A stretch of DNA of 48,894 nucleotides from Humidesulfovibrio sp. (GTDB lineage: Bacteria > Desulfobacterota > Desulfovibrionia > Desulfovibrionales > Desulfovibrionaceae), in contig NZ_JAUYFU010000019.1 in the NCBI RefSeq assembly GCF_030689645.1, positions 1-48,894 on the forward strand, given 5' to 3'. The notes beneath the pieces were generated by a model, which saw only the letters and a list, made by a program, of their open reading frames with translations, searched no databases and had not been told where the DNA came from. Every line of letters begins with the position of its first letter. The stretch's first letter is position 1. Positions 1 to 48,894 of the stretch are shown here, piece by piece. The translations under genes were made by a program, and so were the position numbers.

Positions 1-597
1 GGCATCAACACCATGCAGAGCGTGTCCATGTCCCTCAAGGAGGACATGGGCCAGTTGGGCAAGCAGGCCGAGGGCATCGGCCAGATCATGAACGTCATTT
101 CCGACATCGCCGACCAGACCAACCTGCTGGCCCTCAACGCCGCCATCGAGGCCGCGCGCGCAGGCGACGCCGGACGCGGCTTCGCCGTTGTGGCCGACGA
201 GGTGCGCAAGCTGGCCGAGAAGACCATGAACGCCACCCGCGAGGTGGGCGACGCCATCCGGGGCATTCAGGAAGGGGCGCGCAAGAACATGGACAACGTG
301 GACCGCGCCGTCCACACGGTGGAGGAAGCCACCAAGCTGGCCAACACCAGCGGCGAGGCCCTGCACGAAATCGTGTCGCTGGTGGATACGGCCACGGACC
401 AGGTGCGCTCCATCGCCACGGCCAGCGAAGAGCAGTCGGCCACATCCGAAGAAATCAACCGCAGCATTGAAGACATCAACCGCATCTCCGGCGAAACAGC
501 CGACGCCATGCGCCAGTCGGCGCAGGCCGTGGGCGAGCTGGCGAACCAGACCCAGAGCCTGCGCACGCTCATCGAGCGCATGAAGACCGGCGGTTAG
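1..597 (+). CDS. methyl-accepting chemotaxis protein, C-terminal part (5' truncated by window edge)
   Basis: The frame is open from base 1, so the start lies outside the window. The 198 visible codons are the cytoplasmic signalling hairpin of a chemoreceptor. The conserved tip is present ([19 protein letters not shown] and [16 protein letters not shown]), followed by a long heptad-rich return helix ending in LIERMKTGG. Such proteins bind CheW and CheA in polar arrays and are adapted by methylation of Glu/Gln. Sensor, membrane and HAMP parts are not visible, so the ligand cannot be inferred. No CheR-tethering pentapeptide is seen at the C-terminus. A strong hairpin terminator follows 20 bases after the stop. 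Confidence 0.95.
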
Positions 598-616
598 CGG
601 CCCCAAAAAAGACAAG

Positions 617-648
617 AAAAGGCCGGGTGCGAGAGCGCCCGGCCTTTT
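617..648. terminator. bidirectional intrinsic terminator between MCP and tpx
   Basis: An 11-bp perfect stem (AAAAGGCCGGG with CCCGGCCTTTT) encloses a 10-base loop. T-rich sequence follows on both strands: TTTTCATG on plus, and TTTTCTTGTC then six T on minus. It can end the MCP transcript from the left and the tpx transcript from the right. Confidence 0.85.
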
Positions 649-707
649 CATGTGCTGAGAATACGCCCCGCCCCTCTTCGAATGAGGCGCGCCGGGCAAC
701 TGCGGCG

Positions 708-1226
708 CTAGCCTGCAGCCTGGGAAAGCGCGGTGAGGACGCCTGCGTAGAAGGGCTCGTCGGCGATCTCCTTCACGAGTTCCGAGTAGGTGACCATGCC
801 GTTCTTGTCCACCACGAACACGGCGCGAGCCAACAGGCGCAGCTCCTTGATGAGCACGCCGTAGTTCTGGCCGAAAGCGGCCTCGCGATGGTCGGAAAGG
901 GTCTCCACCTTGTCGATGCCCATGGCCCCGCACCAGCGTTTCTGGGCAAAGGGCAGGTCCATGCTGATGGTGAGGATTCGCACTCCGGCGCCCAACTTGG
1001 CGGCCTCGGCGTTGAAGCGCCGGGTCTCCACCGCGCACACGGGGGTGTCCAGCGACGGCACGCTGACCAAAGCCAAGGCCATGCCAGCGTAGTCGGACAG
1101 GGTGACGGTTCCCATGTCGTTGTTGACCAGGGTGAAGTCCGGGGCCTTCTGGCCCACGACGATTTCCGGCCCCAAAAGGGTCAGCGGGTTGCCACGCATG
1201 GTGACGCTGCCGGGTCTTTCTTGCAT
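708..1226 (-). CDS. tpx: thiol peroxidase (atypical 2-Cys peroxiredoxin Tpx)
   Basis: A 172-aa protein of the usual Tpx length. It reduces H2O2 and organic peroxides using thioredoxin. The peroxidatic Cys64 sits in SLDTPVCAVETRRF and the resolving Cys99 in LPFAQKRWCGAMG, the spacing of the Tpx family. The start used is the ATG of MQERPGSVTM, preceded by GGAGG seven bases upstream. An in-frame upstream start would add 15 residues not usual for the family and is disfavoured. It is monocistronic: the MCP terminator lies beyond its stop and mutM ends about 130 bp upstream. A role in oxygen defence is expected in an anaerobe but is inferred. Confidence 0.93.
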   Translation of the reverse strand: MQERPGSVTMRGNPLTLLGPEIVVGQKAPDFTLVNNDMGTVTLSDYAGMALALVSVPSLDTPVCAVETRRFNAEAAKLGAGVRILTISMDLPFAQKRWCGAMGIDKVETLSDHREAAFGQNYGVLIKELRLLARAVFVVDKNGMVTYSELVKEIADEPFYAGVLTALSQAAG

Positions 1227-1357
1227 GTCGTTCCTCCAATTTGTCTGGGGGGGATGAATTAAATTCACCATACGCCGGGCTGAGCCGAAAGGGAAGAGGC
1301 CAGCCCCGGCGAGCCAAAGACTGCGTAGTTCGCTGGACAGGGATCAGCCCAACCGCT

Positions 1358-2188
1358 TCATTCCAACACAGCGTGAGGGGGCTGGCACCTGGGGCAAAAA
1401 GTGCTGGTGCGCCCAGCCACCCGCATGGCCTGCATGGTTTGCCCGCACACCAGGCAAGGCTGGCCGCCGCGGCCATAGGCGCGAAAATGATTCTGGAAAG
1501 CTCCGGCATCGCCCTTGGCGTCGCGGTAATCGCGGATGGAGCTGCCGTTTTCGGCAATGGCCTGGGCGAGCACAACCTGCACGGCGGCGAAAAGCATGTC
1601 GCGCCGCCTTGGCGAGATGCCGCCCGCCGGCGCATCGGGCCGGATGCCTGCCCGGAACAGGCATTCGTCGGCGTAGATGTTGCCGATGCCCGCCACCACG
1701 TGCTGGTCAAGCAGCAGCGCCTTTATCCGCGCCCGGCCCTGGCCCAGACGGAAACGAAATTCTGACGCGGTCATGGTCAGCGGCTCCGGCCCCAGGCTGG
1801 CGTAAAAGGGCCAGTTCTCGATACCCTGCGCCGCAAAGGCGTGCATGGACCCGAAACGCCGCACATCGGAAAAACCCAGGCGCACCCCGCCCGAAAGCTC
1901 CAGCACCGCGCGAGCGCGGTCCGGCTCCTGGCCGGGGCCATAGGCCATCACGCGTCCGGTCATGCGCAGGTGCACGGCGATGACGCCCTGGTCGTGCAGG
2001 CGCAGCAAAAGCAGCTTGCCGCGTCGGCCAACAGCCTCAATCCGCCGCCCGGCGACCAGCGCCGCAAAGCTCTGCTGATCCGGGTGCAGGGCCGAGGGGT
2101 CCGGGGCCGCGACGCCCAGGATGTCCCGGCCCACCACGTCCGGGGCCAGGGTGCGGGCGATGGTTTCGACTTCAGGCAGTTCAGGCAT
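1358..2188 (-). CDS. mutM: formamidopyrimidine-DNA glycosylase (Fpg/MutM)
   Basis: A 276-aa bifunctional DNA glycosylase/AP lyase that removes 8-oxoguanine and ring-opened purines. The N-terminus MPELPEVETIAR gives the catalytic Pro2 (Schiff-base nucleophile) and Glu3. Lys58 lies in GRRGKLLLL. The helix-two-turn-helix segment LLLDQHVVAGIGNIYADE is intact. The C-terminal zinc finger has Cys245/Cys248 and Cys265/Cys268. All catalytic and DNA-binding elements are present. It lies immediately downstream of the ChaN-like lipoprotein gene (2-bp gap), so the two are probably cotranscribed. Confidence 0.96.
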   Translation of the reverse strand: MPELPEVETIARTLAPDVVGRDILGVAAPDPSALHPDQQSFAALVAGRRIEAVGRRGKLLLLRLHDQGVIAVHLRMTGRVMAYGPGQEPDRARAVLELSGGVRLGFSDVRRFGSMHAFAAQGIENWPFYASLGPEPLTMTASEFRFRLGQGRARIKALLLDQHVVAGIGNIYADECLFRAGIRPDAPAGGISPRRRDMLFAAVQVVLAQAIAENGSSIRDYRDAKGDAGAFQNHFRAYGRGGQPCLVCGQTMQAMRVAGRTSTFCPRCQPPHAVLE

Positions 2189-2190
2189 GA

Positions 2191-3501
2191 TTACGGCTTT
2201 TGTTCAGGCACAGGCTGGTCGGGCTTGGGCTGCCGCTGGTCCGACTGCTGCTGCCCCGGCTGGCCCAAGGGCCCCAGGTCCAAGGTGTAGCAGGCCGCGC
2301 CCCGCCGGATGCCCAGCACCAGGCTCTTCTTCTCGCGGAAGGCGTCGCTGCCCGCAAGATGCAGGCCGTTCAGGGAATTCATGCGGTACCCGCCCGCCCG
2401 CTCCACCAGATCTCCGGGGCGCAGGCCCGCCGCCTCGGCGCGGCTGCCGCGCCGGACCTCGGCGACCACCACCAGGGAGTCCTCGCCGTTGGGCCTGCTC
2501 TCAAGCACCATGCCCATGCGGCTCTCAAAGCTGATGGGGCAGTATACGCGCACCTGGGCGTCATCCGGGTCCAGATCGTCGCCGCGCCAGGGCGAAACCA
2601 GCAGGATCGAGGCGCCGGGGTCCAGCACCTTGATGCGCCGCGCGATGCCCAGGCCGCCCTCCACATGGGCCGTGCCAGCAAGCACCGCCACCTGCCGTCC
2701 CGTGGAAGCGCGCAAGGCGACGGCCCGCTCGGCCATGGCCGAGTCCCACACGCTCTGGATGAGCAGGAAGCGCTCGCGCTGCCTGGGGTCGTCCATGCTG
2801 CGCGCCTTCCCCTTGGCAGGGGGGTGGCTGCTCATGACCTCGTTCAAAAAGGCCAACTGCTCCGGCGCGGGCTCGATGATCTGCTTCGGGAGCCACTGGC
2901 GGTCCTCCGCGGACAGGGAACCCACGGGGTCGTCGGAGGTGGCGTTGTTCATGGCTGCGGCGGAGAGCCTGCGGATGACGTCCGGGGGCACGTTCAAGCC
3001 CGCCGCAGGCAGCTTCCACTCCCGCAGGGCCAGAAACACAGGCAGATAACGGCCAAAGGGATGGCCCCAGGTCTTGCCCCAGTCCAGGCGCGCCTCCAGG
3101 TCCTCTGGGCGAATGTTGCCCGCCACAAAGTCCTGGAGCACTGTGCTGTTCTTGGCCGGGACCATCTCAAAGCCCACGGCGGGGCCCTTTCCCTGGTGGG
3201 AAAGAAGCGTCAGCACCCGGCGCTCGGCCTCGTGGTCGCAGGCGTTGCCATGGGACTCGCCGATGAGCACGTACGCGGCATCGCGGCTTTTGGCCATGAA
3301 GGCTTCCGGCGTCAGACGGTCGCCCGCGTCGGTGAGCATTTCGCCCGGGGCGGGCAGGAAGCTCACGGCCATGGGCTCGTTCATGGGCGCTGGGCGCGCG
3401 CAGGCGGTGAGCAGAATCAGCAACAGGGCGGCGAAAAGGGCCGCGCCCCGGCCTCTGCTGTGTGCAGCGGCCAGGGCGCGGGAAGATGTCGGGGAAGGCA
3501 T
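2191..3501 (-). CDS. ChaN-like (Tiki/haem-binding superfamily) lipoprotein with C-terminal PDZ domain
   Basis: A 436-aa predicted lipoprotein. The signal peptide ends in a lipobox (LLLILLTAC) near residue 34. Residues ~60-300 match the ChaN/DUF399 fold: LIGESHGNACDHEAE near the start, GFEMVP, and a late LAGTAHVEGG motif that supplies the conserved His. Residues ~320-415 look like a PDZ domain (GLRPGDLVERAGG). The tail is Q/P/K-rich. The start at 3501 is preceded by GGGAG at good spacing; an ATG four codons upstream has no Shine-Dalgarno. ChaN itself is a short haem-binding lipoprotein, so the PDZ extension is unusual. Substrate or partner is unknown. It follows the ligase gene at 3531 and precedes mutM. 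Confidence 0.75.
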   Translation of the reverse strand: MPSPTSSRALAAAHSRGRGAALFAALLLILLTACARPAPMNEPMAVSFLPAPGEMLTDAGDRLTPEAFMAKSRDAAYVLIGESHGNACDHEAERRVLTLLSHQGKGPAVGFEMVPAKNSTVLQDFVAGNIRPEDLEARLDWGKTWGHPFGRYLPVFLALREWKLPAAGLNVPPDVIRRLSAAAMNNATSDDPVGSLSAEDRQWLPKQIIEPAPEQLAFLNEVMSSHPPAKGKARSMDDPRQRERFLLIQSVWDSAMAERAVALRASTGRQVAVLAGTAHVEGGLGIARRIKVLDPGASILLVSPWRGDDLDPDDAQVRVYCPISFESRMGMVLESRPNGEDSLVVVAEVRRGSRAEAAGLRPGDLVERAGGYRMNSLNGLHLAGSDAFREKKSLVLGIRRGAACYTLDLGPLGQPGQQQSDQRQPKPDQPVPEQKP

Positions 3502-3530
3502 GGGTGCTCCCATATGTTCAGGGCGCGGGA

Positions 3531-4796
3531 CTAATCCCAGGAGCGCTTGTCCTCAATGGGCCGAATCTGCGGGGGCAGGGTTCCGGGGGCCAGGATCTTG
3601 AGCACAGGGCGCAGCTTGATCTTCTCGCGGAAGGTGTGCAGCAGCTCGTCCTCGCGCTTGAAGGCGCCGGACTCCACAGACAGCACCATCTCGTCGATGC
3701 CGCCGGGGTTGGTGACCTCGATCTGCCAGCGCTTGATCTCCTCGAAGCGGGCCATGACCTGCTCCACCTGGTGCGGGTACACGAACATGCCCTTGATGCG
3801 GGCGGTGGTGTCCACGCGGCCCACGATGTTGCCCAGGCGCGGGCTGGTGCGGCCGCACTGACAGGGCGCGCGGTCGATGTAGCCGAGGTCGCCCGTGGCC
3901 AGGCGGATGAGCGGGTAGGTCTTGTTGAAGGCTGTAACCACGATCTCGCCCACTTCGCCGTCCTTCAGCGGAATGCCGGTGTCCGGATGGCAGATCTCGA
4001 CAAAGGCGCGGTTGGACAGGTGCAGGCCGCACTTGTGGAAGCACTCGTAGCCGATGCAGCCCACGTCCGCCGTGCCGTAGCCCTGGCGCATGACGCAGTC
4101 GAGCTTCTTCTCAAGGGTGGTGCGCATCTTCTCGGAGAACTTTTCGCCCGTCACGAAGGCCACTTCCAGGAAGAGGTCCTTGCGCAGGGAAAGCCCGCTC
4201 TCCTCGGCCTTCTGGGCCAGGTGCAGCAGGTAGCTGGGCGTGCCGATGTAGCCGGTGACGCGCAGCTTCTGCATGATCTCAAGCTGGGAGCTGGTGTTGC
4301 CTGGGCCAGCGGGGATCACCGCGCAGCCGAGGTTCTTCAGGGGCTCCTCAAACATCAGGCCAGCCGGGGCCATGTGGTACGGCAGGGTGATCTGGGCCAC
4401 ATCGCCGGGGCGGAAGCCCACGGAATAGAAGCCTTCGGTCCAGCCCCAGTAGTCGTCCATGCGGTCCTCAGGATCAAAAATCGGACCCGGGGACAGAAAC
4501 ACGCGGCGCAGTTCGCCAAGATCCTTGGTGAGCAGGCCGCCCAGACGCGGGCCCATGCTCTGCAGGAAGATGAGTTCCTTTTTCTTCAGGATGGGCACAT
4601 GTTTGAGATCGGCAAGCGCCTTGAACTTGTCCACATTGAACTGGGCGCGGTCAAAACGCTTTTTGACGTCCTCGGAATAGCGGTAGGCGTAGGACAAGAG
4701 GTCCTTGAGCTGCAGCTGATAATATTGGCGGCGCTCGGAATCGTCGAGCACCTCGCGACGGCTGTAAATGCCCTCGGTGCGGTCCTTGCGGGTCAT
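3531..4796 (-). CDS. phenylacetate-CoA ligase family protein (AMP-forming)
   Basis: A 421-aa adenylate-forming enzyme resembling PaaK-type ligases. Visible family features are the central MRQGYGTADVGCIGYEC segment (adenine-binding region), the GEIVVTAFNKTYPLIRLATGDLG motif with the ribose-binding Asp, a CQCGRTSPRLGNIVGR segment, and a C-terminal PHQVEQVMARF region. These enzymes activate a carboxylate as acyl-AMP and transfer it to CoA. In sulfate reducers several paralogues exist and the acid is often not phenylacetate, so the substrate is left open. AGGAGG lies about 9 bases before the ATG. The neighbouring ChaN-like gene starts about 30 bp after its stop. Confidence 0.88.
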   Translation of the reverse strand: MTRKDRTEGIYSRREVLDDSERRQYYQLQLKDLLSYAYRYSEDVKKRFDRAQFNVDKFKALADLKHVPILKKKELIFLQSMGPRLGGLLTKDLGELRRVFLSPGPIFDPEDRMDDYWGWTEGFYSVGFRPGDVAQITLPYHMAPAGLMFEEPLKNLGCAVIPAGPGNTSSQLEIMQKLRVTGYIGTPSYLLHLAQKAEESGLSLRKDLFLEVAFVTGEKFSEKMRTTLEKKLDCVMRQGYGTADVGCIGYECFHKCGLHLSNRAFVEICHPDTGIPLKDGEVGEIVVTAFNKTYPLIRLATGDLGYIDRAPCQCGRTSPRLGNIVGRVDTTARIKGMFVYPHQVEQVMARFEEIKRWQIEVTNPGGIDEMVLSVESGAFKREDELLHTFREKIKLRPVLKILAPGTLPPQIRPIEDKRSWD

Positions 4797-4940
4797 GTAC
4801 GGAGTCCTCCTGAAAAAATAACATGAAAAAACGGGGCGCTATTCGGCCAATAGCGCAGCATAACGTATTGCGAGCGCAATTTCAAGTCATGGTGGGAAGG
4901 CCCGGAGTCCGGGCGCTGGCGAGGCTGCGCAACTTCCGGT

Positions 4941-5750
4941 CTATGCTGGCCAGAAGAACCAGATGAGCGGCGCGCATGCCAGGCGATACAGGGCGAAAGG
5001 GCGGAGCGTCATGCGCGAAACAAGCCCGATGAAGCCCTTCACCGCAGCCCAGCCCGCAATGAACGACACCACGAACCCGATGGCCAGGAAGGACAGGTCG
5101 TCTGCCTCGAAGAGCCGCCAGTTCTTGAGCAGATCGTAACCCACCGCGGCGCACATGACCGGCACTGCGGCCAGAAAGGAGTATTCGGCGGCGGTCTTGC
5201 GGTCCACATTCAGGAGCATGCCGCCCATGATGGTGGCCCCGGAGCGCGAGAAACCCGGCCACAGCGACAGGCACTGGAAACAGCCGATGCCCAGCGCCAG
5301 GCCGGGATTCAGGGAGTCCAGCCCGCCCACCTTGCGCACGCGGCTCTGGCGCGCGGCCCGCGCCTCGACGACGAACATCATCAGCGCGCCGACCACAAAG
5401 GCCAGGGCCACAGTGCGCGGCCCGAAAAGATGGGTCTTGATGGCGTGATGGACCAGAAAGCCGAGGATCAGAGCGGGCAGCGAGGTCAAGAACAACAGAA
5501 GAATGCCGCGCGGACCGGAGAAGGTCCGGGCCGGGTCGGAGCGAAGCAGGCCCATAAAGCGGTCGCGGTAGAGCACAACCACGGAGAGGATGGCTCCAAG
5601 CTGGATGGCGACCTCAAAGGTCTGGGCCTTAGGCCCGGTGAGGTCGAGCATGTGCCCGGCGAGGATGAGATGCCCGGTGCTGGACACAGGCAGAAATTCG
5701 GTGAGCCCCTCAACGAGGCCCATGAGGACAGCTACATACCATGGCGCCAT
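4941..5750 (-). CDS. uppP: undecaprenyl-diphosphate phosphatase (UppP/BacA)
   Basis: A 269-aa polytopic membrane protein. It dephosphorylates undecaprenyl pyrophosphate to recycle the lipid carrier for peptidoglycan and other surface polymers. The two active-site signatures are visible: GLVEGLTEFLPVSSTGHL (residues ~11-28) and PGFSRSGATIMGG (~165-177). About eight hydrophobic helices are seen. Length is normal for the family. The Shine-Dalgarno is a distant AAGGAG about 11 bases before the ATG. It is monocistronic, with a long upstream leader region. Confidence 0.95.
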   Translation of the reverse strand: MAPWYVAVLMGLVEGLTEFLPVSSTGHLILAGHMLDLTGPKAQTFEVAIQLGAILSVVVLYRDRFMGLLRSDPARTFSGPRGILLLFLTSLPALILGFLVHHAIKTHLFGPRTVALAFVVGALMMFVVEARAARQSRVRKVGGLDSLNPGLALGIGCFQCLSLWPGFSRSGATIMGGMLLNVDRKTAAEYSFLAAVPVMCAAVGYDLLKNWRLFEADDLSFLAIGFVVSFIAGWAAVKGFIGLVSRMTLRPFALYRLACAPLIWFFWPA

Positions 5751-6114
5751 GTTTAGCTGGGCTCCTTGTGCGGATTATGTTGTGCCGGAAACGACAAAAG
5801 AGTCGTGCGCCGTTGCCGGTTCACCCGGCTGGCTCCGGTCCGTTTCTGGGCTTGGACATCGGGGCTCTTTATTACGGCGCACTTTTCGTTGTGTGGATCT
5901 CTTTCGAGATCAGGGGCGGCTCAATCCGCCAGATTTTGCGAGCTTTGCACACTGGCTGCTACCTCCCTCCTGCCGCTTGTTGTATCAACTGGGGCTTGCG
6001 CCCCTTGTGATGAGAATATAAGCACTGCGCGCACTGTGTAAAGAGTTGTCCGCGCCGATTTTTGGAGGGCTCCCAAATATTGACTTTCGGCCCCAGCCGT
6101 CGCACCATCGCGCC
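5751..6114. other. intergenic region between divergent uppP and DUF1992 genes
   Basis: 364 bp without a supported gene. It must hold the promoters for the minus-strand uppP and the plus-strand DUF1992 gene. Short open frames occur in all phases but none has a Shine-Dalgarno or a plausible protein. A GGAGGG at 6064-6069 precedes an in-frame ATT, not a normal start codon. No convincing riboswitch or long inverted repeat was seen. Confidence 0.4.
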
Positions 6115-6510
6115 ATGAGTCTGTCGCTGGCCTTCATCGAGAGAATCGCCGAGGAGCGCATCAGAACGGCTCAGGAGAACGGCGAATTCGACGACCTCCC
6201 AGGTCGGGGCAAGCCCCTTGACCTGAACGACGACGCCCATGTTCCGCCAGAACTCAAAATGGCCTGGCGCGTGCTTAAAAACGCTGGCTGCCTGCCCCCG
6301 GAACTGGAGGCCCAGCGCGAGATCAACAGCGCCATCGAGCTTTTGTCCGCCATGACCGACGAGGCCGAGCGCTACCGCCAGATGCAGCGCCTGAACCTCA
6401 TGATCACCCGGCTCAACGAGTCGCGCCGTCGCCCGGTGTTTCTGGAGGCGGAGCAGGACTACTACAACAAGATCGTTGCCCGGACGCCCGTGCGCAAAAC
6501 ACCCATCTGA
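6115..6510 (+). CDS. DUF1992 protein (DnaJ homologue subfamily C member 28 conserved domain)
   Basis: A 131-aa protein. It has the signature of the DnaJC28-conserved domain: AERIRTAQENGEFDDLPGRGKPL near residues 12-35, then PPELKMAWRVLKNAGCLPPE and a helical tail with RLNLMITRLNESRRRPV. There is no J domain, as usual for bacterial members. Function is unknown. The ATG at 6115 was chosen because the conserved domain begins there; its Shine-Dalgarno is weak, and an earlier in-frame ATG at 6046 would add 23 residues not typical of the family. It is followed closely by the DUF1737 gene (11-bp gap), suggesting an operon. Confidence 0.8.
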   Translation: MSLSLAFIERIAEERIRTAQENGEFDDLPGRGKPLDLNDDAHVPPELKMAWRVLKNAGCLPPELEAQREINSAIELLSAMTDEAERYRQMQRLNLMITRLNESRRRPVFLEAEQDYYNKIVARTPVRKTPI

Positions 6511-6521
6511 AGAGGACGCCC

Positions 6522-6719
6522 ATGAAGCTTTACCGCTACCTCACCGGCCCGGACGACGCCAATTTCTGCCTGCGCGTAAGCGAGGCCCTGAACAACGGCT
6601 GGGAACTCCACGGCGGCCCAACCCTCGCCTTCGACGGCCAGCGGATCATCGCCGGGCAGGCCGTGGTGAAGGAAGCGCCGGGTCAGTTCAGCCGCGACAT
6701 CGACCTTTCCCAATTCTAG
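6522..6719 (+). CDS. DUF1737 domain protein
   Basis: A 65-aa protein beginning MKLYRYLTGPDDANFC and containing the NNGWELHGGPTLAFDG segment typical of DUF1737 small proteins. No biochemical function is known. The start is preceded by GAGG. It sits between the DUF1992 gene and a lipoprotein gene whose ATG begins two bases after its stop, so the three are probably one transcript. Confidence 0.8.
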   Translation: MKLYRYLTGPDDANFCLRVSEALNNGWELHGGPTLAFDGQRIIAGQAVVKEAPGQFSRDIDLSQF

Positions 6720-6721
6720 CC

Positions 6722-7114
6722 ATGCCGCTAGCCCGTATTCTCCTGGTTCTGTCGATGGTTCTGGCCCTTGTGGGCTGCAAGGGCCAGTCCTCGGCTCAAG
6801 ACGCCGAGATCAAAACCCTGCGCGAGCGCGTGGAACGCCTGGAGCGCGAGACCGCTGAGGATCGCGCCCGCCTGGCGGAGGATGTGGACGCCCTGCGCGC
6901 CTCACTTGATGAGGCCAACCAGCGCCTTGCCGCCATGGACAGCGGCGCGCCCCCGGCCCCACCGGCGCAACCGGGCAAGTCGCCCCGCGCGGCGCTGCGC
7001 GAATCCCTGCGCGATGTCATGGAGATGTCGCGCCAGGCTCTGGACCGCCTGAACCAGAGCCTGGACAAGTCCCTGGAGCGGCCCAAGGCCCAAGAGCCTG
7101 CGCCCTCGAAATAG
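6722..7114 (+). CDS. small coiled-coil lipoprotein, function unknown
   Basis: A 130-aa product starting MPLARILLVLSMVLALVGC, a type II signal peptide with lipobox LVGC (Cys19). After the lipidation site comes a heptad-rich helix (residues ~28-70, IKTLRERVERLERETAED and on), a Pro/Ala linker (PPAPPAQP), and a second amphipathic helix. The architecture recalls Lpp-like or envelope spacer lipoproteins, but there is no recognisable family motif. It follows the DUF1737 gene by two bases. Confidence 0.7.
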   Translation: MPLARILLVLSMVLALVGCKGQSSAQDAEIKTLRERVERLERETAEDRARLAEDVDALRASLDEANQRLAAMDSGAPPAPPAQPGKSPRAALRESLRDVMEMSRQALDRLNQSLDKSLERPKAQEPAPSK

Positions 7115-7248
7115 CCGCCGCAACGGAGAAACGTCCCGCAACCACAACGCGCAAGGTTGTGGACGAAAGCGCTCCCCTTGGGGCATAGTCTCCGCTGGCC
7201 GCCGCCAGTCCATCGACAGCCTTGGCGAGCCCACCCTAAGGAGAATCC

Positions 7249-10200
7249 ATGCGCGCCCGCGTGTCCGCCCTTTTCGCCATCCTCGCACCGGCCTTGACGC
7301 TGGCCCTTTGCCTCTGTCTCATGACTCCGGCTCCGGCCCGGGCCGACTCGCCCTACGTGCAAGGCCTTGAACTATACCGGCAAGGCAAATACCAGGAAGC
7401 CCTTAATGTCCTGCGTGCAACCCTGCCCAAGCATACGCCGCAGACCATGCCCCAGCAGCCCATGGGCCAGCCGCCCGCGACCCCGCCGCCGCCTGCGCCA
7501 GAAGGGCCGGATGCCCCCCACGTGCGCGCGGTGCTGGGTTTCGCCCTGCTGCGCATGAATCAGCTGCCCGAGGCCGAAGAAGAATTTTCCCTGGTGCGCA
7601 ACGATCCGGCCATGGAGAGCGTCGGTTTGCTGGGCTCAGGCTGGACCCTCTACGCCCGCGGCAAGACCTCCGCCGCAGTGAGCACGCTGAACGAGGCCCT
7701 GGCTAAGGCCGCGCCCACGGCGGCCCTTCCGGACATGCTGCGCGAATCCGTGCCTGCCGACGCGCGCCTGGCTCTGGGGCTCATCGCCCTGGGACGCGGC
7801 CAGACCCCTGAGGCTTTGAAGCAGCTGGAGGCCGCAACCCAGGGGCCCAACGTCCTGGGCTCGCCCAAGGAACTGTTCGTCGCCCTGGGCGACGCCCGCG
7901 CCCTGCTGGCCGACCCGAGAGGCGCCATGTCCGCCTGGGCCGAGGTGCCCCGCAAGAACTCGCGCTTCCCGGGAGATGCTCCCCGCGACGAGCTTGCCCG
8001 CCTCAAAACCGCCCGTCTGCACGAAACCGGCGGCAACGCCAGTGAAGCCTTGTCACTGTATGCCTCTCTTGCAGGAGGACAACACTACCGGGCCGAGGCC
8101 CTGCTGGGGCAGGCCCGCACCCTGCTCGGCCTGGGACGCCCGGCGGATGCCCTGCCCATCCTGCGCCGCCTGGTGAGCCTGGATCCGAACATGGCCGCAC
8201 CCTTGGGCCGTCAGATACAGGCCGATCCGCAACTTCGCCCGGTGTTCAAGGACTGGGGCCTGTCGTTCTTTCACCAAGCAGACTACATGGAGGCCCTGTC
8301 CAAACTGTCCTCCTATCTGGACGACGTGGATCCGCAGGACAGCGCAAGCCACCTGGGCATGGGCTGGAGCTTCCTGCGCCTGGGCCATTTGAACCGCGCC
8401 TGGGATTCCTTCAGCGACGCCGCCCGGCTCAAGCCAATGTCGACCGACCCCCTGGTGGGAATGGCCGCCACGGCAATGGCCATGGGCCGCCCGGACCAGG
8501 CGCGCGAGTTTCTCGCCCGCGCCCTGGCCGCAGACCCATCCAACGCCCTGGGCCTGAACACCCTGGGGCACCTGGAGCTCTCCCAGGGCAACACCCAGAA
8601 AGCGCTGGACAACTTCCGCGCAGCCCTTAAAGCAAGGCCCGACTACGTGGACAGCCGCCTCTCCGCTGCGCGCATCCTCTATGACCGCGCCGAATACGAC
8701 GCGGCGGCAGCCGAATACTTCCGTCTGGTGACCCAGGAGAAACGCTCCACCACGGGCTGGAACGGGCTGGGCTGGGCGCGCCTGCGCCTGGGCCAACACG
8801 CAGACGCCATGGCGGCCTTTGCCGAGGCGCGCCGCCAGAACCCCTCGCTCCCCGCAGCGGCGTACGGCATGGGCATAACCCTGGCGCGCCAGGGCAACGC
8901 CGAACAGGCCAGCCAGCGCCTTGCTGAAGCCATCTTCCTCAACCCGGACTTCGCCGCCACCCCGGAAGTGCTGGAGCTCATGCGCTCGCGCCCGGAATAC
9001 ACGGAACTGTTTCTGGAAATGGGCGAGGCATACGCACGCAAGCTCTACCCCACCACTGCGGCCCCGTACCTGGAAGAATACCTGCGCCAGAACCCCAATA
9101 GCCGTCCGGGCCGCCGCGCCCTGGCCTGGGCCAGCTTCTGGGCCGGGCAGGAGGACAAGGCCCACGCCCTGTTCCAGACCCTCATCACCGTAAACAAGGA
9201 CGACGCAGACGCTCACCTGGGCGACGGCCTGGCCCTGCTTTCCCGCGGGCACCTGGATCTGGCCGAGCCGCACCTGCGCGACGCCGTGCGCCTGGACCCC
9301 AAGAACTCCCTGGCCTGGCGCGCCCTTGTGCTGATGCTCACCCGCCAGGGACGCGACAAGGAAGCCGTCGCCGCCCAGCAGCAGTCCCCAAAGTCGCGCC
9401 TTGAGCGCCTGGACCGCATGAGCACCAGCGGCTTTGCGGCGCTCAGCGAAGGCCGCATCCGCGATGCCGTGCGCGACTTCCGCCGCGCCGTGACCCTGGA
9501 CCCCGGCCTGGCTGCGCCGCGCTACGGCCTGGCCTTTGCCCTGATGGCCCAGGGAGAGCACGAGCAGGCCCGCGCGGAACTGCTGTCCGGCCTGAACCTC
9601 GACCCCGCCTACCTCGACGACCAGGAACTTTCGCAGCTCCTGGCCCAGCACACGGAACTGAGCGCCCTGGCCCAGGATCTGAGCTGGAGCCAGCTCTACG
9701 CCATGAACCTGCCCGCCGCCCGCGCCGGGTTCGAGCGCATCCTCGCCACCAACCCCGGCAGCATGGAGGCCCTGTTCGGCCTCGGAGCCACTGCCTATTT
9801 CCAGGCCGACTGGGCCCTGGCCGAAGCCTGCTTCGACAAGATCCTTCCCCGGGCGCCGCTCACCGGCTCCTCCTGGGACAAGTGGTGCCACCTCATGGAT
9901 AAGCTTGGCTGGAGCGCCTATCACCAGCAGAAGTACGACAAGTCCTTGCACGCCTTTGACTGGCTGCGCACCTACAACCCGGAAAAGCCCTTCGCCTCGG
10001 CCCTGGGCGGCATGGGCTGGGCGCTCATGGGCAAGGGCCAGACCCAGCAGGCCCAGACCCTGTTCCTGCGATCGCTCAACGTCTTTCCGCGCAACCTGAC
10101 GGCCATGCAGGGCATGACGGCCTTGAAAAAGGCCCCGGAAACCGACGACGGGGACATGGACGACGAGCCGGAACCGCCGGTGAAACCCAAGCGCAAAAGC

Positions 10201-10434
10201 AAATCCGCCAAGGTCTCCAAGGCTGAACGGGCTGACAGGGATGACGCCGCAGCCAAGCCTGCCAAGTCCAAGAAGAGCAAAAAGGACAAGGCCGACAAGC
10301 CTGAAGCAGGCACAAAAGCCACGAAGTCCAGCAAGAAGGACAAGGCCGAAAAGGAGCCCAAGGCAACCAAGAAGGCCAAGGCCGCGAACGACGAGACTCC
10401 GGTGAAGAAGAAGGCCAAGAAGCAGGAAGAATAA
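7249..10434 (+). CDS. large TPR-repeat protein with signal peptide and lysine-rich C-terminus
   Basis: A 1061-aa exported protein. A signal peptide ends at about residue 32 (APARADS). From ~35 to ~965 it is a superhelix of tetratricopeptide repeats. Many units show the expected pattern of G/A at position 8, Y/F at 11, A at 20 and P at 32, for example NALGLNTLGHLELSQGNTQ and PLVGMAATAMAMGRPDQ. The last ~95 residues switch to a low-complexity Lys/Ala/Asp tail (KKSKKDKADKPEAGTKA and on). It probably acts as a periplasmic scaffold; partners are unknown. A good AAGGAG precedes the ATG. It follows the lipoprotein gene by 134 bp. Confidence 0.85.
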   Translation: MRARVSALFAILAPALTLALCLCLMTPAPARADSPYVQGLELYRQGKYQEALNVLRATLPKHTPQTMPQQPMGQPPATPPPPAPEGPDAPHVRAVLGFALLRMNQLPEAEEEFSLVRNDPAMESVGLLGSGWTLYARGKTSAAVSTLNEALAKAAPTAALPDMLRESVPADARLALGLIALGRGQTPEALKQLEAATQGPNVLGSPKELFVALGDARALLADPRGAMSAWAEVPRKNSRFPGDAPRDELARLKTARLHETGGNASEALSLYASLAGGQHYRAEALLGQARTLLGLGRPADALPILRRLVSLDPNMAAPLGRQIQADPQLRPVFKDWGLSFFHQADYMEALSKLSSYLDDVDPQDSASHLGMGWSFLRLGHLNRAWDSFSDAARLKPMSTDPLVGMAATAMAMGRPDQAREFLARALAADPSNALGLNTLGHLELSQGNTQKALDNFRAALKARPDYVDSRLSAARILYDRAEYDAAAAEYFRLVTQEKRSTTGWNGLGWARLRLGQHADAMAAFAEARRQNPSLPAAAYGMGITLARQGNAEQASQRLAEAIFLNPDFAATPEVLELMRSRPEYTELFLEMGEAYARKLYPTTAAPYLEEYLRQNPNSRPGRRALAWASFWAGQEDKAHALFQTLITVNKDDADAHLGDGLALLSRGHLDLAEPHLRDAVRLDPKNSLAWRALVLMLTRQGRDKEAVAAQQQSPKSRLERLDRMSTSGFAALSEGRIRDAVRDFRRAVTLDPGLAAPRYGLAFALMAQGEHEQARAELLSGLNLDPAYLDDQELSQLLAQHTELSALAQDLSWSQLYAMNLPAARAGFERILATNPGSMEALFGLGATAYFQADWALAEACFDKILPRAPLTGSSWDKWCHLMDKLGWSAYHQQKYDKSLHAFDWLRTYNPEKPFASALGGMGWALMGKGQTQQAQTLFLRSLNVFPRNLTAMQGMTALKKAPETDDGDMDDEPEPPVKPKRKSKSAKVSKAERADRDDAAAKPAKSKKSKKDKADKPEAGTKATKSSKKDKAEKEPKATKKAKAANDETPVKKKAKKQEE

Positions 10435-10497
10435 AGCGGGAAGGCGCGCCCGGTCGACATCAGTGGCCGCGGTGCGCGAAGGCGGGCGTCACAATCC

Positions 10498-11136
10498 ATG
10501 GCATTCGACTTCTCAACCCAGACGCTTTACGCCGCCTCCCTCGTGGGCGGGGCGGCCTTCGCCCTGTCCGGCTTCCTTACCGGGGTGCGCAAGGGCCTCG
10601 ACCTCATGGGCGTGTTCGTCCTGTCCTTCCTCACCGCCAATGGCGGCGGCGCCATCCGCGACATCCTCATCGGACGCCCCGTGACCCTGGTGCGCGATGC
10701 CGAGCCCTTCCTCATCACCGGAGCCGTGGTGCTTCTGGCCATGCTGCTCAAGCTGCACAAACTGCCGCAACTGGAGCAGCGCTGGAGTTTCGTGGTCAGC
10801 GACGCGGTGGGGCTGGCGGCCTTCGGCCTTTCCGGCGCAGTCATCGGCATCCAGGCCCAGGCGCAATTCTTCGGCGTCCTGGCCCTCTCGTTCCTCACCG
10901 CCACTGGCGGCGGCATGCTGCGCGACGTGCTCGTCAACGAGGTGCCAGAGGTCCTTCACGGCGGATTCTACGGCAGCGTGGCCCTGCTCCTGGGCGCAGC
11001 CGTCTATGCGCTCCACGCTGCGCAGATCCTCAGCGCCTTCTCGCTGTTGGCCGTCTTTGCCGCAGCCCTGGCTCTTCGCCTCGTGGCCTATCGCCGCAAG
11101 TGGCGCCTGCCCAAACCCGTCCAGCCGCAGCCGTAG
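10498..11136 (+). CDS. TRIC/UPF0126 family cation channel-like membrane protein
   Basis: A 212-aa protein with about six to seven transmembrane helices arranged as a duplicated unit. Each half has the family signature: TANGGGAIRDILIGR (~42-56) and TATGGGMLRDVLVNE (~137-151). Prokaryotic members form trimeric K+-permeable channels. The C-terminus is basic and Pro-rich. The start used is ATG at 10498; its Shine-Dalgarno is weak. It ends 10 bp before the end of the convergent iron-sulfur gene. Confidence 0.87.
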   Translation: MAFDFSTQTLYAASLVGGAAFALSGFLTGVRKGLDLMGVFVLSFLTANGGGAIRDILIGRPVTLVRDAEPFLITGAVVLLAMLLKLHKLPQLEQRWSFVVSDAVGLAAFGLSGAVIGIQAQAQFFGVLALSFLTATGGGMLRDVLVNEVPEVLHGGFYGSVALLLGAAVYALHAAQILSAFSLLAVFAAALALRLVAYRRKWRLPKPVQPQP

Positions 11137-11146
11137 CCCTGCCGGA

Positions 11147-12463
11147 TCATATCCGCGCCACGCCCAAAAACACCGCGTGCAGCGCAGCCACGAGGGTCAA
11201 AAACGCTGCTCGCGCAGTGGCGGAGGAAAGACCGGGGAAGCGGTAGTGCATGGCGTCGTGCGGGCAGGCCCCAACGCAGTCGCCGCAAAGGGTGCAGGAA
11301 AGGCCCGGCTTCCCGGCCTCAATCTGAAGGGGCGTCAAAGCCGAATAGCGGCAGGCCCGCGCACAGGAGCCGCAACGGGTGCAGGCGTCCAGGCTGATGC
11401 CCATGCGCCAGGGCATGAACCGTCCCAGCAGGTTGCCCGCAAGGCCGATGGGGCAGAACGCCGTGCAGTGGGCCATGGTCCCCATGCGCCGCGATGCCAG
11501 GAGCATCACCCCCACGCCCAGCAGGCCAAACCCAGCCGCCAGCCACACAGCGACCAGCACCGGCGCGCCCAGCAGCCGCAGGGCCAGCGCACCGCCGCAG
11601 GCCAGCGCCAGCGCAGTCAGCCTCCCGCCGATGGACCAACGCTGCGAAAGCGCGTGCGGAGGCTTTGGCCCCAGGCGCGAGCACGCGTCGTCCCAGGCCC
11701 CGATGTAGCACAGATGGCTACACCAGGCCGGTCCCACAAGCAGCACCGTGGACGCGAACAGGATGGGCATGAACAACCCGCCGCCGCGAAAGATCGGCCC
11801 AGCGGCGATGAGCGCAGGCACAGGCAAGTGCAGACGGCCAGTCATGAGCAGGTCGGTGAACCCTGCCAGCCCCAGGGCCAGTTGGCCGAAGAACAGCGCG
11901 GAGAACAGCGCCCAGATGCGCGGCCTCAAACGCTTGTGCTCCTGCGGATCAAGAATGCGGCCAGCAAGCCACCCCGCGTATGCGGCAAGCAAAAGCACCT
12001 CCAGCCAGCCGGAGCCGGGCAGGAAGCGGTCAGCCAGGAGCACGGGCGCGCTGGCCTTGCTCCTGGCCAGGACCAGCAACCCTGCGCTGAGCAAAAACGC
12101 CATGGCTTGCGGGATCTCAACCTCGCGGCCTCGATGAAACAAGGCTTGGGCGCGAGCGCCCAGCAGCCACAGGCCGGAGGCCAGAGTCACGCCGCACACG
12201 GCGGAAAGGATCAGAGCAAGCCGCAGCCACGGTTCGCCCAGGGCCTGGCGCAGCTGCACAAAGTCCAGCCCGGTGGAAACCCACTGGGCGGCTCCCAAAA
12301 GCAGCACGGCGGCGGCCACCAGCCGCACCGCCCCAAGCCGCGTCACGTACGCCAGCGGCAACGCCGCCAGCCCGGCGCACAGGGCCCAGTCCCCCCGACG
12401 CAGGGCATGGGCGGCCAGAAGAACATGAGCCAGCACGGCCAGGGTGAGCATGAACGGCGTCAT
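11147..12463 (-). CDS. polytopic membrane protein with C-terminal 2x[4Fe-4S] ferredoxin domain (NapH/CcoG-like)
   Basis: A 438-aa protein: about eight to ten transmembrane helices followed by two [4Fe-4S] motifs near residues 370-415 (CTRCGSCARACRYSAL and CTLCGDCVGACPHDAM). Membrane-edge motifs CSHLCYIGAW and CTAFCPIG are of the type seen in NapH/NosR/CcoG polyferredoxins, which pass electrons across or into the membrane. The start at 12463 was chosen because AAGGAA lies about 7 bases upstream; a longer frame reaching 12568 would prepend a non-hydrophobic stretch. It is divergent from a Crp/Fnr regulator 125 bp away, which may control it. Electron donor and acceptor are unknown. Confidence 0.8.
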   Translation of the reverse strand: MTPFMLTLAVLAHVLLAAHALRRGDWALCAGLAALPLAYVTRLGAVRLVAAAVLLLGAAQWVSTGLDFVQLRQALGEPWLRLALILSAVCGVTLASGLWLLGARAQALFHRGREVEIPQAMAFLLSAGLLVLARSKASAPVLLADRFLPGSGWLEVLLLAAYAGWLAGRILDPQEHKRLRPRIWALFSALFFGQLALGLAGFTDLLMTGRLHLPVPALIAAGPIFRGGGLFMPILFASTVLLVGPAWCSHLCYIGAWDDACSRLGPKPPHALSQRWSIGGRLTALALACGGALALRLLGAPVLVAVWLAAGFGLLGVGVMLLASRRMGTMAHCTAFCPIGLAGNLLGRFMPWRMGISLDACTRCGSCARACRYSALTPLQIEAGKPGLSCTLCGDCVGACPHDAMHYRFPGLSSATARAAFLTLVAALHAVFLGVARI

Positions 12464-12588
12464 TGGCGGTTCCTTATGAGCAGACGAGCGTGACAAGAGT
12501 GCGGCCTTGGCCCCGCGTCTTTGCCCATACTTGCAGTTGTGCTTCTCCGCATCCATGACTAAAGTCAAAACCGACGCGGAGGTGCGGC

Positions 12589-13269
12589 ATGGAAAAGGAC
12601 AAGCTTTCGGCTTTGGCGGTCATCAAACTTTTTGAGGGGCTGCCCAAGGCGCAATTGACGAGCCTTGCGGACATCGCTCTGCTCAAGCGCGCCAAGGCCG
12701 GGGATACCCTGTTCGAGGCTGGCCAGCCAGGCACACACTTCTATGCTGTAGTATCTGGCAAAGTGCGGGTGTACCGGGCGGCGCCCTCGGGCAAGGAGCA
12801 GATTCTGCACGTTTTTGGCGCGGGCGAAGCCTTTGCCGAGGTGCCGGTTTTCGAGGGCAAGACCTATCCGGCCAGCGCGCAGGCTCTGGAGGACAGCCTC
12901 ATGCTATCCTTTCCGCGAAAGGAATTTGTGGAGGTGCTGCGGCGCGACCCGGAGCTGGCCCTGGGCGTCATGGCGCTCTTGTCCGCCCGGCTGCGCGCCT
13001 TTGTGGGGCAGATCGCCCAGCTGAGCCTGAAAGAGGTGCCGGAGCGCCTGGCAGGCTACCTGCTGCTCCTGCGTGCCTCGCAAAACCGTGACGACCTCAC
13101 CCTGGACCTGCCCAAAGGCCAGATAGCGTCCTATCTGGGCACCATTCCCGAAACCCTGTCGCGCGCGCTCAAGAAGCTCACGGACCAGGGGCTCATCGAA
13201 ATTTCCGGCAACCGCGTGGCCGTGCTTGACCCCGAGGGGCTGGCCAAGCTGGCCGAGGCCGGACGCTAG
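12589..13269 (+). CDS. Crp/Fnr family transcriptional regulator
   Basis: A 226-aa protein. An N-terminal cyclic-nucleotide-binding-type barrel spans ~10-125 (AGDTLFEAGQPGTHFYAVVSGKV and FGAGEAFAEVPVFEGKTYPAS). A dimerisation helix covers ~125-160 and a winged helix ~160-225 with recognition segment IASYLGTIPETLSRALKKL. There are no cysteines, so it cannot bind an Fnr-type iron-sulfur cluster; a small-molecule or haem ligand is possible. It is divergently transcribed from the membrane iron-sulfur gene and close to a ferredoxin gene, which suggests local control of an electron-transfer function. Confidence 0.92.
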   Translation: MEKDKLSALAVIKLFEGLPKAQLTSLADIALLKRAKAGDTLFEAGQPGTHFYAVVSGKVRVYRAAPSGKEQILHVFGAGEAFAEVPVFEGKTYPASAQALEDSLMLSFPRKEFVEVLRRDPELALGVMALLSARLRAFVGQIAQLSLKEVPERLAGYLLLLRASQNRDDLTLDLPKGQIASYLGTIPETLSRALKKLTDQGLIEISGNRVAVLDPEGLAKLAEAGR

Positions 13270-13341
13270 GGGCAAAGCGCAGGCAAACGGGCGGGAGAGA
13301 CTCCTTCGCCTCCCCCGCCGCCGCCTCCGATCTGGCCGGAA

Positions 13342-13533
13342 CTACTCCCAGGATATGCAGGTGACCGGGCAGGCGTCTATGGACGCCTGGATATCGTCAT
13401 CCGAAGCGCCGCTAGGGTTAACCACCTTGGCCTTGCCGGAGTCCGCATCGAACTGGAACACGCCGGGGGCGAGCTCGCAACAGGTCTCGCAGCCGATGCA
13501 TTCATCTTCATTGATCGTCACTGTACCGCCCAT
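13342..13533 (-). CDS. small [4Fe-4S] ferredoxin
   Basis: A 63-aa protein starting MGGTVTINEDECIGCETCCE. Cysteines Cys12, Cys15, Cys18 and the distal ACPVTC Cys form one [4Fe-4S] site, as in Desulfovibrio ferredoxin I. The second cluster of bacterial 2[4Fe-4S] ferredoxins is absent. Cys19 next to Cys18 is unusual, and the final CPVTC provides an extra Cys. The ATG is preceded by GGAGG with 5-base spacing. Likely role: low-potential soluble electron carrier. Confidence 0.9.
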   Translation of the reverse strand: MGGTVTINEDECIGCETCCELAPGVFQFDADSGKAKVVNPSGASDDDIQASIDACPVTCISWE

Positions 13534-13615
13534 AGATTCCTCCATTTGAACCACCCCTACACCAGCCGCAGGGCTGTTGCCAAGGGGGCGCGCACCGGCA
13601 ATCAGCGGCGGCGTG

Positions 13616-14920
13616 TCATCGGGCAAAGATGCCGGACCTGATCCCCGGGTGCTCGGCGCGCAGCACCGCGCGCATGCCCGGATGCCCAACGTCCGTCGGC
13701 AGACCAGGAGTGCTGGAGCCCGGACCATGCTCCAACCGGAAGCTGCCAGCAGCCAGCACAGGGCGCTCCAAGCCGGGCAGGATGAGGGTCATGCCCTCGG
13801 CCCGTCTGGTGTCGAAGGTGCCTTTGAGCTCCACGTCCCAGGCCGTGGCATCGGCGTTTGCCGGCCCGATGACCCGCAGCATGGGCTGGCGGCGCGGGGC
13901 CAGCCTGTCCAGGCCGGGAATCTCGCGCCGGGCGTCGGCGCCGAATAGTCCCGCCGTGAGCGAGCGCGTGGCCGCGTGGCGCAGCTCCGCAAGGGCCGCG
14001 CGGGGCTGAAATGCATTCTTCGCCAAAGAGTCCAGGGCGAAGCGCCAGGCATCGGCCACCACGGCCAGATAGGCCGAGCTGCGCGTACGGCCCTCTATCT
14101 TGAGGGCGTCCACGCCCAGGCGCGCCAACCAGGGCGCGTGCCACAGGAGGCACAGGTCCTGCGGCGCAAAAAACTGCGCCCACGGAGCCTCTCCCGGCGC
14201 ATTGGGAGCATCGGTCCACTGCTCCAGCACCTCCCAGGCCTCGCTGCCCAAGCGCTTTCTTTCCTCCACCACGGCCCGCAGGCGATACTCGTAGCGGCAG
14301 GGATGCGCGCACGCGCCCATGCAGGCCGTGCGGCCCGTCTGGTTCACGCCGCGCTCCACCATGTGCACCGAGAGCCCGCAACGGCCGGAAAGGGCCATGC
14401 ATTGCGCGCCGTGGGCAAAAATCTCCAGTTCAAATCCCGGCATCTGCGCATTACGGGCGCGGGCCAGGGCGGCGACCTCACCGGCGGCGCACTCACGCGC
14501 AAGATTGGCCCGCGTGGCTCCAAGATCGCGCCAGAAGGCCAGGCCTTCGGAATTGCGGGTATTGGCCTGGGTGCTCACGTGGATGGGCAGGTGCGGGGCC
14601 ACGCGAAGGGCCAGCCGAGCCACTCCCGCATCGGCCACGATGAGCCCGTCCACCTTGGCCTCCACAGCCTGCTCCAGGCCCTGCCGCACCAGGGGCAGAT
14701 CCTGCTCGCGCGGGCTGGCGTTCAGGCAGACGTAGACACGCACGCCAGCGGCGCTGGCCAGGGCAGCCGCCCGCACAAGGCCCTGGCCGGCGAACCCGGC
14801 TGCGCCTGCGCGCAGATTGGGGCCGTCGGCCCCCAGGTAGACAGCGTTGGCGCCATACAAGAGGGCCGTTTCCAAGGATTCCATGTCGCCACAGGGCAGA
14901 AGCAGTTCAGGGATGCGCAT
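13616..14920 (-). CDS. peptidase U32 family protein (RlhA/UbiU-like)
   Basis: A 434-aa protein beginning MRIPELLLPCGDMESLETAL. The U32 fold is visible: GANAVYLGADGPNLRAGA, a TIM-barrel stretch to ~240, and the Cys-rich iron-sulfur signature HGAQCMALSGRCGLS followed by GRTACMGACAHPCRYEYRL. Known U32 members are iron-sulfur enzymes for RNA or quinone hydroxylation or are collagenase-like; this one cannot be assigned. The frame is open upstream to 15466, but homology-like sequence begins at 14920; the Shine-Dalgarno is weak. It ends 82 bp before the ferredoxin gene, which could supply electrons (inference). Confidence 0.85.
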   Translation of the reverse strand: MRIPELLLPCGDMESLETALLYGANAVYLGADGPNLRAGAAGFAGQGLVRAAALASAAGVRVYVCLNASPREQDLPLVRQGLEQAVEAKVDGLIVADAGVARLALRVAPHLPIHVSTQANTRNSEGLAFWRDLGATRANLARECAAGEVAALARARNAQMPGFELEIFAHGAQCMALSGRCGLSVHMVERGVNQTGRTACMGACAHPCRYEYRLRAVVEERKRLGSEAWEVLEQWTDAPNAPGEAPWAQFFAPQDLCLLWHAPWLARLGVDALKIEGRTRSSAYLAVVADAWRFALDSLAKNAFQPRAALAELRHAATRSLTAGLFGADARREIPGLDRLAPRRQPMLRVIGPANADATAWDVELKGTFDTRRAEGMTLILPGLERPVLAAGSFRLEHGPGSSTPGLPTDVGHPGMRAVLRAEHPGIRSGIFAR

Positions 14921-15077
14921 GGCCGGGTGGTAGCCTTGGCAGGCCCACGGGTCAAGCCACCCGAGCCCGGTTTCGGCGCTTATGCCTACCGACACTCTCT
15001 CTGGACTTTTTGTAGATTCTAAGGAATGATGAACGGAGCAAGGAGTGTGCGCATCGCCGCGACCTGCCCGGAGGACC

Positions 15078-16853
15078 ATGCCGAAAGGGAACAAGCACTG
15101 CGCTGGGCGCACGGGACGCAGGGCTTTCTGGCTCGTGGCGCTCCTGTTTTTATCCCTGTGCCTGCTGCCGCCGGACTTGGCCCTGGCCGCCAAGGCAGCC
15201 GTTAAGTCCGGCGATCTTCCAGCCGACGCTCCGGTTCGGCGCTTCCAGACCCTGCTGGCCCGAAAGAACGTCACCAAAGAGGCCCTGCGCAAGCTTGAGC
15301 ACGAACTGGAGCAGGCCAGAAGCACCCGCCCCGACGGCCCCAACGGTGCCAAGGCCACCTTCTTCCTGGCGCGCGTGCAGCAGGAAATCGCAAAAAAAAC
15401 CGGCCAAAAGGCCGACTGGTTCGCATCCGCCGAGACCTTCGGGGCCTGCGCGGAGCGCTTCCCCAAGTATCAGCTGGCCCCCGACGCCCTGCTGCACCGA
15501 GGCACCATTCGACTCGAACGTCTGTCTGACCCCGAAGGCGCAGCCAGCGACTTCCAGACCATTCAACGCTCCTACCCGCGCTCACCTCTTGCAGGAAAGG
15601 CCGCCGCCCTGCAACGCCGCGCCGCCCAAGCCCCAAAGGGCACTGCGAAAAGGACCGTTCACGCGCCAGATGTTGCGCACGCCGACACCAGCCCCGCCAG
15701 CGCCGCAGACAAGCCGCAGCTTCTGGAGGTGCGCCCCAAAAACACAGGAGCAAACGCCAGGGTGGTGCTGGATTTCGATTCCCGCGTAAAGTACCGCTAT
15801 CAGCTTCTGGAGCACCAGGGGGGCAAAGGAAACGCCGCGCGCTTCTATGTGGACCTCCTTGGGGCGCAGGCGCGTCCGGGGCTTGCCGAAGAGCAGCAGG
15901 TGACTGGGGGCATCCTTCGGCACATCCGCGTGGCCCACAAAGAACCAGACTCCACCCGCGTGGTGCTCGATTTCTCCGAAATTAAGGACTATCGCGTCAC
16001 TGTGCTCGACGCTCCCTTCCGTCTGGTCATCGACGCCTTCAGCACCAGCGAGGCCAAGGCCAGCACGCCGCCCCCCATCTCGGCCCCGGTCGAACCTCCG
16101 CCTGCCCCGGACTTCAAGGCGCCCAAGGGCAGCCGCAAGAAGCTCGCGGAGAACCTGGTGGAGCAACTGGGTCTCACCGTTCGCACCATCATGATCGATG
16201 CAGGGCACGGCGGCAAAGACCCTGGCGCGCGCGGCTTCGGGCTCATGGAAAAGGACGTGAACCTGCGCATGGCTCTCATCCTGGGCAAAATCCTCAAGGA
16301 CCGCGGGTTCCGCGTCATTTACACGCGCACCACGGATGACTTCCTGGCCCTGGAGGAGCGCACGGCCATAGCCAATGCAAAGAGGGTGGATCTGTTCATC
16401 TCTGTGCACTGCAACGCCCACGCAGATCCCACCATGCAGGGCCTCGAAACCTACAGCCTGAATCTGGCCCGCACTCCTGACGCCGTACGGGTAGCCGCGC
16501 GAGAAAACTCCGTGTCCGACAAGAACATCAGCGACCTGCAAATGATCCTCACCGACCTCATGCTGACCTCCAAGATCAAAGAAAGCGTCGATCTGGCGCG
16601 CGTTGTCCACCGCCAGGGCCTCTCGGCCATCCGCAACAAGTGGACCGTGGCCGACCACGGCAACCGCGAAGCTCCCTTCTATGTGCTCATGGGCGCCAAA
16701 ATGCCTTCCGCTCTGCTGGAGATAGGCTACATCACCAACAAGACCGAGGCCGCACGCCTCAAGACTGACGCCTACCTCAAGACCCTCGCGCATGGCATCG
16801 CCGATGGCATTGGCGAATACAAGCAGCAGATAGAGCGCTACACAGCCAAGTAG
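15078..16853 (+). CDS. N-acetylmuramoyl-L-alanine amidase with AMIN domain (AmiC-like)
   Basis: A 591-aa exported protein. A signal peptide (FWLVALLFLSLCLLPPDLALA) is followed by a TPR-like helical region (~35-170), a linker, an AMIN domain (~205-325, starting LLEVRPKNTGANARVVLDF) that normally targets septal peptidoglycan, and an Amidase_3 domain (~365-585). The zinc site is seen as MIDAGHGGKDPGARG (His), the Glu in LMEKDVNL, FISVHCNAHAD (His) and the catalytic Glu in SALLEIGYITN. It splits daughter-cell peptidoglycan by cleaving stem peptides from MurNAc. The ATG at 15078 (MPKGNKH) has a close GGAGG; an upstream GTG at 15045 overlaps its own Shine-Dalgarno. Confidence 0.9.
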   Translation: MPKGNKHCAGRTGRRAFWLVALLFLSLCLLPPDLALAAKAAVKSGDLPADAPVRRFQTLLARKNVTKEALRKLEHELEQARSTRPDGPNGAKATFFLARVQQEIAKKTGQKADWFASAETFGACAERFPKYQLAPDALLHRGTIRLERLSDPEGAASDFQTIQRSYPRSPLAGKAAALQRRAAQAPKGTAKRTVHAPDVAHADTSPASAADKPQLLEVRPKNTGANARVVLDFDSRVKYRYQLLEHQGGKGNAARFYVDLLGAQARPGLAEEQQVTGGILRHIRVAHKEPDSTRVVLDFSEIKDYRVTVLDAPFRLVIDAFSTSEAKASTPPPISAPVEPPPAPDFKAPKGSRKKLAENLVEQLGLTVRTIMIDAGHGGKDPGARGFGLMEKDVNLRMALILGKILKDRGFRVIYTRTTDDFLALEERTAIANAKRVDLFISVHCNAHADPTMQGLETYSLNLARTPDAVRVAARENSVSDKNISDLQMILTDLMLTSKIKESVDLARVVHRQGLSAIRNKWTVADHGNREAPFYVLMGAKMPSALLEIGYITNKTEAARLKTDAYLKTLAHGIADGIGEYKQQIERYTAK

Positions 16854-16855
16854 TC

Positions 16856-17161
16856 AACGCCAGGGGCTCCGCCCTGGCACCCCAGCCAGAGGGCGCAAGG
16901 CTCTCTGGACTCTCCCCTGCGTGCAGTCTTGCCCAACGCAAAGCCGCCGGGCAAGACTGCACGCGGGGGAGATCCAATTATCGGGTATCAAGCGCCCTCC
17001 CAGCCCACTATCTTTCCGCCCTGACCCCAAAGAGAATCCCCGGAGCGCGTTGCGCTCCGGGGATTCTCTTTGGCCCTGCGGGTCCAGGGGTTGCATGCCC
17101 CCTGGCGGAGGGGAAAGGGGGTCCGGGGGAAGGGGGAGGCAGAGCCTCCCCCTTCCCCCGG
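16856..17161. repeat. palindromic mosaic element in intergenic region (long stem-loops in series)
   Basis: This 322-bp gene-free gap is almost entirely inverted repeats. Examples: 16859-16877 (CCAGGG type); 16911-16934 with 16949-16972 (24 bp, one mismatch); 17028-17048 with 17052-17072 (21 bp perfect, 3-base loop); 17123-17140 with 17144-17161 (18 bp perfect, 3-base loop). Phrases such as GGGGGTCCGGGGG and the CCAGGGGC..GCCCTGG unit recur at 32.86-33.2 kb, so it is a repeated genomic element rather than an isolated terminator. It probably also ends the convergent amiC and cheW transcripts. Confidence 0.8.
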
Positions 17162-17175
17162 TTGATCTTTTGCTG

Positions 17176-17670
17176 CTACGCGGCGTCTTTCTGCGTTTCG
17201 CGGGCCAAGGCCAGCTCTGCGGCGGAGAAGATACGCGCGATGTCCAGGATGATGATGAACACGTCATCCTGTTTGCCGATGCCCTTGATGTAGTCGGTGC
17301 TGATGGAGGTGCCCATGCGCGGCGCGCTTTCGATGCGGTCGGACGGAAGCTCGAACACTTCACGCACGGAGTCCACCATGCCGCCCATGATGATGCGGTC
17401 GCCCTCGAAGTCCACCTCGACGATAATGATGCAGGTGTCCACCGTGGTTTCAGCCTTGGGCATGCCGAATTTCAGGCGCAGATCCATGACAGGCACGGCG
17501 TGCCCGCGCAGATTGATAACGCCGCGCATGAAGTCCGGGGTGCGCGGAATTTTGGTGATGGAGGTGAGCTCAAGCACTTCGCGCACGCTGGCGATGTCCA
17601 GGGCGAAGACTTCCTTACCCAGGGTGAAGGTCAGGTGCTGACTGATCTCAATGGCGCTTTTCTCTGCCAT
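17176..17670 (-). CDS. cheW: chemotaxis adaptor protein CheW
   Basis: A 164-aa CheW domain protein. It has the two beta-barrel halves: FTLGKEVFALDIASVREVLEL, then PDFMRGVINLRGHAVPVMDLR (receptor/CheA contact region), and GGMVDSVREVFELPSDRI. It couples chemoreceptors to CheA. It lies 29 bp downstream of the chemoreceptor gene on the same strand, so the pair is an operon and this CheW probably serves that receptor. An ATG follows a clear GGAG. Confidence 0.95.
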   Translation of the reverse strand: MAEKSAIEISQHLTFTLGKEVFALDIASVREVLELTSITKIPRTPDFMRGVINLRGHAVPVMDLRLKFGMPKAETTVDTCIIIVEVDFEGDRIIMGGMVDSVREVFELPSDRIESAPRMGTSISTDYIKGIGKQDDVFIIILDIARIFSAAELALARETQKDAA

Positions 17671-17699
17671 ATGTCGTCTCCTAGAGGCCGCTGCCCGGC

Positions 17700-19772
17700 C
17701 TAGAACTTCTCGAACTCGCCATCTTCGGCGTCTGGACTCAGGTCAAGCTCAATACCGCCCTTCTTGCCTGCCGCAGGGGCGGAAGGCGCGGGACGCGGAG
17801 CAGGGCGCGACGGGGCCTTGCGGGACGACGGTCCGGCGGGCAGGGCCTTCGGCTTGCTGGCGCGCAGGGTGCTTGCCCCGCCATCCACGCGGAAGAAGCT
17901 CATGGTCTGTTGCAGTTGCTGAGCCTGACTTGAGAGCTCCTCGCTGGTGGAGGCCATCTCTTCGGAGGCAGAGGCGTTCTGCTGAATGACCTGGTCGAGC
18001 TGCTGAATGGCCTTGTTGATCTGGTCCGCTCCAGAGTTCTGTTCGCCGGTGGCGGCGGCGATTTCCTGCACCAGCTCCGCCGTGCGCTGAATGTCCGGCA
18101 CGAGCTTCATGAGCATCTCGCCGGCCTTTTCGCTCACAACCACAGTGGAGCTGGACAATTCGCTGATCTCGCCCGCTGCGTTGCCGCTGCGCTCGGCCAG
18201 CTTGCGCACTTCCGCAGCCACCACGGCAAAGCCCTTGCCGTGCTCGCCTGCGCGGGCGGCCTCAATGGCCGCGTTCAGGGCCAGCAGGTTGGTCTGGCGC
18301 GCTATCTCTTCGATAATGGAGATCTTCTCCGCGATGTTCTTCATGGCCACAACGGCCTTGCCCACGGCCACGCCGCCCTCCTGGGCGTCCTTGGCGGCCT
18401 GCAAGGCGATGCGCTCGGTCTGCTGGGCGTTGTCGGCATTCTGACGGATATTGGAGGCCATCTCCTCGATGCTGGAGGATACTTCCTCAATGGCAGCTGC
18501 CTGTTCCGTTGCGCCCTGCGACAGGGACTCGCTTGACGCAGAAAGCTCTTCCGAACCAGAGGCCACGTTGTCCGTGGCCCCGCGAACGTCTGCGACCACG
18601 ACGCGCAGGCGGCCCACCATGTCGTTCAGGGCCCGGGCCAGCACGCCAATCTCGTCCTTCTGGTCTATGGCCAGATGGCCGGTGAAGTCGCCCTCGGCCA
18701 TGCGCTTGGCGAAGTCCACGCCCTGAAGCACGGGCCGGGTGATGCTGCGCGTCAGGGCAATGCCGAGCACAAGGGCGATGAGCACGCCAAGGCACACCCC
18801 TACGAGCACCACGGTGCGGCTGATGGCGGAACTGATGGTGAGTTCCTTTGAGGCGGCCTCGGCCGTGGCCTCATGGTAGTCAGACAAAGCGTTGGCTGCT
18901 TCCAGGGCCGCATTCATCCGCGTACGCGACTCGCCTAAAAGCACGCCGCTCATCTCGCTGAAGAGCCGCTGGCCCTTGTCGGCTTCCTCAAGCGCCTTGC
19001 GGAACTGCTCAAAGGTCAGCTCCGCCGAGGGTCTGGTGACCTCGCTGAAGACGGCCTTGGCCTTGCTTGCGCCGCCAGCACCGCCAGCCATGTGCTTCTT
19101 AATATCAGAAATAGACTGATGGAAGCGCTGGTGCGATGCGGCCACCGTGGACAATGCCTCGGCCACGACCTTGTTCTCGGTCTTGAAACCGCTCGACCAC
19201 TTGCCGAAATTACATGCGGTGTGGTCATCTCCGCCTTCAAAACTCTTGCCGAACAGGATCAAGGCCGAAACCTGGTCCATCAGCCTGTAGTGATCACCTC
19301 TGAATTGCTGCAGGCCAGCCGTCAAAGCGTCAGGCCGGAGCAAATCAGATTGAATGACCTGATCAGCCATTTCCAAGGCCTTGTTGTTGGCTTCGCGCGT
19401 GGCGATAAATTTGGCCTTGAGATCCTCAAAAAGGGCCTTGGCCTTGTCGTCAACCTCAAGCTTGGAATAGGATTCAAAGGCCTTTGAGGAACGCTCGCGC
19501 GATTTCTTTATGTTCTCGAACTGCCGCAGGCGGACTTCCTTGGGCACCTCAGCGCTCATAAGGGTGCGCAATGACTGCCCGACGAAATACATTTCGGACT
19601 TGATAGTCAAAGACTCCTGCACGCCAGGCAAGTCGGAAGTGCTGATCTTGGCGCTCTTTGCAGCAAGCGAGCTAAGCTGGTAAAATGCCAGACCACCAAC
19701 GACGAGCGTGATCACTGCGACGATCAAGAAGCCGCCCAGCAGTTTTGTGCGCAGACTGAAATTCTTGAGCAT
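17700..19772 (-). CDS. methyl-accepting chemotaxis protein with CZB-like motif in its sensor region
   Basis: A 690-aa receptor. TM1 is at ~11-33 ([21 protein letters not shown]). A helical sensor region spans ~35-310, TM2 ~318-340, HAMP ~342-395 and the signalling domain ~400-640 with the tip [25 protein letters not shown]-type sequence. Inside the predicted periplasmic part lies [15 protein letters not shown] followed by ASHQRFHQS, resembling the His/Cys zinc-binding CZB motif. The tail is Pro/Ala/Lys-rich and ends in acidic residues. GGAGGG precedes the ATG. It is cotranscribed with cheW and follows rrf2 after 231 bp with no other gene. Confidence 0.92.
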
Positions 19773-20003
19773 GGAGAGCCCTCCGCGGAAAAATTTGTCC
19801 CGGCAGCGCGAGGGGCTTCCGGGCGGACCTTAAGGACACGAAGCCATCACCAAGCGTCACGTCCCCAAAAAACAAAGGTTATCAGACAGGTGAAGAACCA
19901 ATGCAGTTAAGCCTATCGGCCTTCCCTAGTACAACCTTTAGACCATGCACGCACAAGGCACAAGGTGCCATGCGCAAAAATACGTTTCACCTTTTTCGGG
20001 GGG

Positions 20004-20420
20004 CTAGGGCAGTGATTTGAGGAGGCTCTGCAGGGTGTAGGTGTCAAGGGTCTCAAACATGGCCTGGTTGGCCTTTTCCCAAACATCCTTGGTGGGGCAG
20101 GATTCAAGACGGGAGCAAGAGGCGCAGGTGTCGCGGCTGAGGGAACAGCCCTTGAGAACCACCCATTCCTCCAGGGCGCGCACGATGTCGCCCACGGTGA
20201 TGCTGGCGGCGGGCTTGGCCAGGACATGGCCGCCTTTGGGCCCGCGCTTGGAGAGCACCAGACCTGCCTTTTTCAGGCGCCTGATGAGCTTCTCCATATA
20301 TTTTTCGCTGATGCCGGTGCGCGAGGCGATTTCTGCCACCGAGACGGGACCGCTATGGTAGTTCTCGGCGATGTCGATGAGCATTCTTGTGCCGTACCGG
20401 CTCTTTGTGCTCAGGCGCAT
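20004..20420 (-). CDS. rrf2: Rrf2 family transcriptional regulator (Rrf2-like, hmc-linked)
   Basis: A 138-aa Rrf2-type winged-helix repressor. MRLSTKSRYGTRMLIDIA begins the HTH, and ISEKYMEKLIRRLKKAGLV is the recognition region. A Cys-rich segment (CSLSRDTCASCSRLESC, ~92-108) is suitable for binding an iron-sulfur cluster as in IscR/NsrR. In Desulfovibrio vulgaris rrf1 and rrf2 close the hmc operon and Rrf2 affects hmc expression (established knowledge). Here it lies just beyond hmcF but separated by an intrinsic terminator, so it is probably transcribed separately or by readthrough. No rrf1-like response regulator is present. Confidence 0.9.
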   Translation of the reverse strand: MRLSTKSRYGTRMLIDIAENYHSGPVSVAEIASRTGISEKYMEKLIRRLKKAGLVLSKRGPKGGHVLAKPAASITVGDIVRALEEWVVLKGCSLSRDTCASCSRLESCPTKDVWEKANQAMFETLDTYTLQSLLKSLP

Positions 20421-20452
20421 GGACTCTCCGAGTTCAGGGGGATGTTATGACG

Positions 20453-20491
20453 AAAAACGGGGGGAGAGACTCATTTCGGCCTCTCCCCCCG
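20453..20491 (-). terminator. intrinsic terminator after hmcF
   Basis: An 11-bp perfect stem (20458-20468 with 20481-20491, CGGGGGGAGAG type) is followed on the minus strand by TTTTT (20453-20457). It lies 15 bp downstream of the hmcF stop and upstream of rrf2, so it should end or attenuate the hmc transcript before rrf2. Confidence 0.85.
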
Positions 20492-20506
20492 CAATGCGAG
20501 GCAGAC

Positions 20507-21901
20507 CTATTCTTCTTCCTGCGGCTGCAAGTGCTCCGGCACGATCATCATGCTGATGACCAGCGGCTTGAGGAAGCTCCACTTGATGCCGATCTTGAAC
20601 TCTTCCTCAAGGTCGCGGATTGCGTCCCAGCAGTTGTGGCAGGGCGCGATGACCAGCTTGGCGCCGGTGTCCAGGATCTGGTCGCGCTTGACCATGAGGG
20701 CGCGGTTGCGCTGCTTGCGGAAACGGCCGATGCCGTTGAAGCCGCCGCCGCCGCCGCAGCAGTAATTGTGCTCCTTGTTGGGGCTCATCTCCACGAAGTA
20801 GCCGGGCTCCACAAGGTAGCTGACGATTTCGCGGGTGATCTTCTTCAGGCCGTAGTTGCGGATGTAGTTGCAGGAGTCCTGCAAGGTCACCAGCTGCTTG
20901 ATACGCTTGGCCGGGTCGATCTTGATCTTGCCCTCGCGCAGGGCCTCAGCCAGCCATTCCGTGTAGTGCAGGTACGGCTTGGGCGTCAGGCCGTCGGGCC
21001 GTCCGGCCCAGTAGGGGCCTTCAATGACCGTGGCGCGGTGTGCGTGTCCGCACTCGGTGCCAACGGCGCGCTTGGGGTTCAAGCGGTCAATGGCGGCGTA
21101 CACGTGCTTCACCTGCAGGGTGCAGGCCTCCCAGTCCCCCGCGAAAAGCGAGAGGCTGGTCTGCTCCCAGCCGGAGCTGGGCACGGTCCAATTCTCGCCA
21201 GCCACGTGGAACAGCACTGCGGCCTCGGAGATGTCCTCCGGGTAGTGCTTGGGCTCGCGGGCGTTGACCGTGTACATGATGTCCGCGTCCTGCTTGTCGA
21301 TGGGGATCTCAAGGCCAGGCCATTCGTCCTGAGCCTCTTCAGCCATCCATTCGCAGGTCTCGGTCCAGTCCTCGTCGGTAACGTTCATCTGGGCCTTGAA
21401 CACGCGGTGCATGCCCGAGCCGATCTTGAGCTCCCAGGGAACAAAGCCCTGCGAGTACAAAAGGCCGCGGGTGTAGCTGAACATAACGCCCATATCGATG
21501 CCGTAGGGGCAGTACTGGCCGCAGCGGTTGCAGCAGGTGCACTGGCTCCAGGCCACTTCCATGGCCTGACGCATGAAGGCGTTATCGACATCGCCGTTGC
21601 GCTTGACGATTTCGCCCAGGGTGGACTGGATCTTGTAGGCCGGGACCTGCTTCGGGTCACGATCATTGCAGAGGTACAGGAAGCAGGAATCGGCGCACAG
21701 CCCGCAGTGGGCGCACATGTCGAGCCAGGTGCGCAGGCGGGATTTGCAGGTGTTCTTGAGGGACGTGGCGAGCTTCGCCTTGTCGACGTCAAGCTCTTCC
21801 ATTTCCGCGTAGTATTGCTTGCCGCCCTTGTCGCCCAGGAGGGCCTCAAGGTCTTCCTGGGTGTTCACGGGCGTACGGTTGCAGAACTTACCTTCGGGCA
21901 T
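20507..21901 (-). CDS. hmcF: HmcF, cytoplasmic iron-sulfur subunit of the Hmc complex (HdrD-like)
   Basis: A 464-aa soluble subunit. Two [4Fe-4S] ferredoxin motifs are near the N-terminus ([16 protein letters not shown] and [12 protein letters not shown]). A cysteine-rich CCG-type region is at the C-terminus ([30 protein letters not shown]), as in HdrD and in HmcF of Desulfovibrio. It is thought to deliver or accept electrons on the cytoplasmic face of the transmembrane complex. It is the last gene of hmcABCDEF, 45 bp after hmcE, followed by a terminator. GGAG precedes the ATG. Confidence 0.95.
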
Positions 21902-21946
21902 TGCTTTCGTCTCCTTGACTGCTTTGGGGGCGTGGCGGCTTTAAGC

Positions 21947-22627
21947 CTACCAGGCCATATTCGTGCCCTTCATGCCGCCGCGCTTAATGCCATAGTCCAT
22001 GCCAATCTGACCGCGGGTGAGGAAGAAGCCCACCATGTGGAACAGCTTGGTGAAGGGAATGGCAAGGAGCATCACTTCGCCAGAGATGATGTGCGCGTAG
22101 AGCCAGACCTTGTAGTCGCCGCCAAGCTGGTGCACGGCCATGAACCCCGTGAAGAACGGGGCGATGGTGATGACCAGCAGGAGGTAGTCGTAGAAGCTCG
22201 TGATGATGCGCACTTCCGGCAGGGCGATGCGGCGCACGATGATGCACACGCCGGCGATCATCATGCCAACTGTCAGGATGTCGGCCATGTACATGGGCAG
22301 CGCAGGCCAGCTGATGCCGAAGCGCATTTTAAGAATCACCGCGTGTCCCAGGAGGAACAGCGGGGTGATGACTATGCCGATGTGGAAGACAAAGAACATG
22401 ATGGTGAAGATGGGCTTCACCTTCCAGCCCTGGGAGCCGAAGGGCACGACCCAGGAGAGGATGCTGTTGGCCGCGCCGCGCACGCCATGGGCGGTCTGGG
22501 TGCCGTAGGCTACGCGGTCAAGCTTCCAGTCCAGGCCTTTGACGTAGGTGTACACGCGCCAGGCGAGCCCGCCCACGAACACCAGGAAGGTCAGCCACAG
22601 AAGAGGTCCGGTGATGATCTGATACAT
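21947..22627 (-). CDS. hmcE: HmcE, NarI-like membrane subunit of the Hmc complex
   Basis: A 226-aa integral membrane protein with about five transmembrane helices and several membrane-embedded histidines (for example FVFHIGIVITPLFLLGHAV and LYAHIISGEVMLLAIPFTKLFHMVGFFL). This matches the b-type cytochrome NarI/HdrE superfamily. It is expected to carry electrons through the membrane to HmcF. AAGGAG sits at the end of hmcD, immediately ahead of its ATG, so the two are translationally linked. Confidence 0.93.
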   Translation of the reverse strand: MYQIITGPLLWLTFLVFVGGLAWRVYTYVKGLDWKLDRVAYGTQTAHGVRGAANSILSWVVPFGSQGWKVKPIFTIMFFVFHIGIVITPLFLLGHAVILKMRFGISWPALPMYMADILTVGMMIAGVCIIVRRIALPEVRIITSFYDYLLLVITIAPFFTGFMAVHQLGGDYKVWLYAHIISGEVMLLAIPFTKLFHMVGFFLTRGQIGMDYGIKRGGMKGTNMAW

Positions 22628-22630
22628 GGC

Positions 22631-22786
22631 CTACTCCTTGTCGTGCTCAGGGAACTTATGGAGTTCCTCGTCGCGCGAGGTAATGAACGCCCAGATGCCC
22701 CAAAAACCCACCACGAACAGACCCATCAGGATGTAGGTGATGCTCTTGGTGTGCATCATGAAGTCGTGATAAACGTAGTAATCCAC
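22631..22786 (-). CDS. hmcD: HmcD, small single-helix membrane subunit of the Hmc complex
   Basis: A 51-codon gene read from a GTG start at 22786, with AGGAGG seven bases upstream, ending at TAG 22631-22633. The product starts MDYYVYHDFMMHTKSITYIL, has one transmembrane helix (~17-37, ending GFWGIWAF) and a charged C-terminus (SRDEELHKFPEHDKE). Size and position between hmcC and hmcE match the small HmcD of Desulfovibrio. Because of its length and GTG start it is easily missed. It probably stabilises the membrane part of the complex. Confidence 0.88.
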   Translation of the reverse strand: MDYYVYHDFMMHTKSITYILMGLFVVGFWGIWAFITSRDEELHKFPEHDKE

Positions 22787-22798
22787 GATGCGCCTCCT

Positions 22799-23959
22799 TT
22801 AGTGGGCGTCCTTGTATTCGGGGTGCTCGAAGAAGATGGGCATGCGGCTGACGATGAAACGATACACCGTCACGCCCACTGTCACCACGAAGATGGAGAG
22901 CATGATTTCCATCAGGCTCGGGAAGTAGCGCTGATCGGCAGGGAGCTGCCAATTGAAGGCCACCATGGACACGTTGAAGCGGTTCAGGATGATGCCGACC
23001 ACAGTAAGGGCGGCAGTCCACTTGATGAGCTTGATGTTCTTCTCGCGGGAGCCGATGGCGTAGAGCAGGCTCGGCAGGGCCACGAAGCCCAGAACCTCGA
23101 CCAGCCACCACGCGCCCCACCCGGTGGCCAGGTAGTGCCAGTTGTTGTCGTAGGCCACGGCGACCAGCTTCACGCAGAAGTAGGCGGCAAGTGCGATGGA
23201 GGCCCCGCGGGCAAAGCCGAGGATGACTCCTTCGTGCTCGTCCAGGTGGGTCTTGTCCATCATGTGGTGCCAGGGCTTGTGGGCCAGGGTGCCTTCGAAG
23301 ATGACCATGGACAGGCCTGCCGGGATGCTCGACACGAAGAAGAGCACGGCCAGGTAAGGCGAGTACCACAGGGGGTGCAGCTTGCTGGGCACGGCGATGT
23401 ACAGGGCGCCGAGGGAGCTCTGGTGCAGGGTGGACAGGACCACGCCGAAGATGGTCAAGGCCAGGGTCAGCTTGTGCACGGTGTTGCGCAGCTTTTTCAT
23501 GCCCAGCCACTCGAGGGCGGCGGGGCTGAATTCGATGGCCAGCACAGTGACGTACAGGAAGACGCACAGACCCACTTCATACAAGAGCGACGTGGTGCCG
23601 GGCTGCAGGAAGATGGGGTACACCAGGCGGTAGGGACGGCCCACATCGAAGTGCAGGGCGAAGACCACCAGAGCGTAGCCCAAAAAGGCCGTCAGGATGG
23701 CCGGGCGAACTGCGGAGTGATACTTCTTCATGCCGAACAGGTAGCAGGCGGAGCTGGTGGTATATCCGCCGGCGGCCAATGCGACGCCGCACAGCAGGTC
23801 GAATCCGATCCAGACACCCCAGGGGTTGTTCTGATCGAGGTTGGTGACCGTGCCCAGGCCCTTGGTGAACCGCAGCACGGTGATCACCAGGCCTATGGCC
23901 AGGATGATTCCCGTAATGATGTTCACCGGGGTCATGAGAGACTTGTTCTCGGTAGTCAT
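22799..23959 (-). CDS. hmcC: HmcC, NrfD-family membrane subunit of the Hmc complex
   Basis: A 386-aa protein with about ten transmembrane helices. It is of the NrfD/PsrC type found in many periplasm-facing respiratory complexes, which bind quinone or move protons without haem. It begins MTTENKSLMTPVNIITGIIL and contains the family-like FDVGRPYRLVYPIF and SIPAGLSMVIFEG segments. Its ATG directly follows the hmcB stop (TAAATG). The 13-bp gap to hmcD carries the hmcD Shine-Dalgarno. Confidence 0.94.
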   Translation of the reverse strand: MTTENKSLMTPVNIITGIILAIGLVITVLRFTKGLGTVTNLDQNNPWGVWIGFDLLCGVALAAGGYTTSSACYLFGMKKYHSAVRPAILTAFLGYALVVFALHFDVGRPYRLVYPIFLQPGTTSLLYEVGLCVFLYVTVLAIEFSPAALEWLGMKKLRNTVHKLTLALTIFGVVLSTLHQSSLGALYIAVPSKLHPLWYSPYLAVLFFVSSIPAGLSMVIFEGTLAHKPWHHMMDKTHLDEHEGVILGFARGASIALAAYFCVKLVAVAYDNNWHYLATGWGAWWLVEVLGFVALPSLLYAIGSREKNIKLIKWTAALTVVGIILNRFNVSMVAFNWQLPADQRYFPSLMEIMLSIFVVTVGVTVYRFIVSRMPIFFEHPEYKDAH

Positions 23960-25048
23960 TTAGGCCCCCTCCCCGTCTTTGTCGGCGGTTTCGGTTTTGG
24001 CGGCTTCGGCCTCCTTGCGGGCGGCCTCGGCCTCCTCAAGGGCGCGCTTCACTTCGCGCTCCACGGCCTGGACCTTGTCGCGCTCGGCGCTCTCCATGGC
24101 CTTGGCAAGCTTGGCTTCGCCCTCGGCCTTAGTGGCGGCCTTGGCGGCCTTAACGGCAGCCTTCTGCTCTTCCTCGGCCACCTTTTCTTTACGCTTGTTC
24201 ATGGCCCACACGCCGCCCAGCAGCGCCGGCCAGAGAGCCGCCACCATGGGAACGACGGACAGCGGACCAGCGCTGATCTCTGGCACGCTCTTGGTGCCCA
24301 GGTCCTCGCGCATGCCCAGCGCGCTGAAGCCGTCGGTGCCGGCCATGTACAGCCAGTTGGTGCCGCCCATCTCCTTTTCGCCGTAGATGTGCTTCACGTA
24401 GCGGCCAGGATTCTTCTTCATGCGCTCGCGGGCGATCTCAATGAGATCGTCGCGCTTGCCATAGGTCAGGGCTTCCTTGGGGCAGGAGATGACGCAACCG
24501 GGAGCGTTGATCTCGCCCTTCTGGATCTGGTCATGGCACATCGTGCACTTCATGACGCGGGGGGTCAGGGGATCGTCGTACTCGTAAGCCGGAACGTTGA
24601 ACGGGCAAGCAACCATGCAGTAACGGCAGCCCACGCAGACGTCGGCGTCATACGTCACAGATCCATCGGGATTCTTAGTGAAGGCCCGGACAAAGCAGAC
24701 CGATGCGCACGCAGGCTCCATGCAATGATTGCACTGGATCTTGCGGAACAGCGGGCCGCTCTTGCCCTGGTACTTGTTCACAACAGTATAGGTCTTTTCA
24801 TCCGTGCGGCGTTCCTTCTCAAGGACGGCCAGGTCCTCAAAAGGCTTGGGCGGCGCGGGCAGCTTGTTGACCTTGTTGCAGCCGGCCTCGCATTTGCGGC
24901 AGCCGATGCAACGGGTGGCGTCGAAAAGGACGCCTTTTGCATCAGGATAGCCGTCAAAGGATTTGCCACCGGCGGCTTGCGCAGTCGTGCCCAGGGTGGC
25001 CGTGATCCCCGCGGCGCCCAGCAAGCCGAGAAACTGTCTTCTCTTCAT
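23960..25048 (-). CDS. hmcB: HmcB, periplasmic four-cluster ferredoxin subunit of the Hmc complex
   Basis: A 362-aa protein with a twin-arginine-like leader ([19 protein letters not shown]). Four [4Fe-4S] Cys sets follow: [38 protein letters not shown] and [16 protein letters not shown]. Near ~265-285 there is a hydrophobic segment ([19 protein letters not shown]). The last ~80 residues are a highly charged Ala/Lys/Glu helix that should lie on the other membrane face. It relays electrons from HmcA to the membrane subunits. The long charged tail is a notable feature. Confidence 0.95.
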
Positions 25049-25079
25049 GGACGTGCTCCTTATTGTGCCGGGGTCCGGC

Positions 25080-26765
25080 CTACTTCTTCTTTTCCTTATG
25101 ACAGCCCGCGCAATCCGTATTGAGGGGCTTCTTCAGGGCCATGGACTTGTGACAGCCCATGCACTGACCGTGATACGCGGCCTTGAGGCCCGGGCGGCTG
25201 GGCTGCTTGTCGTCAAAGGGCTTGCCGTGACAGTTCACGCACTTGGGCGGCTTCTTGCTGCCTGCAGGGGTGTTGTGGTGGCAGGCCTGGCACAGGGTGC
25301 CGGGGTCCGCGTGGAACACGCCGGACATCTTGGAGTCCTTCATGTTCTCCGCGAGCTTGAGCACGATCTTGCGGTGCGGCATTTCAGACGCCTCGTACTC
25401 GTTCACCATGCTCTTGATGATGACCTTTTCCGGGATGTCGTCGATGGCGAAGATATCGGCCTTCTCAGGACGGTCCTTCAGCAGGGTCGCGGCGGCCGCG
25501 GCCTTTTCCTCGGGCTTCATGTTCCAGTAGGCGGGCATGGAGCCGGGCTCAGCCGGAACGCTCAGCTTGCCGCCGATGTGGCACTTCTTGCACGAGGCCT
25601 GGGGCGGATTCTTGCGCGCCTTCAGCTGGTCGTGGCAACCGGCGCACTTGGGCTCGGCCTTCTTGGTGTTGTGACAGCCCACGCAGCTCTGCTTCGCGGT
25701 GGCGCGGTGCATGGCCTGCTCAAGCTGCACAAAGCCGCCTTCCTTGCTGCCGGAGAGGGTGTGGCACTTGTTGCAGGCCTTCAGCTCCTTGTGGTGGCAG
25801 CTGCGGCAGGTGTCCACGCTCTTCTCGTGGGCCTTGTGGTTGAACACCGACGGGCTCATGGCCAGAGGCTTCATGCCTTCCACAGGCTTCTCGATGCTCA
25901 TGAGGGTCAGGTCGGGCTGGCCGCGGCGGATGAGCTTGGTGCCCTCGGGAGCCTTGGCGACCGCTTCCTTGTTCTTGGCGGCGATCTTGTCCTGGGCGTC
26001 CTTGCTGTGGCAGCCGGCGCAATTAACCGGGCCGGTCTCCTTCTTGCCAGCCTTGGCAAGGGAGAGGTGGCAGCTCACACAGGAGGCGTGGGAGGCCTCG
26101 GCCAAACTGCGAGATTCCTTGCTGGGCTTCTGCAGGTGGCACACGCGGCAGGACTCTTCCTTGCCCTTGGCGTAGAAAGTCTTCTTGGTTTCCTTGTTGT
26201 ACTCGTGGTGGCAACGGTTGCAGTTGTCCTTCACGGCCTCGCCGGACTCGGTCTTGAGATCCGAGGGGATCTCCTTCGTCTCGGTGTGGCGGAAGTGCAG
26301 GGCATTGTTAAAGCCTGCAGGCTGCTTCGTGGAGACGATCTTGCTCTTTCCATCGTGGCAGGAGCGGCAGTCGCCGTCCAAGGGACCGGTCTTCTGACCC
26401 TTGCCCGCAAGGTCGGTGTGACAGCCGATGCAGTTCTTGTGGTAGATCGTCTTGACCTCAGCCGAGGTCGTGTCCTTCTCGCGCATGTACTTGACCACGA
26501 GCTTGCCGTCTTTCTCCAGGTGGCAGGACTTGCAGTCCTTGCCAGCCTTTTCAACGGCCGCCGTGTGCTTGTCATGCAAGAACGTGACAGGCGGCAGCTC
26601 CAGCGCGCCCAGGGATTTCATGGCGTCGATCTTCACCACGTCGGCCCTGGCGGCTGCATTTGCCTGCGTCTCCCCGACCCCCTGCGCCTCAAGGCTCAGG
26701 ATCGAGACCACGGCCAGGACAAACAGGGTCCCGGCGCTCAGCAGCAGCACTCTTCCTTTTTCCAT
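25080..26765 (-). CDS. hmcA: HmcA, 16-haem high-molecular-weight cytochrome c
   Basis: A 561-aa periplasmic cytochrome. A signal peptide (~1-30) is followed by exactly 16 CXXCH motifs, counted from CKSCH near residue 71 to CAGCH six residues from the C-terminus. This matches the 16 haems of Desulfovibrio HmcA. Many CXXCH histidines are followed by a second His (for example CNRCHHEY and CQACHHNT) serving as ligands. It takes electrons from periplasmic hydrogenase/type I cytochrome c3 and passes them to the Hmc membrane complex (established for D. vulgaris). It is the first gene of the operon; AGGAAC lies before its ATG. Confidence 0.97.
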
Positions 26766-27152
26766 GTTGTTGTTCCTTGCCTCGTACGTTTGAGAGGGTT
26801 TGCCTCAACCATGAACAAGTCACTTCACGCAGCTCCGGAAAGGCAGCCAGCACGAAATTCCGCCAGAAAAGTAGGGAATATTGTCTTCCCCGTGACTACC
26901 GAATTCCGTCAACCGAGTCAAGGGAGCCTCGCGATATTGCCACATTTTGTATGAAATAATTCCCCTTCACAACCATCTGGTTATGCGGATTCCAGGGCCT
27001 TGTGATATCCGGCACAGAACATTCCCCACCAAAAAATCGGATTTATGCGGCTCTCGCCGGGCGCGTTGGACAACCGAGGCCGGATTGCGTATACCCGCTC
27101 TCGCTGCAAGGCGGGAAAACCCCGCACGCAGACGATTCTTCGCGAGGTTTCC
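26766..27152. other. divergent regulatory region between hmcA and hisI
   Basis: 387 bp without a supported gene. It holds the hmc promoter on the minus strand and the hisI promoter on plus. TTGAC-like boxes occur on the minus strand (two in GACTCGGTTGACGG), but no well-spaced -10 was found. The centre (26820-26960) is distinctly AT-richer than its surroundings, consistent with promoters. I could not identify an Rrf2 operator. Confidence 0.5.
27066..27095 (+). promoter_or_regulatory. candidate sigma-70-type promoter for hisI-hisG
   Basis: TTGGAC (27066-27071) and TATACC (27090-27095) are separated by 18 bp, about 58 bases upstream of the hisI ATG. The match is reasonable but was found by eye only. 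Confidence 0.45.
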
Positions 27153-27530
27153 ATGCTCAGACCTGATTTTGCCAAATGCAGCGGCCTCGTCCCTGTCATC
27201 GCCCAAGAGGCGCAGACCGGCGAGGTGCTCATGCTGGCCTACATGAACGAGGCAGCCTGGGACAAAACGCTTGAGACCGGCGAGGTGCATTACTACAGCC
27301 GCAGCCGCAACACGCTGTGGCACAAGGGCGGCACCTCCGGCCATGTGCAGAAGGTCCATACCATCCGCCTGGATTGCGACGCCGACACGGTGCTGATCCA
27401 GGTGACCCAGCTGGGCGGGGCGGCTTGCCACACGGGCCGCAAAAGCTGTTTCTACCGCGAACTTGCCGGCGACACCGAACGCGAGTGCTCGCCTATGGTA
27501 TTCGACCCCAAGGAGGTCTACGGAAAATGA
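27153..27530 (+). CDS. hisI: phosphoribosyl-AMP cyclohydrolase (HisI)
   Basis: A 125-aa enzyme opening the adenine ring of phosphoribosyl-AMP in histidine synthesis. The fold motifs are visible: [37 protein letters not shown], the metal-binding DCDADTVL, and zinc ligands in [12 protein letters not shown]. It is the stand-alone cyclohydrolase without the HisE pyrophosphohydrolase domain. The start at 27153 is preceded by GAGG; an in-frame ATG at 27045 would add 36 unrelated residues overlapping the promoter. Its stop overlaps the hisG start (ATGA). Confidence 0.95.
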
Positions 27531-28408
27531 GCGAACCGAAAAAACTGAAGCTGGGCATTCCCAAAGGCTCTCTGCAAGACGCCACCCTCAAGCTGTTTGA
27601 AAAGAGCGGCTGGAAGATCCGCCTGCACTCCCGCAACTACTTCCCCGACATCGACGACGAAGAGATCTCCTGCAGCATGTGCCGCGCCCAGGAAATGTCC
27701 GTCTACGTCGAACAGGGCGTGCTCGACGTCGGCCTCACGGGCAAGGACTGGATACTTGAGAACAATTCCGATGTGGTGGTGGTGAGCGACCTTGTGTACT
27801 CCAAGGTGAGCAACCGGCCCGCGCGCTGGGTGCTGGCCGTGGCCGGCGACTCACCCTACACCAAGCCCGAGGACCTGGCGGGCAAGAAGATCGCCACGGA
27901 GCTGGTTCAGTTCACCAAGAACTACTTCGCCGAGCGCAACATCCCGGTTGAGGTGGCCTTCTCCTGGGGCGCCACCGAGGCCAAGGTGGTCGAGGGCCTG
28001 TGCGACGCCATCGTGGAGGTGACCGAGACCGGCACCACCATCCGCGCCCACGGCCTCAAGATCATCAAGGATCTGCTTTTGACCAACACCCGGCTCATCG
28101 CCAACAAGAAAGCCTGGGAAGACCCCTTCAAGCGCGCCAAGATCGAGAAGATGAACCTGCTGCTGCAGGGCGCGCTCAAGGCTGAACGCATGGTGGGCCT
28201 CAAGATGAACATGCCCAAGGCCAAGATGGACCAGGCGGGCAAGCTTCTGCCCAGCCTGACCTCGCCCACGGTGAGCAATCTGTCCGATCCGGCCTGGCTG
28301 TCCGTTGAGATCGTGGTCGAAGAGTGCGTCGTGCGCGACCTGATACCCGAGCTCAAGGCCCTGGGCGCAGAAGGCATCATCGAGTATCCGCTGAACAAGG
28401 TCATCTAG
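27527..28408 (+). CDS. hisG: ATP phosphoribosyltransferase, long form (HisG)
   Basis: A 293-aa enzyme for the first step of histidine biosynthesis: ATP plus PRPP gives phosphoribosyl-ATP. Landmarks are [33 protein letters not shown], a PRPP loop in [18 protein letters not shown], and a C-terminal ACT-like regulatory domain (~220-293) that marks the long, histidine-inhibited form needing no HisZ. Its ATG overlaps the hisI stop, with AAGGAGG 11 bases upstream inside hisI, so the two are translationally coupled. Confidence 0.96.
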
Positions 28409-28418
28409 CCAAAACAAA

Positions 28419-28457
28419 ACGGGGCGTCTCTCCATATGGAGAGACGCCCCGTCTTTC
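28419..28457 (+). terminator. intrinsic terminator after hisG
   Basis: A 15-bp perfect stem (28419-28433 with 28438-28452, ACGGGGCGTCTCTCC type) with an ATAT loop, followed by CTTTC. It lies 11 bp after the hisG stop. Confidence 0.85.
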
Positions 28458-28504
28458 ATCGCAGGCTCGTCATTCAGAAAACGTGTTGATCACCGGGGGC
28501 GCTC

Positions 28505-28735
28505 ATGTTCACCAAAGTTGGAATGCTCATTGCGCTTCTGCTGGTGTTCGTGGGCTACCGCTGGGGCAAACGCAAGACGCTTGAGCGTTTCCAGCCGCCG
28601 CCCGTGCAGCAGCCCGTGCGGCCTCCGGTTCAGCCAGCAGCGTCCAAGCAACCGTCCTGGCTCTCGGTGCGGGTGCTCATGGGCGTCGTCATCGTGCTGC
28701 TCGTCATCGCCATCCTGAGCAGCCTGCAACGCTAG
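28505..28735 (+). CDS. small two-helix membrane protein, unknown function
   Basis: A 76-aa product. TM helix 1 is at ~4-18 (KVGMLIALLLVFVGYRWG). A Pro/Gln-rich linker (QPPPVQQPVRPPVQPA) follows. TM helix 2 is at ~53-73 (SVRVLMGVVIVLLVIAIL). The Shine-Dalgarno is a G-run about 8 bases before the ATG. It stands alone between the hisG terminator and the convergent GrlR-like gene. No family is recognised. Confidence 0.6.
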   Translation: MFTKVGMLIALLLVFVGYRWGKRKTLERFQPPPVQQPVRPPVQPAASKQPSWLSVRVLMGVVIVLLVIAILSSLQR

Positions 28736-28753
28736 CCTGCCACTTCCCTGGGC

Positions 28754-29092
28754 TTACTCCGCAAGCTCTCCCAGCTTCCGCCCCACCACATTCAGACGGA
28801 TTCCCTTGGCCTCGCGGATGGTGCCGAGAGCGCGGAATCCGTCGACCCGGTTTTCCGTCACTTCAACATCAAGGTTGATGGCCTGCAAAGGACCGAAGGA
28901 CGGATATTTCTCGCCCTGCATGTGCCGGATCTCAACAGTCAGGAGCACAGTATCGCCGCCGCCAGCCTGCAGCCCCCGAAACACATGGGTGTCGTTTGCG
29001 CCGTGCACGCCGCAGGCGTCAAACACGACGATCCCCTCGCCCATGGTGGCAAGGCTGGACTGGAACGTTACGTGGTAGATTCCTCGAAGCAT
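28754..29092 (-). CDS. small protein resembling GrlR-family regulators
   Basis: A 112-aa protein starting MLRGIYHVTFQSSLATMGEG and continuing GIVVFDACGVHGANDTHVFRG. The pattern of a short beta-barrel (start G-Y/F-x-V-F, GEGIVV, then a G-D-T stretch) resembles the GrlR fold, first described as a type III secretion regulator but widespread as a small beta-barrel. This is a weak, by-eye assignment. The start at 29092 has GTGAGG upstream; a GTG six codons earlier overlaps that Shine-Dalgarno. It is convergent with the small membrane gene. Confidence 0.5.
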   Translation of the reverse strand: MLRGIYHVTFQSSLATMGEGIVVFDACGVHGANDTHVFRGLQAGGGDTVLLTVEIRHMQGEKYPSFGPLQAINLDVEVTENRVDGFRALGTIREAKGIRLNVVGRKLGELAE

Positions 29093-29168
29093 TGAAAAAA
29101 CCTCACTCACAAGGGGTTAGCGTCCCTCGTACTTGAAAAAGCCTCGCACGGGAAGGTTCACCGGGAGG

Positions 29169-29927
29169 TTATTCCGCGCCGCCGCGCATCCATATGAGCG
29201 ACATCATGCGCCCGGTGGTGCGCTTTGCGCGGTAGGAATAGAAGTCCTGCGGGTTGGACTGAGTGCACTGGTCGATGCCAAAAATCCGTTCCGGCAACAG
29301 ACCGGCGGTCTCCAGTTGGCTCCTGGTCAGCCGCCACAGGTCCACGGTATCGGCCTTGCGGCTGAAGAACGGCAGGAACTCCTGGCCGAACTCCTGGGCG
29401 AAATGGATAAACTCCGAGCGCTCCGGCCCGAGGCTGGGGCCGCGCACGGCATAGAGTTCGCGAGGTTCGCAGCCATAATGGGCGCAAAGGCGCGCCATCG
29501 CGCCGCCCGGCAGGTTCAGCACGTTGCCGCGCCAGCCCGCATGCAGGGCGGCCACGAAGCGGCCAGACTCATGCGCGATCAAGATGGGTTGGCAATCCGC
29601 GGTCTTGATGACCAGGGCCAGGCCGGGCGTCGAGGTCGCCAGGGCGTCGCCCTCCAGTGAGGAGGCCGCGTCCAAAGGCGTGGCCGCAGGACCGATGTGC
29701 AGCACGTCGCCGTGGACCTGCTTGAGTTCGCACCAGGAGCCTATTCCCAATTGCCGCGCCAAGGCCCGGCGGTTGGCGGTCACGTGAGCCGGATCGTCGC
29801 CCACGTCATAGGACAGGTTGGCCCCGTCAAAAGGCGGCAGGCTCACGCCGCCCTGGCGCGTGGTGAAGGCGCACGAGATCCCCTCCAAGCCAGGGAAGCT
29901 GAAGGCTATGGCCCCTAGCGGAACCAC
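29169..29927 (-). CDS. YfiH/laccase-domain family protein (purine nucleoside phosphorylase-like)
   Basis: A 252-aa protein of the DUF152/YfiH family. Metal-site motifs are present: KQVHGDVL (His), TADCQPILI (Cys) and HAGWRGNV (His). Members have been reported as purine nucleoside phosphorylases/adenosine deaminases and as cytosolic Cu oxidoreductases, and a peptidoglycan quality-control role (PgeF) is also described. The probable start is the GTG at 29927 (VPLGAIAFSFPGLEG); it overlaps the end of the cyclo-ligase gene by 13 bp, so the two are coupled. An upstream ATG would add 29 residues lacking family character. Confidence 0.87.
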   Translation of the reverse strand: MVPLGAIAFSFPGLEGISCAFTTRQGGVSLPPFDGANLSYDVGDDPAHVTANRRALARQLGIGSWCELKQVHGDVLHIGPAATPLDAASSLEGDALATSTPGLALVIKTADCQPILIAHESGRFVAALHAGWRGNVLNLPGGAMARLCAHYGCEPRELYAVRGPSLGPERSEFIHFAQEFGQEFLPFFSRKADTVDLWRLTRSQLETAGLLPERIFGIDQCTQSNPQDFYSYRAKRTTGRMMSLIWMRGGAE

Positions 29928-30514
29928 TTGAGCTCGCTTTCGGTGCACACGGCCTGCACAGGCTCGTCCCAGGCGTTGGTCGGCAGCACCGGCAGGCGCT
30001 GGAAATCGTAGCACAGGCCGATGGTTACGGCCTCGTCCATCTCGGGCCGGGCCAGCAGCCGGTCGTAGTAGCCGCCGCCGAAGCCCAGGCGGTAGCCGTG
30101 GGCATCAAAGGCCACGGCGGGAACCAGCACCAGGTCCGGCACGAAGTTCTCGCCCGAGTCCTCGCGCGTGGCGCAGCAGGGCGCAGGCTCCATGATGTTG
30201 AAGGAGCCCTCGGTGAGATCCTCCTCGCAGGTGCAGGCGCACAAGTCCATGAAGCCCGGCTGCTCCGGCCGACAACGCGGCAGAAGCGCAATGGCCCCGC
30301 GTTCCCACAGCTCAACCAGCAGCGGCCGCGTGTCGATCTCGTTCTTGATGGGCCAGTACAGCAGCACCGACCAGGCGTTCTTCCACTCAGACAGGGCGCG
30401 CACGCGCTCGGCAACGGCCAGGCTGGCGCGCTTGACCTCATCCGGCGAGAGCGCCAGGCGCTGCTCGACCAACATTTTCCGTAGCCTGTCTTTTTCTTGA
30501 CTCGCTTCGTTCAT
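29915..30514 (-). CDS. 5-formyltetrahydrofolate cyclo-ligase (MTHFS)
   Basis: A 199-aa enzyme converting 5-formyl-THF to 5,10-methenyl-THF with ATP. The N-terminal helix KDRLRKMLVEQRLALSPDE and the C-terminal signature LGFGGGYYDRLLARPE are typical. The start at 30514 is preceded by a strong AGGGGGGG. The frame continues open upstream but without homology. Its end overlaps the YfiH-type gene. In E. coli the homologue is ygfA. Confidence 0.92.
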   Translation of the reverse strand: MNEASQEKDRLRKMLVEQRLALSPDEVKRASLAVAERVRALSEWKNAWSVLLYWPIKNEIDTRPLLVELWERGAIALLPRCRPEQPGFMDLCACTCEEDLTEGSFNIMEPAPCCATREDSGENFVPDLVLVPAVAFDAHGYRLGFGGGYYDRLLARPEMDEAVTIGLCYDFQRLPVLPTNAWDEPVQAVCTESELKWFR

Positions 30515-30694
30515 TATCCCCCCCTGAAAGGCCGGTTTCGGGCACCCCCGCACCCTTTGCGCCGCAAATTTGTGTATGCTATGACCGCCTCGAATGGAAG
30601 TGAAAAAATCCGCACATCCTGGTAGGGATCTACGCCATTCACCAACAATGAATGAAGGATAGAACATATTCGCAACAACCCGAGGGGGCGGCAG

Positions 30695-31375
30695 ATGTAT
30701 TGGATAGTGGTGGGGGACGTGCACGAGAGCACGGGCATGTTCAAGCGGATACCCGGCATTGCCGAGGCAGAGGCGCTCATCATCTCCGGCGACCTTACCA
30801 ACCGGGGCGGACCGACCCAGGCCGAAGTGGTTATGAGCGCCGCCCTGAGCGCCAATCCGCGCGTCCTTGCCCAGGTGGGAAATATGGACGGACCGAGCGT
30901 CACCGAGCACTTGGCCTTGCGCGGGCAGAACATCCACCGGCAGGCCCTGCTCCTGGCGCCCAGCCTTGCCCTCATGGGCGTTGGCTGTTCCATCACCACG
31001 CCCTTCGGCACCCCCAGCGAAACCACGGAGCAGGAAATGGCCGTGTGGCTGGCTGAAACCCACGCCAAGGCCAAGTCCCTTGCCTATCCCCACGGCGAAA
31101 GGGGCGGACACATCCTGGCCATCATCCACAACGCCCCCCACGGCACGCGCCTGGACCGCCTGCCGAACGGAATGAACGTCGGCAGCACCGCCGTGCGCGC
31201 CTTTCTTGAAGACGCCCAGCCCGATATCTGCGTCTGCGGCCACATCCACGAGGGCCTGGGCGAAGAACGCCTGGGCCGCTGCCACGTGCTGAATCCGGGG
31301 CTGCTGGACGACGGCGGATTTATCCGCGTGGAGCTGAGAGACGGCAGGCTCTCGGCCAGCTTGGGGCAAATTTAG
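30695..31375 (+). CDS. metallophosphoesterase
   Basis: A 226-aa calcineurin-like phosphoesterase. The two-metal site is seen in order: VVGDVHE (residues ~6-12), ISGDLTNRGG, VGNMDG, IIHNAPHG and CGHIHEG. All ligands are present, so it should be active as a phosphodiesterase or phosphatase; the substrate is unknown. The Shine-Dalgarno lies in GAGGGGGCGGCAG before the ATG. Its stop shares one base with the GTG of rlmH, indicating translational coupling. Confidence 0.88.
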   Translation: MYWIVVGDVHESTGMFKRIPGIAEAEALIISGDLTNRGGPTQAEVVMSAALSANPRVLAQVGNMDGPSVTEHLALRGQNIHRQALLLAPSLALMGVGCSITTPFGTPSETTEQEMAVWLAETHAKAKSLAYPHGERGGHILAIIHNAPHGTRLDRLPNGMNVGSTAVRAFLEDAQPDICVCGHIHEGLGEERLGRCHVLNPGLLDDGGFIRVELRDGRLSASLGQI

Positions 31376-31854
31376 TGGCCGCAGGCCTGGGCTGCCTGTT
31401 CGTGGGCAAATGCCGGGAGGGCTGCCTGCGCGATGCGGCGGATCTCTACGCGCTCAAGCTCTCGCGCCTGGCTCGCTGCGAGGTCGTCATAGTGAAGGAC
31501 GCGCCCGCCGCCTGCCCGCCTGCGGAGAAGTCCCTGCGCGAAGGCCGCGACCTGCTCGCCAAGCTCCCGCCAGGCGCGGTGCCGGTGATACTTGACGAAC
31601 GCGGCGAAATCTGGTCCAGCCGCGAGCTGGCTGTGAAACTCAAGGCCTGGGAAGACGCTGCGCGCACGCCCTGGTTTCTGGTGGGCGGGGCCTTCGGCCT
31701 GTCGGACGAGGTGCGCGAGCGCGCCAGGGCGGGCGGGGCCATGTTCTCCCTCGGGCGCATCACCCTGCCGCACGAGCTGGCCCGCGTGGTGCTGCTTGAG
31801 CAGCTTTACCGCGCCGCCAGCATCAACAAGGGCCTGCCATACCACCACGACTAG
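31375..31854 (+). CDS. rlmH: 23S rRNA (pseudouridine1915-N3)-methyltransferase RlmH
   Basis: A 159-aa SPOUT methyltransferase. GTG start at 31375 overlaps the metallophosphoesterase stop. Family motifs are DLYALKLSRLARCEVV, a VILDERGEIWSS segment, the knot loop GGAFGLSDEVRERA, and the C-terminal LPHELARVVLLEQLYRA with the terminal YHHD-type end. It methylates the pseudouridine at position 1915 in helix 69. Confidence 0.93.
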   Translation: MAAGLGCLFVGKCREGCLRDAADLYALKLSRLARCEVVIVKDAPAACPPAEKSLREGRDLLAKLPPGAVPVILDERGEIWSSRELAVKLKAWEDAARTPWFLVGGAFGLSDEVRERARAGGAMFSLGRITLPHELARVVLLEQLYRAASINKGLPYHHD

Positions 31855-31886
31855 CGCCAAACAGATACGCCTCAAAGGACACGCAC

Positions 31887-32105
31887 ATGCTCGATACAGC
31901 CCACCTGGACAAGCTCACGGACTACTTCAACTCCGGCGACCTGGAGTTTGACTTCGAACACGGAGACGAGGAGCGCCGCCAGGCCATTCTTGGCTATCTG
32001 GAAAAGCTCATGGACCTGGCGGATCAGGCCGACGAGCTGGCCACCAAGCTCATCTTCAAGGGCGGCATGCTTCAGGCGCTGGCCAAAACAAGCGACCAGA
32101 AATAA
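31887..32105 (+). CDS. conserved-looking small acidic protein, unknown function
   Basis: A 72-aa, strongly acidic, helical protein (MLDTAHLDKLTDYFNSGDLE start; DLADQADELATKL middle). The Shine-Dalgarno CAAAGGAC lies about 9 bases upstream. It sits 32 bp after rlmH, so probably in the same transcript. Its last 34 bp overlap the 3' end of the convergent rsmG. No domain recognised. Confidence 0.65.
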   Translation: MLDTAHLDKLTDYFNSGDLEFDFEHGDEERRQAILGYLEKLMDLADQADELATKLIFKGGMLQALAKTSDQK

Positions 32106-32779
32106 CGGCTGCGGCCGTCCGCAGGATACTCGAGGCTGGACTCCAGCCGGAAGCCAACGCCCAGCTCATCGCCCTGCCCCACCGGAGGCGGCTCGTTGGC
32201 CAACACCACCAGCCGTCCGCCTTCAGCCAACAGCTCAGCAGCCAAGGGCAACAGCTGCGGCCAGGGCATGAACGCCCGGCTGAGCACCACATCCGCCCGC
32301 TCCCTGGGCTGCGAGAGCTTGAGCTTCGGCAGCTCGGCCAGCACCACCTCGGCCCGGCCATGCACCACAAAGGTGCGCGGCAACTTCACCGTGCCCACGG
32401 CCTGGGACAGAAAGATCGCCCGCTTCTCGCGCAGCTCCACCAGCACATAGTCGCCATCGGGCCACAGCACGCGCAATGGGATGCCCGGCAAACCAGCGCC
32501 GGCGCCCAAATCCAGGCAAAGCGGCGCTTCAGGCAGGGCCAGGCCCTTCAAAAACTCCGCAAGGTGCAGGCTGTCCGCCGTCAGATCACGGAACACGCCG
32601 GGCCAGTCCGAGCGGCCAACCAGATTCATGGACCTGTTCCACTTGAGCAGAAGCGTCAAATAACCGGACAAGGCCTCGGCCTGCGGCGGCAAAAGCTTGA
32701 AGCCTGAGCGCCTGGCCTCGCCAGACACCTCGCCCGGGGCCGGTGCATACGGTTTCGGTTCGCTGCGTTTTTTGATCAT
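32072..32779 (-). CDS. rsmG: 16S rRNA (guanine527-N7)-methyltransferase RsmG (GidB)
   Basis: A 235-aa SAM-dependent methyltransferase. The SAM-binding motif LDLGAGAGLPGIPLRVLWP (~88-106) and the following LVELREKRAIFL are diagnostic, with VVLSRAFMPWPQLLP further on. The N-terminus (YLTLLLKWNRSMNLVG) matches the RsmG helical cap. About 20 extra N-terminal residues are Pro/Lys-rich. Convergent overlap with the preceding small gene. Confidence 0.93.
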   Translation of the reverse strand: MIKKRSEPKPYAPAPGEVSGEARRSGFKLLPPQAEALSGYLTLLLKWNRSMNLVGRSDWPGVFRDLTADSLHLAEFLKGLALPEAPLCLDLGAGAGLPGIPLRVLWPDGDYVLVELREKRAIFLSQAVGTVKLPRTFVVHGRAEVVLAELPKLKLSQPRERADVVLSRAFMPWPQLLPLAAELLAEGGRLVVLANEPPPVGQGDELGVGFRLESSLEYPADGRSRYFWSLVLASA

Positions 32780-33205
32780 AGGCCGTTTCTACGCGGGCAA
32801 TCGCGCCAGGGCAAGGGGCCGTCCAGCACGGCGGGACGGCGGGACGAAACCCGCAAGACACCAGGGGCGCCGCCCCTGGACCCCGCCAAAGGGCATGCGC
32901 CCTTTGGAATCCGCAGGCTCGCCGGGCGTGACGCCCGTCGAGGGCGCTGCCCAAGGCAGCGGGCAGGGCTGGCCTGGGCGGCTTTGCGCACTCCCCGCCA
33001 ATCGGCCCGGCGCGGCTTCGCGGCGCTGCGCACCGATAATCCGCGCCGGACCGATTGAGGGGAAACGCCCGTTTAAGGAACGTTGGTGATGGCAAGGGAG
33101 ACACCCCCATCCCGACACCTCCGCAAGCGAAAGGGCTTGGGACGAGCTTTGCTCGTCCCAAGCCCTTTCGCTTGCCATGAGGGGGTCCGGGGGGAATCAT
33201 TCCCC
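32780..33205. repeat. palindromic mosaic element upstream of integrase
   Basis: Gene-free, GC-rich stretch. It contains consecutive palindromes at 32861-32879 (CCAGGGGCG..GCCCCTGG), 32886-32907 (CCAAAGGGC..GCCCTTTGG) and 32923-32937. Further on is a 25-bp perfect stem with a 3-base loop at 33123-33147/33151-33175, then the phrase GGGGGTCCGGGGGG. Unit order and wording resemble the 16.86-17.16 kb element. Sequence composition changes abruptly to AT-richer just after it (about 33.21 kb), marking the probable left edge of the accessory element. Confidence 0.75.
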
Positions 33206-33341
33206 CCTCAGTGGCTATCATTCCTCGAGTCAATCTATCAGATTTTCAGCACTTATACAATCAATACAGCGACTATGCGCTGAAACAGCTTTCCGCAATT
33301 TCCCGTTTGACACCGCTCAATCCCGACTTATACTGTTGCTC

Positions 33342-33361
33342 GTGTCCCGTTAGTGTCCCGT
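33342..33361 (+). repeat. direct repeat GTGTCCCGT x2 upstream of integrase
   Basis: Two copies of GTGTCCCGT (33342-33350 and 33353-33361) are spaced by TA, 38 bp before the integrase start. They could be arm-type integrase sites or an operator for integrase expression. The surrounding 33206-33398 has no gene. Confidence 0.5.
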
Positions 33362-33398
33362 GGGATGCGGCCTTCAAAATGGAGAGCGGAGGTAACCG

Positions 33399-34580
33399 AT
33401 GGCTATCTTAGTCGTGTGTGCGTGCAAGGCAGTGTATAGCGAGAAGAAGCGCGTTTGTCCAAAATGTGGGAAGGCAAAAAAGGATCGCGGGACACGCTAC
33501 CAAGTCGTCATCAGGGAAGGCGGTCGAGGGACACGGAAACATACGCGTTTCGCGAACACCATGGCCGAAGCCAAGCAGGTTGAGCTTCAGATACGCACCC
33601 AGCTTGACCGGAATATCAACCCGAAGGCTGTAAGAAAGGGCATCACCCTCGGCGAGATATTCCAGCGCTACATCACTTTAGCCAAGGATCCAACTGCCGA
33701 TGAACACAAGAAAACCTGGCCAAAAGATGAGCAACGCTGGCGTGACTATCTCGCCCCTGCTTTCGCCAACCGCCGAGCTGACGCCATCTCCCGCGCTGAT
33801 GTCTCGACGTTCCTCAAAGCGTTGGAGGGCAAACTTTCCCGCGTCGGAAAACCGCTTGCGCCTGCCACACGCAGACACGTGCTACACTTGATGCAACGCT
33901 TGTATAATTGGGCATATGACGAAAAAATTTACCGTGGGTTCAATCCATCCAAAAAAGTAACTGTGAAAGTCAAAAACGCCATCGGAAGAGCACTTACCCC
34001 CGAACAGGCAAAACATCTGCTGGCCACACTTCAAGGCTACGGCGGGGATACCAAGCCGCTTGTGGAACGGATGTGCGCCTTAGGGCTTCTGTTCGCGCTC
34101 TTGACCGGTCGCCGACTAGGCGAAATATGCTCATTGCGGAGAGACAAGGTTGATATGGAATTCGAGGAGGCTGAATTTTTTGACGAGAAAAATGATTGTT
34201 TTCTAACGGTGCCACTGGGCCGAGAAGCCTTGGATCTAATCAATCAAGCAAACGAAATCGGGCTCAAGGACGCAGAGATTGTTTTTCATCGCGAGAAAGG
34301 GGCGAGCATTTACAGCGCAATGCAATACCGGTGGAGGAAGCTCCGAGATAGCGTTGGTCTCGCTGGATTCAGGATTCATGACTTCAGGCACACTTTCGCA
34401 ACCTGGGTGAAACGTAAAGTCGGCCTGCTCGCTTCGATGGGGCTAACTGGGCATACTACCGTAACGAATGCAAAGATTTACGAGCATACCGAAGATGACG
34501 TGTTGCGGCGTGGTATCGCCGCAGTAGCGGAACGGGCGGGACTTCGAAATGGCGAGAAGGACGACAAACCGACGAGCTGA
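33399..34580 (+). CDS. tyrosine recombinase (phage/ICE-type integrase) with N-terminal zinc-ribbon-like motif
   Basis: A 393-aa site-specific recombinase. Catalytic residues are seen as Arg239 in TGRRLGEI, His327 and Arg330 in HDFRHTFA, His352 in LTGHTTV, and the nucleophile Tyr361 in IYEHTEDD. The central SAM-like core-binding domain is ~82-180 (LGEIFQRYITLAKDP start). Cys7, Cys9, Cys20 and Cys23 near the N-terminus look like a small zinc site. The Shine-Dalgarno GGAGG lies about 8 bases before the ATG. It should integrate and excise the 8-kb element; the companion excisionase may be the helix-turn-helix protein at 40726. Confidence 0.93.
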   Translation: MAILVVCACKAVYSEKKRVCPKCGKAKKDRGTRYQVVIREGGRGTRKHTRFANTMAEAKQVELQIRTQLDRNINPKAVRKGITLGEIFQRYITLAKDPTADEHKKTWPKDEQRWRDYLAPAFANRRADAISRADVSTFLKALEGKLSRVGKPLAPATRRHVLHLMQRLYNWAYDEKIYRGFNPSKKVTVKVKNAIGRALTPEQAKHLLATLQGYGGDTKPLVERMCALGLLFALLTGRRLGEICSLRRDKVDMEFEEAEFFDEKNDCFLTVPLGREALDLINQANEIGLKDAEIVFHREKGASIYSAMQYRWRKLRDSVGLAGFRIHDFRHTFATWVKRKVGLLASMGLTGHTTVTNAKIYEHTEDDVLRRGIAAVAERAGLRNGEKDDKPTS

Positions 34581-34623
34581 TGTGGGCAGCTCTTGAACCG
34601 GAGAACAAATCCTCCGGCACCTC

Positions 34624-34662
34624 GTGGGCGAGAGGAAGAGATCCCTCTCGCCCACATTTCTT
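34624..34662. terminator. terminator between integrase and convergent orphan gene
   Basis: A 12-bp perfect stem (34624-34635 with 34644-34655, GTGGGCGAGAGG type), followed on plus by ATTTCTTTG. It lies 43 bp after the integrase stop and just beyond the stop of the gene at 34676, so it can serve both. Confidence 0.75.
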
Positions 34663-34675
34663 TGAACGTGGGTTG

Positions 34676-35632
34676 CTAATGGTGGATGTTGATGATCCCT
34701 TTTCCGAGCAGCTTGAGTCTGCCTAGGCTTTCAACGTCCCACTCGTGCGGCGTGATGAAGAGCTTGTCCACCGCCCAATTATCGGCCGAAAGACATACGC
34801 CTGAACGCGTGCGTCCGTTGTGCCATATCATGCGCGCAGTTGGGGAGGTCGGCGCATAGTCATGCCGCAAGTCCCCAGCGTCCTCCAGTGGCGGCCGCTC
34901 CGAGGCGCTGCGCAGTATGTCGTGCGTCAGAGGGGTGTGTCGCCGCGGCCTAAACTGCCGGGTGATATCCGCAGCGGTCTCTTTCGCTTCTGCCGAAATC
35001 TCACCCGGCGCCCACGACTCGCCCCACATGCTGACGTTGCGCACGATGACCCGCGCCGCCAGTTCAAGCGGATATCGGGCTGCGAACATCACGCCCGGTG
35101 CCCTGACAAATGACACGATTTCCGAACCGGCGGGCCTTGCGAAATCACCATGCGGCCACAAGTGTCCGACTTGACGGAACGGCGGAATGAGCGGGTCTGC
35201 CACTGGAATCAAGAGGCCGCACACTGGCAGCATCTGCGCTGTGATGTCGCCGTTCTGCGACGGCCAGGCGCCGATGAGCTCGACAGAATCCTGCGCGCCG
35301 AGAGAACCGTATGTGTAAGGTGTTCCGGACGCGTCGTAACGGAACGAGGCTGGAGCCAGAGCCTCCAAGGTCTGGATGACCCTACCATCCACGGAGAGAT
35401 TCTCGGCGTAGGCTATCAGGCGCTGCTGGACGCCCACGATGTCGCGCACTGCGACACGGAAGACTTCGCCGCGAGGATCGAGGCAGCCAACAAGGCTGAT
35501 GGCCTCGGCATGGTCGCAGGCGAGGATCAACTGCCGGGTCGAAACGATGCGGCACGGCTCCCCGGTGCGCCGTGATAAGCCGGGGAGGACGATGCTGCAG
35601 GAGAGGGTGGTGAGGACATAAACGATCGGCAT
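34676..35632 (-). CDS. orphan 318-aa protein, unknown function
   Basis: A 318-aa product starting MPIVYVLTTLSCSIVLPGLS. A perfect AAGGAG seven bases before the ATG strongly supports it as a real gene. It looks soluble, mixed alpha/beta, with several Trp/His-containing stretches (GHLWPHGDFARPAGSE, TRSGVCLSADNWAVDKLF). No catalytic signature or known family is recognised. It faces the integrase gene across a terminator and is probably cargo of the element. Confidence 0.7.
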   Translation of the reverse strand: MPIVYVLTTLSCSIVLPGLSRRTGEPCRIVSTRQLILACDHAEAISLVGCLDPRGEVFRVAVRDIVGVQQRLIAYAENLSVDGRVIQTLEALAPASFRYDASGTPYTYGSLGAQDSVELIGAWPSQNGDITAQMLPVCGLLIPVADPLIPPFRQVGHLWPHGDFARPAGSEIVSFVRAPGVMFAARYPLELAARVIVRNVSMWGESWAPGEISAEAKETAADITRQFRPRRHTPLTHDILRSASERPPLEDAGDLRHDYAPTSPTARMIWHNGRTRSGVCLSADNWAVDKLFITPHEWDVESLGRLKLLGKGIINIHH

Positions 35633-35789
35633 GAAAGCTCCTTTGTTGAAAGTCTCGGATAAGACAGGAGCCGATTACCACGCCTGGATTGCCTTGGGAG
35701 CCCCCCCTGGAGTGCCTCGGGGGAAATTGTTTCAAAGGGCATCTCAGCCTGCCGTGCGCTAGCGAATTGCAACACCCGGTCGTTCCAGC

Positions 35790-35830
35790 TTCCTTCCGCC
35801 TTGTTTCCTTCCGCCTTGTTTCCTTCCGCC
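35790..35830. repeat. 15-bp tandem repeat, 2.7 copies
   Basis: TTCCTTCCGCCTTGT is repeated twice exactly (35790-35804, 35805-35819) and followed by an 11-base partial copy (35820-35830). On the minus strand it could encode AEGNK repeats, but that frame has no Shine-Dalgarno and overlaps the start of the 318-aa gene, so it is treated as non-coding. It lies in the 646-bp gene-free gap 35633-36278. Confidence 0.85.
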
Positions 35831-35851
35831 AACCATCGCTACCCGCAGGGT

Positions 35852-35932
35852 AGCACGAGCGCGGCACGCCGCAAGGCGACCCCTTCCGGGGGCGGCTACG
35901 CCGCGCCTTGCAGTGTGCCGCTTGCTCGCGCT
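35852..35932. repeat. 81-bp nested imperfect palindrome (cruciform-like), possible origin or recombination site
   Basis: Nested arms: AGC/GCT outermost, CGAGC (35856-35860) with GCTCG (35924-35928), GCGGCAC (35861-35867) with GTGCCGC (35915-35921), GCAAGGCG (35871-35878) with CGCCTTGC (35904-35911). Inside are two small hairpins (CCCC-TTCC-GGGG and CGGC-TAC-GCCG). As single-stranded DNA this would fold as a branched structure, as seen at single-strand origins, oriT sites or attC-like sites. No protein-coding signal overlaps it. Confidence 0.75.
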
Positions 35933-36278
35933 GGCTGTCCGCTGCGGGCGACGGTCGGAGATGTTTTCGGGGGGCTCCGGTCATAGATAGCTGTTGGGTT
36001 GTTATGCCGGCATGATGCTGTTCAAAATGGGGAAGCCGGTGGTGCCCTATGCGGTATCTCCAGAGTCTTGCGGAGTGCCTCCTCAACCAACCCGGTCCAA
36101 CTCCACCGGGGCAAATGGCATGGGCATCTCAAGCACCTCCCTAAAAACTACCGCCCAAGTAGCCACACACTACCAGAAAGATATTCAACATGCTTAAATT
36201 GATCACTTTCTCCTGGGCTCTTTTGCCTATATCTGCTATATTGGCAGCAGGTCAAAAGGAACAAACCAGGAGAAGAAC
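35933..36278. other. gene-free spacer ahead of the acidic membrane protein
   Basis: 346 bp with only short frames lacking ribosome-binding sites. It must hold the promoter of the gene at 36279, whose own AGGAG lies at its 3' end. The last 80 bases are AT-rich and are the likely promoter zone; no well-matched -35/-10 pair could be fixed. Confidence 0.4.
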
Positions 36279-36623
36279 ATGGCCGGACTCATCATCAGCG
36301 CGATCATTTTTGCGGCGATTGCCTGGTACCTGCGCACCAGGGAAAAGACCACCGAAGAGACTGTGATCTCCGACGACCGTGCCTACTGGGAGGAGGAGGA
36401 TTTCTGGGACACTGGCAGCAGCGCCGATGGCTTTGGCATAGGTATGTGCGGCATACCGATGCTGACGAGCATGCTCACCGACATCACATACGCCCACCTG
36501 GGGTGCAACATCTACCACAACATGTTTGACTCCAGCCTTGATGACAACTCATGGCTATCCAGCGACGACGACGATTCCTTCAGCGACGACGACTGCTGGT
36601 CTTCTTGCTCCAACGACGACTAG
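36279..36623 (+). CDS. small membrane protein with Asp/Ser-rich acidic tail
   Basis: A 114-aa product. An N-terminal TM helix (MAGLIISAIIFAAIAWYL) is followed by a charged stretch (TREKTTEETVISDDR), a more hydrophobic middle with Cys residues (GMCGIPMLTSMLTDITYAH), and a low-complexity acidic C-terminus (SDDDDSFSDDDCWSSC). A good AGGAGAAGAAC precedes the ATG. Acidic tails of this sort occur in DNA mimics and metal-binding proteins, but no family is recognised and function is open. A strong terminator follows at 36694. Confidence 0.65.
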   Translation: MAGLIISAIIFAAIAWYLRTREKTTEETVISDDRAYWEEEDFWDTGSSADGFGIGMCGIPMLTSMLTDITYAHLGCNIYHNMFDSSLDDNSWLSSDDDDSFSDDDCWSSCSNDD

Positions 36624-36693
36624 CCCCCCCGTGAAGGTTGCCCAACGGCAGCCCCCTCCGTCCAAAGCCGCGACAAACAGACGTTTTCCCTGA

Positions 36694-36723
36694 GCGGCCC
36701 CCTGTGGGGCCGCTTTTCTTTTT
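36694..36723 (+). terminator. intrinsic terminator after the acidic membrane protein gene
   Basis: GCGGCCCC (36694-36701) pairs with GGGGCCGC (36706-36713) around CTGT, followed by TTTTCTTTTT. Nearly the same hairpin recurs at 41106. The rest of the 36624-36960 gap holds AT-rich promoter-like sequence (TTGACT at 36894-36899, no good -10) and an interrupted inverted repeat GGTTC..GGAACC at about 36912-36935. Confidence 0.9.
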
Positions 36724-36960
36724 CAGGGGCTCCGGCCCGCTACGGTTTGGAGGCGCCAGGGCAGCTCCGTGACCTCACCGCGCCTGCCCAAGGGAGGGGC
36801 CTGAACCTTGCCACGTTCAAGAGCATTACTTCGGCGCCACCGAATCAAAAACAAAAATTATGTCAAGCCTCGAATAATATTAATCTTATCCCATTGACTT
36901 AAGGAAATGAGGTGTGGTTCGCTTAAAGCAAACGGAACCGTTTTAGATAAAGGAGGGACA

Positions 36961-37059
36961 GTGAAGCGACGCACGAGAACACTCAAAATCACTGCGACTG
37001 TGGCAATTGCCTCCATCGCAAAACGCAGGCTCGCAATGAGCAAAGGAAGATCAGCATGA
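36961..37059 (+). CDS. 32-residue basic peptide ORF, translationally coupled to the next gene
   Basis: A GTG at 36961 is preceded by AAAGGAGGGACA, one of the strongest ribosome-binding sites in the window. The 32-aa product (starting MKRRTRTLKITATVAIASIA and ending KGRSA) is very basic. Its TGA overlaps the ATG of the 70-aa gene (ATGA at 37056-37059). It could be a leader peptide that sets translation of the next gene, or a small functional peptide. It is too short for routine gene calling. Confidence 0.6.
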   Translation: MKRRTRTLKITATVAIASIAKRRLAMSKGRSA

Positions 37060-37268
37060 GATACGTTGCACTGCTCAAGTGTGCGAACGGCAAGCGCGTG
37101 CAGGCCATCTACCCGGCGCTGTCTCAGGCCAAGGCTCTCGAGGAGCTTGAATACCTGATGGACTACAAACAGGCCGAAGAAGGCGAGCTGCGGGACGAGC
37201 ACGGCGAGCTCGTGGGCTCGAAAAAACGCGGCAGCCAGGAGGAAACAACAGACAGAATGCTCCGGTAG
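37056..37268 (+). CDS. small orphan protein (70 aa)
   Basis: Product starts MRYVALLKCANGKRVQAIYP and is followed by amphipathic helices (LSQAKALEELEYLMDYKQAEEGEL) and a basic, Gln-rich tail. AAGGAAG lies about 8 bases before the ATG, and its start overlaps the stop of the 32-codon ORF. A terminator follows at 37328. No family recognised; it may be a small DNA/RNA-binding or regulatory protein, which is speculation. Confidence 0.6.
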   Translation: MRYVALLKCANGKRVQAIYPALSQAKALEELEYLMDYKQAEEGELRDEHGELVGSKKRGSQEETTDRMLR

Positions 37269-37327
37269 TCTGCCACAGTTCCCCGGTCGCCGGGATGAAC
37301 CTGCCGCAAAGTTGGCGGCGATATGAC

Positions 37328-37359
37328 AAAAGGCTCCCTTCGGGGAGCCTTTTCTTTTT
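37328..37359 (+). terminator. intrinsic terminator after the 70-aa gene
   Basis: AAAAGGCTCCC (37328-37338) pairs with GGGAGCCTTTT around a TTCG tetraloop, followed by CTTTTTG. It faces the hairpin at 37402-37425 that would end the minus-strand RNA. Confidence 0.92.
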
Positions 37360-37398
37360 GGCTTGGTACGGCTTTTTATGCTTACCCGCGATAGCGAT

Positions 37399-37425
37399 GT
37401 AAAGAGGGGCCTTGCGGCCCCTCTT
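37399..37425 (-). terminator. GNRA-capped terminator-like hairpin at the 3' end of the structured RNA
   Basis: AAGAGGGGCC (37402-37411) pairs with GGCCCCTCTT (37416-37425). On the minus strand the loop is GCAA and the stem is followed by TTTAC. The T-run is short, so termination may be partial. Confidence 0.6.
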
Positions 37426-38525
37426 CTAGATATCCAAATCCAAACGTAATCAGAATCTCTGCTTAGACCCACCTGACTTCCTTCGCCTCGGCGCATTTCC
37501 TCGCCGCGTCTGTCCTTCGCTTACACCCTGGTAGCCAACCAGGAATCGCCTTGTGCTCTTTACACAAGGTCGGACGCAGACGTTGCCCTAAGGGGAGGTT
37601 ACTATGAAGTCTCTGTGTTCTGCTCGTCATCGCTGACGAACAGATTACATCCCTGATTCAGCCAATACGGCACTTGCCTAGCCAGCATGCTGACCAGGCA
37701 GTACGCCGCCGTGAGTTCTTACCTCACATGTCGGTATCCATTTTAGGTGCCTTCTGTACCCGAGCGTTCACATCTGGGGCGATAATTCCCAGAATACGCT
37801 CCTTTCAACTTCCGAGGTGTCACAGCAAAGTGCTACTACGGTGCTATCTCTCGGGTTTTACGACGAAGGTTTCTCTCGTCACCATGATGGAGCGGGTTGG
37901 GCTTTCGCCCGTTAACGAAGCTGCTCTAACCGCATCGTGCTTATCTCCGGGGGCCACCCAGTTTCGCCACGCGCAGCCGCTTCGTCCCTTACGCGTCACG
38001 GCCCATGCTCTCATAGAGCGAAGGTTCCGTCCCGCGACCCCAGTTTCTGGGGCTTACGACATTTGGCCTATCCAGGCGCACCACCTAAGACAGGCATGAA
38101 CTCAACAACACTTCACACCCCGTGATAGCCTCGGGTAGCTTGTGTAGCTGGTTCCCAAACCGCGCAGGCGTGTTTCCATCGCACGCGGCTTTCCGGTACG
38201 AGCAAACTTGGAATCATCCGTGCTGGCTAGGCTGCGGATACTTGTCGGCTAACAAGTAGTTTGCTCTGGGTCATACAGCAGTCCTACGATTCTGATCCGT
38301 TCGGTGGAGACGAGCCTCCAAATGAGCGGCGCCGTGACCACATTGCGGCGAGTCTTGTCCTCGCCTTGAACTCCGTGGTCATCGGCAGCGCCATTTATCC
38401 GGGACGCACTTCTCCTGGTCCTTCTCTTCCTCCTTTGTTCGGATTGTCGCATCCTTCTGCGGCACGTGTGTGACGTCCACTGCGGCCGTGCTGGCGTGAT
38501 GACCAGCTGATCGTGATGCGGGTTT
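37399..38525 (-). ncRNA. candidate giant structured non-coding RNA (~1.1 kb)
   Basis: There is no plausible protein in any frame, but inverted repeats are dense throughout. Helices include 38327-38332/38388-38392 enclosing 38335-38341/38375-38381 and 38347-38352/38360-38365; 38200-38208/38258-38266 enclosing hairpins 38216-38239 and 38241-38256; 38038-38052; 37774-37792; 37711-37727; 37675-37700; 37549-37569; 37527-37543. On the minus strand hairpins are capped by GNRA loops: GAAA at 37899-37910, GCGA at 37624-37639 and GCAA in the final hairpin. That points to a minus-strand RNA. A promoter candidate lies at 38532-38562. Size and style resemble GOLLD/ROOL-class ornate RNAs of mobile elements, but the family is not assigned. 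No group II intron domain V was found. Confidence 0.6.
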
Positions 38526-38531
38526 GAGGTC

Positions 38532-38562
38532 AGCATATCACGGCGCCGGAGTGCTGGGTCAA
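38532..38562 (-). promoter_or_regulatory. candidate promoter of the structured RNA
   Basis: On the minus strand TTGACC (38557-38562) and TATGCT (38532-38537) are separated by 19 bp, with a TGn extended -10 element directly before TATGCT. A start near 38525 would place the first helix of the structured region within a few bases of the 5' end. Confidence 0.4.
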
Positions 38563-38789
38563 GAGGCAGCGGGAAGCAAATGCTCGAAGACAGTCCACCT
38601 CAAATATGGACATGACTTCTCCCGTCCTGACAGCAGGTTCGGCTCAGACGAATGCGCTAGCCGTCACCTCATAAAAAAAGTTGAAGAATATTGTGCTGAC
38701 CCTCTTGAAAAATTTGCTTTTGCCTCCAGCGCGATCGTAGCCTTGGGGGGAATCGGGCCGCGCCCGCAACCCTAGCCAAGGACAAGCAG
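38563..38789. other. divergent spacer between the structured RNA and the maturase operon
   Basis: About 230 bp. The last 15 bases carry CCAAGGACAAGCAG, the ribosome-binding site of the gene at 38790. AT-rich stretches with TTGAAG and TTGAAA could be -35 boxes of the plus-strand operon, but no clear -10 was matched. A TTG-started frame (38524-38775) crosses the region without a ribosome-binding site. Confidence 0.35.
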
Positions 38790-39008
38790 ATGGGAATCAT
38801 TCGCAGAACCGAACGACTGGAGAAGCAGGTCAACATAAAGGTCAACGAGGAGGTCTACAACAAGTATAAGGCCGTCCGTGAGGCATGCACGGCGAAGGGA
38901 TGGGAGTTTAGCTTGCAGCCGGAGTTCAGCGCCTGGCTGAATGGCGAGCTAATCAAGGCAGAAAAGGAGCTTGCGAAGAAGGCTCCAGCCGCTGAAGCCG
39001 GCGAGTAG
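38790..39008 (+). CDS. small protein, possible ribbon-helix-helix DNA-binding protein
   Basis: A 72-aa, charged product. A short beta-like segment (EKQVNIKVNEEVYNKYKAVR) followed by two helices and a Lys/Glu/Ala tail gives a ribbon-helix-helix-like pattern, as in small plasmid or antitoxin repressors. This is a weak, by-eye assignment. CCAAGGA lies 11 bases before the ATG. It is the first gene of an operon with the maturase-like gene, which starts three bases after its stop, and is divergent from the structured RNA. It might autoregulate the locus. Confidence 0.6.
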   Translation: MGIIRRTERLEKQVNIKVNEEVYNKYKAVREACTAKGWEFSLQPEFSAWLNGELIKAEKELAKKAPAAEAGE

Positions 39009-39011
39009 CGG

Positions 39012-40064
39012 GTGGGCATCAGCAAGCAATATCGGCCTGGGCCGGGGGACGTTGCGCTCGTGAGGAGGGCGCAGCGTTCCCTAGCCCTAGCCGGGCGGCA
39101 TGTGGATCTGATGCGGTATGTGGAGCGGGATAGCTTCCAAGCGGTAGCCGCGATGCTCGTCGAGCACTACATGCCGCGCGCTGCGGCCAAACAGTTGGAG
39201 ATAGCGGAGGTGTTCCGAGACCTTTACGCGACGTGGCTCGTACTGGCGCCTCTGTCCAACCAGGCAAGAGGCTACTGGCGCCCGTGGTGGGGGCCGGGCG
39301 TGGCGATGAGCTGGCTGCGCGTCGAGATCAACCGCTGCGCTCGTCCTTGCCTTGGCCGCTTCTCGTTCGACTGGGCTACGGCGCAGGTTGCACCGGGAGC
39401 TGCGGCAGCCAAAATTACGGACGATGCGTTCCTCGCACATGCAGAAGCGTTGCTCGGCCACGCGTTGGGCGATACCCTGCGCGCCAACTTTACGCGATAC
39501 GTCCTAGGCGGATTGGTTTGGCGCGCCGCCGCCGAACAAGCACTCGCGTTAGCGAGAGAGCATCAGGCCGCGTTCATGTGGCATGAAGACGAGTTGTGGT
39601 TGTTGGCGCGGAGGCCGTTCAGTGCGGATGGCGTTGCCTGGGTCGACCTACGTGGGGGAGCGGTGGATATCCTCCAATGGTCGGTCAGGGTAGCCGAGGG
39701 CAAGCTCCAGGCACGGATGTCAGAGCCCACTGTGCAGCGACTCAAGGAGAGCGTCAGGGGGGCCTTGGCATCGGACGCTTCACCAGAACATAAGCTACGG
39801 CAGATCAATGCCGCTGTTCGGTCATGGCATCATTGGGCGCGCTACGCCTTTGACGCCCGACAGGAGGCGACGGAGGTAGAGGCGTGGATATGGCGGCGGG
39901 TCAGCCGACACATCCTGCAACACTCCCCAAAGCTACTGGCTGCGTACTTCAGCCTGAGAACGGCAACGTGGGATACGCAGCTTCATTTTGGGCGTGTGTC
40001 GTATCTTCTGGATAGGGACGTGACGGACGAGGATTGGCTCAAAATTTGGAACCCCAGGCGTTAG
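39012..40064 (+). CDS. degenerate RT/maturase-like protein (group II intron IEP-related thumb/X domain)
   Basis: A 350-aa product from a GTG start 3 bp after the previous stop. Residues ~208-305 read like the thumb and X/GIIM region of group II intron proteins: WVDLRGGAVDILQWSVRVAE, then KLQARMSEPTVQRLKESVRG, then LRQINAAVRSWHHWARYAF and ATEVEAWIWRRVSRHI. Upstream, FMWHEDELWLLAR (188-200) sits where the YADD box should be, with WHED in its place. The ~40-residue helix between that box and the thumb is almost absent. So polymerase activity is unlikely, while RNA binding may persist, as in plastid MatK (analogy only). No endonuclease domain is seen. It is divergent from the 1.1-kb structured RNA, its natural candidate partner. 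Confidence 0.55.
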   Translation: MGISKQYRPGPGDVALVRRAQRSLALAGRHVDLMRYVERDSFQAVAAMLVEHYMPRAAAKQLEIAEVFRDLYATWLVLAPLSNQARGYWRPWWGPGVAMSWLRVEINRCARPCLGRFSFDWATAQVAPGAAAAKITDDAFLAHAEALLGHALGDTLRANFTRYVLGGLVWRAAAEQALALAREHQAAFMWHEDELWLLARRPFSADGVAWVDLRGGAVDILQWSVRVAEGKLQARMSEPTVQRLKESVRGALASDASPEHKLRQINAAVRSWHHWARYAFDARQEATEVEAWIWRRVSRHILQHSPKLLAAYFSLRTATWDTQLHFGRVSYLLDRDVTDEDWLKIWNPRR

Positions 40065-40083
40065 GCGCAGAAGGACGGACACC

Positions 40084-40500
40084 ATGAGCCTCAACTACAA
40101 CATCGATGGGTTTGAACTGGCAATTTCTGCGGGCGTGTCGGATGAGAAGCTCGGAAAGCGTAGGTGGACGCAGGTAGCGGCCAGCTATCTGGGCTGGCCC
40201 TGTTCAGACCTTGAGCCGCTTGCCGGCCTGAAGGCGGTGCTCGACTGCTTCCTGCGCGGGCGTCTTCCAAGCGGCGAGCCGGGCATCATCTTGGGAACGG
40301 AGCACGAAGGGTTACGTGTGACCGTGCGGCAGAAGGACAAGGTTCAGTTTCTTCAGGTTTGCCGAGTGGCACGGGGGAACACCGAGGCGGAGCGGTTTCT
40401 GTCCTATTTTGAGGTTTCGCGGCTCACCATCGCCGTCAACAAGGCGTTACAGGCTCTCAGCCCGTCCTCAATATGGGGACCGGAGCCAGAGCAAAAGTGA
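40084..40500 (+). CDS. orphan protein downstream of the maturase-like gene (138 aa)
   Basis: Product starts MSLNYNIDGFELAISAGVSD and appears globular, alpha/beta, with a conserved-looking LKAVLDCFLRGRLPSGEPGI stretch and a C-terminal helix (LTIAVNKALQALS). It lies 19 bp after the maturase-like gene, so it belongs to the same transcript. The Shine-Dalgarno is moderate (AAGGACGG). No family is recognised. Possible third component of the RNA/protein locus. Confidence 0.65.
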   Translation: MSLNYNIDGFELAISAGVSDEKLGKRRWTQVAASYLGWPCSDLEPLAGLKAVLDCFLRGRLPSGEPGIILGTEHEGLRVTVRQKDKVQFLQVCRVARGNTEAERFLSYFEVSRLTIAVNKALQALSPSSIWGPEPEQK

Positions 40501-40725
40501 TCCAGGCATCAGCAGCCGCCACCCGCAGAGCCAAAAAACATGGCCCGCTTGACACATTCAGGGATTTTCGGTTCTTGCTTTACGATATCAGTGTGTTATG
40601 TGGTCAGTAGAAACACGTTGGGTAAGGCGCCAGTCGCACAGGGCTACTCGTATCAACGCAAAGGTTCCTCGGCTGCAGCCCGACCGAGGAACGGAAATGA
40701 ACAAAGACTCTTCCTGGAGGGGAGC

Positions 40726-41079
40726 ATGAGAAAGCAGAAGTCCATTGATCTTCAAGCGCCGACCACAAAATTTCAGCCTGGGCGCTACGTCACCGTATCG
40801 GAAGCAGCCAAGCAAATTGGGCTGCCAGAAAGAACCCTGTGGGGGTGGCGGGAAAAGGCAGCCTTGGAGATCGTGCGGGCAGGGATCTTTGTCAAGCCCG
40901 GCAAGGCCGTGCTGTTCGACCTGGATGCTTGGGCCAGCTACCTTGAGCATCTCCAGAGGGAGGCTGTGGAGGCCGCTCGCGCTTGGCAGCTTAGGTTCCG
41001 CGCCGTTACCATCCTGCCTGCCGCAGCAGTAGCGGCGGCCATAGCCGCAATGCTTCTCCAAGGCGGTGGCGGATTCTAG
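40726..41079 (+). CDS. helix-turn-helix (MerR/excisionase-like) protein with C-terminal hydrophobic segment
   Basis: A 117-aa product. The N-terminal region YVTVSEAAKQIGLPERTLWGW (~22-42) is a typical HTH_17/excisionase helix-turn-helix, followed by a wing-like KAALEIVRAGIFVKPGKAVLF. The last ~25 residues (AVTILPAAAVAAAIAAMLL) form one strongly hydrophobic helix, unusual for a DNA-binding protein. GGAGGGGAGC precedes the ATG. It could be the excisionase/regulator for the integrase, possibly membrane-anchored. The 225-bp spacer upstream has a TTGACA at 40550-40555 without a clear -10. Confidence 0.75.
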   Translation: MRKQKSIDLQAPTTKFQPGRYVTVSEAAKQIGLPERTLWGWREKAALEIVRAGIFVKPGKAVLFDLDAWASYLEHLQREAVEAARAWQLRFRAVTILPAAAVAAAIAAMLLQGGGGF

Positions 41080-41105
41080 CCGAAGCTTTTCCTTTCGTTT
41101 CCTTG

Positions 41106-41137
41106 GCGGCCCCTGTGGGGCCGCTTTCCTTTTTCCT
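41106..41137 (+). terminator. intrinsic terminator after the HTH gene
   Basis: GCGGCCCC (41106-41113) pairs with GGGGCCGC (41117-41124) around TGT, followed by TTTCCTTTTTCC. It is almost identical in stem to the one at 36694, in the same element. The remaining gap to 41307 is T/C-rich with no gene. Confidence 0.85.
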
Positions 41138-41307
41138 TCTTTCCTTTTTCCTTTCGTTCCGTCGCTTCAAGGTGGCGACGAGCATGGCAACGATCATCCG
41201 AACAGCAAGGCCCTCGCCTCGCCCCGTTTCCTTGATTTCCTATTCCTTGGCCGTCTCTACATTCTTTCCGCTCGGGCAGGGACGCAGCTGTATCCGTCTC
41301 CATACGC

Positions 41308-41344
41308 GAAGCCGCCGACATGGACGATCCATGTCGGCGGCTTC
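41308..41344. terminator. long perfect hairpin downstream of yedF, near right edge of the element
   Basis: A 17-bp perfect stem (41308-41324 with 41328-41344, GAAGCCGCCGACATGGA type) with a CGA loop lies between the element and the convergent yedF gene. It has no strong T-run on either side but should block transcripts from both sides. Confidence 0.6.
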
Positions 41345-41410
41345 CCTTGCCTCATTTGCCTCAAGCGAGGTCACGGCCTTGGTAAGGGTGGGCTTGCGCC
41401 ACATCAGAAG

Positions 41411-42007
41411 CTAAATCTGGATGATCTTCCCCGCCAAACCCAGGCTCGTCACCACATCGAGCATGTTCGTGGTTTCGCCCACGCGTTTTCTCTCCATCAA
41501 CTCAAAGAAGTTCAGGCAGGTGCCGCAGACCAGGATGGACACGCCGGACGCTGCCAGGGCCTCCAGCTTTTCCAACGCCGGGTGCCCTTCGCAGGCCAGC
41601 TTCACGCCGCCGTTGACCAGCACAATGCGCCACAGGCTCGTGCCCAGTTCCGGCAGGGTGGCCAGGAAGGCGAGCATGAGTTTGCCGCCCAGCTCGTCAT
41701 TGCCCCGGCCGATGCTGTCCGCCGTGATGAAGGCCACTGTCTTTTCCTGGCTCTGGGGCTGGGGCGAGGCGTCAGCTTGGGCGGAAGTCCCGCGCGCAGC
41801 TTTGAGCACGATGCGGCCGGGGCCTTCCTCCGCCGTGACGGTGAAGCCCTTGCCCGTGAGCAGGCGAGTGACGTTCTCTTGCGCTGCCTGGTCGTCCACC
41901 TGGACCTCCAGGGTCTCGGGCGCGCCCTTCTCCAGGACGTCGATGACGCGCAGCACCGGGCCGGGACAGGACAGGCCTCGGCAATCCAAAGTCACATGCT
42001 TTGACAT
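41411..42007 (-). CDS. yedF: YedF-type sulfurtransferase-like selenium metabolism protein
   Basis: A 198-aa two-domain protein. Residues 1-75 are a TusA/SirA-like domain (VTLDCRGLSCPGPVLRVID with the Cys14-Pro pair). A linker follows, then a DsrE/F-like domain from ~95 (EKTVAFITADSIGRGNDELG) with LVCGTCLNFFELMER. This is the layout of the YedF family found near selenium and sulfur-transfer genes. The start at 42007 has GGAGG upstream. It is the last gene of the reductase cluster and may deliver S or Se to the reductase (inference). Confidence 0.87.
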   Translation of the reverse strand: MSKHVTLDCRGLSCPGPVLRVIDVLEKGAPETLEVQVDDQAAQENVTRLLTGKGFTVTAEEGPGRIVLKAARGTSAQADASPQPQSQEKTVAFITADSIGRGNDELGGKLMLAFLATLPELGTSLWRIVLVNGGVKLACEGHPALEKLEALAASGVSILVCGTCLNFFELMERKRVGETTNMLDVVTSLGLAGKIIQI

Positions 42008-42029
42008 GTCGCTTCCTCCACGTTGGGCG

Positions 42030-42797
42030 TTAGTATTTGAGCATCTCCAGGATGGACTCCGTGAGCTTGCCAAAGTCGGGATTCTTGCGTGTGCGGGGCC
42101 GGGGCAGGTCCACGTCCAGCACCTCAATGACTCGGCCAGGGTCCTTGTCCATGACCGCAATTCGGTCAGAGAGGTACACGGCCTCGTCAATGCTGTGGGT
42201 GACAAAGACCACGGTCTTGCGGTGCTTTTCCCAGATGGCCAAGAGCTCGCGCTGCATGAGCAGGCGCGTGTGCGCGTCCAGCGCGCCAAAGGGTTCATCC
42301 ATGAGCAGCACGTCCGGCTCCACGGCCAGGGCGCGGGCGATGGCCGCCCGCTGGCGCATGCCGCCGGAGAGCTCGTGCGGGTAGGCATCCTTGGATGCAG
42401 CCAGCCCCACCAGTTCCAGATACTCCAGGGCCTTGTCCCGCGCCTGCCGCCGGGGCAGCCCCTGGAATTCCAGGCCCAGCTTGATGTTGCGCACCAGCGT
42501 GCGCCAGGGCAGCAGGGAGTAGTCCTGGAACACCAGCCCGATCCTGCCCGTGGGCTTCTGCACGGCCTGGCCCTGGTAGGCGACCTGGCCCGTGGTCGGG
42601 GTGTCCAGCCCAGCCATGAGCCGCAGCAGCGTTGACTTGCCGCAGCCCGAGGGCCCCACGATGGACAGGAATTCGTTGTTGAGCACCTTGAAGCTGGTGC
42701 TGTCGAGGGCGGTGACGGTCTTGCCTTGGCCGTTGGCCCGGCCCAGGGGAAAGACCTTGCTCACCGCTTCGATGGTGAGGGCGTGCTTGGCGCTCAT
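42030..42797 (-). CDS. ABC transporter ATP-binding protein (nitrate/sulfonate/taurine class)
   Basis: A 255-aa ATPase of the SsuB/TauB/NrtD group. Walker A is GPSGCGKST (~49-57), the Q-loop is in VFQDYSLLPWRTLV, the signature is LSGGMRQR, Walker B is VLLMDEPFGALD, and the H-loop is VTHSIDEAVYLSD. The ATG shares one base with the permease stop (TGATG). It powers import of a small organic anion with the permease and binding protein encoded upstream. Confidence 0.94.
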   Translation of the reverse strand: MSAKHALTIEAVSKVFPLGRANGQGKTVTALDSTSFKVLNNEFLSIVGPSGCGKSTLLRLMAGLDTPTTGQVAYQGQAVQKPTGRIGLVFQDYSLLPWRTLVRNIKLGLEFQGLPRRQARDKALEYLELVGLAASKDAYPHELSGGMRQRAAIARALAVEPDVLLMDEPFGALDAHTRLLMQRELLAIWEKHRKTVVFVTHSIDEAVYLSDRIAVMDKDPGRVIEVLDVDLPRPRTRKNPDFGKLTESILEMLKY

Positions 42798-43630
42798 CAG
42801 GACATCCCCCTCCAGAACAGCATCCTGCGCTCGCACAGGCGGAAGCCCTGGTCCATGAGCGCGCCCATGACCCCGATGGAGACCATGCCCGTGATGACGA
42901 TGTCCTGGCGGCCCACGGTGTAGGCATGGGTGATGAGATAGCCCACCCCGGAGAGGCTGCCGGGCAGCATCTCGGCCGAGACCAGGCACATCCAGGCCAC
43001 GCCCAGGCCGATGCGCATGCCCGTGAGGATGGACGGCGAGGCTGCGGGCAGGATGACCTTGCGGAAGATGTCCAGCCGGTTGGCGCCCAGCACCAGGCTG
43101 GACTCGATGAGCACCCGGCGCACACTGCGCACCCCGTGGACGCTGCTTGTGAGCACCGGAAAGAATCCGCCGATGAAGATGATGAAGGCCATGGAGAACT
43201 TCAAGTTGTTGAAGAAGATGTAGGCCGGGCCGATTTCCATGTTGAAGACGGTGGCCGGGCTCGTGATGCCGAACCAGGCCAGCATGAGCGGAGTCCAGGC
43301 CAGGGGCGGGATGGGCCGGAACACGGAGAGGAAGTTGTTCAGCAACCGGTGTGCGCCCGCACAGTAGCCCATGAGGATGCCCAGCGGGATGGCCAGGGCC
43401 ACGGCCGCGAGATAACCGAAGAGCACCCGCGCCAAGCTGATGCCGACGTTGGACAAAAGCGAACCCATGCCGATGATGGGCTGGATAGGGTGCGCCAGCA
43501 CGGCCAGCACGTCGCCCAGGCGCGGCAGGATGATGTCGTTGGCCACGCGCACCGCCGTCGTCTCCCAGCCCCAGAGGAACAGGGCCGGGACGACGAGCGG
43601 CAGGAAGAAGCTTGTGATGCGCTGGTTCAT
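42797..43630 (-). CDS. ABC transporter permease (SsuC/TauC-like)
   Basis: A 277-aa membrane protein with about six to seven helices. The EAA-like loop is around ~180-210 (SLVLGANRLDIFRKVILPAASPSILTGMRIGLGVAW), which is typical of the BPD inner-membrane component of the SsuC/TauC family. Start MNQRITSFFLPLVVPALFLW. Overlaps the ATPase gene by one base and follows the binding-protein gene by 10 bp. Confidence 0.93.
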   Translation of the reverse strand: MNQRITSFFLPLVVPALFLWGWETTAVRVANDIILPRLGDVLAVLAHPIQPIIGMGSLLSNVGISLARVLFGYLAAVALAIPLGILMGYCAGAHRLLNNFLSVFRPIPPLAWTPLMLAWFGITSPATVFNMEIGPAYIFFNNLKFSMAFIIFIGGFFPVLTSSVHGVRSVRRVLIESSLVLGANRLDIFRKVILPAASPSILTGMRIGLGVAWMCLVSAEMLPGSLSGVGYLITHAYTVGRQDIVITGMVSIGVMGALMDQGFRLCERRMLFWRGMS

Positions 43631-43640
43631 GGCCCGGTGA

Positions 43641-44762
43641 TTACTTCTTGGGCTGGCCGGCGAAGCTGAAGTCGAACAACAGCGGCTTCACCTCGTCGAG
43701 CTTCTTGCCTTTGAGGCTGCCCTTGAAGTTGCCCATGCCGTCCAGGAGTTCCAGATACACCCCGGCCCAGCGCATCCAGCCCTGGGTGAACTGCGGCAGA
43801 AACACCAGGGACGAGGCCTTGGCCGCGTCGGGGCTGATGCCGATCCAGTCGGCGGTGATCTTGGCCACCTCGCCTCGGTTGGCGTTGCTCCAGGCGTTGG
43901 TCTTGAGCGTCAGGCCCACAAGGGCCTTCACCACCGGATTGTTGGTCTTGATCAAGTCGTCGCTGGCGACCACCACGCAGCAGGGAAAGTCGTGCCAGAA
44001 GCCCTTGGGCGGCATGTCGCGCTGGTCGAACACGATCTTGCCCGCGCCCTTGCTCACGGCCACTTCCGGAAAGGGCGAGGGGCCGACGATGGCGTCCACC
44101 TGCCTGGTGGCCAGGGCCGGGAGCATGTTGCTGGTCTCCTTCAGGTCGGCCAGGAGGACCTTGGCGGCGAAGTCGTTGGGGTTCTCGGTGACAGCGACCC
44201 CGGCCTGCTTCAGCGCGCGCTCCAGCAGAATCTTGGGCGCGCTGGTGGGCGAATGGTAGCCGACCTTCACGGGCATCTTGGCGGCCTTCACATGGGCCAG
44301 GAAGGTGTCCCAGGTGCTGAAGGGCGCATCCTTGGGAGCGACAAGGGCCATGCCCTCGGTCTGCAGGGGGGCCACGATGTGCATGTGGGTGCCCTTGTCG
44401 ATGCCGGCCATGATGGCGGTCATGGAGGCCATGGCCAGGTCCACCTGCTTCTGGGCGAACATGGTGGAGGTCTCGGAGCCGCTCTTGGCCAGAACAAGGT
44501 CAATGACCGCGATGGCCTTGCCGCCGGAGACCAGCTCATACTTCTCGCGCGGGATGAGCGGCCTGAGGTAGGTGCCGAAGCTCTTGAACTCCTCGCCCTT
44601 CACCGCTGCCACCATGAGCGGGGTGTGGTGCGTGGTGAGCACGTAGGAGAGCTTGTAGGACGGGAGATTCTGGGCCAGGGCGCTGGAAGCCAAGACCAGG
44701 CTGAAAAGCAGCGCGCAGAAAAGACCTGCGAGGCGTTTGCCGGGGAGTGCGGGTTTGTTCAT
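43641..44762 (-). CDS. ABC transporter substrate-binding protein (SsuA/TauA/NitT-like)
   Basis: A 373-aa periplasmic binding protein with a signal peptide (LFCALLFSLVLASSALAQ). The type-II fold is suggested by LVSGGKAIAVIDLVLAKSGS, VKVGYHSPTSAPKILLERALKQAG and RQVDAIVGPSPFPEVAV. Many NMT1/NitT-like members bind sulfonates, nitrate or thiamine precursors; this ligand is not inferable. The neighbouring reductase genes suggest it imports the substrate of the reductase (inference). Confidence 0.87.
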   Translation of the reverse strand: MNKPALPGKRLAGLFCALLFSLVLASSALAQNLPSYKLSYVLTTHHTPLMVAAVKGEEFKSFGTYLRPLIPREKYELVSGGKAIAVIDLVLAKSGSETSTMFAQKQVDLAMASMTAIMAGIDKGTHMHIVAPLQTEGMALVAPKDAPFSTWDTFLAHVKAAKMPVKVGYHSPTSAPKILLERALKQAGVAVTENPNDFAAKVLLADLKETSNMLPALATRQVDAIVGPSPFPEVAVSKGAGKIVFDQRDMPPKGFWHDFPCCVVVASDDLIKTNNPVVKALVGLTLKTNAWSNANRGEVAKITADWIGISPDAAKASSLVFLPQFTQGWMRWAGVYLELLDGMGNFKGSLKGKKLDEVKPLLFDFSFAGQPKK

Positions 44763-44778
44763 GACAGGGCTCCTTGTT

Positions 44779-45939
44779 TCAATGCGTTTGCAGTTCCAGG
44801 AAGGCTTCGATGCGGGTTCTGAGCTGTTCGACGTCGGACTCGGTGTAGTCCGTCTCGATCTTGAGGAAGGGCAGGCCCAGGTCTTCGGTCACGTGGCGGC
44901 TCAGGCTGTGGGACTCCACGCTGTAGGTGTGGCAGGCCTGCCAGACGAGGTCCACAACACCCGTGGGCTGGAACTGCCTGGTCAGGTCGTCAATGAGGGC
45001 GAAGCGTCCCGTGTTGGGACTCATGCACGAGCAGGGCGTGTCCAGGTAGCGCTTGGCCAGGGCCGCAAAGGGGTCGGCCGCGTTCTCGTCCGTCAGACCG
45101 ACAACGCCCTTGATCCCGGTGCAGTTTTCCAGGACCACCACAACGGCCCCGGCTTCCTCCAGCAGGCGCAGCACCTTTTCCGAGCCACGGCCCACGGGCG
45201 TGCCTGTGAGCAGGATGCGCGGCGCGCCCTGCCTGTACGGCGAGGAGCCCTTGGCCCGCAGTTCCTCAAGCTCGCCGCGCAAGGCCAGCAGGTCGTTCAG
45301 GTAGGCTTCCTGGTCCAGCACGAAGGTGCGCGACTCGCACACCCCCATCAGGTCCAGGCTGGAGATGGGTGGCCGCGCCTCGGACATGAAGGCGGCCACA
45401 TCCAGCAGCGCGCGGCGAATTCTGTTTTGCAGGGCGATCTCGCGGCGCAAGGCCTCGTCCGTCACGGTCTGGCCGGTGCGCTCGGCCAGAAATGCCGCCA
45501 GGCGGCGCATCTCCGCCAGCCACAGGGCCTGGGCCTCGGGGCTTTTGTCCGTGGGCAGGCGCATCATGTGCACGGTCTTGATGCTGTTCATCAGCTCGAA
45601 CATCTTCTTTTTGCCATCGCAGGTGGTCTCGGCCAGGATGAAGTCCGTGGCGTTGAAATACGGGCAGGTGGCGGTGGCGGCATAGCCGAAGCTGGACTTG
45701 ATGAGCGGGCAGAGGTTGGCGGGCAGCACGCGCTCGGCCTCGGGGATGGGGGCCTGCTTCTTGCCGCACAGGCCGACCGAAACGGCCCCGGCGGCGCGCA
45801 CAAGCTCCACCGGAGCGAACACGCAGTATATTCCGGCAAGCTTCATGCCCGCCTCCTTCAGAGGCTCAAGCTCCAGGTGGAAGCGGTCCACCGGGCTGGC
45901 AAACTTGGCGAGGGTCGGAGCCTTGGATGCTTCAGTCAT
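44779..45939 (-). CDS. double-cubane-cluster-containing anaerobic reductase (2-hydroxyacyl-CoA dehydratase D family)
   Basis: A 386-aa protein of the BzdN/HgdB-related family. Diagnostic stretches are GIYCVFAPVELVRAAGAVSV, LPANLCPLIKSSFGYA, TCPYFNATDFILAETTCDGK (the CDGKKK region), and a C-terminal WQACHTYSVESH. These match double-cubane cluster proteins (DCCP), which hold an [8Fe-9S] centre and use ATP-driven electrons from an activase to reduce small molecules; the physiological substrate is generally unknown. The ATG at 45939 has GGAG and overlaps the activase end by 8 bp. Confidence 0.87.
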   Translation of the reverse strand: MTEASKAPTLAKFASPVDRFHLELEPLKEAGMKLAGIYCVFAPVELVRAAGAVSVGLCGKKQAPIPEAERVLPANLCPLIKSSFGYAATATCPYFNATDFILAETTCDGKKKMFELMNSIKTVHMMRLPTDKSPEAQALWLAEMRRLAAFLAERTGQTVTDEALRREIALQNRIRRALLDVAAFMSEARPPISSLDLMGVCESRTFVLDQEAYLNDLLALRGELEELRAKGSSPYRQGAPRILLTGTPVGRGSEKVLRLLEEAGAVVVVLENCTGIKGVVGLTDENAADPFAALAKRYLDTPCSCMSPNTGRFALIDDLTRQFQPTGVVDLVWQACHTYSVESHSLSRHVTEDLGLPFLKIETDYTESDVEQLRTRIEAFLELQTH

Positions 45940-46729
45940 TGTCGTTCTCCAGGAGTTTTTGGGCGTGCAGGCAGGCGCCCAAGGCCCCGGCCAGGTCCGG
46001 GTCTTGGGGCACCAGGCACTGGGTTCCGGTGATTTCGCGCAACAACTCCACCGCGCAGGGGTTGCGCGCAACGCCCCCGGCGAAGACGAGGGGGCCGTCC
46101 TGGCCCGCCCGCCGCAACATCGAATGGATGCGTTGCATGATGGCCAGGTGGATGCCCAGCGCGATGTTCTGCGCCTTTTCCCCGCGCGCCATGAGGCTGG
46201 TGGCCTCGCTCTCGGCGAAGACCGTGCACATGCTGTTGATGGGGATGCGCGTGTCGCCGGACTGGGCAAAGGCCCCGAAGTCCGTGAGCGGCACCTGGAG
46301 CGACAGGGCCATGATCTCCAGGAACTTGCCGGTTCCGGCGGCGCAGCGGTCGTTCATTTCGAAGCGCAGGACGCGGCCGTTCGGCCCCAGGCTGATGACC
46401 TTGGAGTCCTGACCGCCGATGTCGAGGATGGTGCGTGCCTGAGGGAAGAGCCGAGTTACACCCAGAGCGTAGGCCTGTATCTCGGTGATGTCGGACACGC
46501 GGCCCAGGCGGGCGTCGCCGTCAAAGGCCTCGGTGAAGAGCTTGCGGCCATAGCCCGTGGCCACGACACGTGTGGCAAAGACGTCTTTGAGCAGCGCCCG
46601 GCACTGGCCCACGGGGTCGAAGGTGGTGGCGGCCTTGGCTGTATGCACGACCTCTGCCCCACGCATGACCACCAGCTCAATGCTGCGTGAGCCGATGTCG
46701 ATGCCTGCCACGTCGCCAATGATACCCAC
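45932..46729 (-). CDS. acyl-CoA dehydratase activase (BcrAD/BadFG/HgdC ATPase)
   Basis: A 265-aa ASKHA-fold ATPase that feeds electrons to the reductase. Motifs are AGIDIGSRSIELVV (phosphate 1), ILDIGGQDSKVISL, the [4Fe-4S] cysteines in NDRCAAGTGKFLE and NSMCTVFAESEA, and LVFAGGVARNPCAV (adenosine motif). The start used is GTG at 46729, with GGGGG about 8 bases upstream; another GTG at 46786 lacks a Shine-Dalgarno. Overlaps the reductase gene; same operon. Confidence 0.87.
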   Translation of the reverse strand: MGIIGDVAGIDIGSRSIELVVMRGAEVVHTAKAATTFDPVGQCRALLKDVFATRVVATGYGRKLFTEAFDGDARLGRVSDITEIQAYALGVTRLFPQARTILDIGGQDSKVISLGPNGRVLRFEMNDRCAAGTGKFLEIMALSLQVPLTDFGAFAQSGDTRIPINSMCTVFAESEATSLMARGEKAQNIALGIHLAIMQRIHSMLRRAGQDGPLVFAGGVARNPCAVELLREITGTQCLVPQDPDLAGALGACLHAQKLLENDND

Positions 46730-47134
46730 GATATGTGCCCCCGATCTGTCGGTCCTGATTCTGTTCCGCACGGGGGGTATAGCCACGGAAAATCAAATAC
46801 GTCAAATAGAAACAAGTAATTCACAATAGGGCACAACGCCCAGAATAGCAGGAGGAATATTGCGGCTCACCACCGAACGCCGTCTAACCCATCCTGCGGT
46901 CGTGGCGAGAAGTAAAGCGGCGCAGTAGGATGGGCTGGGGGGCAAGCACTGATCTACACGAACAGCCAGCAAATCGTCAGGCAACAGAGGCTAATCGTTA
47001 TATGGGAGGTTCAGCTTGTGCAAAAACATGCCCAAGCCCAATTAGCTACAATCTCGCAAGCCCGGCGGTCAAAGGGCTCTGACAAGAGATGACAAGCCAG
47101 GCAAAGGGACTCGCTCTTTGGGGTCCTCATAAAG
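46730..47134. other. regulatory region upstream of the reductase operon
   Basis: 405 bp without a supported gene. It includes an 8-bp inverted repeat (CCCATCCT at 46888-46895, AGGATGGG at 46927-46934), a direct repeat TGACAAG (47080-47086, 47090-47096) and a sigma-54-like -24/-12 site. It also must contain the terminator of the response-regulator gene; no strong hairpin plus T-run was found. Confidence 0.5.
47017..47036 (-). promoter_or_regulatory. weak sigma-54-like promoter candidate for the reductase operon
   Basis: On the minus strand TTGG-N10-TTGCA-type spacing is met: GG at 47032-47033 and GC at 47020-47021 are exactly 10 bases apart, with a T-run before TTGCA. The -24 box deviates from TGGCAC. 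The neighbouring gene encodes a sigma-54 activator, which makes the match more interesting. Found by eye; low confidence. Confidence 0.3.
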
Positions 47135-48496
47135 CTACTGCACTCCGTACCGCTGGAGCTTGGCGTGGAGCGTCTTCCGCGTGATGCCCAGCTTCCGGGC
47201 CGTTTCGCTCTTGTTCCCGCCAGCGCCCTCAAGCGCATCCAGGATTGCCACCCGTTCGATCTCGTCAAGGGTCATATCCTGGATGTTCACCCCGGCTGGC
47301 GAGGCACCCGCGCCGCTCAGAGCGATGGCTGAGGGCAAGTCCTGCTCGCGGATGTACTCGCCCGCGAGCAGCACCACGGCCCGCTCCACGCCGTTCTCCA
47401 ACTCCCGCACGTTTCCCGGCCAGGGATATTTGAGCAGCCGGTCCATGGCCTCGGGGGTGAATCCTTTGACCTGCTTGCCGTTCTTGGACGCGAACTTCTT
47501 CAGGAAATGCGTGGCGAGAAGCGGGATGTCCTCAACACGGTCACGGAGCGGCGGCAAGGACAGCGTGACCACATTCAGCCGGTAATAGAGGTCTTGCCGG
47601 AAGCGCCCCAGCTCCACCTCGTGCATGAGGTCGCGGTTCGTGGCGGCCAGGATGCGCACGTCCACCTTGATGGCGTGGTCCCCGCCCACCCGCTGGACTT
47701 CCCGTTCCTGTATGGCCCGCAAGAGTTTGACCTGCATGGTCATGGAGATTTCACCGATCTCGTCGAGAAAGATCGTTCCCTTGTCCGCCATCTGGAACCG
47801 GCCATCGCGCCGCCTCTCGGCCCCGGTGAAGGCCCCCTTCTCATGCCCGAAGAGTTCCGACTCCAGCAGGGTCTCGGTCAAGGCTGCGCAGTTGACGGCC
47901 ACGTAGGGGCCATTCTTGCGGGAGCTGTTGGCGTGGAGGGCCTTGGCGATGAGTTCTTTCCCCGTCCCGGACTCGCCGGTGATGAGCACGGTGGCCTCGG
48001 AGGGGGCGATGGTGGACAGCATGTCCAGGAGCTGGCGCATGGGGGGGCTTGAGCCGATGATGCCGCCCGGATCAAAGGAGGCGGCCAGGGTCACGCGCAA
48101 GGCCTTGTTCTCGTCGCGCAGGGACGTATGGTCCAGGGCGCGCTCCAGCGTCAGCTTGAGGTCGTCGAAATCAAGGGGCTTGGTGAGGTAGTCGTAGGCT
48201 CCGGCCTTGATGGCCTCCACCGCCGACTCCACGTTGGAGTAGGCCGTCATGATCAGGATAGGGATGGCCGGGTTGTAGGCCTTGATCTCCTTGAGCGCCT
48301 CGATGCCGGAAAGCCCGGCCATGCGCACGTCCATCAGGATCAGGTCGTAGGGACGCTGATGGCACAGGGCCACTGCGGAGTCGCCGTCCTCCGTGCCTTC
48401 AACGCGGTAGCCCCAGTCGGCCAGGAGCGTGAGCAGCATGTTCCTGTGGCCGGAGTCATCATCGACAACGAGCAGTTTCGTCTTGGAGGGCTTCAC
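47135..48496 (-). CDS. sigma-54-dependent response regulator (NtrC family)
   Basis: A 453-aa activator. The receiver domain is ~5-120 with phospho-acceptor Asp56 (LILMDVRM) and acidic pocket VVDDDSG. The AAA+ domain is ~145-380 with Walker A GESGTGKE, the sigma-54 contact loop ELFGHEKGAFTGAE, and Walker B GTIFLDEIGE. The C-terminal Fis-type HTH is ~410-450 (GGNKSETARKLGITRKTLHA). It lies 11 bp downstream of the histidine kinase gene. The reductase operon follows on the same strand, making it a plausible target. Confidence 0.95.
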   Translation of the reverse strand: MKPSKTKLLVVDDDSGHRNMLLTLLADWGYRVEGTEDGDSAVALCHQRPYDLILMDVRMAGLSGIEALKEIKAYNPAIPILIMTAYSNVESAVEAIKAGAYDYLTKPLDFDDLKLTLERALDHTSLRDENKALRVTLAASFDPGGIIGSSPPMRQLLDMLSTIAPSEATVLITGESGTGKELIAKALHANSSRKNGPYVAVNCAALTETLLESELFGHEKGAFTGAERRRDGRFQMADKGTIFLDEIGEISMTMQVKLLRAIQEREVQRVGGDHAIKVDVRILAATNRDLMHEVELGRFRQDLYYRLNVVTLSLPPLRDRVEDIPLLATHFLKKFASKNGKQVKGFTPEAMDRLLKYPWPGNVRELENGVERAVVLLAGEYIREQDLPSAIALSGAGASPAGVNIQDMTLDEIERVAILDALEGAGGNKSETARKLGITRKTLHAKLQRYGVQ

Positions 48497-48507
48497 CTTT
48501 CGATCTC

Positions 48508-48894
48508 CTATGCAGCCTGCCCTTCCAGGGGCAGCAGGATGGTGAACGTGGTCCCGGTGCCGGGCTGGCTTTCCACCTTGATCTCCCCGCCATGCCCCTC
48601 CACCACCCGGTGCACGATGGCAAGGCCCAGCCCTGTGCCGGACGGCCTTGTGGTGAAATAGGGGTTGAAGATGTTGGCGATGACATCCGGGGGCATGCCC
48701 TTGCCCGTGTCGGCGATGCGCACGGACAGTCGGCCAGGGCTGCCCTCGCGGCGCGCGGATACCTCCAGCACACCGTTTCGCTCCGTCGCCTGGATGGCGT
48801 TGAGGAACAGGTTCAGCAGCGCCTGGGTCATCCGCTCCGCGTCCAGGGGGACCGGTGGCAAGGCTTCGTCCTTCTGGAAACGAACCTCCACGCC
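48508..48894 (-). CDS. sensor histidine kinase, C-terminal part (truncated by window edge)
   Basis: The frame is open to the window end. The 128 visible residues form the HATPase_c domain: the N box QALLNLFLNAIQATE, G1 ADTGKGMPPD, F box FNPYFTT, and G2 GTGLGLAIVHRVVEGHGG. This is the NtrB-like kinase architecture. It is the partner of the sigma-54 regulator starting 11 bp later. The sensor and dimerisation domains lie outside the window. Confidence 0.93.
   Translation of the reverse strand, partial: GVEVRFQKDEALPPVPLDAERMTQALLNLFLNAIQATERNGVLEVSARREGSPGRLSVRIADTGKGMPPDVIANIFNPYFTTRPSGTGLGLAIVHRVVEGHGGEIKVESQPGTGTTFTILLPLEGQAA

Follow-up and report, generated by a model that had tools for sequence, protein, structure and literature searches.

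The window analysed here is the whole 48,894-nucleotide contig NZ_JAUYFU010000019.1 of Humidesulfovibrio sp., and the locus of interest (Table 1) comprises an RNA of about 1.1 kb on the minus strand and, divergently oriented on the plus strand, a three-gene operon. The RNA begins just past a -10 box and ends with a hairpin, these being the features by which its approximate ends were set. An integrase gene (33399-34577) lies 3 kb from the RNA, and a search for direct repeats flanking the integrase element gave none that is convincing.

Table 1. Features of the RNA and the divergent operon (positions in the window)
Feature	Position	Strand	Remarks
Terminator-like hairpin	37402..37425	-	10 pairs, 91% paired
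CP group II RNA, whole	37399..38530	-	conserved and covarying in 14 RNAs; ends approximate
Domain 3	37611-37475	-	covarying helices; identity inferred from order
Domain 2	37644-37619	-	covarying helices; identity inferred from order
Domains 2 and 3 together	37475..37644	-	naming by order only
Domain 1	37652..38081	-	starts at 5' splice site GUGCGCCUGGAUA; basal helices 38076-38072/37656-37652 and 38068-38063/37665-37660
Linker between splice sites, predicted RNA circle	38082..38095	-	14 nt
Domain 6	38096..38156	-	bulged A (GUUGAGUUCAU), 3' splice site AU
Domain 5	38157..38193	-	AGC triad, GAAA loop, CU bulge; Rfam RF00029
P2-like hairpin, 5' of domain 5	38200..38266	-	stem with 5 double-sided pair types
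Second closing helix	38272-38267/37471-37466	-	covariation
Outer D4-like closing helix	38288..38295 (5' strand)/37457-37450 (3' strand)	-	covariation
Promoter-like TTGACC-19 nt-TATGCT for the RNA	38532..38562	-	by eye in alignment
Conserved box AGTCCACCTCAAATATG between RNA and operon	38592..38608	+	RNA and protein histories switch at or beside it
72-aa protein, possible ribbon-helix-helix DNA-binding	38790..39008	+	aligned, conserved in 11 loci
350-aa maturase-like protein	39012..40064	+	thumb/X (GIIM) region at about residues 209-307
138-aa protein, same operon	40084..40500	+	kept alongside the maturase within the genus

The preliminary description proposed a large structured RNA read from the minus strand, and both points are borne out by an alignment of 14 homologues (1240 columns). 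RNAalifold folds it at -321.9 with 261 pairs, 129 of which are changed on both sides, compared to -84.7 to -100.2 and 18-36 such pairs in eight column shuffles. The reverse complement folds more weakly (-230.4) and also shows double changes (111 of 232 pairs), as mirrored helices give, and the strand is therefore assigned from the fold energy, the D5-D6 region and the splice-site motifs. ORFs of up to 141 aa exist in the region, and a protein-coding reading was rejected because the alignment contains compensatory changes and indels, which make RNA the better reading. The promoter and hairpin previously noticed at the RNA ends are conserved in the alignment when judged by eye, but a consensus scan called neither of them, nor any other site on the minus strand.

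Within the RNA the segment 38193-38096 matches the Rfam family RF00029 (Intron_gpII) with 40.6 bits against a gathering score of 40, which contradicts the earlier statement that a group II domain V is lacking. Across 17 related or control loci RF00029 has 15 matches at E <= 0.1, a pair of which coincide in position, and loci L017 and L040 lack any. All 14 pairs of domain 5 are paired in each of 12 sequences and six show double changes, while the basal helix of domain 6 is 93.9% paired with double changes in 5 of 11 pairs; a D5-D6 model contains 49 cells with two-sided changes as against 15.5 +/- 3.3 in shuffles, none of 500 reaching 49. Domain 5 carries the AGC triad, and a branch-point A in the context GUUGAG bulges from the covarying domain 6 helix. 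A GOLLD-, ROOL- or OLE-type ornate RNA unrelated to introns, a notion encouraged by the size of the RNA and the nearby integrase gene, has a negligible probability, since group II D5-D6 and splice sites are present and an Rfam search of 37000-39000 that admitted E values up to 10 matched none of these families. The lead to GOLLD, ROOL, OLE and HEARO given in the preliminary description is accordingly not supported, as Intron_gpII is the only one among these and the other Rfam families above its gathering score.

The domains are arranged in a permuted order: D5-D6 and the 3' splice site come first, a linker of 14 nt follows, and D1 and the remaining domains start at the 5' splice site. The 3' splice site AU (38096) thus precedes the 5' splice site GUGCG (38081), both lying inside the RNA in reversed order, and the bulged A and both motifs are retained in all 14 RNAs. 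The D1 to D6 order with exons outside that characterises an ordinary group II intron is not found at the Humidesulfovibrio RNA, and the earlier remark that this is not a normal intron is correct for a different reason than the one given, since the domains are circularly permuted rather than domain 5 being absent. Domain 4 is visible as two outer closing helices that are 94-96% paired with 3 and 5 double-sided types. The loop of the P2-like hairpin, UUAGCCGA, can pair with a loop at 37539-37532 over 8 nt (38251-38244/37539-37532; 91% paired, two double-sided types); the 3' partner falls in the assigned domain 3 whereas the pseudoknot characteristic of circularly permuted (CP) RNAs joins P2 to D2, and the same list holds shorter unexplained matches with similar covariation. 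No EBS1-IBS1 pairing partner is kept across the 14 RNAs. An EBS1-IBS1-like match, UUAGGUG/CACCUAA, occurs at the Humidesulfovibrio locus and is not retained in relatives.

This architecture is that of the CP group II RNAs, formerly called T-large, whose ribozymes produce RNA circles in vitro (Roth et al. 2021, PMC8637638). Both share the D5-D6-D1 order, the reversed internal splice sites, the bulged A in domain 6, a short linker, a P2-like stem ahead of domain 5 whose loop takes part in a pseudoknot (here a candidate one), the absence of an internal ORF and a divergent neighbouring operon (PMC8637638). The ribozyme is therefore of an already described kind, of which it represents a divergent lineage. 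Its 5' splice site is GUGCG, as in ordinary introns, instead of the published GGGCG; its D5 bulge is CY across the alignment, not AY and not the UN of published CP RNAs; and its linker measures 14-21 nt across the 14 RNAs, 14 nt at the Humidesulfovibrio locus, compared to a printed range of 15-86 nt (PMC8637638). The RNA of Thermus plasmid pTT8 has the same permuted order by eye and is so distant in sequence that it scores only 12.6 bits with the RNA model, and the model did not locate the CP RNA of pPNAP05.

The RNA covariance model matches 30 of 395 genomes of the phylum, with G205 scoring 71.1 bits and the next, apart from G000 and G001, 47.7. When 28 loci (L050-L077) were read by eye over 260-300 nt each, leaving out model matches without a locus, the permuted order was seen in L050 only, the orientation or offset of some stretches not being judgeable. 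No relatives were found in viral contigs and phage records. A 28-nt match occurs in G120. Several genomes hold multiple copies of the CP RNA, which bears on the reading of it as an inactive remnant left when an ordinary group II intron broke and was rearranged. Such a relic could explain the permuted order, a linked protein without reverse transcriptase (RT) and the missing EBS1-IBS1 pairing, but it is very improbable in view of the compensatory changes throughout the RNA, the 14/14 retention of bulged A and splice-site motifs and the upkeep of these multiple copies.

The 350-aa protein was described as maturase-like from the outset, and profile and fold comparisons support this, though its Pfam GIIM scores (17.4 bits for the whole protein, 19.4 for the fragment) lie below the cut-off of 23 and only 4 of 14 family members match at E <= 1. 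An hhalign comparison of the family profile with nine group II intron proteins gives a probability of 89.4 (E 2.1e-6); a scripted repeat yields 50.3, whereas none of 100 shuffles exceeds 21.0 and reversals score 18.2 and 17.1. The G146 and G205 proteins taken alone reach probabilities of 0.4 and 0.3. Among 72,556 plasmid records the sole match (E 0.2) falls on a true intron protein, in its GIIM domain. A model of the thumb fragment (mean pLDDT 61; the full-length model is poor at 38.9) has group II intron proteins as its five best matches among 350,542 PDB chains (E 0.028-0.43), and a sequence-profile search of the PDB with the family found no group II protein. The protein resembles the thumb/X region of a group II maturase in profile and in predicted fold, within the limits set by the weak E-values and low pLDDT, and the thumb region is likely to be homologous to that of group II intron proteins. 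The YADD motif is present in all nine true intron proteins and absent from all 14 family members, the alignment of this region having been obtained with close members only and not the whole family. On sequence and modelling grounds the protein has the appearance of a group II maturase whose RT is dead. None of the 15 same-genus genomes, including its own, contains a GIIM protein at E <= 0.001. Weak protein matches occur in G352, G145 and G196.

The operon announced by the preliminary description exists: the 72-, 350- and 138-aa genes occur together in 7/7 same-genus regions searched and in G646, a member of another genus. The 72-aa protein has no Pfam match and is possibly a ribbon-helix-helix (RHH) DNA-binding protein, hhalign giving a weak likeness to Thermus RHH proteins (E 0.016, probability 2.8). 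For the 138-aa protein neither Pfam nor PHROGs gives a match within the limits applied. The earlier pairing of a large RNA with a divergently encoded maturase-like protein is upheld by 17 of 18 loci in three lineages where the two adjoin, the 18th being cut by a contig end. The presence of the protein beside the RNA at every checkable related locus suggests that ribozymes of this kind have a protein partner. The histories of RNA and protein switch at or beside the box AGTCCACCTCAAATATG.

CP group II ribozymes have no known biological role or protein partner, their processing was not detected in the single bacterium tested, and intron-protein ORFs were never observed in or near them; the protein linked to them, AcpG, is often encoded divergently and resembles no known class (PMC8637638). 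AcpG of Thermus (TTHC007) likewise lies divergently beside a CP RNA, and on three Thermus plasmids the series small RHH protein, AcpG and a protein of about 117 aa resembles the 72-, 350- and 138-aa series, AcpG itself measuring about 260 aa. Identity of the 350-aa protein with AcpG was rejected, as neither BLAST nor hhalign (probability 0.1) finds homology to TTHC007. An AcpG profile gives five weak partial matches over 345 phylum genomes (best E 0.001), and hhalign detects no likeness between AcpG and group II intron proteins. This last result, the Thermus-like layout and the weak homology signal in distant members would suit a CP ribozyme beside a protein of another function, AcpG-like or in element maintenance, whose maturase likeness is due to chance or is a relic without a role. 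This is rather unlikely considering that the profile score of 50.3 exceeds every shuffle, that the best fold matches and the independent best plasmid match are all group II proteins and that the linkage spans three lineages.

It is with good confidence that we interpret the locus as a CP group II ribozyme accompanied by a dedicated RT-dead maturase. The RNA would fold as D5-D6-D1-D2-D3, its ends tied by the D4-like helix and the P2-loop pseudoknot. The bulged A of domain 6 would attack at 38082/38081, the 5' splice site, and the 3' OH released there would in turn attack the 3' splice site (38096/38095), so that a branched RNA and a circle of 14 nt result. The 350-aa protein, apparently cut down, like plant MatK, to a palm end and the thumb/maturase part, may bind the CP RNA in trans and aid its folding in the cell, and the intergenic region shared by RNA and operon is probably under the control of the 72-aa protein. 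A ribonucleoprotein (RNP) of CP RNA and 350-aa protein, with whatever benefit it might bring, is plausible, and the RT-dead maturase-like neighbour makes the RNP working of CP ribozymes directly testable. This lineage would also provide, from bacteria, an example of a group II protein that has shed RT and kept a function with RNA, as in the evolution towards the spliceosome.

The gene of a group II intron protein normally sits inside D4. More tentatively, and with the balance somewhat against it, the locus could be a domesticated bacterial group II RNP in which a break inside D4 both changed the order of the ribozyme's domains and set the protein gene loose. The freed protein would have lost reverse transcription and kept only the RNA-holding part, comparable to the passage from intron protein to Prp8. 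AcpG, with its same place and similar gene order, might be a still further diverged member, in which case partners derived from maturases would be a general trait of CP group II ribozymes.

The statement in the preliminary description that no such system is described does not hold for the RNA, since CP group II RNAs with AcpG are known (PMC8637638), and it stands for the maturase-like partner, of which the literature searched contains no description. This linked maturase appears to be new because Roth et al. report no intron-protein ORFs near CP RNAs and AcpG is unlike known classes (PMC8637638). Ordinary bacterial group II introns share with the locus D5/D6, the GUGYG and AY splice sites and the thumb/X (GIIM) region of the protein; they differ in that here the order is permuted, outer exons and an RT motif are absent and the protein gene lies outside the RNA on the opposite strand. 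MatK and the degenerate bacterial O.i.I2 protein have also lost the RT motif and kept thumb/X, but they are encoded inside introns of ordinary order (PMC4424553), whereas the Humidesulfovibrio protein is free-standing beside a permuted RNA.

The minus strand between ~38530 and 37399 encodes an RNA conserved in relatives, which has the domains of a group II intron (D1 to D6) in a circularly permuted (CP) order. The preliminary description had found no domain V; this is wrong, because Rfam Intron_gpII matches both the window (38193-38096, minus strand, 40.6 bits against a gathering score of 40, the sole Rfam match over its gathering score there) and related loci. Among 17 related or control loci scanned, two of which (L016 and L036) are the same place, 15 gave Intron_gpII matches at E <= 0.1, the best reaching 50.9 bits, and L017 and L040 gave none at this threshold. 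The splice sites of the RNA are internal and in reversed order, and the order of its parts is the same as in the CP group II RNAs described by Roth et al. 2021 (PMC8637638). Since the outer helices joining both ends occupy the place expected of D4, the permutation point probably lies within D4.

Features of the RNA-protein locus and its surroundings (window positions)
Feature	Position	Strand	Remark
Tyrosine integrase	33399-34577		Pfam PF00589, PHROG integrase
318-aa protein	34676-35632		without Pfam or PHROGs match
Promoter-like TTGACC-19-TATGCT		minus	5'-most part of RNA locus
P2-like hairpin		minus	between promoter-like site and D5
Outer helices	38295-38288/37457-37450 and 38272-38267/37471-37466	minus	join both RNA ends
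Loop-loop match	38251-38244/37539-37532	minus	longest among matches outside predicted fold
D5	38193-38157	minus	
D6	38156-38096	minus	with bulged A
14-nt linker	38095-38082	minus	between D6 and 5' splice site
GUGCGCCUGGAUA	38081-38069	minus	classic group II 5' splice site, directly after linker
D1 base helix	38068-38063/37665-37660	minus	
D1 to D3, then terminator-like hairpin		minus	3' of 5' splice site
Box AGTCCACCTCAAATATG	38592-38608		between RNA and operon
72-aa protein	38790-39008		operon mate
350-aa maturase-like protein	39012-40064	plus	
138-aa protein	40084-40500		operon mate
Excisionase-like HTH protein	40540-41079		

The fold is borne out by covariation. An alignment of 14 RNAs folds with an energy of -321.9 into 261 pairs, 129 of them changed on both sides, compared with -84.7 to -100.2 and 18-36 doubly changed pairs in eight shuffles; the opposite strand yields -230.4 and 232 pairs, of which 111 are doubly changed, which is expected of mirrored helices. 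The 14 pairs of D5 are all paired in 12 sequences, with double changes in 6, and the basal D6 helix has double changes in 5 of its 11 pairs. The whole D5-D6 model is 96.9% paired, which falls to 27.9-43.9% after sliding by 1-3 columns. The loop-loop match has two double-sided types only, with shorter rivals in the same list.

DNA searches with the RNA locus matched 10 of 198 related genomes, eight of them from the same genus, own genome included. In G146, a genome of another family, the match is around D5, and that in G120 spans only 28 nt and was counted as chance. The own genome contains a second RNA copy that is 71-75% alike.

The RNA travels with the 350-aa maturase-like protein. Searched with a single sequence at E <= 0.01, 13 of the 198 relatives match the protein: the nine RNA-bearing genomes, G094, where a fragment stands at the end of a contig, and three genomes with weak matches (G145, G196 and G183, the last match being a true group II intron protein). 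Across the order (348 genomes) the family profile detected 17 places, spread over 11 genomes. In 395 genomes of the phylum it matched four, namely the own genome, G001, G205 and, weakly and with a stop, G352; high scores of the RNA model were confined in this sample to the first three. At 18 protein loci the RNA model finds D5-D6 and the splice sites in 17, the eighteenth (G094) ending at a contig end. These 17 loci are spread over 11 genomes, with three in G008, two each in the own genome, G001, G004 and G005, and one each in G006, G009, G013, G646, G146 and G205. G205 was discovered via its RNA and afterwards entered into the protein profile; G646 was discovered via its protein and the RNA test came second. 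Protein identity is 28% in G146 and 22% in G205. The 72-aa and 138-aa genes occur with the 350-aa gene in all seven same-genus regions searched and in G646, and neither is recognised at the G146 or G205 loci. The core unit is the RNA-maturase pair. In G001 the maturase genes of both copies (L007 and L008) lack the first 68 residues, their alignment starting at residue 69, and despite this shared missing start their RNAs are just ~70% alike.

The 350-aa protein is likely, but not proven, to be homologous to group II intron proteins. The Pfam group II maturase domain (GIIM) matches it below the cut-off (E 0.0045 for the whole protein, 0.0011 for a fragment) and 4 of 14 family members at E <= 1. 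Alignment of the 14-member family with nine true intron proteins by hhalign gave a probability of 89.4 (E 2.1e-6, residues 209-307); a script repeat scored 50.3, whereas 21.0 was the maximum over 100 column shuffles and the reversal controls gave 18.2 and 17.1. Single members range from 78.1% (window, the highest) to 0.4% (G146) and 0.3% (G205). With close members only, the alignment reaches further upstream and places RYVLGGLVW opposite RYADDFVI; the reverse transcriptase (RT) catalytic motif YADD occurs in none of the 14 members as against all nine intron proteins. The full-length AlphaFold model is poor (38.9), its best part being ~241-310. A model of residues 184-325 has a mean pLDDT of 61.1, and three helices lie within fragment residues 51-130, where 10-residue means are 59-89. 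Against 350,542 PDB chains, the top five fold matches of this fragment are the group II intron proteins 6me0, 6ar1, 8fli, 8t2s and 8t2r (E 0.028-0.43, probability 1.00-0.72), with Prp8 at rank 12 (E 2.5); the sequence-profile search of the PDB with the family found no group II protein. GIIM matches at E <= 0.001 are absent from the 15 same-genus genomes, and the single RVT_1 match in the own genome (L127, G000:C76:44617-45234) is an RT-protease fusion of a defence class, with RT-Protease_XI as its best PADLOC model. In 72,556 plasmid records the 350-aa protein has a single match (E 0.2), which corresponds to the GIIM domain of a genuine intron protein. Close to the start of the circular record of Salinibacter pSR84, an unannotated GIIM domain (L047, 302-1159) precedes a D5-like hairpin, and an ordinary group II intron apparently ends there.

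Across 13 loci of the genus, the distances between RNAs follow those between proteins only in part (Mantel r 0.397, a value reached in 4 of 5000 permutations). The proteins of G004:C28 and G005:C26 are identical and the RNAs beside them 73% alike; between G005:C26 and G001:C3 the RNAs are 99.6% alike and the neighbouring proteins 83%. In three comparisons the level of identity changes at the box or next to it, and the box looks like a recombination point. A single maturase thus seems to be paired with CP RNAs that differ considerably; assembly chimeras are possible. Among 31 genomes the box occurs, exactly or with one mismatch, at nine places, eight of them RNA-protein loci; the remaining loci retain AGTCCACCTCA, followed by differing bases.

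The integrase and the excisionase-like protein flank the locus amid host genes (GidB, TusA), and this integrase was not found at the seven other same-genus regions searched. Four of these seven (L105, L106, L107 and L110) have relatives of the 318-aa protein close to the RNA locus, with two copies each in L106 and L107. In G146 (L079, 7674-9922) two predicted integrase-like genes lie directly downstream of the maturase-like gene.

The ribozyme class is already known. If it behaves like the five CP RNAs that Roth et al. (PMC8637638) tested, the window RNA would back-splice to yield a branched RNA and a 14-nt circle. The same authors would regard an absence of protein help as surprising, and the maturase-like protein is the natural candidate for the helper that may bind the RNA and assist splicing. 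The literature searched did not describe any maturase-like protein beside CP group II RNAs, and Roth et al. state the opposite of such a link for their own RNA set. In Thermus, CP RNAs are linked to another protein, AcpG (TTHC007), which has no detectable homology to the 350-aa family or to group II intron proteins. Assignment of the 72-aa protein to the RHH proteins is not firm. The two kinds of locus are kept apart, their common origin being unproven, but the gene layout is similar: among six additional Thermus plasmids, a CopG-type gene, AcpG and a ~117-aa gene are all listed in three, one has the CopG-type gene with AcpG, and two have AcpG with the ~117-aa gene. The Thermus RNA was read by eye in just three plasmids (pTT8, pTthSNM1-1f and pTA14), and pTT8 shows the same succession as the window, D5 and then the start of D1, which in pTT8 reads GGGCG...GGACAGG.
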